A stretch of DNA of 40,633 nt, taken from positions 1 to 40,633 of the forward strand of contig JAFGMM010000412.1 of NCBI GenBank assembly GCA_016927535.1, read 5' to 3'. This document shows positions 1-40,633 of the stretch, piece after piece. A model generated the notes under the pieces. That model was given only the letters and a program-made list of their open reading frames with translations. It was not told the origin of the DNA and did not search any database. Made by a program: the position numbers and the translations under genes. Each line of letters starts with the position of its first letter. The first letter of the stretch is position 1. The stretch comes from Anaerolineae bacterium (lineage in GTDB: Bacteria; Chloroflexota; Anaerolineae; Aggregatilineales; JAFGMM01).

Positions 1-424
1 CTTTGTCATCGTAGGGCAGAAGCCGCACGCGCGCCTCACCCGGCTCTACGGCGCGCCCGGCGTCACGCTGACCGGGTGGGTGCCGGCGGTCGAGCCGTAC
101 CTGCACGCGGCGGCGGTCTACGTGACGCCGCTGCGCATGGGCAGCGGTACGCGCTTCAAGGTGCTCCAGGCGATGGCGGCCGGCGCGCCGGTCGTCAGCA
201 CCTCGCTGGGCGCAGAGGGCATCACCGTGACGGCGGGGCGCGATATCCTGCTCGCCGATACGCCCGCCGACTTTGCCGAATCGGTGAACGGTCTGCTGGA
301 TCACCCCGCGCGCCGCGCCGGGTTGGCGGAGGCGGCGCGTGACCTGGTGCGCCGCCGCTACGATTGGTCGGTGATCCTGCCGCCGCTTCTTGAACTCTAC
401 AGCGCGATAGGCGAGGCCGTTTGA
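1..424 (+). CDS. Glycosyltransferase, GT4 type, C-terminal part (5' end outside window)
   Basis: The reading frame is open from base 2 and ends at TGA 422-424, so only the C-terminal ~140 residues are present. The visible part is the nucleotide-sugar-binding half of a GT-B glycosyltransferase: FVIVG at the start, a TGWVP segment, then GSGTRFKVLQAMAAGAPVVS followed by LGAEGI. This is the usual block around the donor-binding glutamate/glycine loop in family GT4, although here the EA(M)A(A)G acid is replaced by Gln (LQAMAAG). The gene stop overlaps the ATG of the next glycosyltransferase (TGATG), so the two are translationally coupled and probably act in one surface polysaccharide or glycolipid pathway. 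An internal ATG at 80 exists, but the upstream frame carries clear family sequence, so this is a truncated gene and not a start. Acceptor and donor sugar cannot be told. Confidence 0.85.
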   Translation, partial: FVIVGQKPHARLTRLYGAPGVTLTGWVPAVEPYLHAAAVYVTPLRMGSGTRFKVLQAMAAGAPVVSTSLGAEGITVTAGRDILLADTPADFAESVNGLLDHPARRAGLAEAARDLVRRRYDWSVILPPLLELYSAIGEAV

Positions 425-1659
425 TGGACCGCGCCGAACTCGCCGCCCGCAACCGGGCTATCGCATCGTTTCATCACCGTGTAACCCTTCGCCAGCACAT
501 TCGCCGCTGGCTGCTTACGTTGATTTCCAGGCTGCCGGTCGCGCCGCCCCCCGCGCCCGCCCGGCCCGATTCGATCTTGCTGATCCGGCCCGACCACGTG
601 GGGGACGTATTATTCACCGTTCCGGCGATCCGCGCGCTCAGCCGCGCCCTCCCCGGCGCCGAAATCACCGCACTGGTAGGGCCGTGGTCGGCGGGCGTGC
701 TGGCGCCCTTCCTCACCCCCCCACCCGGTGAGGCCGGCCGGCTGGCGCGGATATTGACGCTGCCGTTTCCCGGCTTTGCGCGCGGCAGGCAGTTCCAGCG
801 CACGGCGATTTCTCCCTATGTGCTGGCGTGGCAGTCGGCGCAGCGGCTGCGGAAGTTAGGCGCGGCGGCGGCCGTGGTGATGCGGCCCGACCACTGGTGG
901 GGCGCGCTGGCGGCTTACCTGGCCGGAATCCCGGTCCGCGTGGGCTACGACCTGCCCGACGTCCGGCCCTTTCTCACCGAGCAGCGTCCCTTCGCGGCGC
1001 AAACGCACAGTGTCCGCCGCAACCTCGATCTCGTCGCGCGCTGGACCGGGCATATCCCCGACGACGAAGCGCCGCTTGCGTTCCCGGTTTTGGACGAAGA
1101 CCGCGCCTATATCGAAAGCTACCTGGCGGCGCAGGGCTGCTGTGATGCAAGCGCCCCGCTGGTCGTGATCCACCCCGGCGCCGGTTCTGCGTATAAGACC
1201 TGGCTGCCGGCGCGCTGGGCGGCGGTCGCCGATGCGTTGAGCGAGCGCATGGGCGCACGCATCGTGCTGACCGGCATGGCGCGCGAGGCGTACACCGTGC
1301 GCGCCATCGCGCGGGCGATGACCGCGCCGCAAAAGCCGATCATTGCGGTAGACGATACGACGCTTGGGCAACTGGCGGCGCTCTGTGCACGCGCCGACCT
1401 GGTATTGGGGCCGGACAGTGGCCCGCTCCACCTGGCAGTGAGCGTCGGCACGCCCACCGTGCACCTTTACGGCCCGGCAGACCCCATCATCTACGGCCCA
1501 TGGGGCGAGAGCGCCCGGCACAGCGTCCTGCAGAGCACGCTCGCCTGCGTCGCTTGCGGCGTGCTCGATTGGTCGGGCGACGACCTGGCGTATCACCCCT
1601 GTATACACGAAATCGGCGTGGCGCAGGTGCTCGCGGCAGCGGGGTCGGTGCTGATGTGA
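424..1659 (+). CDS. Glycosyltransferase family 9 (heptosyltransferase-like) protein
   Basis: 411 residues if started at ATG 424, which overlaps the upstream stop; a TTG at 421 is in frame but less likely. Family GT9 enzymes (ADP-heptose:LPS heptosyltransferases and relatives) have a GT-B fold. Three hallmarks are visible: an N-terminal LLIRPDHVGDVLFTVPAIR block (about residues 52-70), a central VVIHPGAGSAYKTWLPARW block that opens the nucleotide-sugar domain, and a C-terminal LGPDSGPLHLAVSVGTP block at about 334-350. A positively charged amphipathic stretch near residues 19-37 may help membrane association. In organisms without lipopolysaccharide, GT9 proteins glycosylate other surface glycans, so heptose should not be assumed. 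It probably acts at the cytoplasmic membrane with the preceding GT4 enzyme. Confidence 0.88.
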   Translation: MDRAELAARNRAIASFHHRVTLRQHIRRWLLTLISRLPVAPPPAPARPDSILLIRPDHVGDVLFTVPAIRALSRALPGAEITALVGPWSAGVLAPFLTPPPGEAGRLARILTLPFPGFARGRQFQRTAISPYVLAWQSAQRLRKLGAAAAVVMRPDHWWGALAAYLAGIPVRVGYDLPDVRPFLTEQRPFAAQTHSVRRNLDLVARWTGHIPDDEAPLAFPVLDEDRAYIESYLAAQGCCDASAPLVVIHPGAGSAYKTWLPARWAAVADALSERMGARIVLTGMAREAYTVRAIARAMTAPQKPIIAVDDTTLGQLAALCARADLVLGPDSGPLHLAVSVGTPTVHLYGPADPIIYGPWGESARHSVLQSTLACVACGVLDWSGDDLAYHPCIHEIGVAQVLAAAGSVLM

Positions 1660-1713
1660 AGGGATGCGGTGGCGCGGTTGGGTATTCACTACACGAAGAC
1701 ACACCCCTCCCAC

Positions 1714-1759
1714 GCTAAAAGCAAAACCTCTCCAGACACCGGGAACGTCTGGAGAGGTT
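1714..1759 (-). terminator. Rho-independent terminator downstream of tRNA-Ile(CAT)
   Basis: A 13-bp perfect inverted repeat, AACCTCTCCAGAC (1725-1737) with GTCTGGAGAGGTT (1747-1759), encloses a 9-nt loop. Read on the minus strand the stem is followed by TTTGCTTTTAGC, a U-rich tail. It begins 17 bases past the tRNA 3' end, as expected for the terminator of that transcript. Confidence 0.85.
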
Positions 1760-1776
1760 ATCACACGGTCAAGAGA

Positions 1777-1849
1777 TGGGCCCACCTGGGTTCGAACCAG
1801 GGACCAACCGGTTATGAGCCGGCCGCTCTGACCACTGAGCTATGGGCCC
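1777..1849 (-). tRNA. tRNA with anticodon CAT, probably tRNA-Ile2 (lysidine-modified)
   Basis: A complete 73-nt cloverleaf folds on the minus strand: 7-bp acceptor GGGCCCA/TGGGCCC, D stem GCTC/GAGC, anticodon stem GCCGG/CCGGT with loop CTCATAA (anticodon at 1814-1816), and T arm CCTGG-TTCGAAC-CCAGG, with discriminator A. CCA is not encoded. CAT anticodons serve initiator Met, elongator Met or Ile2. The initiator is excluded because 1-72 is a G-C pair and the anticodon stem lacks three consecutive G-C pairs. The GGCTCATAACC anticodon arm and the TGGTC variable loop resemble known tRNA-Ile2, which TilS converts to read AUA; elongator Met remains possible. Confidence 0.93.
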
Positions 1850-1871
1850 TTTTTTGTGCGGCTGCCCGACG

Positions 1872-2156
1872 CTACTCCACCTCTACCTTGATTTTCTTCA
1901 CCGGCTCGCGTGGCTCGCGCGCCGCCGGCCGCACGCCGGCCGGCTTGTCATCCAACCGGTCCACGACTCCATCGATCAAGGCGCGGAACGACAGCAAACA
2001 CTCACGGGCCGCCGCCCTACCGTGACGGCGCGCCTCGCACGGCACCAGGTTAAAGACGGCCTTACCTGCGTGTTCGGCGGCCTTCGCTTGGTGGCGCAAA
2101 AACGCCTCCAGCGGCCTGTGCGATTTTTTGATTTGCGGCTCTGTGGCTTCGGCCAT
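1872..2156 (-). CDS. Small uncharacterised protein (94 aa)
   Basis: I do not recognise this family. The 94-residue product is rich in Arg, Lys and Ala. Its first two thirds look helical (HRPLEAFLRHQAKAAEHAG, then ARECLLSFRALIDGVVDRL), and the tail is a charged disordered run ending in KKIKVEVE. It has no signal peptide or membrane segment and two cysteines. Support for a real gene comes from its own consensus promoter (TTGACG, 16-bp spacer, TATAAT, at 2197-2224) about 40 bases before the ATG, and from the absence of a better frame. The stop lies 22 bases before the tRNA gene, so both probably share one transcript that ends at the terminator at 1714-1759. A nucleic-acid-binding role would fit the charge but is not shown. 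Confidence 0.65.
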   Translation of the reverse strand: MAEATEPQIKKSHRPLEAFLRHQAKAAEHAGKAVFNLVPCEARRHGRAAARECLLSFRALIDGVVDRLDDKPAGVRPAAREPREPVKKIKVEVE

Positions 2157-2196
2157 ATGCCATCCTACCTATACCAAACACAGCAATCCGATCCTT

Positions 2197-2224
2197 ATTA
2201 TAGCCCCAGACGCAACCCCGTCAA
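2197..2224 (-). promoter_or_regulatory. Sigma-70-type promoter for the 94-aa gene and tRNA
   Basis: On the minus strand the -35 box TTGACG (2219-2224) and -10 box TATAAT (2197-2202) are separated by 16 bp. It lies between the dehydrogenase stop and the small gene's ATG, and is the only plausible promoter for the 94-aa gene and the tRNA. Confidence 0.75.
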
Positions 2225-2240
2225 GCGATTAGAACGCGGA

Positions 2241-3311
2241 TCAATACCCGCGCTTGCGCTCCACCAAGTTAAGCAGAGGCTCACGCGCCAAGTAGCGGCG
2301 CATGTTCTCGGCAAAGAGGCGCGCCGCACGGACATTGTACTGCGCCGAGAAACCCGCCGTGTGCGGGCTTAAAATAACCCGAGGCAGATCCCACAGCGGG
2401 CTGTCAGAGGGCAGCGGCTCCTGCTCGAAGACATCCAGCGCAACCCCGCCCAGCTTGCCGGCCTTCAGCGCAGCGACCAGGGCCGCCTCGTCGATGACCT
2501 TCCCTTCCGACACGTTGACCAGCACGGCGCCCGGCTTCATCGCGGCGAGCGCCTTTTCGTCGATCAGATGGCGCGTCGCAGCGGTCAGCGGCACGGTAAG
2601 CGCCACAAAGTCGCACTCACGCAGCATCGAGTGCAGCGCCTGCGGCGGATAAAGCCGGTCCACAATCACTGCCTCGGGGTCGCCGGCGCCGGGTTCGACG
2701 TATCCCTGTTCGGCCAACTGGCGCATATCGCGCTTGGTCGCCAACACCGTCATCCCGAACGTCGCCCCCAGCCGCGCGACCTCACGCCCGATGCTCCCGT
2801 ACCCAACAATGCCCAGCGTCGTCCCGCGCAATTCGACCGGCACAAACGGGCGAAGGTTCGGCACATCGACGTGCCGGGGAATCAGGCGGTTGCAGGCTGC
2901 CTCCTCGCGCGGCCATTCGCCTTTACTCTTCATCTCCACCATCGGCAGCAGCCGGTGCCCAAACGCCAAGAACATGGCAAAGACATACTCGGCGACACCG
3001 GCGGCATGGATGCCGCTGGCTGTCGTAAACATGATGCCGGGTATACCCAACAAAGGATGATCGAATAAGTGGTTTGCGCCGGCCGAGTGCAACTGCACCC
3101 AGCGCAGGCGCGGGACATCCTCCGGCTCCGGCAGCACGCAGGTCGTGTAAAGCACTTCGGTCTCGTCCCAGAGCGCCAGGTCGATATCGACCAGGTTGGG
3201 AGTTGGACGGCAGACAAATTGCAAGCGGGACGATACCTCGGCCAACTGCCGCAGCTCGGCTTCCGAAAAGTCTACGGTTAACAACACATTGACCGGGGCT
3301 TCTTCATGCAT
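2241..3311 (-). CDS. D-2-hydroxyacid dehydrogenase family protein with substituted catalytic arginine
   Basis: 356 residues. These NAD(P)-dependent enzymes interconvert 2-keto and D-2-hydroxy acids in the cytoplasm. The Rossmann dinucleotide motif is GIVGYGSIGREVA (GxGxxG at 170-175). The C-terminal signature is nearly canonical, with ALDVFEQEP (acid 298) and SPHTAG (His 317), the acid/base pair. The catalytic arginine normally found in NxxRG is replaced: the sequence reads VNVSEGKVIDEAA with Glu 269, confirmed at the codon (GAA on the minus strand near 2507). The substrate cannot be assigned, and the change could mean altered substrate, lost activity or a non-enzymatic role. The gene begins ATG 3311 behind a GGAGGGGGG purine run. 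It is the first gene before the tRNA/small-protein unit, which has its own promoter. Confidence 0.88.
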   Translation of the reverse strand: MHEEAPVNVLLTVDFSEAELRQLAEVSSRLQFVCRPTPNLVDIDLALWDETEVLYTTCVLPEPEDVPRLRWVQLHSAGANHLFDHPLLGIPGIMFTTASGIHAAGVAEYVFAMFLAFGHRLLPMVEMKSKGEWPREEAACNRLIPRHVDVPNLRPFVPVELRGTTLGIVGYGSIGREVARLGATFGMTVLATKRDMRQLAEQGYVEPGAGDPEAVIVDRLYPPQALHSMLRECDFVALTVPLTAATRHLIDEKALAAMKPGAVLVNVSEGKVIDEAALVAALKAGKLGGVALDVFEQEPLPSDSPLWDLPRVILSPHTAGFSAQYNVRAARLFAENMRRYLAREPLLNLVERKRGY

Positions 3312-3563
3312 CGCCGCCGATTCCCCCCTCCAGCCTAGAAGACTCCCATAGAGCCGCCTTTTCTACGCAACGGCTCGATTGTATAACCGCACGAAGGTTC
3401 ATGCCACCTTTTGCCTTTGCAAGTAAAGCCGACTTACATTTGTGTGAAGTTAGAACATTGCAAACACTAAAAATAAGCTACCTCCGCCCACTTGCGCGAT
3501 ATGCAGCTTTAAGCCAAAATGTGTCTTGGTTATAGATATGTAGTGGAAGGAAAGGCGATATCA

Positions 3564-3962
3564 GTGGGCGACTCTTTACCGACATCTCCTCGGATTCTTG
3601 TAATTGACGACGACAATGAGTTGTTAAAGCTGGTTACGATGCTCCTCAATAGGATCGGTGCGCAAACCCTTCAGGCGAAAAACGGGGTGCGCGGGTTAGA
3701 AATCTTGATGGACGCGACCGCGCCCATCGACTTGATTATCCTTGACCTGATGCTGCCCGACATTGATGGCTTTGAACTGCTGCGACGCATCCGCGAGCAG
3801 GCGCGTTTTGATACAGTTCCTATTATCATTTTATCGGCCAGGGCCGATCCCGACAGCGTCCGTTACGGACTTGACCACGGCGCCGATGGTTATATCACCA
3901 AGCCATACATCGCCAATAACCTGATCGACCGGATAAAAGAATTGATCTCGGCGCGCCAATGA
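3564..3962 (+). CDS. Stand-alone response regulator (CheY/PilG-like), first gene of chemosensory operon
   Basis: A single receiver domain of 132 residues. The acidic pocket is LVIDDD (Asp 15-17), the phosphoacceptor is Asp 61 in LIILDLMLPDIDGFE, and the conserved lysine is in YITKPY, so it looks fully phosphorylatable. There is no output domain. Start choice: an in-frame ATG exists at 3519, but GTG 3564 follows AAGGAAAGG at 3547-3555 with an 8-base gap and gives a normal receiver length, so I prefer it. It precedes cheW by about 50 bases and is probably phosphorylated by the CheA encoded downstream. Its partner (motor, pilus or other switch) is not visible. Confidence 0.88.
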   Translation: MGDSLPTSPRILVIDDDNELLKLVTMLLNRIGAQTLQAKNGVRGLEILMDATAPIDLIILDLMLPDIDGFELLRRIREQARFDTVPIIILSARADPDSVRYGLDHGADGYITKPYIANNLIDRIKELISARQ

Positions 3963-4013
3963 CGCTCTTACTAGTCAACGTCATTATATTTATATATTCT
4001 AAAGTTGGGCGAT

Positions 4014-4661
4014 ATGAAACCCAAAAGTAATCCATTATACCAATATACCAATGATAACCCTAAAAAGGTGACATGGGCTGAGGCGCGCGAGATGCTTCGC
4101 TACATCGTCAGCGATTGGCGCCCCCGCGACCCTACCGAGGAGGAAACCCAAGAGATTCTTTACAAGCGCGCGCGCACCCTCGCCAGGCCCGCCGAAGGCA
4201 GCGATGCGCTGAACAACACCCAGCGCGTGCTCGTCTTTACCCTGGGTACCGAGCGCTACGCCGTGCCGGTGGTCTACGTGCAGCGCATCAAACCGTTTGA
4301 CCAGATGACGCCGATCCCTTGCACGCCCAGCTTCTACCTGGGCGCTGCCAACGTGCGCGGCAAAATTCTCTCGGTGCTGGAACTGCGCTACCTGTTCGAT
4401 ATCCCGATTGAGGACGAAAGTGCCCTCACCCTGAAACACCTGGTCGTCATCAGCGCCGCCGGGCTGGAAGTCAGTCTGCTTGTCCACGACATCGCCGGCG
4501 TGACGGATTTGATGCTATCCGATTTAAAGACGCCTTCGGAGGCGCTGGTGGGCATCAGTCCCGACTACATCGCCGGCACGACCGCCGAGGGCATCATCCT
4601 GCTCGACGTGGAGATCCTGCTCTCCGACTCGCGGTTAATTGTGGACGAGGAAGTTATTTAA
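4014..4661 (+). CDS. cheW: CheW-like coupling protein
   Basis: 215 residues from ATG 4014; a TTG at 4005 is also in frame. The first ~70 residues are a charged leader not found in short CheW proteins. A CheW (SH3-like) domain follows, from QRVLVFTLGTERYAVPV through a central YLGAANVRGKILSVLELR block (the hallmark NxRGxxxPVxDLR region) to a C-terminal ISPDYIAGTTAEGIILLDV segment. CheW links chemoreceptors to CheA in membrane arrays. The two receptor genes and cheA follow directly. The N-terminal extension is the only unusual aspect; a related extension occurs in PilI/FrzA-type relatives, but I cannot assign a role to it. Confidence 0.9.
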   Translation: MKPKSNPLYQYTNDNPKKVTWAEAREMLRYIVSDWRPRDPTEEETQEILYKRARTLARPAEGSDALNNTQRVLVFTLGTERYAVPVVYVQRIKPFDQMTPIPCTPSFYLGAANVRGKILSVLELRYLFDIPIEDESALTLKHLVVISAAGLEVSLLVHDIAGVTDLMLSDLKTPSEALVGISPDYIAGTTAEGIILLDVEILLSDSRLIVDEEVI

Positions 4662-4678
4662 GTGGTGAGTGACAAGTG

Positions 4679-6142
4679 ATGAGCGATGAGCTGCATGCTT
4701 CTTCAGACAATATTGTCCTCCGGCGCCTGGGAGCCTTGAGCTTGGGCGCGGCAGCGCTGGGCGTCGTGAGCCTACCGGCCGCTCTGTCCAGCGCCGAAGC
4801 GAGCTTCGCCAGCGCGCTGTTCGCCACCGCCGGGATCATCTTCGGCGGCGCGGCATGGTTGCTGGCACCCCGACGCCCGGCATGGGCCAGAGCACTCCTC
4901 GTGTTCGGCCTGGGCGTCGTCCTGGCGGTCGCGGCCCTGGCAACGACGGCGCAGCCGGCCGCATGGGTGGGCGTGATCTACGCGCTGGGGATGCTCTCGC
5001 CGGCTGCGGTGATCCTGTGGGACCGGGCAAGACTATGGCAGTGGTTGGCCGGCGAGCTTGCCGTCTGGGGTTTGACCGTCCTGCTGAGCCAGGGGGCGCT
5101 GCCCCTGCCGGCGGTGACCCTGGCGCTGGTCGGTCTGCTGGCGGCGAACGGCCTCACCGGGCTGCTCGCCGGCGCGCCGGCGCTTAGACAAGTAGAACCG
5201 GTCCGCGCCGCCGGCGCGCCGGCGGCGCGGACCGACCATGACAAGCCGCTGGCCGAGCAGGTCAGGCAGGCGGTCAAAGAGCTAAACCGCGCCGCCGGGA
5301 CCATCCAAAATGTGATGATGGAGCAGTATTCCGAAGCCGACCGGCAAAGCGGCGTCTTGACGAACGTCATGCAAACGCTGGACACTTTCCAGCAGTCGGT
5401 AGTCCAGATCGGCCGGCTTTCTCAAAACATGACGACCGTCTCCGAAGACGCGGTCGAGCGCGCGAACAACGGGCGCGAGATCGCCGCAGGTGCCATCCTA
5501 ACCCTGGAGCACATCCGCTCGCAGGTCAAGTCGGTAGCGCTCAACCTGGCGACTCTGGCGCGCCACATCGAAAATATCAGCGAAATCATCTCGTCGTTGA
5601 GCGACCTGGCGACGCAATCAAACTTCCTGGCGCTGAACGCCTCCATCGAGGCGGCGCGCGCCGGGCAGCACGGGCGCGGGTTCGCGGTGGTCGCCGACCA
5701 GATTCGAGACCTGGCGCAGCAGTCCGCCGCCTCCGCCGAGCAGGTGCGCACGATCTTGACCGAGATTCGTCAAGCCGTCCACCAGACCGCCATCGCAACC
5801 GACGCCGGCGCGGACGGCGTTGATACCGGCGTGGCGCGCGTCACCGATACCGCGCAGGCAGTAGGGCACATTTCGCGTCACGTGATGGACTCGACGTCTA
5901 AAGCGCAGCAAATCGGCAATATGTTAGAAGCGCAGGCCGCCGATCTTTACGAAGTCAACGCGGCGGTCAAGTCGATCAACGAGATGCAGATGCAGTATCT
6001 CGCCAACACGCGCATGGCCGAGGCCATCGCCGAGAACCTGCTTAAACTCGCGCAGCGATTGGAGCAAGCCGTCACAGAAACGGACGACGAGAAACCGGAT
6101 TCCCAACCGGATTTAGAACTCCGCCAGGAGGTACAGTCATGA
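4679..6142 (+). CDS. Methyl-accepting chemotaxis protein with polytopic N-terminus
   Basis: 487 residues from ATG 4679, two codon steps after a weaker in-frame GTG at 4676. About six hydrophobic segments fill residues 17-170, joined by very short loops, with no room for a periplasmic ligand-binding domain. A cytoplasmic coiled coil follows, ending in a clear MCP signalling tip: [20 protein letters not shown], then [20 protein letters not shown]. That tip binds CheW and CheA. Methylation helices flank it, so CheB in the same operon is a plausible partner. The stop overlaps the next receptor gene by ATGA, implying coupled translation. A sensor confined to the membrane suggests detection of a membrane-linked state (redox, lipid, proton motive force or a partner protein), which is inference. 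Confidence 0.93.
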
Positions 6143-7455
6143 CAAAGAACAGCACAAAGATGCAATCCGATGACATCCGAGCATCGTTGTCGGGCTGGAT
6201 GGCGCTGACCGGGCTGGCGGCCACCATCGTTATTTTTCTGGCCGCCCTGCTTGGCATCCAGATGAATAACGATTGGTGGCTCAGCCAACCCGACCGGACC
6301 CGCACGCCCCAACTGGGCGAAGCCCTGGGCGGTTGGCTGGGATTCTTACTGCTGGTCGTGCTGGTGACCGCGGTCGTGGTGGTGATACTGGCGCGGACAA
6401 TCGCCCGGCGGCAAAGCACGGTACTCCGCGCCTCCCAGGAGCGCCTGGAGACGGCGGTGGCGCAGTACACCGCCTACCTGCTTCAGGTAGGCGAGGGCGA
6501 CCTAACCGCCCATCTCGACCTGGACGGCTACACCGACCTGGCCGACCCGCTGGTGCGCTTGGGGCGCGGCCTTAAGGAAACCGTGTCGAGTTTGCAGACG
6601 ATGGCGCTGCAACTGCGGCAGGAGGTCGTCAACGTCAGCGAGGCGGCCACCGAGATTTTGAACGCTACCAACGAGCAGATCATCGCCGCCACCGAACAGG
6701 ACTCATCGGTAACCCAGACCGCCGCCACCGTCAACGAGGTGCGCGCCACCGTCACCGAGACCGCCGAGCGCTCGCAGGCGGTGGCCGAGACCGCGCGCCG
6801 CACCGTAGACGTGACCCGCACCGGCGAGCAGGCGGTATCCGACAGCATCAACGGCATGCACCTGATCCGCCAGCGCGTGGAGAGCATCGCCGACACGATT
6901 CTGATCTTGTCGGAGCACACCCAGCAAATCGGCGAGATCATCGCCACGGTCAACGCCATCGCCGACCAGAGCAACATGCTGGCGCTCAACGCCTCGGTGG
7001 AGGCGGCGCGTGCCGGCGAGGAGGGCAAGGGCTTCGCGGTCGTGGCGATGGAGGTGCGCAGCCTGGCCGCGCAGAGCCGCCAAGCGGTCTCGCAGATCCG
7101 CGATATCCTCAGCGAAATCCAGCAAACGACCAACACGGCGGTGATGGTCACCGAGCAGGGCACCAAAGGCGTGGATAGCGGGATGGAACTGGTAGACCGC
7201 GCCGGCGAGACCATCCGCGAGTTGGCCGCCGCCATCGAAGAGGCCTCGCACGCCGCCACCCAGATCGCCGCGAGCACGCGCCAGCAGACCGTCGGCATGG
7301 ACCAGCTCTCCGAAGCCATGCAAACCATCCGCGATATGACCGCTACCAATCTCTCTAGCACCATGCGGGTCGAGCGCGCCGCCCGCGAGTTGAACCAGAT
7401 CTCGCGCCGCATGGGTCAGACCGTCTCTAAGTACCAGGCCGCACGCGAAACTTGA
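6139..7455 (+). CDS. Methyl-accepting chemotaxis protein, two-TM type with minimal external loop
   Basis: 438 residues, starting at ATG 6139 behind CAGGAGG and overlapping the previous gene by four bases. Two transmembrane helices (about 16-38 and 62-88) enclose only ~25 extracytoplasmic residues. A HAMP-like linker follows, and the signalling domain has the conserved hairpin [20 protein letters not shown] and [20 protein letters not shown]. The overall plan resembles PilJ-type or cyanobacterial phototaxis-type receptors without a large sensory domain. With the preceding receptor it would form arrays with CheW and CheA. No ligand can be predicted. The chain ends without a CheR/CheB-tethering pentapeptide. 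Confidence 0.94.
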
Positions 7456-7487
7456 AAACCTAGGAGTGGTTTGGGTGTAGAAAAAGT

Positions 7488-9917
7488 ATGAGCGATGTAA
7501 ACTCGGAATTATTGGCGCTGTTTCAAGAAGAAGCGAACGAATACCTGGACGCCTTGACGAGCGGCCTGCTCGACCTGGAGGTCAGCGACGGCGACGACGC
7601 GCGCGGCGGTCTGCTGCGCGAGATTTCACGGGTGGCGCACAGCCTCAAAGGCGCTGCGCGCACGGTCAACATGCGCGGCATCGAAAAGGTCGCCCACCAC
7701 ATGGAGACGGTTTTCGACGCCAACATGCAGGGCAGCCTTACCATTTCGGCGGAGGTCGCCGACGTCTTGTACGACGGGCTGGATGTGATCCGGGCTTTGA
7801 TGGATGGTGTATCAGACGACGAGATACAGGATCAGATCATTTCAGTCGTGACGCGGCTGGAGCACATCGGCTCGCCGGAACCGCCCACGCAAACGCCTGC
7901 GTCGCCGGCCCCCGCCCAGACCGGCGCCCAACCGGAGGCCGGCATCCCGGAAGCAGTGGAACGGCCCTCGGTCGGCGAGTTGATCGGCGAGCCGGTCAGG
8001 CTGCTGCCCATCGGCCCCAGTCCGCTCGACACGAAGCCGCTCGATCCCAAAGTGGTCGAAGACGAAGCAGATAGCGGGCCGCGAGTCCGGCGGCGCGGCG
8101 TTCTCGACCAGCACTTCGAGACGGCGACCATCCGCGTCGCCATTACCAAGCTCGACGCGCTGATGGCCCAGGCCGGCGAACTGCTGGTCTCGAATATCAG
8201 CCTGCAACAGCGCCTCGCCGAACTGCGCGACCTGAGCGAAGAACATGCCCGGTGGCGCAAAGCATGGCGCAAAGCGCGCCCCGCCTTCACCCGGCTCAAA
8301 CGCAACCAGGAATTGAAGGACGCGCATACTGGCCCTGGCGGCGAGCATTTGCAGCATGACGAGGACCTGAACAGCCTGCTTAGCTTCTTCGATATGACCC
8401 AGCGCTACGCCCGCGAGATGGCGGCGCACCTGGCGACGCTGGACCAGGCCATGAACCAGGATCACATGCAGCTCAGCATGGTCGCCGGCGACCTGCAAGA
8501 CGGCGTGCGGCGGGTGCGCATGCTGCCCTTTGAAACGATCCTGGGCGGCTTCCAGCGCATGGTGCGCGACCTGTCGCGCCAACACAATAAAGAGATCATC
8601 TTCAATGTCATCGGCGAACAGGTCGAGCTTGACAAGCGCGTGCTGGAGGCCATCAAAAGCCCGATCATGCACCTGCTGCGCAATGCGGTCGATCACGGCC
8701 TGGAAGCGCCGGAGGAGCGCCAGGCATCCGGCAAGGACCCGGCGGGCTACCTGACTCTGATGGTAGCGCAGAAGGGCGCCGAGATTATGGTCACGGTCGG
8801 TGACGACGGGCGCGGCATCGCCCCGGAGCGGGTGAAGCGCGCAGCGGTGCGTTCGGGCCGGCTCGGCCCAAACGACGCCGACCTGATGGATGACCAGGAG
8901 GCGATAAACCTGATCTTTTTGCCCGGTCTTTCGACGAAAGAGGAAGTCACTACGACCTCCGGTCGCGGCATCGGGATGGATGTGGTGCGGCAGAACGTCG
9001 AAGGGCTGCGCGGTCACGTGACCGTGCAAAGCCGGCGCGGGCTGGGCACCGCAATCCAGTTGGTGGTGCCGGTGTCGCTGACCACCATGCACTGCATGCT
9101 GACCCGCGTCGGCAGGGAGATCTACGCCATCCCGGTCTATTCGATTGAGCGCATCGTCGAGATCACGCCGGAGGAATGCCATACGGTGAAGGGCCGGCAG
9201 GTCATCAAGCTGGAAAACCGCCCGGTGACCCTGGTCCGCCTGACCGATGTCCTGGAGCGCCCGCGCCTGGACGACGCGGAGAAAAAACCGGATGAAATGC
9301 AGTTGGCGCTGATCCTGCGCTCCGGCGACAAAATGGCCGCCTTCGTCGTCGATGAACTGCTCGCCGAATTGGAGTTGGTCGTCAAGAACCTGGGCCACGA
9401 GATGGCGCGTGTGCGCAATGTGGCCGGGGTCACGCTGCTGGGCACCGGGCAGGTCGTCGTCATTTTGAACCCCAGCGATTTGCTCAAGTCGGCGCAGGCG
9501 GCCACGCGCCGTCATGTCGTGCCGGTCGGCGATCTGACCGAGCAGGTTGGGCCGAAGGCGTGCATCCTGGTCGTGGACGATTCGATCACCACGCGCACCC
9601 TGGAAAAGAACATCCTGGAGGCCGCCGGCTACCAAGTAATAACGGCCACCGATGGTCAGGAGGCCCTTGAGTTAGTGACGCATTCTGCCTGTGACCTTAT
9701 AATAAGCGATATAGAAATGCCTCGAATGGATGGGCTGGTGCTGACGGAAACGATCAAAAGTGATGAAAAACTCAAACACTTGCCGCTAGTTTTGGTAACT
9801 TCGCGCGAAGCGCCCGCCGACCGTGACCGCGGAATGCAAGCCGGCGCCGATGCGTACATCGTCAAAGGCGATTTCGACCAGGACGAATTGCTGGAAACAA
9901 TCGGGCAGTTGCTTTAG
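7488..9917 (+). CDS. cheA: Hybrid chemotaxis histidine kinase CheA with C-terminal receiver domain
   Basis: 809 residues. Order of domains: Hpt (about 1-125) with phosphorylatable His 51 in RVAHSLKGAA; a Pro-rich linker with no recognisable P2 domain; a long P3 dimerisation helix pair (about 210-335) carrying a basic insertion; the ATPase domain with N box HLLRNAVDHGLE (Asn 399), G1 GDDGRGI and G2 SGRGIGMDVV; a CheW-like P5 domain (about 530-675); and a receiver (about 690-809) with VVDDS, phosphoacceptor Asp 741 in SDIEMPRMDG, and Lys 793. All key kinase residues are present. A fused receiver is typical of FrzE/ChpA-like and 'alternative cellular function' chemosensory kinases rather than flagellar CheA, and often acts as a phosphate sink. 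Start ATG 7488 has no close Shine-Dalgarno, only TAGGAG ~22 bases upstream. Confidence 0.96.
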   Translation: MSDVNSELLALFQEEANEYLDALTSGLLDLEVSDGDDARGGLLREISRVAHSLKGAARTVNMRGIEKVAHHMETVFDANMQGSLTISAEVADVLYDGLDVIRALMDGVSDDEIQDQIISVVTRLEHIGSPEPPTQTPASPAPAQTGAQPEAGIPEAVERPSVGELIGEPVRLLPIGPSPLDTKPLDPKVVEDEADSGPRVRRRGVLDQHFETATIRVAITKLDALMAQAGELLVSNISLQQRLAELRDLSEEHARWRKAWRKARPAFTRLKRNQELKDAHTGPGGEHLQHDEDLNSLLSFFDMTQRYAREMAAHLATLDQAMNQDHMQLSMVAGDLQDGVRRVRMLPFETILGGFQRMVRDLSRQHNKEIIFNVIGEQVELDKRVLEAIKSPIMHLLRNAVDHGLEAPEERQASGKDPAGYLTLMVAQKGAEIMVTVGDDGRGIAPERVKRAAVRSGRLGPNDADLMDDQEAINLIFLPGLSTKEEVTTTSGRGIGMDVVRQNVEGLRGHVTVQSRRGLGTAIQLVVPVSLTTMHCMLTRVGREIYAIPVYSIERIVEITPEECHTVKGRQVIKLENRPVTLVRLTDVLERPRLDDAEKKPDEMQLALILRSGDKMAAFVVDELLAELELVVKNLGHEMARVRNVAGVTLLGTGQVVVILNPSDLLKSAQAATRRHVVPVGDLTEQVGPKACILVVDDSITTRTLEKNILEAAGYQVITATDGQEALELVTHSACDLIISDIEMPRMDGLVLTETIKSDEKLKHLPLVLVTSREAPADRDRGMQAGADAYIVKGDFDQDELLETIGQLL

Positions 9918-9964
9918 TCGGCGCGGGACAGGGTTGATTTTTATAACCGGGTCAGGTAGCAAAG

Positions 9965-11098
9965 GTGAACGATTCAAACAAGATTGGGGTGTTAATCGTC
10001 GAAGATAGCCTGGTCACGCGCCGTTTCTTGGCGGACTTGATCGACGGCGAGCCGGATATGCATGTAATCGGGGAGGCCGGCGACGGGGCCGAGGCGCTGC
10101 ACCTGCTGAACGGCCTGAAACCGGACGTGATATCGATGGATATCAGCATGCCGGCGATGGACGGCCTCGAAGCGACGCGCCGGATTATGGCCGAACACCC
10201 GACGCCGATTGTGGTGGTGAGCGCCACGCTGCAAAAGAAAGACGTTGACCTGGCCTTCGAAGCGCTCCAGGCGGGCGCGCTGGCCGCCGTGGAGAAGCCG
10301 CCCGGCTCGGCGCACCCCGACTTTGAGGCCAAGCGCGGCGAGATGATTACCACCATCCGCCTGATGGCAAAGGTCCGGGTGGTGCGCCGTCGTCCATCAG
10401 GGATCATCCGCGTCGCGCGGCCTGGCGGCGCCCCGCCGGCGCCGCCGCGCCCGGCCCCGCTTGCACTCCCGGTTGACCGGGAGCCGCGCTCCCAACCGGC
10501 GGCGGTCGCGCAGTTGCCGCCCGGCGCGAAACCGCTCAAGCGCCCGCAGGTGGCGGCGCTGGGCGCCAGCGCGGGCGGGCCGGCCGCGTTGGTCCAGGTG
10601 TTGAGCGGTCTACCCAAGGATTTCCCGATCCCGGTCCTGGTGGTCCAACACCTGGCGCACGACTTTCTGCCCGGCCTGGCGCGCTGGCTCGACCAGTCGA
10701 GCCAGCTAGAAGTACGCCTGGCGGAGGAAGGCGACCGGCTGCGCGCCGGCGTCGTCTACTTGGCGCCGGGGCATGCCCACATGACGGTTGACATGAGCCG
10801 CCGGGTGCATATGGTGCACACGCGCGGCGCGCACCGCCACCAGCCGTCTGCTACCGTGCTGTTCGAATCGGTCGCCAGGGTCTATGGGGAAGCGGCTATC
10901 GGTGTTATCCTTACGGGTATGGGAGATGACGGCGCGGCAGGGCTGCGCGCCATGTGCGACGCCGGCGCGCCCACGCTGGTACAAGACGAGCAAAGCTGTG
11001 TTGTTTTTGGGATGCCGGCCGCCGCCATCGCCTGCGGCGCGGCTCGATACATCGTCCCATTGGAGAGCCTGGCAGCGGCGATTCAGGAATTGTTGTAA
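9965..11098 (+). CDS. cheB: Chemotaxis protein-glutamate methylesterase CheB
   Basis: 377 residues from GTG 9965. An N-terminal receiver (1-~125) has VEDS and phosphoacceptor Asp 59 in SMDISMPAMDG. A Pro/Ala/Arg-rich linker (about 140-193) leads to the methylesterase domain. The catalytic triad is visible: Ser 202 in GASAGGP, His 229 in VVQHL, and Asp in LTGMGDDGAAG. CheB removes methyl groups from receptor glutamates (and deamidates glutamines) when phosphorylated by CheA, giving adaptation. No cheR methyltransferase occurs in the operon or anywhere in the window, so its counterpart must be encoded elsewhere, or CheB works only as a deamidase. The linker is longer than usual. Confidence 0.96.
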   Translation: MNDSNKIGVLIVEDSLVTRRFLADLIDGEPDMHVIGEAGDGAEALHLLNGLKPDVISMDISMPAMDGLEATRRIMAEHPTPIVVVSATLQKKDVDLAFEALQAGALAAVEKPPGSAHPDFEAKRGEMITTIRLMAKVRVVRRRPSGIIRVARPGGAPPAPPRPAPLALPVDREPRSQPAAVAQLPPGAKPLKRPQVAALGASAGGPAALVQVLSGLPKDFPIPVLVVQHLAHDFLPGLARWLDQSSQLEVRLAEEGDRLRAGVVYLAPGHAHMTVDMSRRVHMVHTRGAHRHQPSATVLFESVARVYGEAAIGVILTGMGDDGAAGLRAMCDAGAPTLVQDEQSCVVFGMPAAAIACGAARYIVPLESLAAAIQELL

Positions 11099-11115
11099 AA
11101 TAGAGCAAGAGAAGT

Positions 11116-11131
11116 GTTAGAAAATTCTAAC
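11116..11131. promoter_or_regulatory. 16-bp perfect palindrome between cheB and second cheY-like gene
   Basis: GTTAGAAAATTCTAAC is perfectly symmetric (7-bp arms around AA). It sits in the only AT-rich gap inside the chemosensory operon, 40 bases before the next ATG, followed by GGTATAGTATAGAGAGGG. This could be an operator with an internal promoter, or an RNA hairpin that adjusts expression of the last three genes. No regulator can be named. Confidence 0.4.
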
Positions 11132-11171
11132 GCGAGTAAGGGTTAGGATAGGTATAGTATAGAGAGGGAAT

Positions 11172-11543
11172 ATGGCAACTGCGGTTCTACTTGTAGAAGA
11201 CAGCAAGACGCAGGCCTACCAGATCAAAGAGACGCTGGAAGGTGTCGGGCTGAAAGTCTCCATCGCCCACGACGGCCCGGAGGGCATCCGCGCCGCCATC
11301 AGCGAGCCTCCGGGGCTGGTCGTGCTCGATGTGAAGCTGCCCACGATGGACGGGTTCCAGGTGTGCCGGCGGCTGAAAATGCACCCGGCGACGCGAAATA
11401 TTCCGATCATCATGCTGACGGAGAAGACCAGCGCGGAGGCGACGATGACCGGCCTGAGCGCCGGCGCGGATGATTACATCCCGAAAGATATTTTCGCAAC
11501 CGAACATCTAATCACTTCATTACAAGAACTGGGAGTACTGTGA
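11172..11543 (+). CDS. Second stand-alone response regulator (CheY/PilH-like)
   Basis: 123 residues, a single receiver domain. It carries LLVEDS at the N-terminus, phosphoacceptor Asp 53 in VVLDVKLPTMDG, and Lys ~105 in DDYIPKD. The start ATG 11172 follows AGAGAGGGAA. The C-terminal signature (GADDYIPKDxFxxEHL) matches the receiver fused to CheA in this operon more closely than the first-gene regulator, which suggests a distinct role such as phosphate sink or antagonist, as with PilG/PilH pairs. That division of labour is inferred. It is preceded by a palindrome at 11116-11131 and followed within 22 bases by the GHKL-like gene. Confidence 0.92.
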   Translation: MATAVLLVEDSKTQAYQIKETLEGVGLKVSIAHDGPEGIRAAISEPPGLVVLDVKLPTMDGFQVCRRLKMHPATRNIPIIMLTEKTSAEATMTGLSAGADDYIPKDIFATEHLITSLQELGVL

Positions 11544-11565
11544 CGTATCTGCCGGGAGGCGCACT

Positions 11566-11967
11566 ATGACACGGGTGAACATACCGCCTGTGATGTCGGT
11601 CACCATCGAGGACAGCATGGACATTATGATCGCGCGCGATACCGCGCGCCGCGCGGCGGGGCTGCTGGGCTTCAACACCTCATGCAAGGCCCAGCTCGCC
11701 GCCGCCGTAGCCGCCCTGACCGAGCAGATGCTTAAGGCCGGCGGCGAAGGCAGCCTTCACCTCAACGGGGTGCAGAGCGGCTCGCGCCTGGGCATCCAAA
11801 TATCCTGCGAGGCCGGCTGGCTCAAGAACCTGCCGCCCAACTCGGCGGATGCGCTGCAAGAACAGTTAAATACGATGGTAGATAAGGTTGAGATTGTAGA
11901 ACAAGACCCGCCTCATATGAATTTAATTTTTTGGCTGTCGGGACCTCGACAGATTAAGGAAGGATAA
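11566..11967 (+). CDS. Degenerate RsbT-like (GHKL/HATPase_c fold) protein lacking ATP-binding residues
   Basis: 133 residues, ATG 11566 after CGGGAGG. The chain follows the order of RsbT/RsbW-type anti-sigma regulatory kinases: a short strand (VTIEDSMDIMIARDTARR), a helix (AAGLLGFNTSCKAQLAAAV), the N-box helix, then a strand (LGIQISCEAGWL) and a final strand ending LIFWLSG. However, the N-box reads AALTEQML where RsbT has ELARN, so the Mg-coordinating Asn is missing, and the G1 box DxGPGI is replaced by CEAGWL. No glycine-rich G2 loop is visible. It therefore keeps the fold but should not bind ATP in the usual way. It may be a scaffold or a partner-switching dead-kinase. The family placement is by eye and the fold is an inference. 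Two bases separate it from the next gene. Confidence 0.7.
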   Translation: MTRVNIPPVMSVTIEDSMDIMIARDTARRAAGLLGFNTSCKAQLAAAVAALTEQMLKAGGEGSLHLNGVQSGSRLGIQISCEAGWLKNLPPNSADALQEQLNTMVDKVEIVEQDPPHMNLIFWLSGPRQIKEG

Positions 11968-11969
11968 GC

Positions 11970-12872
11970 GTGACCGAGGAAAAGGATCGCATCCTATTAG
12001 TCGGACAGGATGAAGAGTTGCGCCGCACCGTGTCCGAGGTATTGGAAGGCACGGGGCGCTATTTGACGGTTGAAGCCTCCACCTTTGAGGATGCTCTGAG
12101 CGAAATTTTAATGGATAGTTTCTCGCTGGTGGTCACCGAGACCGAACTGCCCGACTTAAGCGGGATGGACTTGCTCGCCGTGGTCAGCGGGCTGCGGGCC
12201 GGCACCCCGGTCATGCTGATCGACGACGACCTCTCGGCGAAATCGGCGGTCGCCTCGATTCGCCTGGGCGCTTGCGATTATTTGTACAAACCGATCAACC
12301 TGGAGTTCCTGGTCATGCAAATCGAGCGCCAGATTGATTTATACCACCACAGCAAATCCGCGCCGCTCCCGGAAGAAGCGAAATCGACGCCCAAGGCGCC
12401 CCGTGACCGCGAGAAGCGCCTGAACCGCGCGACGCGCGGCGCGGCGCTGGTGTTGGGGCGCGAGCAGTTCAAGGCCGTCAACCAGGAGCTTGCCCGCCTG
12501 CTGGGACATATCCGGGCGCACTTCGTGGGATTGATCGACGCCGACGGCAACCTGGTCGGCGCGGCGGGCACGCTGGACCGCTACGACCTGGTATTGCTGA
12601 CACAGGCGCTCTCGATCGACCCCGGCGCGACCAGCACCCTGGCAAGCATTTTACACGAAGAAAAGTTCCATTCCACCTATCTAGAGGGCGACCAGAGCGG
12701 CGTTTACATCATCGAGATTCGAGAACCCTACCTGCTGTCGCTGGCCGTGATCTGCCCGACCGATGTCAAGGCGGGGATGGTGTGGCTCTACAGCAAGCGC
12801 ACCGCCGAGAACATCGCGCGGGTGCTGCAAACCAATCCCAAGCGCGCGCTCAGCAGCCGCCTCAACGATTAA
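11970..12872 (+). CDS. Pseudo-receiver domain fused to Roadblock/LC7-like domain
   Basis: 300 residues from GTG 11970, with AAGGAAGGA directly upstream. Residues 1-125 align with a receiver, but the functional positions are changed: the acidic pair is Gly 12/Gln 13, the phosphoacceptor is Glu 57 (VVTETELPDLSG), the switch Thr is Asp 85, and only Lys 107 (YLYKP) remains. A basic linker (about 128-160) follows. Residues ~165-285 look like a Roadblock/LC7 domain: a helix, then VGLIDADGNLVGAAG, a second helix, EEKFHSTYLEGDQSGVYIIE strands and a final helix after GMVWLYSK. Roadblock proteins such as MglB regulate Ras-like GTPases. This last gene of the operon is a good candidate for its output component. 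No GTPase gene is visible here. Confidence 0.78.
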   Translation: MTEEKDRILLVGQDEELRRTVSEVLEGTGRYLTVEASTFEDALSEILMDSFSLVVTETELPDLSGMDLLAVVSGLRAGTPVMLIDDDLSAKSAVASIRLGACDYLYKPINLEFLVMQIERQIDLYHHSKSAPLPEEAKSTPKAPRDREKRLNRATRGAALVLGREQFKAVNQELARLLGHIRAHFVGLIDADGNLVGAAGTLDRYDLVLLTQALSIDPGATSTLASILHEEKFHSTYLEGDQSGVYIIEIREPYLLSLAVICPTDVKAGMVWLYSKRTAENIARVLQTNPKRALSSRLND

Positions 12873-12911
12873 ATCAAGCGCCTAACCCTGTCAATGTTTT
12901 AGCTTGTTTCT

Positions 12912-12940
12912 GTAGCCGGGGTGTGTCCCGGCTACTGTTT
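12912..12940 (+). terminator. Terminator of the chemosensory operon
   Basis: A 9-bp GC-rich perfect stem, GTAGCCGGG (12912-12920) with CCCGGCTAC (12927-12935), has a 6-nt loop and is followed by TGTTTAGT on the plus strand. It lies between the end of the plus-strand operon and the converging minus-strand gene. The U tract is short, so termination may be partial. Confidence 0.6.
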
Positions 12941-12947
12941 AGTGCTC

Positions 12948-13193
12948 TCAACTGCGCGCCATCTCCTGGACCAGGTAGACCCGCTGGTAGAGATCGTCGA
13001 GCCGCGCCGGGTCGGGATGCTCGCCCTCCTCAAGCGCATAGACTTCGCGGAGGGCGGCGACGGCGATGTCGATCAGTTCTTCCGACAGCACCAGGTATTC
13101 GTCCGGCGTCGTGATCGGCTCCAAGGTTTTGAGACTTTCAAGCTGGCGGATTTCGTGGTCGATGGGTCTGAGCCGGTTCTGTCGTTTTGCCAT
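12948..13193 (-). CDS. Small uncharacterised protein (81 aa), predicted helical
   Basis: I do not recognise this family. The 81-residue product starts with a basic segment (MAKRQNRLRPIDHEIRQ), followed by acidic helical stretches (EEYLVLSEELIDIAV-like region and a C-terminal RLDDLYQRVYLVQEMARS). It has no membrane segment or cysteine. It lies 26 bases after the homocysteine S-methyltransferase stop on the same strand, so it is probably the last gene of that run. Its 3' end faces the terminator of the chemosensory operon. The regular codon use and position support a real gene; function is unknown. Confidence 0.6.
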   Translation of the reverse strand: MAKRQNRLRPIDHEIRQLESLKTLEPITTPDEYLVLSEELIDIAVAALREVYALEEGEHPDPARLDDLYQRVYLVQEMARS

Positions 13194-13219
13194 TACGCCT
13201 TCCTCGCCTCACCGGTTTC

Positions 13220-14104
13220 TCAACCACGCACCACCCCGGCAATCGCCCGCGTGTGCGCCGGCGTGGAGCCGCAGCAGCTCGCCAGCAAGCGCACGCCCAG
13301 CTTCAAAAACGCCCGCGCGGCTTCGGCCATTTCTTCAGGCGTGGTGTCGAATACGGTCCGGTCGCCCTCCAGGCGCGGCAGGCCGGCATTGGGCTTGGCG
13401 ATAAGCTGGGCATCGGGCGCGGCATCGCGGAGCGCGCCGACCGCTGCGACGTTCTCGGGCAGGCCGCGCCCGCAGTTCGCGCCGAACGCATCGACTTTCA
13501 ATTCGAGCATGGCCCCGGCAAACTGCGCCGGGCTGACGCCCATGTTGGTACGCCCGCCGCCGCCGTCGAAGCTCATCAGCGCAAAGACCGGCAGATCGGG
13601 GGCGGCCCGGCGCGCCCCGGCGATGGCAGCCTTCATCTCGTTCAGGTCGGTCATCGTTTCGATGAACATCATATCCACGCCGCCGGTGTGCAGCGCCGCC
13701 GCCTGTTCCGCGAAGATATCGGACGCATCCTCAAACGTCAGCGTGCCCAGCGGCTCCAGCAGTTCGCCCAGCGGCCCGATATCGCCGCCCACGTATACCG
13801 CATCGCCCGCCGCCGTGCGCGCCAGCTCGACCGCGCGCCGGTTGATCTCGGCCAGCCGGTCGCCCAGGCCGGCGTGCGCCAGGCGCGGTCGCGTCGCACC
13901 AAACGTGCAGGTAATGACCGACTCGGCGCCGGCGTCGATATAGCTTTGATGCATCCCGCGAATAACATCCGGCTTTTCCAATATCCACTGCTCCGGCAGC
14001 ATGCCGGCCGGCAGCCCCTCGGCGTACAGAAAAGTCCCGTGAGCGCCCTCGCCGACCATCGGTGGGTCTTGGTTCAGGCGTTCAAGAATTCCAGATTTAG
14101 GCAT
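13220..14104 (-). CDS. Homocysteine S-methyltransferase family protein
   Basis: 294 residues from ATG 14104, chosen over the adjacent ATG 14107 because GGAGG then sits 7 bases upstream. This is a Pfam S-methyl_trans type TIM barrel. The zinc-binding cysteines are Cys 211 in FGANCGRG and Cys 277/278 in LLASCCGSTPAH, which activate homocysteine thiolate. GAHGTFLYAEG near the N-terminus and FIETMTDLNEMKAAI are further family blocks. Such enzymes use betaine, S-methylmethionine, or a methylated corrinoid/folate as donor. There is no cobalamin- or folate-binding domain here, so it could accept methyl groups passed by the MttB-family protein two genes upstream. That link is inference, and no corrinoid protein gene is in the window. 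Confidence 0.9.
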   Translation of the reverse strand: MPKSGILERLNQDPPMVGEGAHGTFLYAEGLPAGMLPEQWILEKPDVIRGMHQSYIDAGAESVITCTFGATRPRLAHAGLGDRLAEINRRAVELARTAAGDAVYVGGDIGPLGELLEPLGTLTFEDASDIFAEQAAALHTGGVDMMFIETMTDLNEMKAAIAGARRAAPDLPVFALMSFDGGGGRTNMGVSPAQFAGAMLELKVDAFGANCGRGLPENVAAVGALRDAAPDAQLIAKPNAGLPRLEGDRTVFDTTPEEMAEAARAFLKLGVRLLASCCGSTPAHTRAIAGVVRG

Positions 14105-14125
14105 CATCTTACCTCCATGGATGAA

Positions 14126-15631
14126 TCAGCGAGGAACAAGCCGATAAACCGTGGCATAAGAATACTCTGCCACGCGCTCCAGCCCAAACTTAGACGAAAT
14201 CTCCTCAAGCTCAAAAAGGTGCGAGGTGAAGAAGAAAGGCTCTTCAAACCAGACAAGATAGTTATCCCCGGCCGGCAATTGAGTTTGTGTAAGCAATTCA
14301 TCAATCATATGGGTAACTTGCTGCGTGAAAAGATAAACAGCCGTGTGTTCATTGCTATAAAGCGTTCCTGGCAGCGGGGAAGTCTTCAACCATTCGACCA
14401 CGGGCTTTTCCTGCCAAAACACCGAATTGTACCCACCTGCTCCCTGTTGGTGCTGTTCTAGAACAACCGGTCCGACTTGCATCAGCCCAACTACCCACAA
14501 CAATGCCATCATGAGCCAAATAACGCGCAATTTTCGCCTATGAGACAAATAATTCGCAATATTTTCTATGCTCATAAATATTAACAACATAACAAATACA
14601 TAGAGTGGAGAAAAGAATCTATGACTAACACTGAGTTTATCGTAAAAAATAAAGGTCGAAGAAACTACCAGGAACGTGATATAAAAAGCAATGAAAATCT
14701 CTGAAACCAACAAGAAAGACAATATCTTTTTAAATCCCTTGGGGCGAATGAAAAAAAGCGACAAAATAACCGTCGTTGCCAACAATGGCAAGAGAAACCC
14801 AAGCGATTCGGCTAAGAAATTATAGGATGGAACAAACCAAGCCGTTAAAGCCTGGAACGTAAACGAAATGTTTTGAGCAAGTGTATAGGCCGACGCACCC
14901 CGCGACCCTGAAAACGTAGAGGTCAAAAAGTAATTTCTTGCAAGCCATCCCAGCGTGGGCGCAGCCGAGATCACACCCAGTACCAAAGCATATTTGATAC
15001 GTCTTGCTAAAGGTATCCAACGCATATACAGCACAATCGTGACGGCGCCAACAACAATCATCGTCGCGCCTATAAACCGTTGCAGCGTAGCCAGCGCGCC
15101 CAGTGCGCACGCCACCCCAAAAGGAAACCTTTGTTCCGTTTTGAGAAAACGTATCATGGGCGGGACGAACAGCACCAATAAAAGCGTAAAAATAGTTTCG
15201 GATAAACCCCAACTGGCACTGTAGAGAAGCGGAGGTGAAAGCACAATTGAAAAAACGCCCAAGAGAGCAAACGGAGAAAACCTTATGTACTTTAGAAAAA
15301 ACTGACCGGAGGTAAAGACGATTAACCCGAAAGCCAGCGCATTTACCAACCTCACCGCGATCAACAGATCAAAACCAACCAACCCAAAAGCCGCAAGAAT
15401 CGCGGGGAACAATGGCGGCCAATGGGCAAACGGCTGGCCGTTACTTTGAATATAGCCATCCCCGGCCAACAAGTTTCTTGCCGCAGCGACATACTCCATC
15501 GAATCGGGCGACAAGCCGGCCCCATACTTTGATGTACTGAACAAAACAAGCATCACACCAAGCAGACTTAACAACGCAATAACAACTTGTATCCATACTC
15601 TACTCTCAGCACCTTTAACATCTCGATCCAT
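14126..15631 (-). CDS. Polytopic membrane protein, GT-C/PMT-type glycosyltransferase-like
   Basis: 501 residues with about ten to eleven predicted membrane helices and a soluble C-terminal domain of ~110 residues. The first extracytoplasmic loop contains LSPDSMEYVAAARNLL and QPFAHWPPLFPAILA. That layout (acidic residue after TM1, then a WPPLFP-type loop) is typical of ArnT/PMT-like GT-C transferases that use polyprenyl-phosphate sugars. A serine replaces the second acid of the usual DE/DD pair, so activity is uncertain. The gene is visibly more AT-rich than all its neighbours (many AAA, ATT and TTA codons). It separates the two methyltransferase genes with gaps of only 13 and about 20 bases. 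This suggests insertion of a transferred gene into an existing operon. Confidence 0.72.
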   Translation of the reverse strand: MDRDVKGAESRVWIQVVIALLSLLGVMLVLFSTSKYGAGLSPDSMEYVAAARNLLAGDGYIQSNGQPFAHWPPLFPAILAAFGLVGFDLLIAVRLVNALAFGLIVFTSGQFFLKYIRFSPFALLGVFSIVLSPPLLYSASWGLSETIFTLLLVLFVPPMIRFLKTEQRFPFGVACALGALATLQRFIGATMIVVGAVTIVLYMRWIPLARRIKYALVLGVISAAPTLGWLARNYFLTSTFSGSRGASAYTLAQNISFTFQALTAWFVPSYNFLAESLGFLLPLLATTVILSLFFIRPKGFKKILSFLLVSEIFIAFYITFLVVSSTFIFYDKLSVSHRFFSPLYVFVMLLIFMSIENIANYLSHRRKLRVIWLMMALLWVVGLMQVGPVVLEQHQQGAGGYNSVFWQEKPVVEWLKTSPLPGTLYSNEHTAVYLFTQQVTHMIDELLTQTQLPAGDNYLVWFEEPFFFTSHLFELEEISSKFGLERVAEYSYATVYRLVPR

Positions 15632-15644
15632 CTCTCATATCTCT

Positions 15645-17111
15645 CTATCCCGGCAATTTCTCCATGCCGTGCATCTTCGCCGCGCCCAGCATGATCTCAT
15701 CCAGCGCGCGCGCCACGTCGCCCGGCGGCTCATACGGCGCACGCTCTGCCAGCAGCGTTTCGACGCGCGTACGCGCACGGGATATCATACCAGGCGAACC
15801 CTTCGCCTCCCAAATCGTGCGCGCGTCCCGGTCGATGACCGGCGAAGGGAACAGCAGTTCCTCGCGGAACCAATCGACCGTGTGCGGTTCGGTGAGAAAC
15901 GCCCCTCCGTGCCCAACCGCGCGAATCAGATCGAGCGCAATGGGCGCGTCGCGCTGTACCATGCCCTCGTGCAGGCGGCGCACCATCTGGACGATCTCCG
16001 CGTCGATGACCAGCTTCTCCAGGCTGAAGACGCGCACAAAATCCAGGACGCCGGGACCGGAAATCATATTCACGCATGCCAGCGCGCCCAGCAGCGCGCC
16101 CATGCCGGTCTCAAAGCCGGCCTGCATATCGAGCACTTTGGCGTCGCTGAGGCCCAGGTAAGCCTGGGTCGGGAGGCCGAGATACTGCCCCACCTGCGCG
16201 CAGGCGATATTGAGCATCATCGTCTCGACCGCGCCGGTCGCGGTGGTGCCGGTCTTCATATCGAACGCCGCCGGCAGCCCGCCCCACACCACTGGCGCGC
16301 CCGGCTTCGCCAACTGGTGCAGCACAACGCCGCTCAGCGTCTCGGCAGCGTGCTGCACCACCACGCCGAGCAGCGTCACCGGCGCGGTCGCGCCGGCCAG
16401 CGGCGTGGTAACGATCTGCGCCGGCACGCCATGGCGCGCGCAGTCGAGCAGATCGCCGCTCGATTCGGCGCTCCAGCGCAGCGGCGAGAGCGGGCACACG
16501 TCGAAGATGGCGCGCGGTTTCGCCGCCAGCGCATCCTCGCCGCCCGCCGCCGCGACCAACATCTCGTACATCCGCGGCCATGTCCCCACGCCGAAGGCGC
16601 CCGTAACCACCGGCTTACCGGTATGCTTCAGCGCGATGTACAACCGGTACATATCGCCGACGGCCTCCGGGACATCGCTGCTCACCAGGCAGGTGCTCGC
16701 CGCATCGAAGGCATCAAGCGCATCGGCCAGCCGGGTCGCACGGACCAGGTCGGCGGTGACAGGCTGGCGGGTCTGCGTCGCGCCGGGGTCGAGGACTTCG
16801 ATAGCCGCCGAGCCGGGGTTGAACTGCACGCAGTCGCCGCCGTAATGGACGCGCCGCCCGCCGTCTGCGCCGTACAAATCAAACGACGAAGGCACGGCGC
16901 TGAGCGCCACCCGCGCCAGTTCAAGCGGGATGCGCGCCACCTGCGCGCCGTGCACGTCGGGGTTCTCGACTGTCGCGCCGGCCTCCCGGAGCAGGTCCGC
17001 CGCGTCTTCACTGTAGAGCAGCACGCCGGGGTCCCAGAGCAGCCGGTACGCTTCGTACAATACGTCGGCGATAGTCGTCTCATCCAGGAACGTGAAGCGA
17101 GGACGGTTCAA
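15645..17111 (-). CDS. MttB-family (trimethylamine/betaine-type) corrinoid methyltransferase, non-pyrrolysine
   Basis: 488 residues, from TTG 17111 with AGGAG 9 bases upstream. MttB-superfamily enzymes move a methyl group from quaternary or tertiary amines to a corrinoid protein. Family landmarks are the N-terminal hairpin region (ADVLYEAYRLLWDPGVLLYS), a central PLSPLRWSAES segment, and a C-terminal GLSDAKVLDMQAGFETGMGA block followed by VNMISGPGVLDF. The reading frame has no internal TAG, so it lacks the pyrrolysine of true trimethylamine MttB. It belongs to the broad non-Pyl group that includes the glycine-betaine enzyme MtgB. No corrinoid protein or reductive activase lies nearby. It is flanked by kptA (29 bases upstream) and the GT-C gene. 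The substrate is unknown. Confidence 0.88.
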   Translation of the reverse strand: MNRPRFTFLDETTIADVLYEAYRLLWDPGVLLYSEDAADLLREAGATVENPDVHGAQVARIPLELARVALSAVPSSFDLYGADGGRRVHYGGDCVQFNPGSAAIEVLDPGATQTRQPVTADLVRATRLADALDAFDAASTCLVSSDVPEAVGDMYRLYIALKHTGKPVVTGAFGVGTWPRMYEMLVAAAGGEDALAAKPRAIFDVCPLSPLRWSAESSGDLLDCARHGVPAQIVTTPLAGATAPVTLLGVVVQHAAETLSGVVLHQLAKPGAPVVWGGLPAAFDMKTGTTATGAVETMMLNIACAQVGQYLGLPTQAYLGLSDAKVLDMQAGFETGMGALLGALACVNMISGPGVLDFVRVFSLEKLVIDAEIVQMVRRLHEGMVQRDAPIALDLIRAVGHGGAFLTEPHTVDWFREELLFPSPVIDRDARTIWEAKGSPGMISRARTRVETLLAERAPYEPPGDVARALDEIMLGAAKMHGMEKLPG

Positions 17112-17140
17112 AACCCCCTACTCCTGCGAATCTCCCCGGT

Positions 17141-17689
17141 TCAATAGTCGAAGTCGATAAACCGGGGCGGCACTGCTTCAACCAGGTAATGGTTAGGTTC
17201 GGGATGGTAAAACTCAATCCCGGCGCGGTGCGCCTCGCCGGCCCGGACGCGCAAGATCACTGGCGCGTCGGTGCGCCGCCGCCCGACCATCACCGCCCAT
17301 TCTACACTGAGCGAAAGGTGAACATACTGCCGCTGCATCGGCTTCAAGCCATCTCCGCGAATCGCATCCAGCGCCTTCGCATGCGTACCGTGATAAAGAT
17401 ACTCCGGCGGTTCGACCGGCGGGTAAGTGATCGTGCGGACCTGGGTATGGCCGTAGCGCGCACGGATGCGGTCGCCCACGATCTCAAAGCGCTTCTTGCC
17501 GGTCGGGTCGCCGGCGACGACCGCCTGTAGATCCGCCTCGATGTAGCAGCCCGGATAGCACCGCTCGACCGCCGCCCACACCGAATCCAGGTCGGTGAAG
17601 CCGTCCGCATCGAGCGTAAGACCGAAATCCTGCGCGCGGTGGCGCAGGATCAACGAGAGAAACTTAGAAAGGCGCGTCTGATCAGCCAA
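17141..17689 (-). CDS. kptA: RNA 2'-phosphotransferase (Tpt1/KptA family)
   Basis: 182 residues. KptA/Tpt1 removes an internal 2'-phosphate from RNA through NAD+ and ADP-ribosylation. In eukaryotes this is the last step of tRNA splicing; the bacterial role is unknown. The N-terminal winged-helix lobe has RLSKFLSLILRHRA (the Arg/His pair at 16-17), followed by RARYGH (76-81). The C-terminal NAD lobe has LYHGT (98-102), a QRQYVHLS segment (119-126) and a terminal FIDFDY. All expected active-site Arg and His positions appear present and the length is normal for the family. The start overlaps the end of the FHA lipoprotein gene by eight bases, so translation is coupled. The pairing with an FHA protein has no obvious explanation. 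Confidence 0.94.
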   Translation of the reverse strand: MADQTRLSKFLSLILRHRAQDFGLTLDADGFTDLDSVWAAVERCYPGCYIEADLQAVVAGDPTGKKRFEIVGDRIRARYGHTQVRTITYPPVEPPEYLYHGTHAKALDAIRGDGLKPMQRQYVHLSLSVEWAVMVGRRRTDAPVILRVRAGEAHRAGIEFYHPEPNHYLVEAVPPRFIDFDY

Positions 17690-18917
17690 ACCTATCCTCT
17701 TTCAACGTTCTAAACCGCAGTTCATAACCGCCCAGGCGCAGCACATCCCCATCTTTGAGGTAGGTCGCACGGGCAAGCCGCCCGTTCACCAGGACATCGG
17801 TGGGATCGACCTGGCTTTGCAGATAGTAGCAATTTGCTCCGTCCTTCATGCCGGATAGGATAAGGGCGTGAACCGGCGCGAGGCCGTCGAGCACCAAGCT
17901 GCAATTGAGCACGTCGCTCCCGATTGAAAATTCGTCCCGGTCGATATAGACCGTCGCCAGCCCGGCGCCCGACCAGTACGTCAGCGTAGCGCTTTTTACC
18001 GGCTGCTCGCCATAAGCAGGAAAACCCGGCTCCGGGGAGGCCGGACCTTCATAGGCCGGGAACACGGCGCCCGCCTCCACCGGGCGCGGCGCCTGGCGGG
18101 GCGAGGGCGGCGGCTTCTCCACCGGTGCGGCGGGACCAGGCTGAACCGGGGCGCGGTGTGGTTCGCGCTCGCGCCAATACTTAAGCCCAAGCTGTGCTCC
18201 GACGCCGAGCAGCGCCAATGGCACGATGATAAACAGGCTCAGATTTTCGACCAGGCCGAGCGATACCAGCACCGCGCCCATCAGCGCGCCCAGCATAAAC
18301 TGCATCGAACGCCCTACCAGCGCCAAGCCCAGCCCGCCGGCGACCGCACACACCAACACGATCACCACGAAGACCACCGAGAACTGCACAGCATAGGCAA
18401 TGAGCAGGCTCACAATGAGAAAGCCGCCCGTCACCGCGCCGATCACCACCAACGCCGTATCGTGCACCGCTAACGCCAACCCTGCGCCCACTGCGCCGAT
18501 CACGAACGCCACGCCGATCACGACGAGGTCGGGCAGTTCCTCCGCCAGGTTCAGCGCCGCGTAGCCGATCACGAATCCTAACGTAAAGCCCGGCGCTGCC
18601 ACCGCAACCCGGTAGAGCCGCCCGCCGGCGAATGCCAGCGCCAGCCCGACCGCGACCAGCGCCAGCCGGACCGCATTCGGAATCTCCAGGCGAAAGCCGC
18701 GTATCTGTCTCAGGAAGTCGTCAGCGCCGGTCTGGATCATCTGCCCGATGTCGGGTATCTCAACGCCGGCGGTTTGCAGCGCTTGCTCTATATCGACGGT
18801 GACGCCCACATCGGCGAGCAGTTGTTCCAACGACTGCACATCCGCAGTCGTACAGCCGGTCAGTAACACGACGGACACAAACAATAGGACGAACAGGTAC
18901 AGCCATTTGCGCATCAT
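17682..18917 (-). CDS. Membrane lipoprotein with C-terminal FHA domain
   Basis: 411 residues from ATG 18917 (ATG 18914 and GTG 18920 are also possible). A lipoprotein signal ends in VVLLTGC (lipidated Cys 22). A ~75-residue external stretch is followed by about eight closely packed hydrophobic helices (about 80-250), resembling a small DUF4203-like polytopic domain. A Pro-rich linker (about 255-300) leads to an FHA fold (about 320-405), recognisable from FSIGSDVLNCSLVLDG, an APVHALI strand and TDVLVNGRL. FHA domains bind phosphothreonine, and this one would face the cytoplasm if the helix count is even. The usual SRxH is weakened (Asn-Cys-Ser, then VHALI). No Ser/Thr kinase gene is in the window. 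Confidence 0.8.
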   Translation of the reverse strand: MMRKWLYLFVLLFVSVVLLTGCTTADVQSLEQLLADVGVTVDIEQALQTAGVEIPDIGQMIQTGADDFLRQIRGFRLEIPNAVRLALVAVGLALAFAGGRLYRVAVAAPGFTLGFVIGYAALNLAEELPDLVVIGVAFVIGAVGAGLALAVHDTALVVIGAVTGGFLIVSLLIAYAVQFSVVFVVIVLVCAVAGGLGLALVGRSMQFMLGALMGAVLVSLGLVENLSLFIIVPLALLGVGAQLGLKYWREREPHRAPVQPGPAAPVEKPPPSPRQAPRPVEAGAVFPAYEGPASPEPGFPAYGEQPVKSATLTYWSGAGLATVYIDRDEFSIGSDVLNCSLVLDGLAPVHALILSGMKDGANCYYLQSQVDPTDVLVNGRLARATYLKDGDVLRLGGYELRFRTLKEDRFG

Positions 18918-18955
18918 CACCGCTTCCCCAACATCATCATCAATTGTTATGTTAA

Positions 18956-21574
18956 TTATACTGCAACTTGCTCCTCGACCATTAGCTTTTTTTCAATCTC
19001 GGCGCGGCTTCCGGGCAAGCGCTTAATCAACTCGGTACCGATGTAGGCCATAAGCTCGCGCAGACCTTCCTCCGTCTTGGCCTCCACGCGCAGCGAAAGC
19101 TTAGGCTGCGTGTTCGAGGCGCGGACCAGAATCCACGCGCCGTCTTTCATCGTCACGCGCACACCATCCACATCGATCACGCGCGCAATGCGCGCGTCGG
19201 CGCAGGCGCCGCCCGGCAAGAAGCATTCCTTCAGTTCTTCGACCACATCGAACTTGATATGGTCCGGGCAGGCAATGCGAATCTCCGGCGAACTCTGGTA
19301 CTTCGGCAGTTCGTCCACCAGTTCAGAGAGCGGGCGGTCCGTCTCCGAAAGCATCTCGACCAACTTCGCCGCGCCGTAAATCGGGTCGTCATAGGTGACC
19401 GGCGGGTCGTCGAAGAAGACATGCCCGCTCAATTCGCCGCCGAGCCGGGCGCGTTCTTCGCGCATGCGCTGCGATATCGCCACGTTGCCGCACTTGACCA
19501 TGATCGGGATGCCGCCGTGCGCGGTGATATCATCGACCAGGGCTTGCGAGCAGCGCACCTCGAAGACGATCTTCGCCGGCCCCTCTTTGAGAATCTGCCG
19601 CGCGAACAGGGCGATCACATGGTCAGGCATCACCATACGCCCCTTCTCGTCAATCAGGCCCAGCCGGTCGCCGTCGCCGTCGAAAGCCACACCCAGGTCG
19701 GCGCTTTCCGCCAACACGCGCGCCTTGAGGTCTTCGACATTCTCCTCCTCGATAGGGTCGGGCGGGTGGTTGGGGAAAGTGCCGTCCGGCTCGCAGTACA
19801 TCGGGATCACTTCGCAGCCAATCGCCTCCAGCGCCCGCACCGCAACCGGTCCCGCCGTGCCGTTGCCGCCGTCCACTACAACCTTGATCCGGCGCTTGAG
19901 AATCGACTTCGAGAGGATGCAGTTAATATACGGCTCCATGACATCCAGCGTCCCCTCGGCGCCGTCGCCGTCGATGAACTGGCCGGCCGCCACGATGCGC
20001 TCGATGTGCATCAACTCGGTCCCGGCGACCGAATTCAGCCCCAGGTGCAGCTTGACGCCGTTGAACTCCGGCGGGTTGTGGCTGGCGGTAATCATCGCTG
20101 CGCCGTCGGTGAATTCGCGGGCGGCAGCAAACTGGAGCATCGGCGTCGGCACCATGCCGATGTCGAAAACCTTGCAACCGCTGGCGACCAGGCCGCGCTT
20201 GAACTGCTTGCAGAACGCATCCGACGAAAGGCGCCCGTCGCGGCCCAACACGACGCGGTTGCGGCCCGTAGTGCGCCGCTGGACAAACGTACCGAACGCC
20301 CGGCCCATCACATACATCGTGTGCTCGGTAAGCTGCTCGCCGGCCACGCCGCGCACGTCGTACTCGCGGAAGACGGCCCGGCTCACCGAGAGACGCGCTT
20401 GCAGCGCCATGTCCTGGATCAGGTCGGTGATGGCGCGCGCCAGCGCATCGGGCTTATGGCGCAGCACCACCTTTTCGCCTTCGCCGAGCGTGCGGATGGT
20501 CTGCTCGGTGACCACGTCGTCGCGCTCGATCAAAATCGCGCCGTGCACCAGCTTGATCTCGCCGCGCGAGCCTTCAAATAGGGTCAGGTAGGAGGCGTCG
20601 TCGGGGCGGTTGAGCGTGCGCACCACCTGCGAATCGGAGCGCTCGTAGCGGCTGAGCACTTCGGGCGAGATGTTCACCGCACTACCGACCAACACATAGT
20701 CGAGCTTGATGCCGCAGTTATCTTGAATAGCCTGCACATGGTCGGTCACCGAGAAGCCGTTGGTCTGGTTGGGCTGCGTCATAATGTTGCAGACGAAGAT
20801 TTTGCGTGCTTCGGTGGTGCGCAGCGCATCGTTGATCTCTTTGACGAGCAAAGTTGGGATCAGGTTGGTGAACAGCGACCCCGGCCCGATGACCACCGCG
20901 TCGGCCTCCCGGAGCAGGGGGGCCAGTTCGGGCGCGCCCAGGTTGTCGTCGGCTATCTGGTCGGTGGGCGCAACGTGCGTTTCGAGCCGCACCGACCGGA
21001 TCGGGCTGCCGGAGGTATTGGTCGCAATGGCGACCTCTCCGACCAACTGCGTGCCGTCCTCCAGTTCCGCCGTCACATCGACCGGGTACAGGGTGGGGAA
21101 AAGAATTTGATCGGCGGAGATGTCAAGCTCGCGGCGCAGACGGGCAAACGAAACGCCCCCGCCGACCGGCGGCACGACGCCGACCACCTCCCACTCGACC
21201 TCCTTGGCGATGCGCAGCAGCATCATCAAGCCCTCGGTGCCGGCGAAGATGACGACTTTGGGCCGTTTGCGCGGCCCCATCTGAGGCGCAGGCTTACGCA
21301 TCAGGGGCAGCGCGCCCTCCATCGCAGCGACGTCACGGCGCACGCGCCGCTCTCCCACCCGAACCAGCAGCGCGCCGGCGGCGATGAGGCCCAAAATGAT
21401 GAAAGGGCGCGGGATAAACCGCATCGTTAACACGTTGACGAGATCGGGCGAAACACCGGCCGGGGCGAGAAGCGCGAGCAATTCGCCCACGCCCCACACG
21501 ACCAGAAACACACCTAAAAGCATCGAAATAGCCCACACCAGGGTTTTCCACGAGTCGGGTCTTTGGCTTTGCAT
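18956..21574 (-). CDS. Fusion of membrane-anchored YvcK/CofD-like protein with phosphohexomutase
   Basis: 872 residues, ATG 21574 after TAGGAG. Two transmembrane helices (about 11-35 and 55-72) are followed by a YvcK/CofD-like domain (about 105-390) with VVIGPGSLFTNLIPTLLV, VCNIMTQPNQTNGFSVTDHV and LDYVLVGSA. The glycine-rich N-terminus of YvcK (GGGTG) is altered to FAGTEG, and the DDGGSSG loop is absent. Residues ~400-860 form a complete alpha-D-phosphohexomutase of the PMM/PGM (ManB/AlgC) type: phosphoserine 498 in TASHNPPEFNGVK, metal loop DGDGDR (632-637), sugar loop GELSGH (713-718) and phosphate loop RASNTQP. YvcK proteins bind UDP-sugars and control wall-precursor flux, and the mutase makes hexose-1-phosphate. 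One chain would couple precursor sensing to synthesis at the membrane; that is inference. Confidence 0.93.
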   Translation of the reverse strand: MQSQRPDSWKTLVWAISMLLGVFLVVWGVGELLALLAPAGVSPDLVNVLTMRFIPRPFIILGLIAAGALLVRVGERRVRRDVAAMEGALPLMRKPAPQMGPRKRPKVVIFAGTEGLMMLLRIAKEVEWEVVGVVPPVGGGVSFARLRRELDISADQILFPTLYPVDVTAELEDGTQLVGEVAIATNTSGSPIRSVRLETHVAPTDQIADDNLGAPELAPLLREADAVVIGPGSLFTNLIPTLLVKEINDALRTTEARKIFVCNIMTQPNQTNGFSVTDHVQAIQDNCGIKLDYVLVGSAVNISPEVLSRYERSDSQVVRTLNRPDDASYLTLFEGSRGEIKLVHGAILIERDDVVTEQTIRTLGEGEKVVLRHKPDALARAITDLIQDMALQARLSVSRAVFREYDVRGVAGEQLTEHTMYVMGRAFGTFVQRRTTGRNRVVLGRDGRLSSDAFCKQFKRGLVASGCKVFDIGMVPTPMLQFAAAREFTDGAAMITASHNPPEFNGVKLHLGLNSVAGTELMHIERIVAAGQFIDGDGAEGTLDVMEPYINCILSKSILKRRIKVVVDGGNGTAGPVAVRALEAIGCEVIPMYCEPDGTFPNHPPDPIEEENVEDLKARVLAESADLGVAFDGDGDRLGLIDEKGRMVMPDHVIALFARQILKEGPAKIVFEVRCSQALVDDITAHGGIPIMVKCGNVAISQRMREERARLGGELSGHVFFDDPPVTYDDPIYGAAKLVEMLSETDRPLSELVDELPKYQSSPEIRIACPDHIKFDVVEELKECFLPGGACADARIARVIDVDGVRVTMKDGAWILVRASNTQPKLSLRVEAKTEEGLRELMAYIGTELIKRLPGSRAEIEKKLMVEEQVAV

Positions 21575-21621
21575 AGTTCAGACTCCTAGCCGCACACATG
21601 CGCACACAACATCAAGAGCGC

Positions 21622-21630
21622 ATTATACCA
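21622..21630 (-). promoter_or_regulatory. Extended -10 promoter element for the YvcK/mutase fusion
   Basis: Minus strand TGGTATAAT lies about 50 bases upstream of ATG 21574, in the gap after the transporter gene. No good -35 is seen, as is common with an extended -10. The same TGGTATAAT string precedes the gene at 25041. Confidence 0.5.
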
Positions 21631-21688
21631 GACCGAAGTAGATTCGCCGGAACCGCGCCGGAGATGCGGGTTTCCTTTATGTTACATG

Positions 21689-22369
21689 TTACGCGAGCGG
21701 CTCGCGCGCCGAAGAGACCGCGCGCTCGCGCACCAAGTAAATCAGCCACACCGACGCCAGCGAAAGCACGCCCTTGGTCACAATGTTGCTGGCGAACATA
21801 TTCGTTAGCTCCTGCGCCGAAAGCACCCCCGCAAACGCGATCACTACAAACAGCGCGCTGTCCAGCGGAATGCTCACCGCGTTGGAGACCAGCACGCGCA
21901 TCCACTGAGGCAGCGCCCGCGTGCGCCGCGTGACCCAGAGCCGGTAGACTTCGGTGTCGGTCAGTTCTGCGAGCACCTCGGCGACGATGCTGGCGAACAC
22001 GATGCGCGGCAGCATCCCCTCCAGGCCGAAGATAAACGCCCAGGCCTCCTGCCCGCCGATGGCGGCATAATCGGCGGTGGGCGGCAGTTGGACCACCAGC
22101 CAGAGGTAAAGCGTCATCACGACGTTAATCACAGCCGCCAGCAGAATCGTCGCGCGCGCCGCCTGGATGCCCAAGCGCTTATGGATGAGGTCGCGCCAGG
22201 TGAACGTGAGCGAATAGATAATGCCGCCGTCCATCGTCAGCGGCCCCAGGACAATCGCCTTCGTCGCGGCGATATCGGATATCATCTGAATGGCGATGTA
22301 CCCGCCGATCAGGATAACGGCGGCGGAAATACTCTCGCCGGCGAGGGTTGTCTCGCGCGTTTCGTTCAT
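21689..22369 (-). CDS. Queuosine precursor transporter (VUT/YhhQ family)
   Basis: 226 residues with about six predicted membrane helices. The family signature is near the N-terminus: ISDIAATKAIVLGPLTMDGG, then the conserved FTWRDLIHKRLG segment (positively charged loop after TM2). YhhQ/VUT proteins import preQ0/preQ1 or related queuosine precursors across the inner membrane. The AEVLAELTDTEVYRLW block and a buried VSNAVSIPLDSALFV helix are also typical. Start ATG 22369 follows AAGGGGT. No queuosine gene is adjacent, and the neighbours (YvcK fusion, TPR protein) do not refine the substrate. The family assignment is firm; the precise precursor is not. Confidence 0.88.
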   Translation of the reverse strand: MNETRETTLAGESISAAVILIGGYIAIQMISDIAATKAIVLGPLTMDGGIIYSLTFTWRDLIHKRLGIQAARATILLAAVINVVMTLYLWLVVQLPPTADYAAIGGQEAWAFIFGLEGMLPRIVFASIVAEVLAELTDTEVYRLWVTRRTRALPQWMRVLVSNAVSIPLDSALFVVIAFAGVLSAQELTNMFASNIVTKGVLSLASVWLIYLVRERAVSSAREPLA

Positions 22370-22456
22370 ATCTTACCCCTTACAGACACAGAGGCACGGT
22401 AGTACACCATGCCCCTGGTAGATTGTGACCCGTTCGAGAAAAGCGAAATCCCGTCC

Positions 22457-24679
22457 TTATGACCCGCCGCCCGCCGCCAGCGCCTTGTCGATTTCCTCCA
22501 GCCGCGCCTCGACATCCGGCATGAAGTCGTAGCTGTAAACGCCTTGCCAGACCAGCAGCCACTCGTAGTCGTGCTTCGCCAGGTCGGGCGCGCCGGCCAT
22601 CTCGCGGATCAGGCCGCGATAATAGTAGCGCGTCCCGGTCTTGCCGATTGCCAGCGCCTCCTCGATGTGCGTGTTCGCCTGCTCGACCAGCGCGGAGTCA
22701 CGCTCGTCTGCGCTCTGCGCCCCGGCCAGGCGGTAGTAAGTCAGCGCCAAAGATTCGCGGACCGCGCCGGTCTGCTCCACGGTAAGCCGGCCGCTGCCGA
22801 GCAGAGTTTGCAAGATCGGTTGGGCCTCCTCGTATTCTTTAGTATCGACCAAGATTTGCGCCAGCATCAACTGGTACTCGACGTTATCGGGATCGGCTTC
22901 GAGCAGGGTTTCCAGGTCCAACCGGGCGCGGTTATAGTCCTGGATGGTGAAAGACGCGCGCGCCCGCCCTTCGAGCGCGGCCCGGCTATCGCCAAGCTGG
23001 AGCGCGCCGGTGTAGTCCTCAATTGCCTGGAGGTAAAGCCGCCGTTCGGCGTACATGGTAGCGCGCGCCAGGTATGCCTCCTGCAAGGCCGCGCGCAGAT
23101 CAGGCGTCATCGCGTCTTCCGGGATATCGAACGACAGCGCCCGGTCGTAAGCCGGCAGCGCCCGGTCCAGGTTGCCCTCCAGGTAGCGCGCCTTGCCCAT
23201 CAGCGCCCAGCCGGTCACACTGTCGGGATAGTAAAGCAAGTACGCCTCCAGATCCAACACCGCGCGGCCATACCACGCAACCGCTTCGTTCTCCCTGTCC
23301 GCTGCCTGCCCAAACGCAAGATCGGCGTCCACCGCCAGCCGGTAAGCACTCTCGGCGAGCGGGTCGATGTACAGCACCTTGCGGGCCAGGGTCAGCGCAG
23401 CGTCCGGGTCGCCGCGCAGCAGTTCGATTTCGCCCAGCCTGACGAGCAGCAGCACATTGTAGCGCAGCCTGGGCTGGTCGGTCGTGGCCCGCAGCACCAG
23501 ATCATAAGCGTCGCCCACCCGCCCCTGCTCCAGGTACACATCGGCCTGTGTCAGCACCGGCAGATCAAACGACGGGTCGGCCCGGATGGCGGACAGGTTA
23601 AACGACGCGCTTTCGTCCAGGCGGCCCTGCTTATAGTAAACATAACCCGCCGCCGCATTCAACAGCGCCATAGTGCTTTCGCCGTGGCCGCTCAAGATGC
23701 CGCCCGGATTCTGGAAATCCTCGATCGGCAGCCCGTCGGCGATGATATCCCCGCTCGTGAGCACGTCCTCGGCCTCGTCGTAGTCGCCCTGCATGGCATA
23801 CGACATCGCCTCGTAAAAGTACGTATCGAACTGCTTTTCGACCGAGCCGGTGCGCGCGCTCTTCGCCAGGTCGATGGCCTCGGCGTAGTTTCCCGCAAGG
23901 TACGCATCCTGCATCCGCTTGAGGTCAGGTTCGGTCGCATACTCGCTCTGCTTATACGCGGGCGTCGGGGTCAGCACATTGCCGCGCTTGAACTGGTCCG
24001 CGCCGTTGAGCGCCGCCAGGGCCGGCTCATAGGTGCTGGTCAATGTGGGCGGGATGCGCGGCGTGGGTGAGGGCGTATTCGTCGGGCCAAGCGTAGGCGT
24101 GGGCGTCGGCGTATAAGGCGGCGGGGTCGGCGTGGCCGAAGCCGCCGTCAGCGCTGTGATGACCGAACCGCCGGCGAGAGCCACAAGCGCAACCAGGGCA
24201 ATCGCTGCCACCGCCACCGCCGCGACCATCCCCACCCGGAGCCGGGCGGCGCTCTGCTCGCCGGCGCGCCCCCGGGTCTTGCGCGCCCACTGAAAGCCGA
24301 AGTCCGGCTCGACCGGCGCGGTATACTCCGCCAGGAATTGGTCCAACAACGGCTGCACGGCCTTGAGCGTCTGGTCGCCGGCGACCGGGACGCCCGCTGC
24401 GGCCGGCCGGTCGGCAGCCGGCCCCGGCGCTGCCGCAACCCCCAGCGCGCGCAGCCCCTTCAACGCCATCTCATTCTGCGGATTAACCTGGAGCAGTTGA
24501 CGCAGACAGAAGACACGCTCTTGGTTGTCCTTCGCTACGCTGCTGAGCCACAACCACGTCAGTTCGTTGCGCGGGTCGAGCCGCACCGCCTGCTGGAGTA
24601 AAGCCCGCGCCTGGTCCTTTTGCCCGGCCTGCGCAGCGGCGATGCCTCGCTTTAGCAAATCCTGTGCTGATTCGGCCAT
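22457..24679 (-). CDS. Large membrane-anchored TPR-repeat protein
   Basis: 740 residues from ATG 24679, behind AAGGG with 7-base spacing; an upstream in-frame start at 24736 lacks a ribosome site. A short cytoplasmic N-terminal domain has two TPR-like units (LLKRGIAAAQAGQKDQARAL and a WLWLSSVAKDNQERVFCLRQ repeat). One transmembrane helix (about 150-176) is followed by a Thr/Pro-rich spacer (PTPTPTLGPTNTPSPTP), a style common in exported Chloroflexota proteins. The rest (~500 residues) is a long run of TPR repeats. One has PDSVTGWALMGKARYLEGNL and another EDYTGALQLGDSRAALEGRA, so the bulk of the solenoid is extracytoplasmic. TPR solenoids bind partner proteins; none can be named. Confidence 0.88.
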   Translation of the reverse strand: MAESAQDLLKRGIAAAQAGQKDQARALLQQAVRLDPRNELTWLWLSSVAKDNQERVFCLRQLLQVNPQNEMALKGLRALGVAAAPGPAADRPAAAGVPVAGDQTLKAVQPLLDQFLAEYTAPVEPDFGFQWARKTRGRAGEQSAARLRVGMVAAVAVAAIALVALVALAGGSVITALTAASATPTPPPYTPTPTPTLGPTNTPSPTPRIPPTLTSTYEPALAALNGADQFKRGNVLTPTPAYKQSEYATEPDLKRMQDAYLAGNYAEAIDLAKSARTGSVEKQFDTYFYEAMSYAMQGDYDEAEDVLTSGDIIADGLPIEDFQNPGGILSGHGESTMALLNAAAGYVYYKQGRLDESASFNLSAIRADPSFDLPVLTQADVYLEQGRVGDAYDLVLRATTDQPRLRYNVLLLVRLGEIELLRGDPDAALTLARKVLYIDPLAESAYRLAVDADLAFGQAADRENEAVAWYGRAVLDLEAYLLYYPDSVTGWALMGKARYLEGNLDRALPAYDRALSFDIPEDAMTPDLRAALQEAYLARATMYAERRLYLQAIEDYTGALQLGDSRAALEGRARASFTIQDYNRARLDLETLLEADPDNVEYQLMLAQILVDTKEYEEAQPILQTLLGSGRLTVEQTGAVRESLALTYYRLAGAQSADERDSALVEQANTHIEEALAIGKTGTRYYYRGLIREMAGAPDLAKHDYEWLLVWQGVYSYDFMPDVEARLEEIDKALAAGGGS

Positions 24680-24741
24680 GCTGTTGCCCTTATACAAGCA
24701 ATACTTGAATGCAACCGGGGGGTCGTCTACACACAACGCTC

Positions 24742-24747
24742 ATTATA
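24742..24747 (-). promoter_or_regulatory. -10 element (TATAAT) for the TPR gene
   Basis: Minus strand CTTGTATAATGAGC gives a perfect -10 hexamer 62 bases before ATG 24679. No convincing -35 is visible, so this is tentative. Confidence 0.4.
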
Positions 24748-24811
24748 CAAGATTCCAAAGATATGCACACAGCACGGGTGTATCCCGCGTTGTTGGCGAG
24801 ATTTTTTAATG

Positions 24812-24891
24812 GGACGCGGATTTTTAGTCTGAACGCGGATTTTTAGTCTGAATCCGCGTTTATCCGCGTTTATCCGTGTTTATCCGCGTCC
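24812..24891. repeat. Compact palindromic repeat cluster with tandem units
   Basis: An 80-bp block in the 361-bp gap 24680-25040. Its ends form a perfect 10-bp inverted repeat, GGACGCGGAT (24812-24821) and ATCCGCGTCC (24882-24891). Inside are two exact 19-bp tandem copies of ACGCGGATTTTTAGTCTGA (24814-24832 and 24833-24851), then four ATCCGYGTTT-type units at ten-base steps (24852-24890). It has no coding potential. It resembles dispersed intergenic repeats or a small non-autonomous element; copy number elsewhere cannot be judged from one window. Apart from this block and the flanking promoter elements I see nothing else in the gap. Confidence 0.75.
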
Positions 24892-25008
24892 TAATTTTCT
24901 TTCCGCCAAAAATCTGGGATGCACCCACACAGCACCGTATGCTACCGCAGCCAGACCGCCAATCGCCCCGGCGCGCGGTTGGGGGGCACTGTACCCTCAA
25001 CGTATAAC

Positions 25009-25032
25009 GAAAGCAACGCTTTCTGGTATAAT
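25009..25032 (+). promoter_or_regulatory. Extended -10 promoter with overlapping palindromic operator-like site
   Basis: TGGTATAAT (TATAAT at 25027-25032) lies only eight bases before ATG 25041, so the transcript could be leaderless or nearly so. Immediately upstream is a perfect inverted repeat GAAAGC-AAC-GCTTTC (25009-25023) covering the spacer where a repressor would block RNA polymerase. The repressor is unknown. Confidence 0.5.
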
Positions 25033-25040
25033 CGCCTTTG

Positions 25041-25463
25041 ATGGCTGAAAAAAAGAACCCGCCCACCAAACGCACCGTCCCTACCGACCACGCCGGCATT
25101 CTGATTGCCGCGTTCGTCTCGGCGGCGGCCGGCTGGGCGGGAATCGCTTATATTGTCGCCAATACGCTGCCGCGCGCCTTCCCCTACTGGCTGTTCTTCG
25201 TGTGCCTGTTCATGGCGGCGGCAGGGACGGCGTTGCCTTTCGTGCGCTTCTTGAATGTGCGCTTCTCGCGCCGTGATGCGCCCTCTGTGCCTGGCAACGT
25301 GATCTTGCGGCAAAGCATCTGGGTGGCGATGTTTATTACGGCGGCGGCGTGGCTGCGCATCCCGCGTATGCTCAATTGGATCACCGGGTTTTTCTTGGCG
25401 CTCAGCCTGATCGTGATCGAAATCTTCCTGCGCCTGCGCGAGCGCGCCCACACCGACTCGTGA
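25041..25463 (+). CDS. Small integral membrane protein (140 aa), uncharacterised
   Basis: 140 residues from ATG 25041; an in-frame TTG at 25038 is an alternative. A charged N-terminus (MAEKKNPPTKRTVPTDH) is followed by about four membrane helices: AGILIAAFVSAAAGWAGIAYIV, YWLFFVCLFMAAAGTALPFV, a re-entrant or third segment around SIWVAMFITAAAWL, and ITGFFLALSLIVIEIFLRL. I do not recognise a named family, though similar four-helix small proteins occur next to housekeeping genes. No Shine-Dalgarno is visible because the promoter -10 is so close to the start. It lies 60 bases before the M24 peptidase gene and may be its co-transcribed partner. Confidence 0.75.
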   Translation: MAEKKNPPTKRTVPTDHAGILIAAFVSAAAGWAGIAYIVANTLPRAFPYWLFFVCLFMAAAGTALPFVRFLNVRFSRRDAPSVPGNVILRQSIWVAMFITAAAWLRIPRMLNWITGFFLALSLIVIEIFLRLRERAHTDS

Positions 25464-25522
25464 TATACCGGCGCTCTGTGGTACATTCTTTTCTTATTTC
25501 CCCTTAAGGAGAAGCAGTCTTC

Positions 25523-26755
25523 ATGAAAAGCGACCTCGACCGCCTGATGATCGAACGCGAACTGGACGCCCTCGTCATTCTTAAAGCGAGCCACGCCGAT
25601 GTCATGGCAATGAATTACATGACCGGCAACGCCAGCCTCGGAGCGGCCTATCTCATCAAAAAGTCCGGTGAACCCGCCGCGCTGATCTGCGGCGCGTTCG
25701 AGCGCGACGAAGCCGCCAAGAGCGGTCTTCAAGTCAGCATCTTGCAGGACTACGACCTTACGAATCTGCGCAAAGAACACAAAGACGACGCCTTCGGGTT
25801 GCAGGTGGCGCTGTGGAACAACATCTTTGCAGCGTTCGACATCAATCATGGGCGCGTGGGCTTTTACGGTTTGGCCGACCCCGGCGTAACCTTCCAGGTG
25901 CTCAACCGGCTGGTCGCTGCGCGGCCCGATATCGAAGTCGTCGGCGAGACGGGCATCGATATCTTCACCGCCGCCATGCGGACCAAAGACCCCGCCGAAA
26001 TCGAAAGCCTCATCGACGTGGGCAAGCGTGCATCGGCGATAGTCAACGACACGCTCGACTTCATCACCGGCCACGTGGTCAAAAACGGGGCCGTGGTCAA
26101 GGCGAACGGCGCGCCGCTCACCATCGGCGAGGTGAAGCGCTTCGTGCGCGCGCAGTTATTGAAACACGATCTCGAAGCGCCGGAGGACATGATCTTCGCA
26201 CAAGGACGCGATGCCGGCGTCCCCCACTCGCAGGGCGAGGATGCCGACGCGCTGCAAACCGGTAAGTCGATTATCTTCGACTTTTTCCCGTGCGACCGGC
26301 ACACCGGCTACTATCACGATATGACGCGCACGTGGTGCCTGGGTTACGCGCCCGACGACGTACAGGAAGCCTACGCGCAGGTGATGGAGGCGTTCGATGC
26401 GGTGATGGCGACGTACCGGGTCGGCGCGAAGTGCATCGACTATCAAAACCTGGTCTGTGATATATTCGAGAAGTACGGGCACAACACGGCCCGCAACGAT
26501 GACGACTCACTGGAGGGCTACCTGCACAGCCTGGGGCACGGCATCGGGTTGAACATCCACGAAGCGCCGCGCTTCAGCCACTTTGCGCCGAACGACACCC
26601 TTGAGGTGGGCAACGCCTTCACGCTGGAGCCGGGGCTGTACTACCCCAACAGCAAAGGTTGGGGCGTGCGCATCGAGGACAGCCTGTACATCGACGCGGA
26701 TGGGAAAGTGAAGAGTCTGACGGACATGCCAAAGGATTTAATCATTACCTGGTAG
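25523..26755 (+). CDS. M24 family metallopeptidase (Xaa-Pro aminopeptidase-like)
   Basis: 410 residues, ATG 25523 after AAGGAGAAG. M24 'pita-bread' enzymes cleave N-terminal residues before proline with a two-metal centre in the cytoplasm. All five metal ligands can be placed: Asp 253 (IIFDFFP), Asp 266 (YYHDMTRT), His 339 (SLGHGIGLNIHEAP), Glu 369 (FTLEPGLYY) and Glu 385 (GVRIEDS). The N-terminal creatinase-like domain (1-~160) is intact. FDFFP instead of the usual DxG around the first ligand marks a divergent subgroup, so the natural substrate may differ from Xaa-Pro peptides. The next gene, tsaD, starts five bases after the stop, so they are co-transcribed. Confidence 0.92.
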   Translation: MKSDLDRLMIERELDALVILKASHADVMAMNYMTGNASLGAAYLIKKSGEPAALICGAFERDEAAKSGLQVSILQDYDLTNLRKEHKDDAFGLQVALWNNIFAAFDINHGRVGFYGLADPGVTFQVLNRLVAARPDIEVVGETGIDIFTAAMRTKDPAEIESLIDVGKRASAIVNDTLDFITGHVVKNGAVVKANGAPLTIGEVKRFVRAQLLKHDLEAPEDMIFAQGRDAGVPHSQGEDADALQTGKSIIFDFFPCDRHTGYYHDMTRTWCLGYAPDDVQEAYAQVMEAFDAVMATYRVGAKCIDYQNLVCDIFEKYGHNTARNDDDSLEGYLHSLGHGIGLNIHEAPRFSHFAPNDTLEVGNAFTLEPGLYYPNSKGWGVRIEDSLYIDADGKVKSLTDMPKDLIITW

Positions 26756-26760
26756 TTATC

Positions 26761-27810
26761 ATGACACGCATCCTCGCCATTGAAACCTCCTGCGATGAGA
26801 CCGCCGCCGCCGTCATCGAAGACGGGCGGCGCATCGTCGCCAGCGTCGTCGCCTCGCAGATTGACCTGCACGCGCAGTACGGCGGCGTCTTCCCGGAGAT
26901 GGCCTCGCGCGCGCACCTCGAAGCCATCGGCGCAGTGACGCAGCGCGCGTTAGACAAGGCTGGTCTTGACTATACGAAGCTCGACGCTATCGCAGTGACG
27001 CGCGGGCCAGGCCTGCCGGGGAGTCTGCTGGTCGGCGTCAACTTCGCCAAGGGCCTGGCGATGGGCGCCGGCCTGCCGCTGATCGGCGTCAACCACCTGG
27101 AGGGCCACATCTACGCGCTGTGGCTCATGGATGCGCCGCCGGTGCGCTTCCCGGCGGTGGCATTGATCGTCTCCGGCGGGCATACCTCTTTAGTGTTGAT
27201 GACCGGGCACGGCGCATACCGGCAGCTCGGCGCGACGCTGGACGATGCGGCCGGCGAAGCCTTCGACAAGGTGGGGCGTGTGCTGAGCCTGCCCTACCCC
27301 GGCGGGCCGAATATCGAGAAGGCGGCGCAGGCCGGCCGCGCCGACGCCTACGACTTCCCGCTCGCCAAGCCCGACGGCACTTTCGACTTCAGCTTCTCCG
27401 GCCTCAAGACGGCGGTCATCCGAGCGGTGAAGGCCGGGCCGGGCCACCACGTCCCGCGCGGCGACGTCGAACTGCGCAGCGATATCCACGTGCCGGACGT
27501 CGCCGCGAGCTTCCAAAAGGCGGTCATCGACGCGCTGGTCATCAAGACCGCCGCCGCCGCCCGCGCCTACAAAGCTCATGAAGTGCTGCTGGTCGGCGGG
27601 GTGAGCGCCAACCAAGCGCTTCGCCAGGCGATGGAAACGCGCGCCGGCGTGCCGGTGCGCTACCCGCCGCTCAAGCTCTGCACCGACAACGCCGCGATGA
27701 TCGGCGCGGCGGCGCACTTCCGCTTTATCGCCGGCCAGCGCGACGGCCTCGATATGGACGTGCTGCCGATGTGGCCCATCGACGCCCTGCCGGCGCCGGC
27801 GCGTCCTTAG
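26761..27810 (+). CDS. tsaD: tRNA N6-adenosine threonylcarbamoyltransferase TsaD
   Basis: 349 residues from ATG 26761, five bases after the M24 gene. TsaD transfers threonylcarbamoyl from TC-AMP to A37 of ANN-decoding tRNAs, working with TsaB and TsaE. The ASKHA fold opens with ILAIETSCDETAAAVI. The metal-binding HxEGH is His 112/His 116 (NHLEGHIYAL), the nucleotide loop is SGGHTSLVL (138-146), and GGVSANQALR is near the C-terminus. Length is normal, although an insertion around PGHHVPRGDVELRSDIHVPD is longer than in E. coli. The start is firm because the preceding frame belongs to the end of the M24 gene. It serves the same tRNA class as the tRNA-Ile in this window. Confidence 0.97.
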   Translation: MTRILAIETSCDETAAAVIEDGRRIVASVVASQIDLHAQYGGVFPEMASRAHLEAIGAVTQRALDKAGLDYTKLDAIAVTRGPGLPGSLLVGVNFAKGLAMGAGLPLIGVNHLEGHIYALWLMDAPPVRFPAVALIVSGGHTSLVLMTGHGAYRQLGATLDDAAGEAFDKVGRVLSLPYPGGPNIEKAAQAGRADAYDFPLAKPDGTFDFSFSGLKTAVIRAVKAGPGHHVPRGDVELRSDIHVPDVAASFQKAVIDALVIKTAAAARAYKAHEVLLVGGVSANQALRQAMETRAGVPVRYPPLKLCTDNAAMIGAAAHFRFIAGQRDGLDMDVLPMWPIDALPAPARP

Positions 27811-27823
27811 CCGGGCGCGGAGA

Positions 27824-28717
27824 TCAGTTGTAGTGGACGGGTGTAGGCGTAGCCGGCAGCGCTGCAACCCTGACGGAGATGGTACAAGAGGCGATGGTAT
27901 TGTCTTCTGTGTCCATAACTGCGAGCCGGAACTGGTAGACGCCCGGCTCGAACGCCGAACCGTCGAACTGGCCTAGCACGCCGTTATCGACCGGCGCGGT
28001 ATAGGTGCGCAGCACAGCCCATTGATCGTTCGTTTCGGGTCCCTTTAGCTCAAACCGGTAGGAACTGAACCCGGCAGTATTCGCCGAACCTTTTACGACG
28101 ACGTTCTCGTAAAGCACCAACCCGTTAACCGGCATGGCGATGACGGCGCCGGGGTCGTTGCAGCCGATCACGGGCGGGATATCGGCGGCCGGCATGAGCG
28201 TACCGGGCGGGGTAGCGGTAGGTGTGTGGGTGGCATCCACCTCGCCGGAAAAGATATCGGTCGGAGAGCCGCGCAAAGTCGGAATCGGCGTCGCGGCGCT
28301 GCCGCCGCCCTCCGGGTACATGGCGTCGCCGGTATCGGCAAGGATGGCCTGGGCGTCGGGCGTGGCATCGACGGCATGCGCGCTGGTGTTCGGCACCTGG
28401 GTAACAAACCGCTCGCGCATGTCGATCATACTGAAACGGGTCGTGCTGACGGGATTGGCGCGCAGGTAAGGCGCGACCACGCGGCTGATGGCGACCACGG
28501 CCAAGATGATGAGGATCAATACCCCTAGCTGGTCGATGGCGCGGGCGCGCCGGTTCAGCGCCAGCTCGCGCTCGAGTTCGTATTGGGCGCGCGCCAAGTC
28601 GCGCCGGGCCGGGCGCAGCCGCCAGAACCAGACCACCAGCACCCCGGCGGCGCAGAGCGCATAGATGCCGATCTGGTTTTGATCGACGAAAAGGAAAAAG
28701 TTGATCAGCCTATCCAT
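27824..28717 (-). CDS. Membrane-anchored extracytoplasmic protein with Ig-like C-terminal domain
   Basis: 297 residues. Two membrane helices (about 15-34 and 61-82) flank a basic cytoplasmic loop rich in Arg and Glu (ARRDLARAQYELERELALNR). An external low-complexity region rich in Thr, Pro and Ala (ATPIPTLRGSPTDIF, THTPTATPPGT) leads to a C-terminal beta-rich domain (about 195-287). That domain starts at CNDPGAVIAMPVNGLVLYEN and contains GSANTAGFSSYRFELKG and FEPGVYQFRLAVMDTEDNTI, which looks like an Ig/fibronectin-type or Big-like sandwich. It starts seven bases after the PNP stop and is the last gene of the xerD-like/PNP/this-gene run. The role is unknown; a cell-surface or wall-binding function is likely. 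Confidence 0.78.
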   Translation of the reverse strand: MDRLINFFLFVDQNQIGIYALCAAGVLVVWFWRLRPARRDLARAQYELERELALNRRARAIDQLGVLILIILAVVAISRVVAPYLRANPVSTTRFSMIDMRERFVTQVPNTSAHAVDATPDAQAILADTGDAMYPEGGGSAATPIPTLRGSPTDIFSGEVDATHTPTATPPGTLMPAADIPPVIGCNDPGAVIAMPVNGLVLYENVVVKGSANTAGFSSYRFELKGPETNDQWAVLRTYTAPVDNGVLGQFDGSAFEPGVYQFRLAVMDTEDNTIASCTISVRVAALPATPTPVHYN

Positions 28718-28724
28718 GCTTTTA

Positions 28725-29561
28725 TCATAACATGCGCAGCACGCCGCGCAATATGGCTTCCATCCTCGGCGCGATTTGCTTACCGGCTTCTAAGACTTCT
28801 TCGTGATTGGGCGCGCCTTCGGCCTCGTTGCTGTCAATGGCAACGTTGGTAATGCCGGAGATTCCCAGCACACGCATGTTCATATGCCGTGCAACGACCA
28901 CCTCCGGCACCGTGGACATGCCCACCGCGTCCGCACCCCACAGGCGCAGCATGCGGATATCGGCGGGCGTCTCAAACGAGGGGCCGGAGAGACAAATATA
29001 AACGCCCTCGCGCAGCGGCACACCGGCCTGGGCAGCGGCCCGGCGTGCCAGGTCTTGAAGCGCCCGGTCATAAGCCCGGTTCATGCTGGGGAAGCGCGGG
29101 CCGAGCGCATCGTCGTTGGGGCCGCGCAGCGGATTCCCCTCCCCTACCATGCCGATCAGGTTGATGTGATCGGTAATCAGCATCAGGTCGCCGGTGCGGA
29201 AATGCTTGTCCAGGCCGCCGGCGGCGTTGGTGACGAACAGGGTCTTGATTCCCATAAGATGCATCACACGGACCGGCAGGGTGACCTGAGCCATGCTGTA
29301 ACCCTCGTAATAATGGATGCGCCCCTGCATGACCAGCACGGCTTGATCCTCCAGCCGCCCGGCGACCAGCCGCCCGCGGTGTCCGGGCACGGTTGACTTG
29401 GGCCAGTGCGGTAGATCGTCGTAAGGGATGATATCGGCGTCTTCGACTGCCCCGGCGAGCGGCCCCAGCCCGGAGCCGAGAACCATAGCAACCGCCGGGC
29501 GGTGACCGGTGCGTGCGAGAACGGTGTCGGCGACTTCTTGGAACCGGGCGCGGTCATTCAT
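28725..29561 (-). CDS. Purine nucleoside phosphorylase (PNP/MTAP family, class II-type trimer)
   Basis: 278 residues from ATG 29561, preceded by TAGGAG at 8 bases; a longer frame to 29750 runs back into the recombinase gene and is rejected. The enzyme cleaves purine nucleosides with phosphate to base plus (deoxy)ribose-1-phosphate. Visible: phosphate loop GSGLG (29-33), VPGHRG (His 61), GRIHYYEGY (80-88), TNAAGG, GPSFETPADIRML (Glu 197) and GMSTVPE. The base-specificity position is Asn 239 in SGITNVA, which favours 6-oxopurines (inosine, guanosine). The Asp of methylthioadenosine phosphorylases is absent. The recombinase stop codon is part of this gene's Shine-Dalgarno, so expression is coupled. 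Confidence 0.95.
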   Translation of the reverse strand: MNDRARFQEVADTVLARTGHRPAVAMVLGSGLGPLAGAVEDADIIPYDDLPHWPKSTVPGHRGRLVAGRLEDQAVLVMQGRIHYYEGYSMAQVTLPVRVMHLMGIKTLFVTNAAGGLDKHFRTGDLMLITDHINLIGMVGEGNPLRGPNDDALGPRFPSMNRAYDRALQDLARRAAAQAGVPLREGVYICLSGPSFETPADIRMLRLWGADAVGMSTVPEVVVARHMNMRVLGISGITNVAIDSNEAEGAPNHEEVLEAGKQIAPRMEAILRGVLRML

Positions 29562-29572
29562 AAACACTGCTC

Positions 29573-30430
29573 CTATCGCTGCTTGTAAACCTGCGTGGTG
29601 GAAATGTTGGCATGCCCCAGCCGTTCTTGAACCTCGCGCAGCTCGGCGCCGTCCTCCAGCAGATGCGCGGCAAAAGAATGGCGCAGCATGTGAGGCGTAA
29701 CTTTCGCCTCCAGGCCGGCGGCTTCGGCGTAGCCTTTGATGATCAGCCATAGACCCTGGCGCGTGAGCTTTTGGCCCCGGTGGTTAAGAAAGAGCGTATC
29801 CTCGTTGGGGTCCTTAACCAACTGCGGGCGTCCTACCTCAAGGTAAACGACCAGACTGTCGGCAGCGGCGGCCATAGGAATGTGGCGCACCTGGCCGGCC
29901 CGGTTCGCACAAACGATCGTGCGCTCCGGCAGGTCCACCGCGTCAACCTTGAGCGAGACCAGTTCGGTGACGCGCATCCCGGTGGCATACAGCACCTCCA
30001 AGATGGCGCGGTCGCGCAAAGCTCTAGGATTGAGGTCGTTAGCCGGATCATAGATAGCCCCGACCAGGCGCGCGATTTCTTCCGGCGAGAGGATTTGAGG
30101 CGCGTTCTTTTTAACCCTCGGCGCATTCAAATTGGCCGCCGGATCAACGGCGATGACTTGCCGGGTTGTGAGATATTGAAAAAAGGATTTGGTCGCGGCG
30201 ACCTTACGCGCGATGGTCGAAGGCGCATAAGCGCGTTTATACAGGTGATCGACATATTGCTCGATTGTCTGGGGGGTGGCGTCGGCCCAGCCATGAACGA
30301 GGGGCTGAGCTTCGGCGCTACAAAAGCGGCTTAGCTGGTCGAGGTCATTGCGGTAAGCAGCCAATGTATTTTGGGCGTAATTTTGTTCTTGTGCAAGGTG
30401 CTTGAGAAAATCGCTCAAGGCTTGTTTCAT
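29573..30430 (-). CDS. XerC/XerD-like tyrosine recombinase, atypical active site and truncated C-terminus
   Basis: 285 residues, ATG 30430. An N-terminal SAM-like core-binding domain (1-~95) and a C-terminal catalytic domain (about 110-285) are complete. Placed residues: Arg 153 (YATGMRVTEL), His 247 and Arg 250 (TPHMLRHSFAAHLL), His 273 (ERLGHANISTTQ) and nucleophile Tyr 282. The beta-hairpin lysine (GKGNKER in E. coli XerD) is replaced by Arg 176 in VCANRAGQVRHIP. The chain ends three residues after the Tyr (VYKQR), where XerC/D normally carry about fifteen more residues for partner control. It could be the chromosome-dimer resolvase of this lineage or an orphan relative; no second Xer gene or dif-like site is obvious. 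A promoter at 30503-30532 drives it. Confidence 0.88.
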   Translation of the reverse strand: MKQALSDFLKHLAQEQNYAQNTLAAYRNDLDQLSRFCSAEAQPLVHGWADATPQTIEQYVDHLYKRAYAPSTIARKVAATKSFFQYLTTRQVIAVDPAANLNAPRVKKNAPQILSPEEIARLVGAIYDPANDLNPRALRDRAILEVLYATGMRVTELVSLKVDAVDLPERTIVCANRAGQVRHIPMAAAADSLVVYLEVGRPQLVKDPNEDTLFLNHRGQKLTRQGLWLIIKGYAEAAGLEAKVTPHMLRHSFAAHLLEDGAELREVQERLGHANISTTQVYKQR

Positions 30431-30502
30431 ATGATTAATCGCTTCGTCAATGTAGACAACTTGATATGTAACAAAGCACCACTTGAAATTATGTCAAGGC
30501 GC

Positions 30503-30532
30503 ATTATAGCACAAGGATTTTGGGGCGGTCAA
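30503..30532 (-). promoter_or_regulatory. Sigma-70-type promoter for the recombinase/PNP run
   Basis: On the minus strand TTGACC (-35, 30527-30532), an 18-bp spacer and TATAAT (-10, 30503-30508) form a near-consensus promoter. The leader to ATG 30430 is about 70 bases. Confidence 0.75.
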
Positions 30533-30571
30533 AAAGGGAGCACAGCGCGCCGCGTCCCGTCCGGGGGGAAA

Positions 30572-31477
30572 TCAAGCCGTCTGCCAGGTGCGCTCGTAGG
30601 GCGCCCGGTTGCCGTTCAGCCGGCTGAGCGTGCGCGGGTACAGAGCTAACGCCTCGCGCGCGTTTTCTGCCGTGCCGAACAACAAATCAATTTGGTTGGC
30701 GTAGCCCAGCGCGCTTTGTATTTTTGCTTCTAAGTCAATGGGATGCAGGACAGACTGCCATCTGCGCTTTCCAAATTGGCGCAGCGCGTGGTCCGGCCCG
30801 CCGACTCGGCACGGCGCAGCACGGAAGGCCTTAAACACCAGCGGCCACGCTATCGGGTGTGCCCGCGCGTCCGGGTGGTCGAAGGGCCGCCACAGCCTAA
30901 CATCCGCCATCCGCTTTAGCCACCAGAAGGCGAGTGGGCCGGCTTTTCCAAATAGCACATACGGGAAATCTTCATAAAATTGCAGCGGACCGGACAAGCC
31001 ACGCCCGGCTAAGCTCACCTGTATGTGATCGACATGGCTGCCAACGCCCAGAGGTATGTAGATTGTCGCCGCCGGGTGCGCGGCGCGCAGCGCTTCAAAC
31101 TCGGCTTCGAGCGCGGCAGTAAGGCCCACATCGCCTTTCGAGACACCGGTGTACTTACTGATCCCCGGATAAAGCGGCGCGCCGGTGCCGTTAACGCGGT
31201 GCATAGCAATGTTGTAGTTCAAATGGGTGAAGCTTGCGCCGATTGCCGCCATGACTTGTCCATCTTCCGCGCGCGCGCCGGCGAATATATCTAACTGCTG
31301 GGCCGGGCTATAGACCTGCCTGTCGAACTCAAAGAGCTGCTCCGGTGCAGGGCTGGCGGTGAAAACGGTGACGACATGGACGCGCTCACCCCTGGCGCGC
31401 TGTTTGCGGATGAGACCGCCGCATGCAAAAACGGCGTCGTCGAGGTGCGGCGAGAGGTAGATATGGTCTAAGGTCAT
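30572..31477 (-). CDS. PIG-L/LmbE family deacetylase
   Basis: 301 residues from ATG 31477, where family homology begins; the frame extends upstream to 31561 but that part is basic and lacks support. PIG-L proteins are zinc-dependent de-N-acetylases acting on GlcNAc conjugates. Zinc motif I is SPHLDDAVFACGG (His 11, Asp 13, Asp 14); the second is VGSHVDHIQV (His 148, Asp 150, His 151). The catalytic acid Asp 13 and the ligands are all present. The C-terminal ~120 residues (FKAFRAAPCRVGGPDHALRQ and a Leu-rich helix) are an extension found in variants of the family. Substrate is unknown. The divergent neighbour is the tyrosine phenol-lyase gene across a 140-base gap. Confidence 0.9.
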   Translation of the reverse strand: MTLDHIYLSPHLDDAVFACGGLIRKQRARGERVHVVTVFTASPAPEQLFEFDRQVYSPAQQLDIFAGARAEDGQVMAAIGASFTHLNYNIAMHRVNGTGAPLYPGISKYTGVSKGDVGLTAALEAEFEALRAAHPAATIYIPLGVGSHVDHIQVSLAGRGLSGPLQFYEDFPYVLFGKAGPLAFWWLKRMADVRLWRPFDHPDARAHPIAWPLVFKAFRAAPCRVGGPDHALRQFGKRRWQSVLHPIDLEAKIQSALGYANQIDLLFGTAENAREALALYPRTLSRLNGNRAPYERTWQTA

Positions 31478-31543
31478 GGGTTTGTCCGGTCGAAGTCGTC
31501 GTCCATATGGGGGTGAAGTGTAGCGTATTTGTAGTTGTTGTGA

Positions 31544-33037
<1,494 letters not shown>

Positions 33038-33068
33038 GGATAGTTCGGGGTGAAGGGGAGTGTGATTG

Positions 33069-33692
33069 ATGCGCAAACAACAGAAACAGAAAATGCTGCG
33101 CTGGGTGTATACCGGGTTTGCGATTATGATGGTGGTGCTGATGGCCTGCGCCGGGTTGACGCCGCTCCTCGGCGGCGATACATCCGAAGCTACGCCCAGC
33201 TTTCCAACGCCGGCGCCGGGCACACCGGCAAGCGACGTCGAACTCGGCCTCCCCTTCACGCATCCCAGCGGCGCTTTTGAGATCACCCCCCCACGCGATT
33301 GGGCGCAGCACGACGCCAGCGCCGAAGCTATCTACGGGTCGGCCTGGATCAGCAATGAATTGCTGGCGGTGGTGCATACCTTCACCACGCGCGTCGCGCA
33401 GCCCGACGACTGGCTCAACTTTGTGCAGAGCGAGTATCCCGCCGGGTTCAGCGAATACGAAGATTACACCGTCGCCGGCGTAGACTACGAGAGCGACCCG
33501 ATCACCATCGACTTCCTCGCCCGCCTTGAGGGGTTGGACTACCTCGCGCGCGAATGGGCCGGCGTGGACGAGGACGTGGTGTGGGTGCTGCGCATCGTGA
33601 CGCCGGCCAACTACCCCGCGCTGCTCGATTACCTGGGCGAAACGATCCTCCCCACGTTTAAAGTGCATCCCGATGCCCTGCCCGGCGATTGA
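33069..33692 (+). CDS. Uncharacterised lipoprotein
   Basis: 207 residues from ATG 33069, which follows AAGGGGAG at 8 bases; an in-frame TTG sits just before it. A basic N-terminus and a hydrophobic core end in VVLMACAG, a lipobox with Cys 27. A Thr/Pro-rich linker (SFPTPAPGTPAS) leads to a compact domain of ~150 residues beginning LPFTHPSGAFEITPPRDWAQ. That start is typical of PsbP/DUF1795-like lipoproteins, in which a stressed short domain carries a beta sheet with FEITxPxxW. The rest (DYLAREWAGVDEDVVWVLRI, LGETILPTFK) fits that style. It is probably anchored outside the cell. It follows tpl closely, but a functional link is not evident. Confidence 0.78.
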   Translation: MRKQQKQKMLRWVYTGFAIMMVVLMACAGLTPLLGGDTSEATPSFPTPAPGTPASDVELGLPFTHPSGAFEITPPRDWAQHDASAEAIYGSAWISNELLAVVHTFTTRVAQPDDWLNFVQSEYPAGFSEYEDYTVAGVDYESDPITIDFLARLEGLDYLAREWAGVDEDVVWVLRIVTPANYPALLDYLGETILPTFKVHPDALPGD

Positions 33693-33743
33693 GCGAACCG
33701 CCGGCGCCATGCTAAATAAGGGGCAGCCCTGCGCCACGGCTGC

Positions 33744-33779
33744 AAAATAAGAAGTCCCAGACTGCGCTTATCTGGGACT
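33744..33779 (-). terminator. Rho-independent terminator, minus strand, beyond the aldo/keto reductase
   Basis: AGTCCCAGA (33753-33761) and TCTGGGACT (33771-33779) form a 9-bp stem with a 9-nt loop. The minus-strand RNA continues TCTTATTTT, a U-rich tail. It is 150 bases downstream of the reductase stop. A second weaker hairpin (GCAGCC/GGCTGC, 33723-33743) follows on the same strand. The rest of 33780-33926 shows nothing further that I can support. Confidence 0.65.
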
Positions 33780-33926
33780 ACTTGAGGATGTGGACTTCAC
33801 GCACTGAAGTATGTTGAGTGAGGATAAACCATCGACGAAGCAATAACTATGCATACTTTACACCGGCTTTTGAGGCTTGCCATCCGCCATCTGGATGATA
33901 TCTCCCCCAACCAGGCGGCGGATATT

Positions 33927-34964
33927 TTATGACCAGCGATACAGCGGCGGGCTAAAGTCGATCAATTTGCCGGTGTAATAGGGCACAATGGCCTGCTCTG
34001 GCGGCGCGACCTCGTCCAGCCGCGCCCGGTCTTCGTCGGTGATCGCAACCGCCAGCGCGCCGAGGTTGTCCTCCAGGTGCGCCATCGTGCGCGGCCCGAT
34101 GATCGGGCTGGTGATGCCGGGCTGGCCGGCGCACCACGCCAGCGCGACTTGGCCCGGCGTGCAGCCCTTCTCCTGGGCCAATTCCTGCACCACATCCAGC
34201 ACCCCATAGGCCATATCGCTGAAGTGCTGCCGGGTGCGCTCCATAAACGGGCGGCTGATCTTGAGGTCGCGCGAGAAGCGCGAATCCTCCGGGATATCCG
34301 CGCCGCGCTTATACTTGCCGGTCAGGAAGCCGCGCGCCAGCGGCGACCACGGGATAATCGCTATGCCATAGGTCTTCGCCAAGGGGACCAACTCGCGCTC
34401 AATGCTGCGGTCCAACAGGTGATACGGCGGCTGCTCGCAAATAAAACGGTTCAGCCCCAGTTCTCTCGACACCCACAGCGACTCCATGACCTGCCACGCG
34501 GCGAAGGTACTGGTGCCGACGTAGCGCACCTTGCCCGCGCGGATCAGATCATCGAGCGCGCGCAGAGTCTCGTCAATCGGCGTGTCGGACTGCGGGCGGT
34601 GAATCTGGTACAGGTCGATATGATCGGTCTGGAGCCGCTTCAACGACGCTTCGCACTGCTCGATGATGTGCCGACGGTTGTTGCCATAGGCCAGCGGCTC
34701 GTCGTCGGCCATGGTCCCGTGTACTTTGGTCGCCAGCACAATCTTGTCGCGCTTGCCGTTGCGCCTCAGCGCCTTGCCGACCACCGTCTCGCTCGCGCCG
34801 CGCCCGTAGACGTTGGCGGTGTCCAAGAAATTCACCCCGGCGTCGAGCGCGCGGTCGATGATATCCATCGACTCGGTCTCCGGGGTCGGGCTGCCGAAGT
34901 TCATACAACCCAGGCAGAGCTTGCTCACCTGCACGCCGGTGCGCCCTAAACTACGGTATTCCAT
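33927..34964 (-). CDS. Aldo/keto reductase
   Basis: 345 residues, ATG 34964 after AAAGGAGAAGAAA. AKR TIM-barrel enzymes reduce carbonyls with NADPH. The catalytic tetrad is complete: Asp 48 (NFLDTANVYG), Tyr 53, Lys 80 (LATKVHG) and His 122 (LYQIHRP). YRSLGRTGVQVSKLCLGCMNFG at the N-terminus and IPWSPLARGFLTGKY in the middle are typical of the AKR11/YajO-YdhF-type and potassium-channel-beta-like subgroup. The C-terminus holds GQVALAWCAGQPGITSPIIG, the usual NADP-phosphate loop. Substrate cannot be predicted. It is oriented with the histidine kinase (35006), with a 41-base gap, and may be expressed from the same transcript. Confidence 0.93.
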   Translation of the reverse strand: MEYRSLGRTGVQVSKLCLGCMNFGSPTPETESMDIIDRALDAGVNFLDTANVYGRGASETVVGKALRRNGKRDKIVLATKVHGTMADDEPLAYGNNRRHIIEQCEASLKRLQTDHIDLYQIHRPQSDTPIDETLRALDDLIRAGKVRYVGTSTFAAWQVMESLWVSRELGLNRFICEQPPYHLLDRSIERELVPLAKTYGIAIIPWSPLARGFLTGKYKRGADIPEDSRFSRDLKISRPFMERTRQHFSDMAYGVLDVVQELAQEKGCTPGQVALAWCAGQPGITSPIIGPRTMAHLEDNLGALAVAITDEDRARLDEVAPPEQAIVPYYTGKLIDFSPPLYRWS

Positions 34965-35005
34965 TTTCTTCTCCTTTGCGATCCGTAACCCTATTCGGAT
35001 AAAGT

Positions 35006-36574
35006 TTACCGTTTAATAGGGCGCGACGCTACCTCAATTTCCCCTCCCCTCGATGCACCCATTGCAACACGCAAGCTATTTACCGGCAGCACAATCCGAA
35101 ACATGCTGCCCACACCGGGCGCGCTTTCAACCTCGATCTTACCGCCGTGCGCCTCGACAATCTTCTTCGCAATCGACAGCCCCAGGCCGGTACCGCCTTT
35201 AACCGTGCTGCGCGCCCGGTCGGCGCGGTAGAAACGCTCGAAAATGCGCGGCAGATCCATTTCGCCGATGCCGATCCCGGTATCCTGGACTTCGATCACG
35301 GCCTGCTGCTCTTGCAAACGCACCCCGATTCGCACCTTAATAGTCCCACCGTCCGGCGTATAATTCAGCGCATTCGTCACCAGTGCGTCAACCGCACGTT
35401 TGAGACCGTCGCGGTCCGCCGGCATCACAAAGCGGCTCGGCTCCGGCGAGAAACACACCGTGTGCCCTTTGCCCTCGATCAGCCCGGCATGTTCTGCCAG
35501 AACCTCCCGCACCAATTTGCACACTTCAACCGGCTTGCATTCAATGGCATCGCTCCTGTCCAATCGCGTCATGTTGAGCAAATCTTCCAACAGCCGCTCC
35601 AGGTGCAAAGCCTGTGCTTCCAATATCTCCAGGTGACGCCGCCGTTTTTGAGAATCGGCGGTCTTTTGCAGCACGGCAAGGCTGACCTTCATCGTCGTCA
35701 GCGGGGTCTTGAGGTCGTGCGAAGCGTCGCCGATAAAACGCTCTAAAAGCTTCACCCGCTCCTTCTCTACCGAAAGCTCCAGCGTGCGCTCCTCGGTCTG
35801 CCGGCGCTCGGTGATATCGCGCACGAAGGCGAGCAGCGCCAGGCATGCGCCATCTTCGATAGTCCCGGCGCTTATCTCCACATCCACCAGGTGCCCGTCC
35901 CGGTGAATTAAGCTAATCTCATACCGTTCGGGCACCAACTCGCCCAGCAAGCGTCGCTGGTAGCGGCCGATCACTATCGCTCGATATTCGGGCGCGATAT
36001 AGAGCGCGAAGGGCTGCCCGACCAGCACCTCGGTCGGATAATCCAACATGGCCGCCATCTGCGGGTTGCAATACCGGATCATCCCGTCCGAAACCACGAC
36101 AATGCCGTCGTTGGCGCGCTCGACGACATTGCGGTAGCGCGCCTCGCTCTCGCGCATGGCCGCCTCTGCCCGCAAACGCCGCCGGGTCAGGCGGTAAAAC
36201 AGCTCGGCTACCACCACCATCACGACGGTTATGGTGGCAATCGTTTTCATAGAGGCGGGGAGGCTCAGAGAAATGTAGTGCACCACCCACACCCCGACCA
36301 GCACCAGGGCCAGCGCCATCGCCAGATAGACCCGGCGCGGGTAATACAACGACGCCCACATCACGGCCCCGGCAAACAGAATGAGAAACTGGTCCCCGGT
36401 CTTGCTCTGGATCAGCAACGCCCCGGTGATGAGCAGCACGACCAGATAAACGGACAACAATATGGGCGCTGGCGGCAGGCCAAACCCCGCCAATCTGAGC
36501 CGCGCAGACGCCGGTTGCCGATGAACCGGTCGGTCGGGACCCGATTCGGTTTCTGATACATCTTGTTTCATCAT
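35006..36574 (-). CDS. PAS-domain membrane sensor histidine kinase (orphan)
   Basis: 522 residues from ATG 36574; a frame to 36607 exists but no ribosome site precedes it, and TAGG lies just before the chosen start. About four to five membrane helices lie in residues 37-125 with short loops. A PAS domain follows (about 140-265; YRNVVERANDGIVVVSDG to FVRDITERRQ), then HisKA with phosphorylatable His 286 (FIGDASHDLKTPLTTM), and HATPase_c with N box (ALVTNALNYTPDGG), G1 DTGIGIG and G2 KGGTGLGLSIAK. All kinase motifs are intact. No response regulator is adjacent, so its partner lies elsewhere. The membrane part resembles 4TM sensors that read the membrane state. The signal is unknown. Confidence 0.92.
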   Translation of the reverse strand: MMKQDVSETESGPDRPVHRQPASARLRLAGFGLPPAPILLSVYLVVLLITGALLIQSKTGDQFLILFAGAVMWASLYYPRRVYLAMALALVLVGVWVVHYISLSLPASMKTIATITVVMVVVAELFYRLTRRRLRAEAAMRESEARYRNVVERANDGIVVVSDGMIRYCNPQMAAMLDYPTEVLVGQPFALYIAPEYRAIVIGRYQRRLLGELVPERYEISLIHRDGHLVDVEISAGTIEDGACLALLAFVRDITERRQTEERTLELSVEKERVKLLERFIGDASHDLKTPLTTMKVSLAVLQKTADSQKRRRHLEILEAQALHLERLLEDLLNMTRLDRSDAIECKPVEVCKLVREVLAEHAGLIEGKGHTVCFSPEPSRFVMPADRDGLKRAVDALVTNALNYTPDGGTIKVRIGVRLQEQQAVIEVQDTGIGIGEMDLPRIFERFYRADRARSTVKGGTGLGLSIAKKIVEAHGGKIEVESAPGVGSMFRIVLPVNSLRVAMGASRGGEIEVASRPIKR

Positions 36575-36698
36575 TAACCTACAAATAAAACGGCTAAGAA
36601 TCATCAACTATTTTTGATCTTCATTATATCGCCTCCAAGCAGAGAGCGCCTATCTGCCTCCGCTTGAGGGTGCAAGCAAAACCTGTCAGGGGTTTTTA

Positions 36699-36719
36699 CC
36701 TCTCCACAGGGTGGAGAGG
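36699..36719. repeat. Perfect 9-bp hairpin CCTCTCCAC-AGG-GTGGAGAGG
   Basis: Stem arms 36699-36707 and 36711-36719 with a 3-nt loop, in the non-coding gap between the kinase and surE. This CCTCTCC/GGAGAGG pattern resembles dispersed palindromes seen between genes in GC-rich bacteria. It has no U tract on either side, so it is not a classical terminator. Confidence 0.6.
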
Positions 36720-36753
36720 GGGAACCAGAATCGTCGCGCGTGGCCCTGGAAGT

Positions 36754-36904
36754 CCCCCTCGCCATGACATGGTGTTGTTGGCGAATGGTAGGGGCCGCTA
36801 CGCAGCGTGAAACCGGCCCTGGGCGGGTCTGAGACCCGCCCCTACCGCCCGGTTCGGCGCTCTTTTCCGGTTTCGCCAACGGCATCATGACATGGCGAGG
36901 GGGA
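36754..36904. repeat. MITE-like element with 32-bp imperfect terminal inverted repeats and nested hairpins
   Basis: The outer arms, near 36754-36785 and 36873-36904, align as inverted repeats with only four to five mismatches (shared cores CCCCCTCGCCATG, CATG, GTTGGCGAA). Inside, a perfect 9-bp hairpin GGGCGGGTC-TGA-GACCCGCCC spans 36821-36841, flanked by AACCGG (36811-36816) and CCGGTT (36849-36854). The ~150-bp size, nested symmetry and lack of a reading frame fit a miniature inverted-repeat or REP-type element. Target-site duplication is not evident. It fills most of the 518-base gap between the kinase and surE; apart from the hairpin at 36699 nothing else is seen there. Confidence 0.72.
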
Positions 36905-37092
36905 TGCTTCGCAAGGGGATGAGGTGTGCTTGTCAAGTAACTCACTGACAACCTTTGCTTGCACCTCCGCTTGATTGGTGACGTGGCCTTGCCGCTCCTT
37001 GTTTAGCATCGGGAGCAGTGTGACCGGCAAAACGTTGTTATAATCACCGCGCGTGTAAGCATAGAGTTCATGTTGTGGAGAAGGAGTTTGCC

Positions 37093-37899
37093 GTGTCTCA
37101 GAAACCGGTGATCTTGCTCACGAACGACGACGGCATACAGTCGCCTGGCCTGTGGGCCGCCGCCGAGGCCCTGTCCGATATCGGCTATGTGGAGGTAGTC
37201 GCGCCGCGCGAACAGCAGTCGGGCATGGGGCGCAGCCTGCCGGTCGCCAGCGAGGGGCGTATTTACAAAGAGAAAATAAACGTCTGCGGCAAAAGCTGGA
37301 CCGTCTATGCCGTCGATGGCACGCCGGCCCAGGCCGTACAGCACGGCCTGCTGGAACTGATCGACCGGCTGCCGGCGCTGGTCGTGGCCGGCATCAACTA
37401 CGGCGAAAATGTCGGCAACAGCGTGACCATCTCCGGCACGGTGGGCGCAGCGATGGAGGCGGCCAGCTTTGGGATCCCGGCGCTGGCGATATCGCAGCAA
37501 ATGCCGGTAGAAAAGCATCACAGCTACGACCAGGAGGATTTCAGCGCAGGGGCGCACTTCGCGCGGTTCTTTGGCCGGTGGCTCATCCAGAACGAGCGCC
37601 CTGACGACGTGGACGTGATTAAGGTGGAGGTGCCGGAAAACGCCACGCCGGAGACGCCCTGGCGTGTGGCCCGGCTTTCGCGGCGGCGCGTCTTCTGGCC
37701 CACGCGCCCGGAACGAACACTGCTCTCGGACATCGGGCGGCTAGGCTACGAATTCAAAGCCGACCCCGCGCGCGCCGAGCCGGACTCGGACGTTTACGCG
37801 GTGCTGAAAGACGGCGTGGTCGCCGTGACGCCGCTGAGTCTGGACATGACCTCGCGCACCGACTTGTTCCGGCTCTGGCAGATGATGCAGAGCCGGTAA
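37093..37899 (+). CDS. surE: 5'/3'-nucleotidase SurE
   Basis: 268 residues from GTG 37093, chosen because AAGGAG (37081-37086) sits six bases upstream; a GTG at 37075 is in frame. SurE is a metal-dependent phosphatase that dephosphorylates nucleoside monophosphates and short polyphosphates, linked to stationary-phase survival. The active site is LLTNDDGIQSPGL (metal Asp 12 and 13), with a SGMGRS segment and GINYGENVGNSVTISGTVGA (metal-binding Asn and the conserved loop). The C-terminal tail DGVVAVTPLSLDMTSR is also canonical. It lies after an intergenic repeat element and before an orphan solute-binding protein, and is probably transcribed alone. Confidence 0.95.
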   Translation: MSQKPVILLTNDDGIQSPGLWAAAEALSDIGYVEVVAPREQQSGMGRSLPVASEGRIYKEKINVCGKSWTVYAVDGTPAQAVQHGLLELIDRLPALVVAGINYGENVGNSVTISGTVGAAMEAASFGIPALAISQQMPVEKHHSYDQEDFSAGAHFARFFGRWLIQNERPDDVDVIKVEVPENATPETPWRVARLSRRRVFWPTRPERTLLSDIGRLGYEFKADPARAEPDSDVYAVLKDGVVAVTPLSLDMTSRTDLFRLWQMMQSR

Positions 37900-37976
37900 G
37901 TGCACAATCCGCCGGTCGTCTAGAATCGACGGCCTGGCATAGGGCAATCGACGCCGTACAGACGAAAAAAACCCGT

Positions 37977-37982
37977 TATAAT
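37977..37982 (+). promoter_or_regulatory. -10 element for the solute-binding protein gene
   Basis: TATAAT in CCGTTATAATTATTTAACG lies 45 bases before ATG 38028. No matching -35 is clear, so this is tentative. Confidence 0.4.
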
Positions 37983-38027
37983 TATTTAACGAAATTATCC
38001 CCTTTGAGTTTCAAGGAGGACCTTGAC

Positions 38028-39302
38028 ATGCTTAAGCCCAACCGCCGCTTGCCGGTTATCCTCTCAACTGCCGCGCTCATCCTGGTTTTGACCCTATCGC
38101 CGGCCACCGCCACGCCTGCGCGCCAATACGAAGGCGTCACGCTGAACGCGCTGATCGTCTCCGACTCGCCCGTCGAAGACTGCATCCGCCTGGTCGCCGA
38201 CGACTTCGCCTACGAAACCGGCGCGCTCGTGCGGATCACCTCCAAAGACGCCACGGCGCTGCACCAGGAAGCGATGACGGCCTTCGTGGGCGGCACAGGC
38301 GGCTACGACATTATCAGCCTGGCCGACACCTGGCTCGGCGCCTTTGCCGATCCCGGCTACCTGGCATCGCTTAACGGCTACCTCGGCGATGAGGACCCAG
38401 AAGATATCGATGATATCTTGCCGCGCGCGATGCGCCTGTACGGGCAGTGGAACGGCCAACAATTCGCCCTGCCGATCACCGGCGAGGCGATGCTGCTGTT
38501 CTACCGCGAGGACATCTTTGCCCAGATGGGTTTCTCCCCGCCGGAGACATGGAGCGACTTTGAAAATATCGCCGCCCAAATCGACGCGGCGGGCGGCATC
38601 CGTGGTGCGGCGCTGAACCACGGCTCGCAGGTTTTGCCGCTGTGGGCCAACCGCTACTGGGGTCTCGGCGGCAGCCCGCTCGACCTGGGACAGCCCGGCC
38701 CGGTCAGGCTTAACCCGGCTGCCGCCACCGAAGCGCTGGACCGGCTCCGAAGCGCGCAGCGCTTTTCGCCGCCCAACACACGAAACCCCGAAGCGATCGA
38801 GGCGGCGCTCAGCTTTTTAAGCGGCGAGGCGGCCATGGTCGAGATGTGGCCCGACCTCATCGCCGCGTTGAGTTTTGACTCGGAGATCGAAAACTCCGGC
38901 ATCCTGGATCACATCGCCGTCGCCCAGGTGCCGGGCGGGATGCCCTACAGCAGAGGTTGGGGTCTGGGCGTGTCCGCCGAATCGCTGAACCCGGATATCG
39001 CGTATGACTTCATTCACTACGTCACCACGCCCTATTACGACCTGGAATGCTTTATGGACTCCGGTAAAAATCCAATCCGCATCAGCACTTACCAGGAGTT
39101 GAGCGAATCCGAGATCGAGGGGTTTTGGGCCGAGCCGCTCTTCGAGGCCATGGACAACGCCAACACCGGCTCGCGCGCCCCGCAAGCTGACGCGATTAAC
39201 ACGATGTTTAACGATATCATCAACGGATTCCTGGAGGGCCGGGCAAGCGTCGAGGAAGCTGTCAACCAGATACAGACCAAGCTGGACTCGTTCGCCAAGT
39301 AG
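38028..39302 (+). CDS. ABC transporter extracellular solute-binding protein (sugar-type, family 1)
   Basis: 424 residues from ATG 38028 behind AAGGAGG at 8 bases; upstream in-frame residues are not needed. A signal peptide (basic start, LPVILSTAALILVLTLSPA, cleavage near ATATPA) directs export; there is no lipobox. The mature part has the cluster C/D type I order: DDFAYETGALVRITS, GGYDIISLADTWLGAFADPG, a central EDIFAQMGFSPPETWSDFE block, and GEAAMVEMWPDLIAAL. This class binds sugars or glycerol-like ligands for ABC import. Permease and ATPase genes are absent on both sides; the next gene is an aldo/keto reductase. Without a lipid anchor it must be held by partners or released. The ligand is unknown. 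Confidence 0.9.
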   Translation: MLKPNRRLPVILSTAALILVLTLSPATATPARQYEGVTLNALIVSDSPVEDCIRLVADDFAYETGALVRITSKDATALHQEAMTAFVGGTGGYDIISLADTWLGAFADPGYLASLNGYLGDEDPEDIDDILPRAMRLYGQWNGQQFALPITGEAMLLFYREDIFAQMGFSPPETWSDFENIAAQIDAAGGIRGAALNHGSQVLPLWANRYWGLGGSPLDLGQPGPVRLNPAAATEALDRLRSAQRFSPPNTRNPEAIEAALSFLSGEAAMVEMWPDLIAALSFDSEIENSGILDHIAVAQVPGGMPYSRGWGLGVSAESLNPDIAYDFIHYVTTPYYDLECFMDSGKNPIRISTYQELSESEIEGFWAEPLFEAMDNANTGSRAPQADAINTMFNDIINGFLEGRASVEEAVNQIQTKLDSFAK

Positions 39303-39365
39303 CCAGGCCGGCAAAGTTTCGACCTCCATCGAACCCTGAATTCGTCCACGCGAAAGGACCGCACT

Positions 39366-40355
39366 ATGCACTATCGCCTGCTCGGACAGACTGGCATCGA
39401 AGTCTCCATCGTAGCAATGGGCACCTGGGCCATCGCCGACTCGTTCACATGGGGAAAGCAAGATGAAGACGACGCCCGCGCCGCCATCGAAGTCGCTCTG
39501 GAGGTGGGGATCAACTTCTTCGACACCGCCGAAGGCTACGGCGCGGGGCGTTCGGAAGAACTGCTTGGCGAAGCGCTGGCGCCGCACCGCCGGGAGGTCG
39601 TCATTGCTTCTAAGGTATCACAGCACAATCTCAACCGCGCGGCGGTCCGGGAGGCGTGCGAGGCGAGCCTGCGCCGGCTCCAGACCGATTACATCGACCT
39701 GTACCAGATTCACTGGGCCAGCCGCGAGACGCCGCTGGCCGAGACATGGGAAGCGCTGGCCGAACTGAAGGCGGCGGGCAAAATCCGCGCCATCGGTGTG
39801 AGCAACTTCGGCTTGCAAGACCTGACGGAAGCGCTGGCCGCCGGGCCGGTCACCAGCAACCAAGTGCCCTACAATCTGCTCTGGCGCGCCATCGAGCACA
39901 CCATCCAGCCCAAATGCGTCGCGCACGGCGTGGGCATCCTGGCGTACAGCCCGCTCATGCAAAGCCTGTTGACCGGCAAGTTCGCCTCGGCGGACGAAGT
40001 GCCGGAGACGCGCGCCCGCACCCGCCTTTTCTCGACGGCGCGCCCGCACACCCGGCACGGCGAAGCCGGCCAGGAAGCCGCCGCGTTTGCCGCCATCGAC
40101 GCCGTGCGAAACATCAGCCGGGAGGTCGGCGCGAGCATGGCAGAAGTCGCGCTGGCGTGGGTGGCGCACCAGCCCGGCGTCGCGTCGGTCCTCGCCGGCG
40201 CGCGGAACCCGGCGCAGGTGCGGCAAAACAGCGCGGCGGCCGGCCTGACGCTCGCGCCGGATGTGATAGAAGCGCTGAACCGGGCCACCGACCCGCTCAA
40301 GCAAGCGCTTGGCCCCAACCCTGATATGTGGCTGTCCGAATCGCGCTACCGCTAG
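39366..40355 (+). CDS. Aldo/keto reductase (second copy)
   Basis: 329 residues, ATG 39366 after GAAAGGACC. The catalytic tetrad is complete: Asp 53 (NFFDTAEGYG), Tyr 58, Lys 83 (IASKVSQHN) and His 116 (LYQIHWAS). The N-terminus MHYRLLGQTGIEVSIVAMGT and a middle ILAYSPLMQSLLTGKF match the same broad family as the gene at 33927, but the two differ clearly in sequence and are not a recent duplication. The C-terminal ASVLAGARNPAQVRQN is the NADP loop. It follows the solute-binding protein by 63 bases on the same strand, so a shared role in sugar or aldehyde use is plausible but unproven. The physiological substrate is unknown. Confidence 0.92.
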   Translation: MHYRLLGQTGIEVSIVAMGTWAIADSFTWGKQDEDDARAAIEVALEVGINFFDTAEGYGAGRSEELLGEALAPHRREVVIASKVSQHNLNRAAVREACEASLRRLQTDYIDLYQIHWASRETPLAETWEALAELKAAGKIRAIGVSNFGLQDLTEALAAGPVTSNQVPYNLLWRAIEHTIQPKCVAHGVGILAYSPLMQSLLTGKFASADEVPETRARTRLFSTARPHTRHGEAGQEAAAFAAIDAVRNISREVGASMAEVALAWVAHQPGVASVLAGARNPAQVRQNSAAAGLTLAPDVIEALNRATDPLKQALGPNPDMWLSESRYR

Positions 40356-40373
40356 CAAGCCGGCAACGCCGCC

Positions 40374-40633
40374 TCATACCGGCTCTGCGGTCTGTTTAAA
40401 CTGGCTCATGTACAGGCGGTGATAAAACCCCTTCTGGTCGAGCAGATCGTGATGGGTGCCGCGCTCGATGATTTCGCCGTCTCGCAGCACAAGAATCTGG
40501 TCGGCCTCGCGGATGGTGCTCAGGCGGTGCGCGATGACGAAGCTGGTGCGCCCGCTCATCAGACGCAGCATCGCCTCTTGAATCTGCACCTCGGTGCGGG
40601 TATCGACGCTGCTGGTCGCCTCGTCCAGGATCA
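40374..40633 (-). CDS. ABC exporter ATP-binding domain, C-terminal part (5' end outside window)
   Basis: The frame is open to the window edge. The 86 visible residues are the end of an ABC-transporter nucleotide-binding domain: Walker B with catalytic Glu and D-loop ([14 protein letters not shown]), the H-loop ([14 protein letters not shown]), then [20 protein letters not shown] and a short tail ending QTAEPV. This pattern (TSSVDTRTE, RGTHxxLL) is characteristic of type IV fold exporters of the MdlB/MsbA class, with the membrane domain N-terminal. The gene converges on the aldo/keto reductase with an 18-base gap. The cargo is unknown. The GTG at 40589 is internal and is not the start. Confidence 0.93.

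Follow-up and report, generated by a model that had tools for sequence, protein, structure and literature searches.

A degenerate receiver fused to an MglB-type Roadblock domain at the end of a chemosensory operon in Chloroflexota

The last gene of the che operon in the window (the whole stretch of 40,633 nucleotides that was analysed) encodes a receiver–Roadblock fusion protein of 300 amino acid residues, in which the receiver lacks its phosphorylatable aspartate and the C-terminal half is of the MglB type. The fusion was confirmed as a real protein of this architecture, and a chance resemblance was ruled out by the profile matches to MglB together with the conservation of two replaced receiver positions among the unique relatives (E57 in 46 of 49, D85 in all 49). 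We favour, with modest confidence and from sequence evidence, the reading that it would serve the chemosensory array as a dimeric Roadblock adaptor working without phosphorylation, and would not be an MglA GAP. The open reading frame (11970-12872, + strand) begins with a GTG codon, and the sequence AAGGA is located about 8 nt 5' of this start. The features are listed below, with the evidence for each in brackets.

3519..3962, + strand: single-domain canonical receiver, first gene of the operon (Pfam, receiver alignment)
4005..4661, + strand: CheW (Pfam)
4676..6142, + strand: MCP signalling protein 1 (Pfam)
6139..7455, + strand: MCP signalling protein 2 (Pfam)
7488..9917, + strand: CheA hybrid kinase with a canonical C-terminal receiver (Pfam, receiver alignment)
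9965..11098, + strand: CheB methylesterase with a canonical receiver (Pfam, receiver alignment)
11172..11543, + strand: CheY-like single receiver with a canonical active site (Pfam, receiver alignment)
11566..11967, + strand: conserved neighbour of 133 aa, RsbW/SpoIIAB-like GHKL fold without recognisable ATP motifs (AF2, Foldseek)
11970..12872, + strand: pseudo-receiver/MglB-type Roadblock fusion protein, 300 aa (ORF, Pfam, MglB profile, receiver alignment, NCBIfam)
11988..12341, + strand: pseudo-receiver domain, residues 7-124, with G12, Q13, E57, D85, D86 and K107 (Pfam 3.6e-12, operon-receiver alignment, family counts)
12342..12443, + strand: variable linker, residues 125-158 (column entropy, low pLDDT)
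12444..12836, + strand: MglB-type Roadblock/LC7 domain, residues 159-289, with invariant C262 and W272 (MglB PDB profile, NCBIfam, Foldseek)

The position of the fusion at the end of a che operon, as given in the original prediction, holds, and the operon was found to be conserved among relatives, where the usual order is CheW – MCP – CheA – CheB – CheY – 133-aa protein – CheW2 – fusion. CheW2, a divergent second CheW (for example at 7835-8302 of locus L072), is the gene immediately upstream of the fusion in 25 of 33 loci, and the two genes often overlap by 4 nt; CheW2 is missing from the window and from its nearest relative (L001). The operon of the window (3519-12872) contains CheB and two MCP-type proteins and no cheR, and two CheR genes are located on other contigs. 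The fusion is carried by 54 of the 154 genomes of the order-level group (E ≤ 1e-25) and was found in 2 of 301 genomes of a phylum-wide sample (E ≤ 1e-30). Thirteen fusion loci were taken from genome contigs, and conservation was counted over 49 unique sequences, 43 of them core; genome-wide statements rest on searches of the genomes. Several T2SSE/pilus-type ATPases are also present in the genome of the window.

The receiver fold of the N-terminal half is supported by a Pfam Response_reg match to residues 8-118 (E = 3.6e-12) and by the AlphaFold model of the fusion (mean pLDDT 67, less confident at residues 131-159 and 216-233), which matched known receivers with a TMt of about 0.9. An alignment of the receiver with the four others in the operon showed each predicted substitution to be correct: the Mg-binding acidic pair is replaced by G12 and Q13, the phosphosite by E57 and the switch Thr/Ser by D85, with D86 next to it, while the lysine is kept as K107. 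The four other receivers (CheY at 11172, CheB at 9965, the C-terminus of CheA and the receiver at 3519) keep every canonical active-site residue. As K107 is the only canonical residue retained, the domain is not a canonical phosphorylatable receiver; with a receiver fold and no phospho-Asp, it belongs to the pseudo-receivers, or aspartate-less receivers (ALRs).

The pseudo-receiver is a fixed feature of over two dozen genera. Glu occupies position 57 in all 43 core sequences, which together with the invariant D85 indicates an old, selected pseudo-receiver; all 49 unique sequences have Lys or Arg at position 107. Position 13, Gln in the window, is occupied in 42 core sequences and is K/R in 34 of them. 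The mean column entropy was 0.87 bits for the receiver, 1.02 for the Roadblock domain and 2.56 for the linker (taken over residues 124-149). The two domains are thus about equally conserved and the linker varies, which argues for selection on the receiver and against its decay; a pseudogene or a decaying receiver was ruled out by this conservation and by the fixed new residues. The reading in which the receiver half is a relic without a role, and the Roadblock domain alone matters, is accordingly very improbable, even though receivers degenerate often and the receiver of one distant fusion (L098) is fully degenerate.

The original prediction pointed out that Glu at the phosphosite can mimic the active state, and a constitutive state of the pseudo-receiver is plausible as judged from its residues. 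In CheY, D13K and D57E are each constitutively activating, whereas the EpsW substitutions D13K and D58E failed to activate, so phosphomimetics are not always activating (PMC4671073). The word 'constitutive' is open to doubt because the Thr that a phosphomimetic Glu would normally engage is itself Asp in the fusion.

The C-terminal half had been predicted to be a Roadblock/LC7 domain at about residues 165-285; HMM searches and structure prediction upheld the fold, identified it as MglB-type and extended the domain slightly, to about residues 159-289, although the Pfam Robl_LC7 model itself matched residues 180-256 below threshold (E = 0.0018; 18.4 bits, the cut-off being 23). The NCBIfam MglB (Thermus) model matched the single fusion sequence at residues 159-288 with an E-value of 5e-9. 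When a profile built from 14 C-terminal domains of the family was compared with PDB chains, MglB of M. xanthus (2e-16) and of T. thermophilus (2e-6) were found, and Foldseek matched the fusion model to M. xanthus MglB (6hjm) with a TMt of 0.74. By sequence and by fold, the domain therefore belongs to the Roadblock/LC7 superfamily, and its likeness to MglB, the Roadblock/LC7 GAP of the Ras-like switch MglA in Myxococcus and Thermus, extends over nearly the whole Roadblock fold (about 130 residues).

The fusion differs from MglB in the attached receiver, in the usual absence of canonical MglA and in features of the Roadblock domain. According to the clade alignment, the MglA-facing AG motif of alpha-2 (MglB positions 60-61) is not conserved but replaced mostly by S/N and I/V, giving a SIDH-type sequence; the equivalent of MglB R115 is an invariant Trp (W272), and that of K120 is Arg. 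The C-terminal helix extension of MglB is missing. A Trp at the R115 place was present in all aligned REC-fused domains of the phylum, as against Lys/Arg in stand-alone MglB. The two-helix (alpha-2) side of MglB is where MglA binds in M. xanthus, and K14, R115 and K120 on the opposite side bind MglC (PMC10329633). No point mutants of MglB alpha-2 (A64, G68) were found in the MglA/MglB papers searched, so the published binding of MglA to the two-helix side is the sole basis of the alpha-2 argument.

The original prediction further proposed that the fusion links array signalling to a small GTPase. In the corresponding reading, the Glu would hold the receiver locked in its active form, and an MglA-family GTPase, with the Roadblock half as its GAP or effector adaptor, would deliver the array output; we regard this reading as possible but rather doubtful. 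It is favoured by the truly MglB-type character of the C-terminal domain, by distant REC-MglB fusions that adjoin mglA and mglB, and by the GTPases of the window's genome, which carries one canonical MglA, an orphan on another contig (C234), as well as two further MglA-superfamily GTPases (C23, locus L058; C420, locus L059), in which GTPGQ replaces DxxGQ in G3. Against it, the che operon of the window encodes no GTPase, as judged by the Pfam scan, and the alpha-2 AG motif and the C-terminal extension are lost. Canonical MglA was found in 4 of the 154 order genomes; two of these are among the 54 carriers and two among the 100 non-carriers. This pattern of co-occurrence rules canonical MglA out as an obligate or general partner. 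For MglA the proposed link is thus weak, and a GAP function of the fusion towards canonical MglA is improbable.

The GTPase on C23 adjoins a DUF4388/PATAN gene. All 54 carriers have a PATAN-linked GTPase, as do 57 of the 100 non-carriers, a difference that was significant per genome and not per genus (p = 0.12). At least two PATAN-linked paralogues were counted in 23 of 28 carrier genera versus 13 of 33 non-carrier genera (p = 0.0015; counted by hand and uncorrected for kinship). The presence in every carrier and the paralogue count speak for the GTPase reading, and the result per genus speaks against it. If the fusion contacts any GTPase, this PATAN-linked member of the MglA superfamily is the likelier partner and the best candidate. 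With the family profile, no other MglB-type domain was found in the window's genome; two ordinary Robl_LC7 proteins are present. The same bacterial genome also contains a Rab/Rup-like small GTPase with a DIAGQDRFG motif on contig C151 (L119/L020).

The 133-aa gene directly before the fusion had no Pfam or NCBIfam family match, and a PDB profile search returned nothing usable. Its AF2 model (pLDDT 90) was matched by Foldseek to RsbW (6m36_A, TMt 0.82) and also to SpoIIAB, which places it in the GHKL fold of these anti-sigma kinases. Unlike them, it has no sequence match, sits in a che operon and shows no recognisable N-box Glu/Asn or DxGxG ATP motif in its alignment, which was read by eye with the register inferred. 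This combination of fold and missing motifs gives it the look of a pseudo-kinase, and it is, on the strength of the model, probably a second disarmed signalling fold in the operon (pseudo-RsbW). The gene adjoins the fusion in the window and is kept near it in most che-linked loci, a conservation that would suit a receiver switched by non-phosphorylative means, through binding of pseudo-RsbW or CheW2, a ligand or redox at Cys262, in a partner switch of two disarmed folds. C262 is invariant (49 of 49 unique sequences), and the acquired acidic residues E57 and D85 are conserved beyond what a mere loss of function requires. The operon proteins that were scanned included no STAS or RsbV-like antagonist, however, and we consider such a switch unlikely.

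In the adaptor reading, which we prefer, the Roadblock half would dimerise as MglB does, and the receiver would be frozen by a metal-free charge network of E57, D85 and D86 with K107, joined in most relatives by K/R13. The frozen receiver may dock constitutively on the array or on an output partner via its conserved alpha4-beta5 face, while the free face of the Roadblock dimer, which bears the invariant Trp, would recruit an output protein. Regulation would then come from binding partners (CheW2 and the pseudo-RsbW neighbour) instead of phosphate, and in its action the fusion would resemble MglC, a Roadblock adaptor with no GAP activity (PMC10329633), more than MglB. This reading draws on the change of every catalytic receiver position but the Lys while the operon's other four receivers are intact, on the conserved operon with CheW2 directly upstream in most loci, and on the prevalence of K/R13, given that D13K and D57E are each constitutive in CheY; its denial of an MglA GAP draws on the rarity of MglA among carriers, the lost AG motif and the Trp in place of the MglC-binding Arg. 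The mediocre model of the fusion, the failed EpsW phosphomimetics, the distant fusions near mglA/mglB and the genome's own orphan MglA were counted against it. As a tentative extension, which we hold to be less than probable, the pseudo-receiver with its MglA-independent Roadblock dimer and pseudo-RsbW could form an order-specific output module that conveys the array state by protein binding alone, with no phosphotransfer to the output adaptor and no MglA.

Response_reg-MglB fusions were noted in passing in 2015 by Wuichet and Søgaard-Andersen for five sequences (PMC4316618). By their description they resemble the present protein, with the same domain order and an MglB similarity in a C-terminal region missing the Pfam model, and the portions of that paper available to us do not mention phosphosite loss, che operons or this order. 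Aspartate-less receivers, in which the Asp is absent as in the fusion, are likewise described, with Glu as the commonest replacement (PMC12632262, PMC4395418); the fusion differs from other ALRs in that the acidic pair, the Asp and the Thr are all replaced, with the Glu and the Thr-to-Asp change fixed, and in its MglB output within a che operon. In the Frz system of Myxococcus with its RomR/MglC/MglB polarity module, a single pathway likewise includes a chemosensory array together with proteins that bear receivers and proteins of the Roadblock type, but there these two kinds of protein are not fused, and MglA is present. In the related literature, so far as its text was available, no fixed pseudo-receiver of this kind, che operon, Trp signature, MglA absence or pseudo-RsbW neighbour was found. 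REC-MglB fusions and Glu pseudo-receivers are thus already known; what appears to be new is their fixed combination in a che operon, with the Trp signature and pseudo-RsbW and without MglA. The mechanism of bacterial pseudo-receivers is openly called a mystery (PMC12632262), and the operon offers a fixed pseudo-receiver for which the intact sister receivers serve as controls. It also shows that MglB-type Roadblock domains exist without MglA inside chemosensory operons.

A search of 400 Chloroflexota genomes with the C-terminal profile revealed REC-MglB fusions in other groups of the phylum. A normal phosphorylatable Asp in homologues would have told against the original prediction; none was found among the 43 core orthologues, and a complete canonical receiver was seen only in two distant fusions (L085, L088). 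The divergent paralogues L064 and L065 carry Asp at the phosphosite and L067 carries Thr, all three without the acidic pair; L064 and L065 nest inside the Glu clade in the tree, on long branches to be read with caution, and were rejected as phosphorylatable orthologues. In the f60/f63 group (L084, L089 and L094-L100 except L096 and L098), Pro-Gly stands at the acidic pair and Asp or Asn at the phosphosite. These differing receivers indicate that receiver loss went to different extents among lineages, the Glu/Asp/Asp configuration belonging to the che-linked clade, and the relatives with a normal receiver provide a ready evolutionary before-and-after comparison. The deep placement of the Chloroflexia-like fusions in the tree is unreliable owing to long branches. 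Around L085 (L110) and L098 (L115), real mglA and further mglB/Roadblock genes occur in the neighbourhood, which suggests an ancestral tie to the MglA GTPase. L110 and L115 correspond to genomes G192 and G094, and in L110 the canonical-receiver fusion lies beside another REC-Roadblock-like gene. In another branch of the phylum (L109, L112, L113 and L116), a REC-MglB fusion follows a REC protein of 525-556 aa in a conserved block near the ATP synthase genes.
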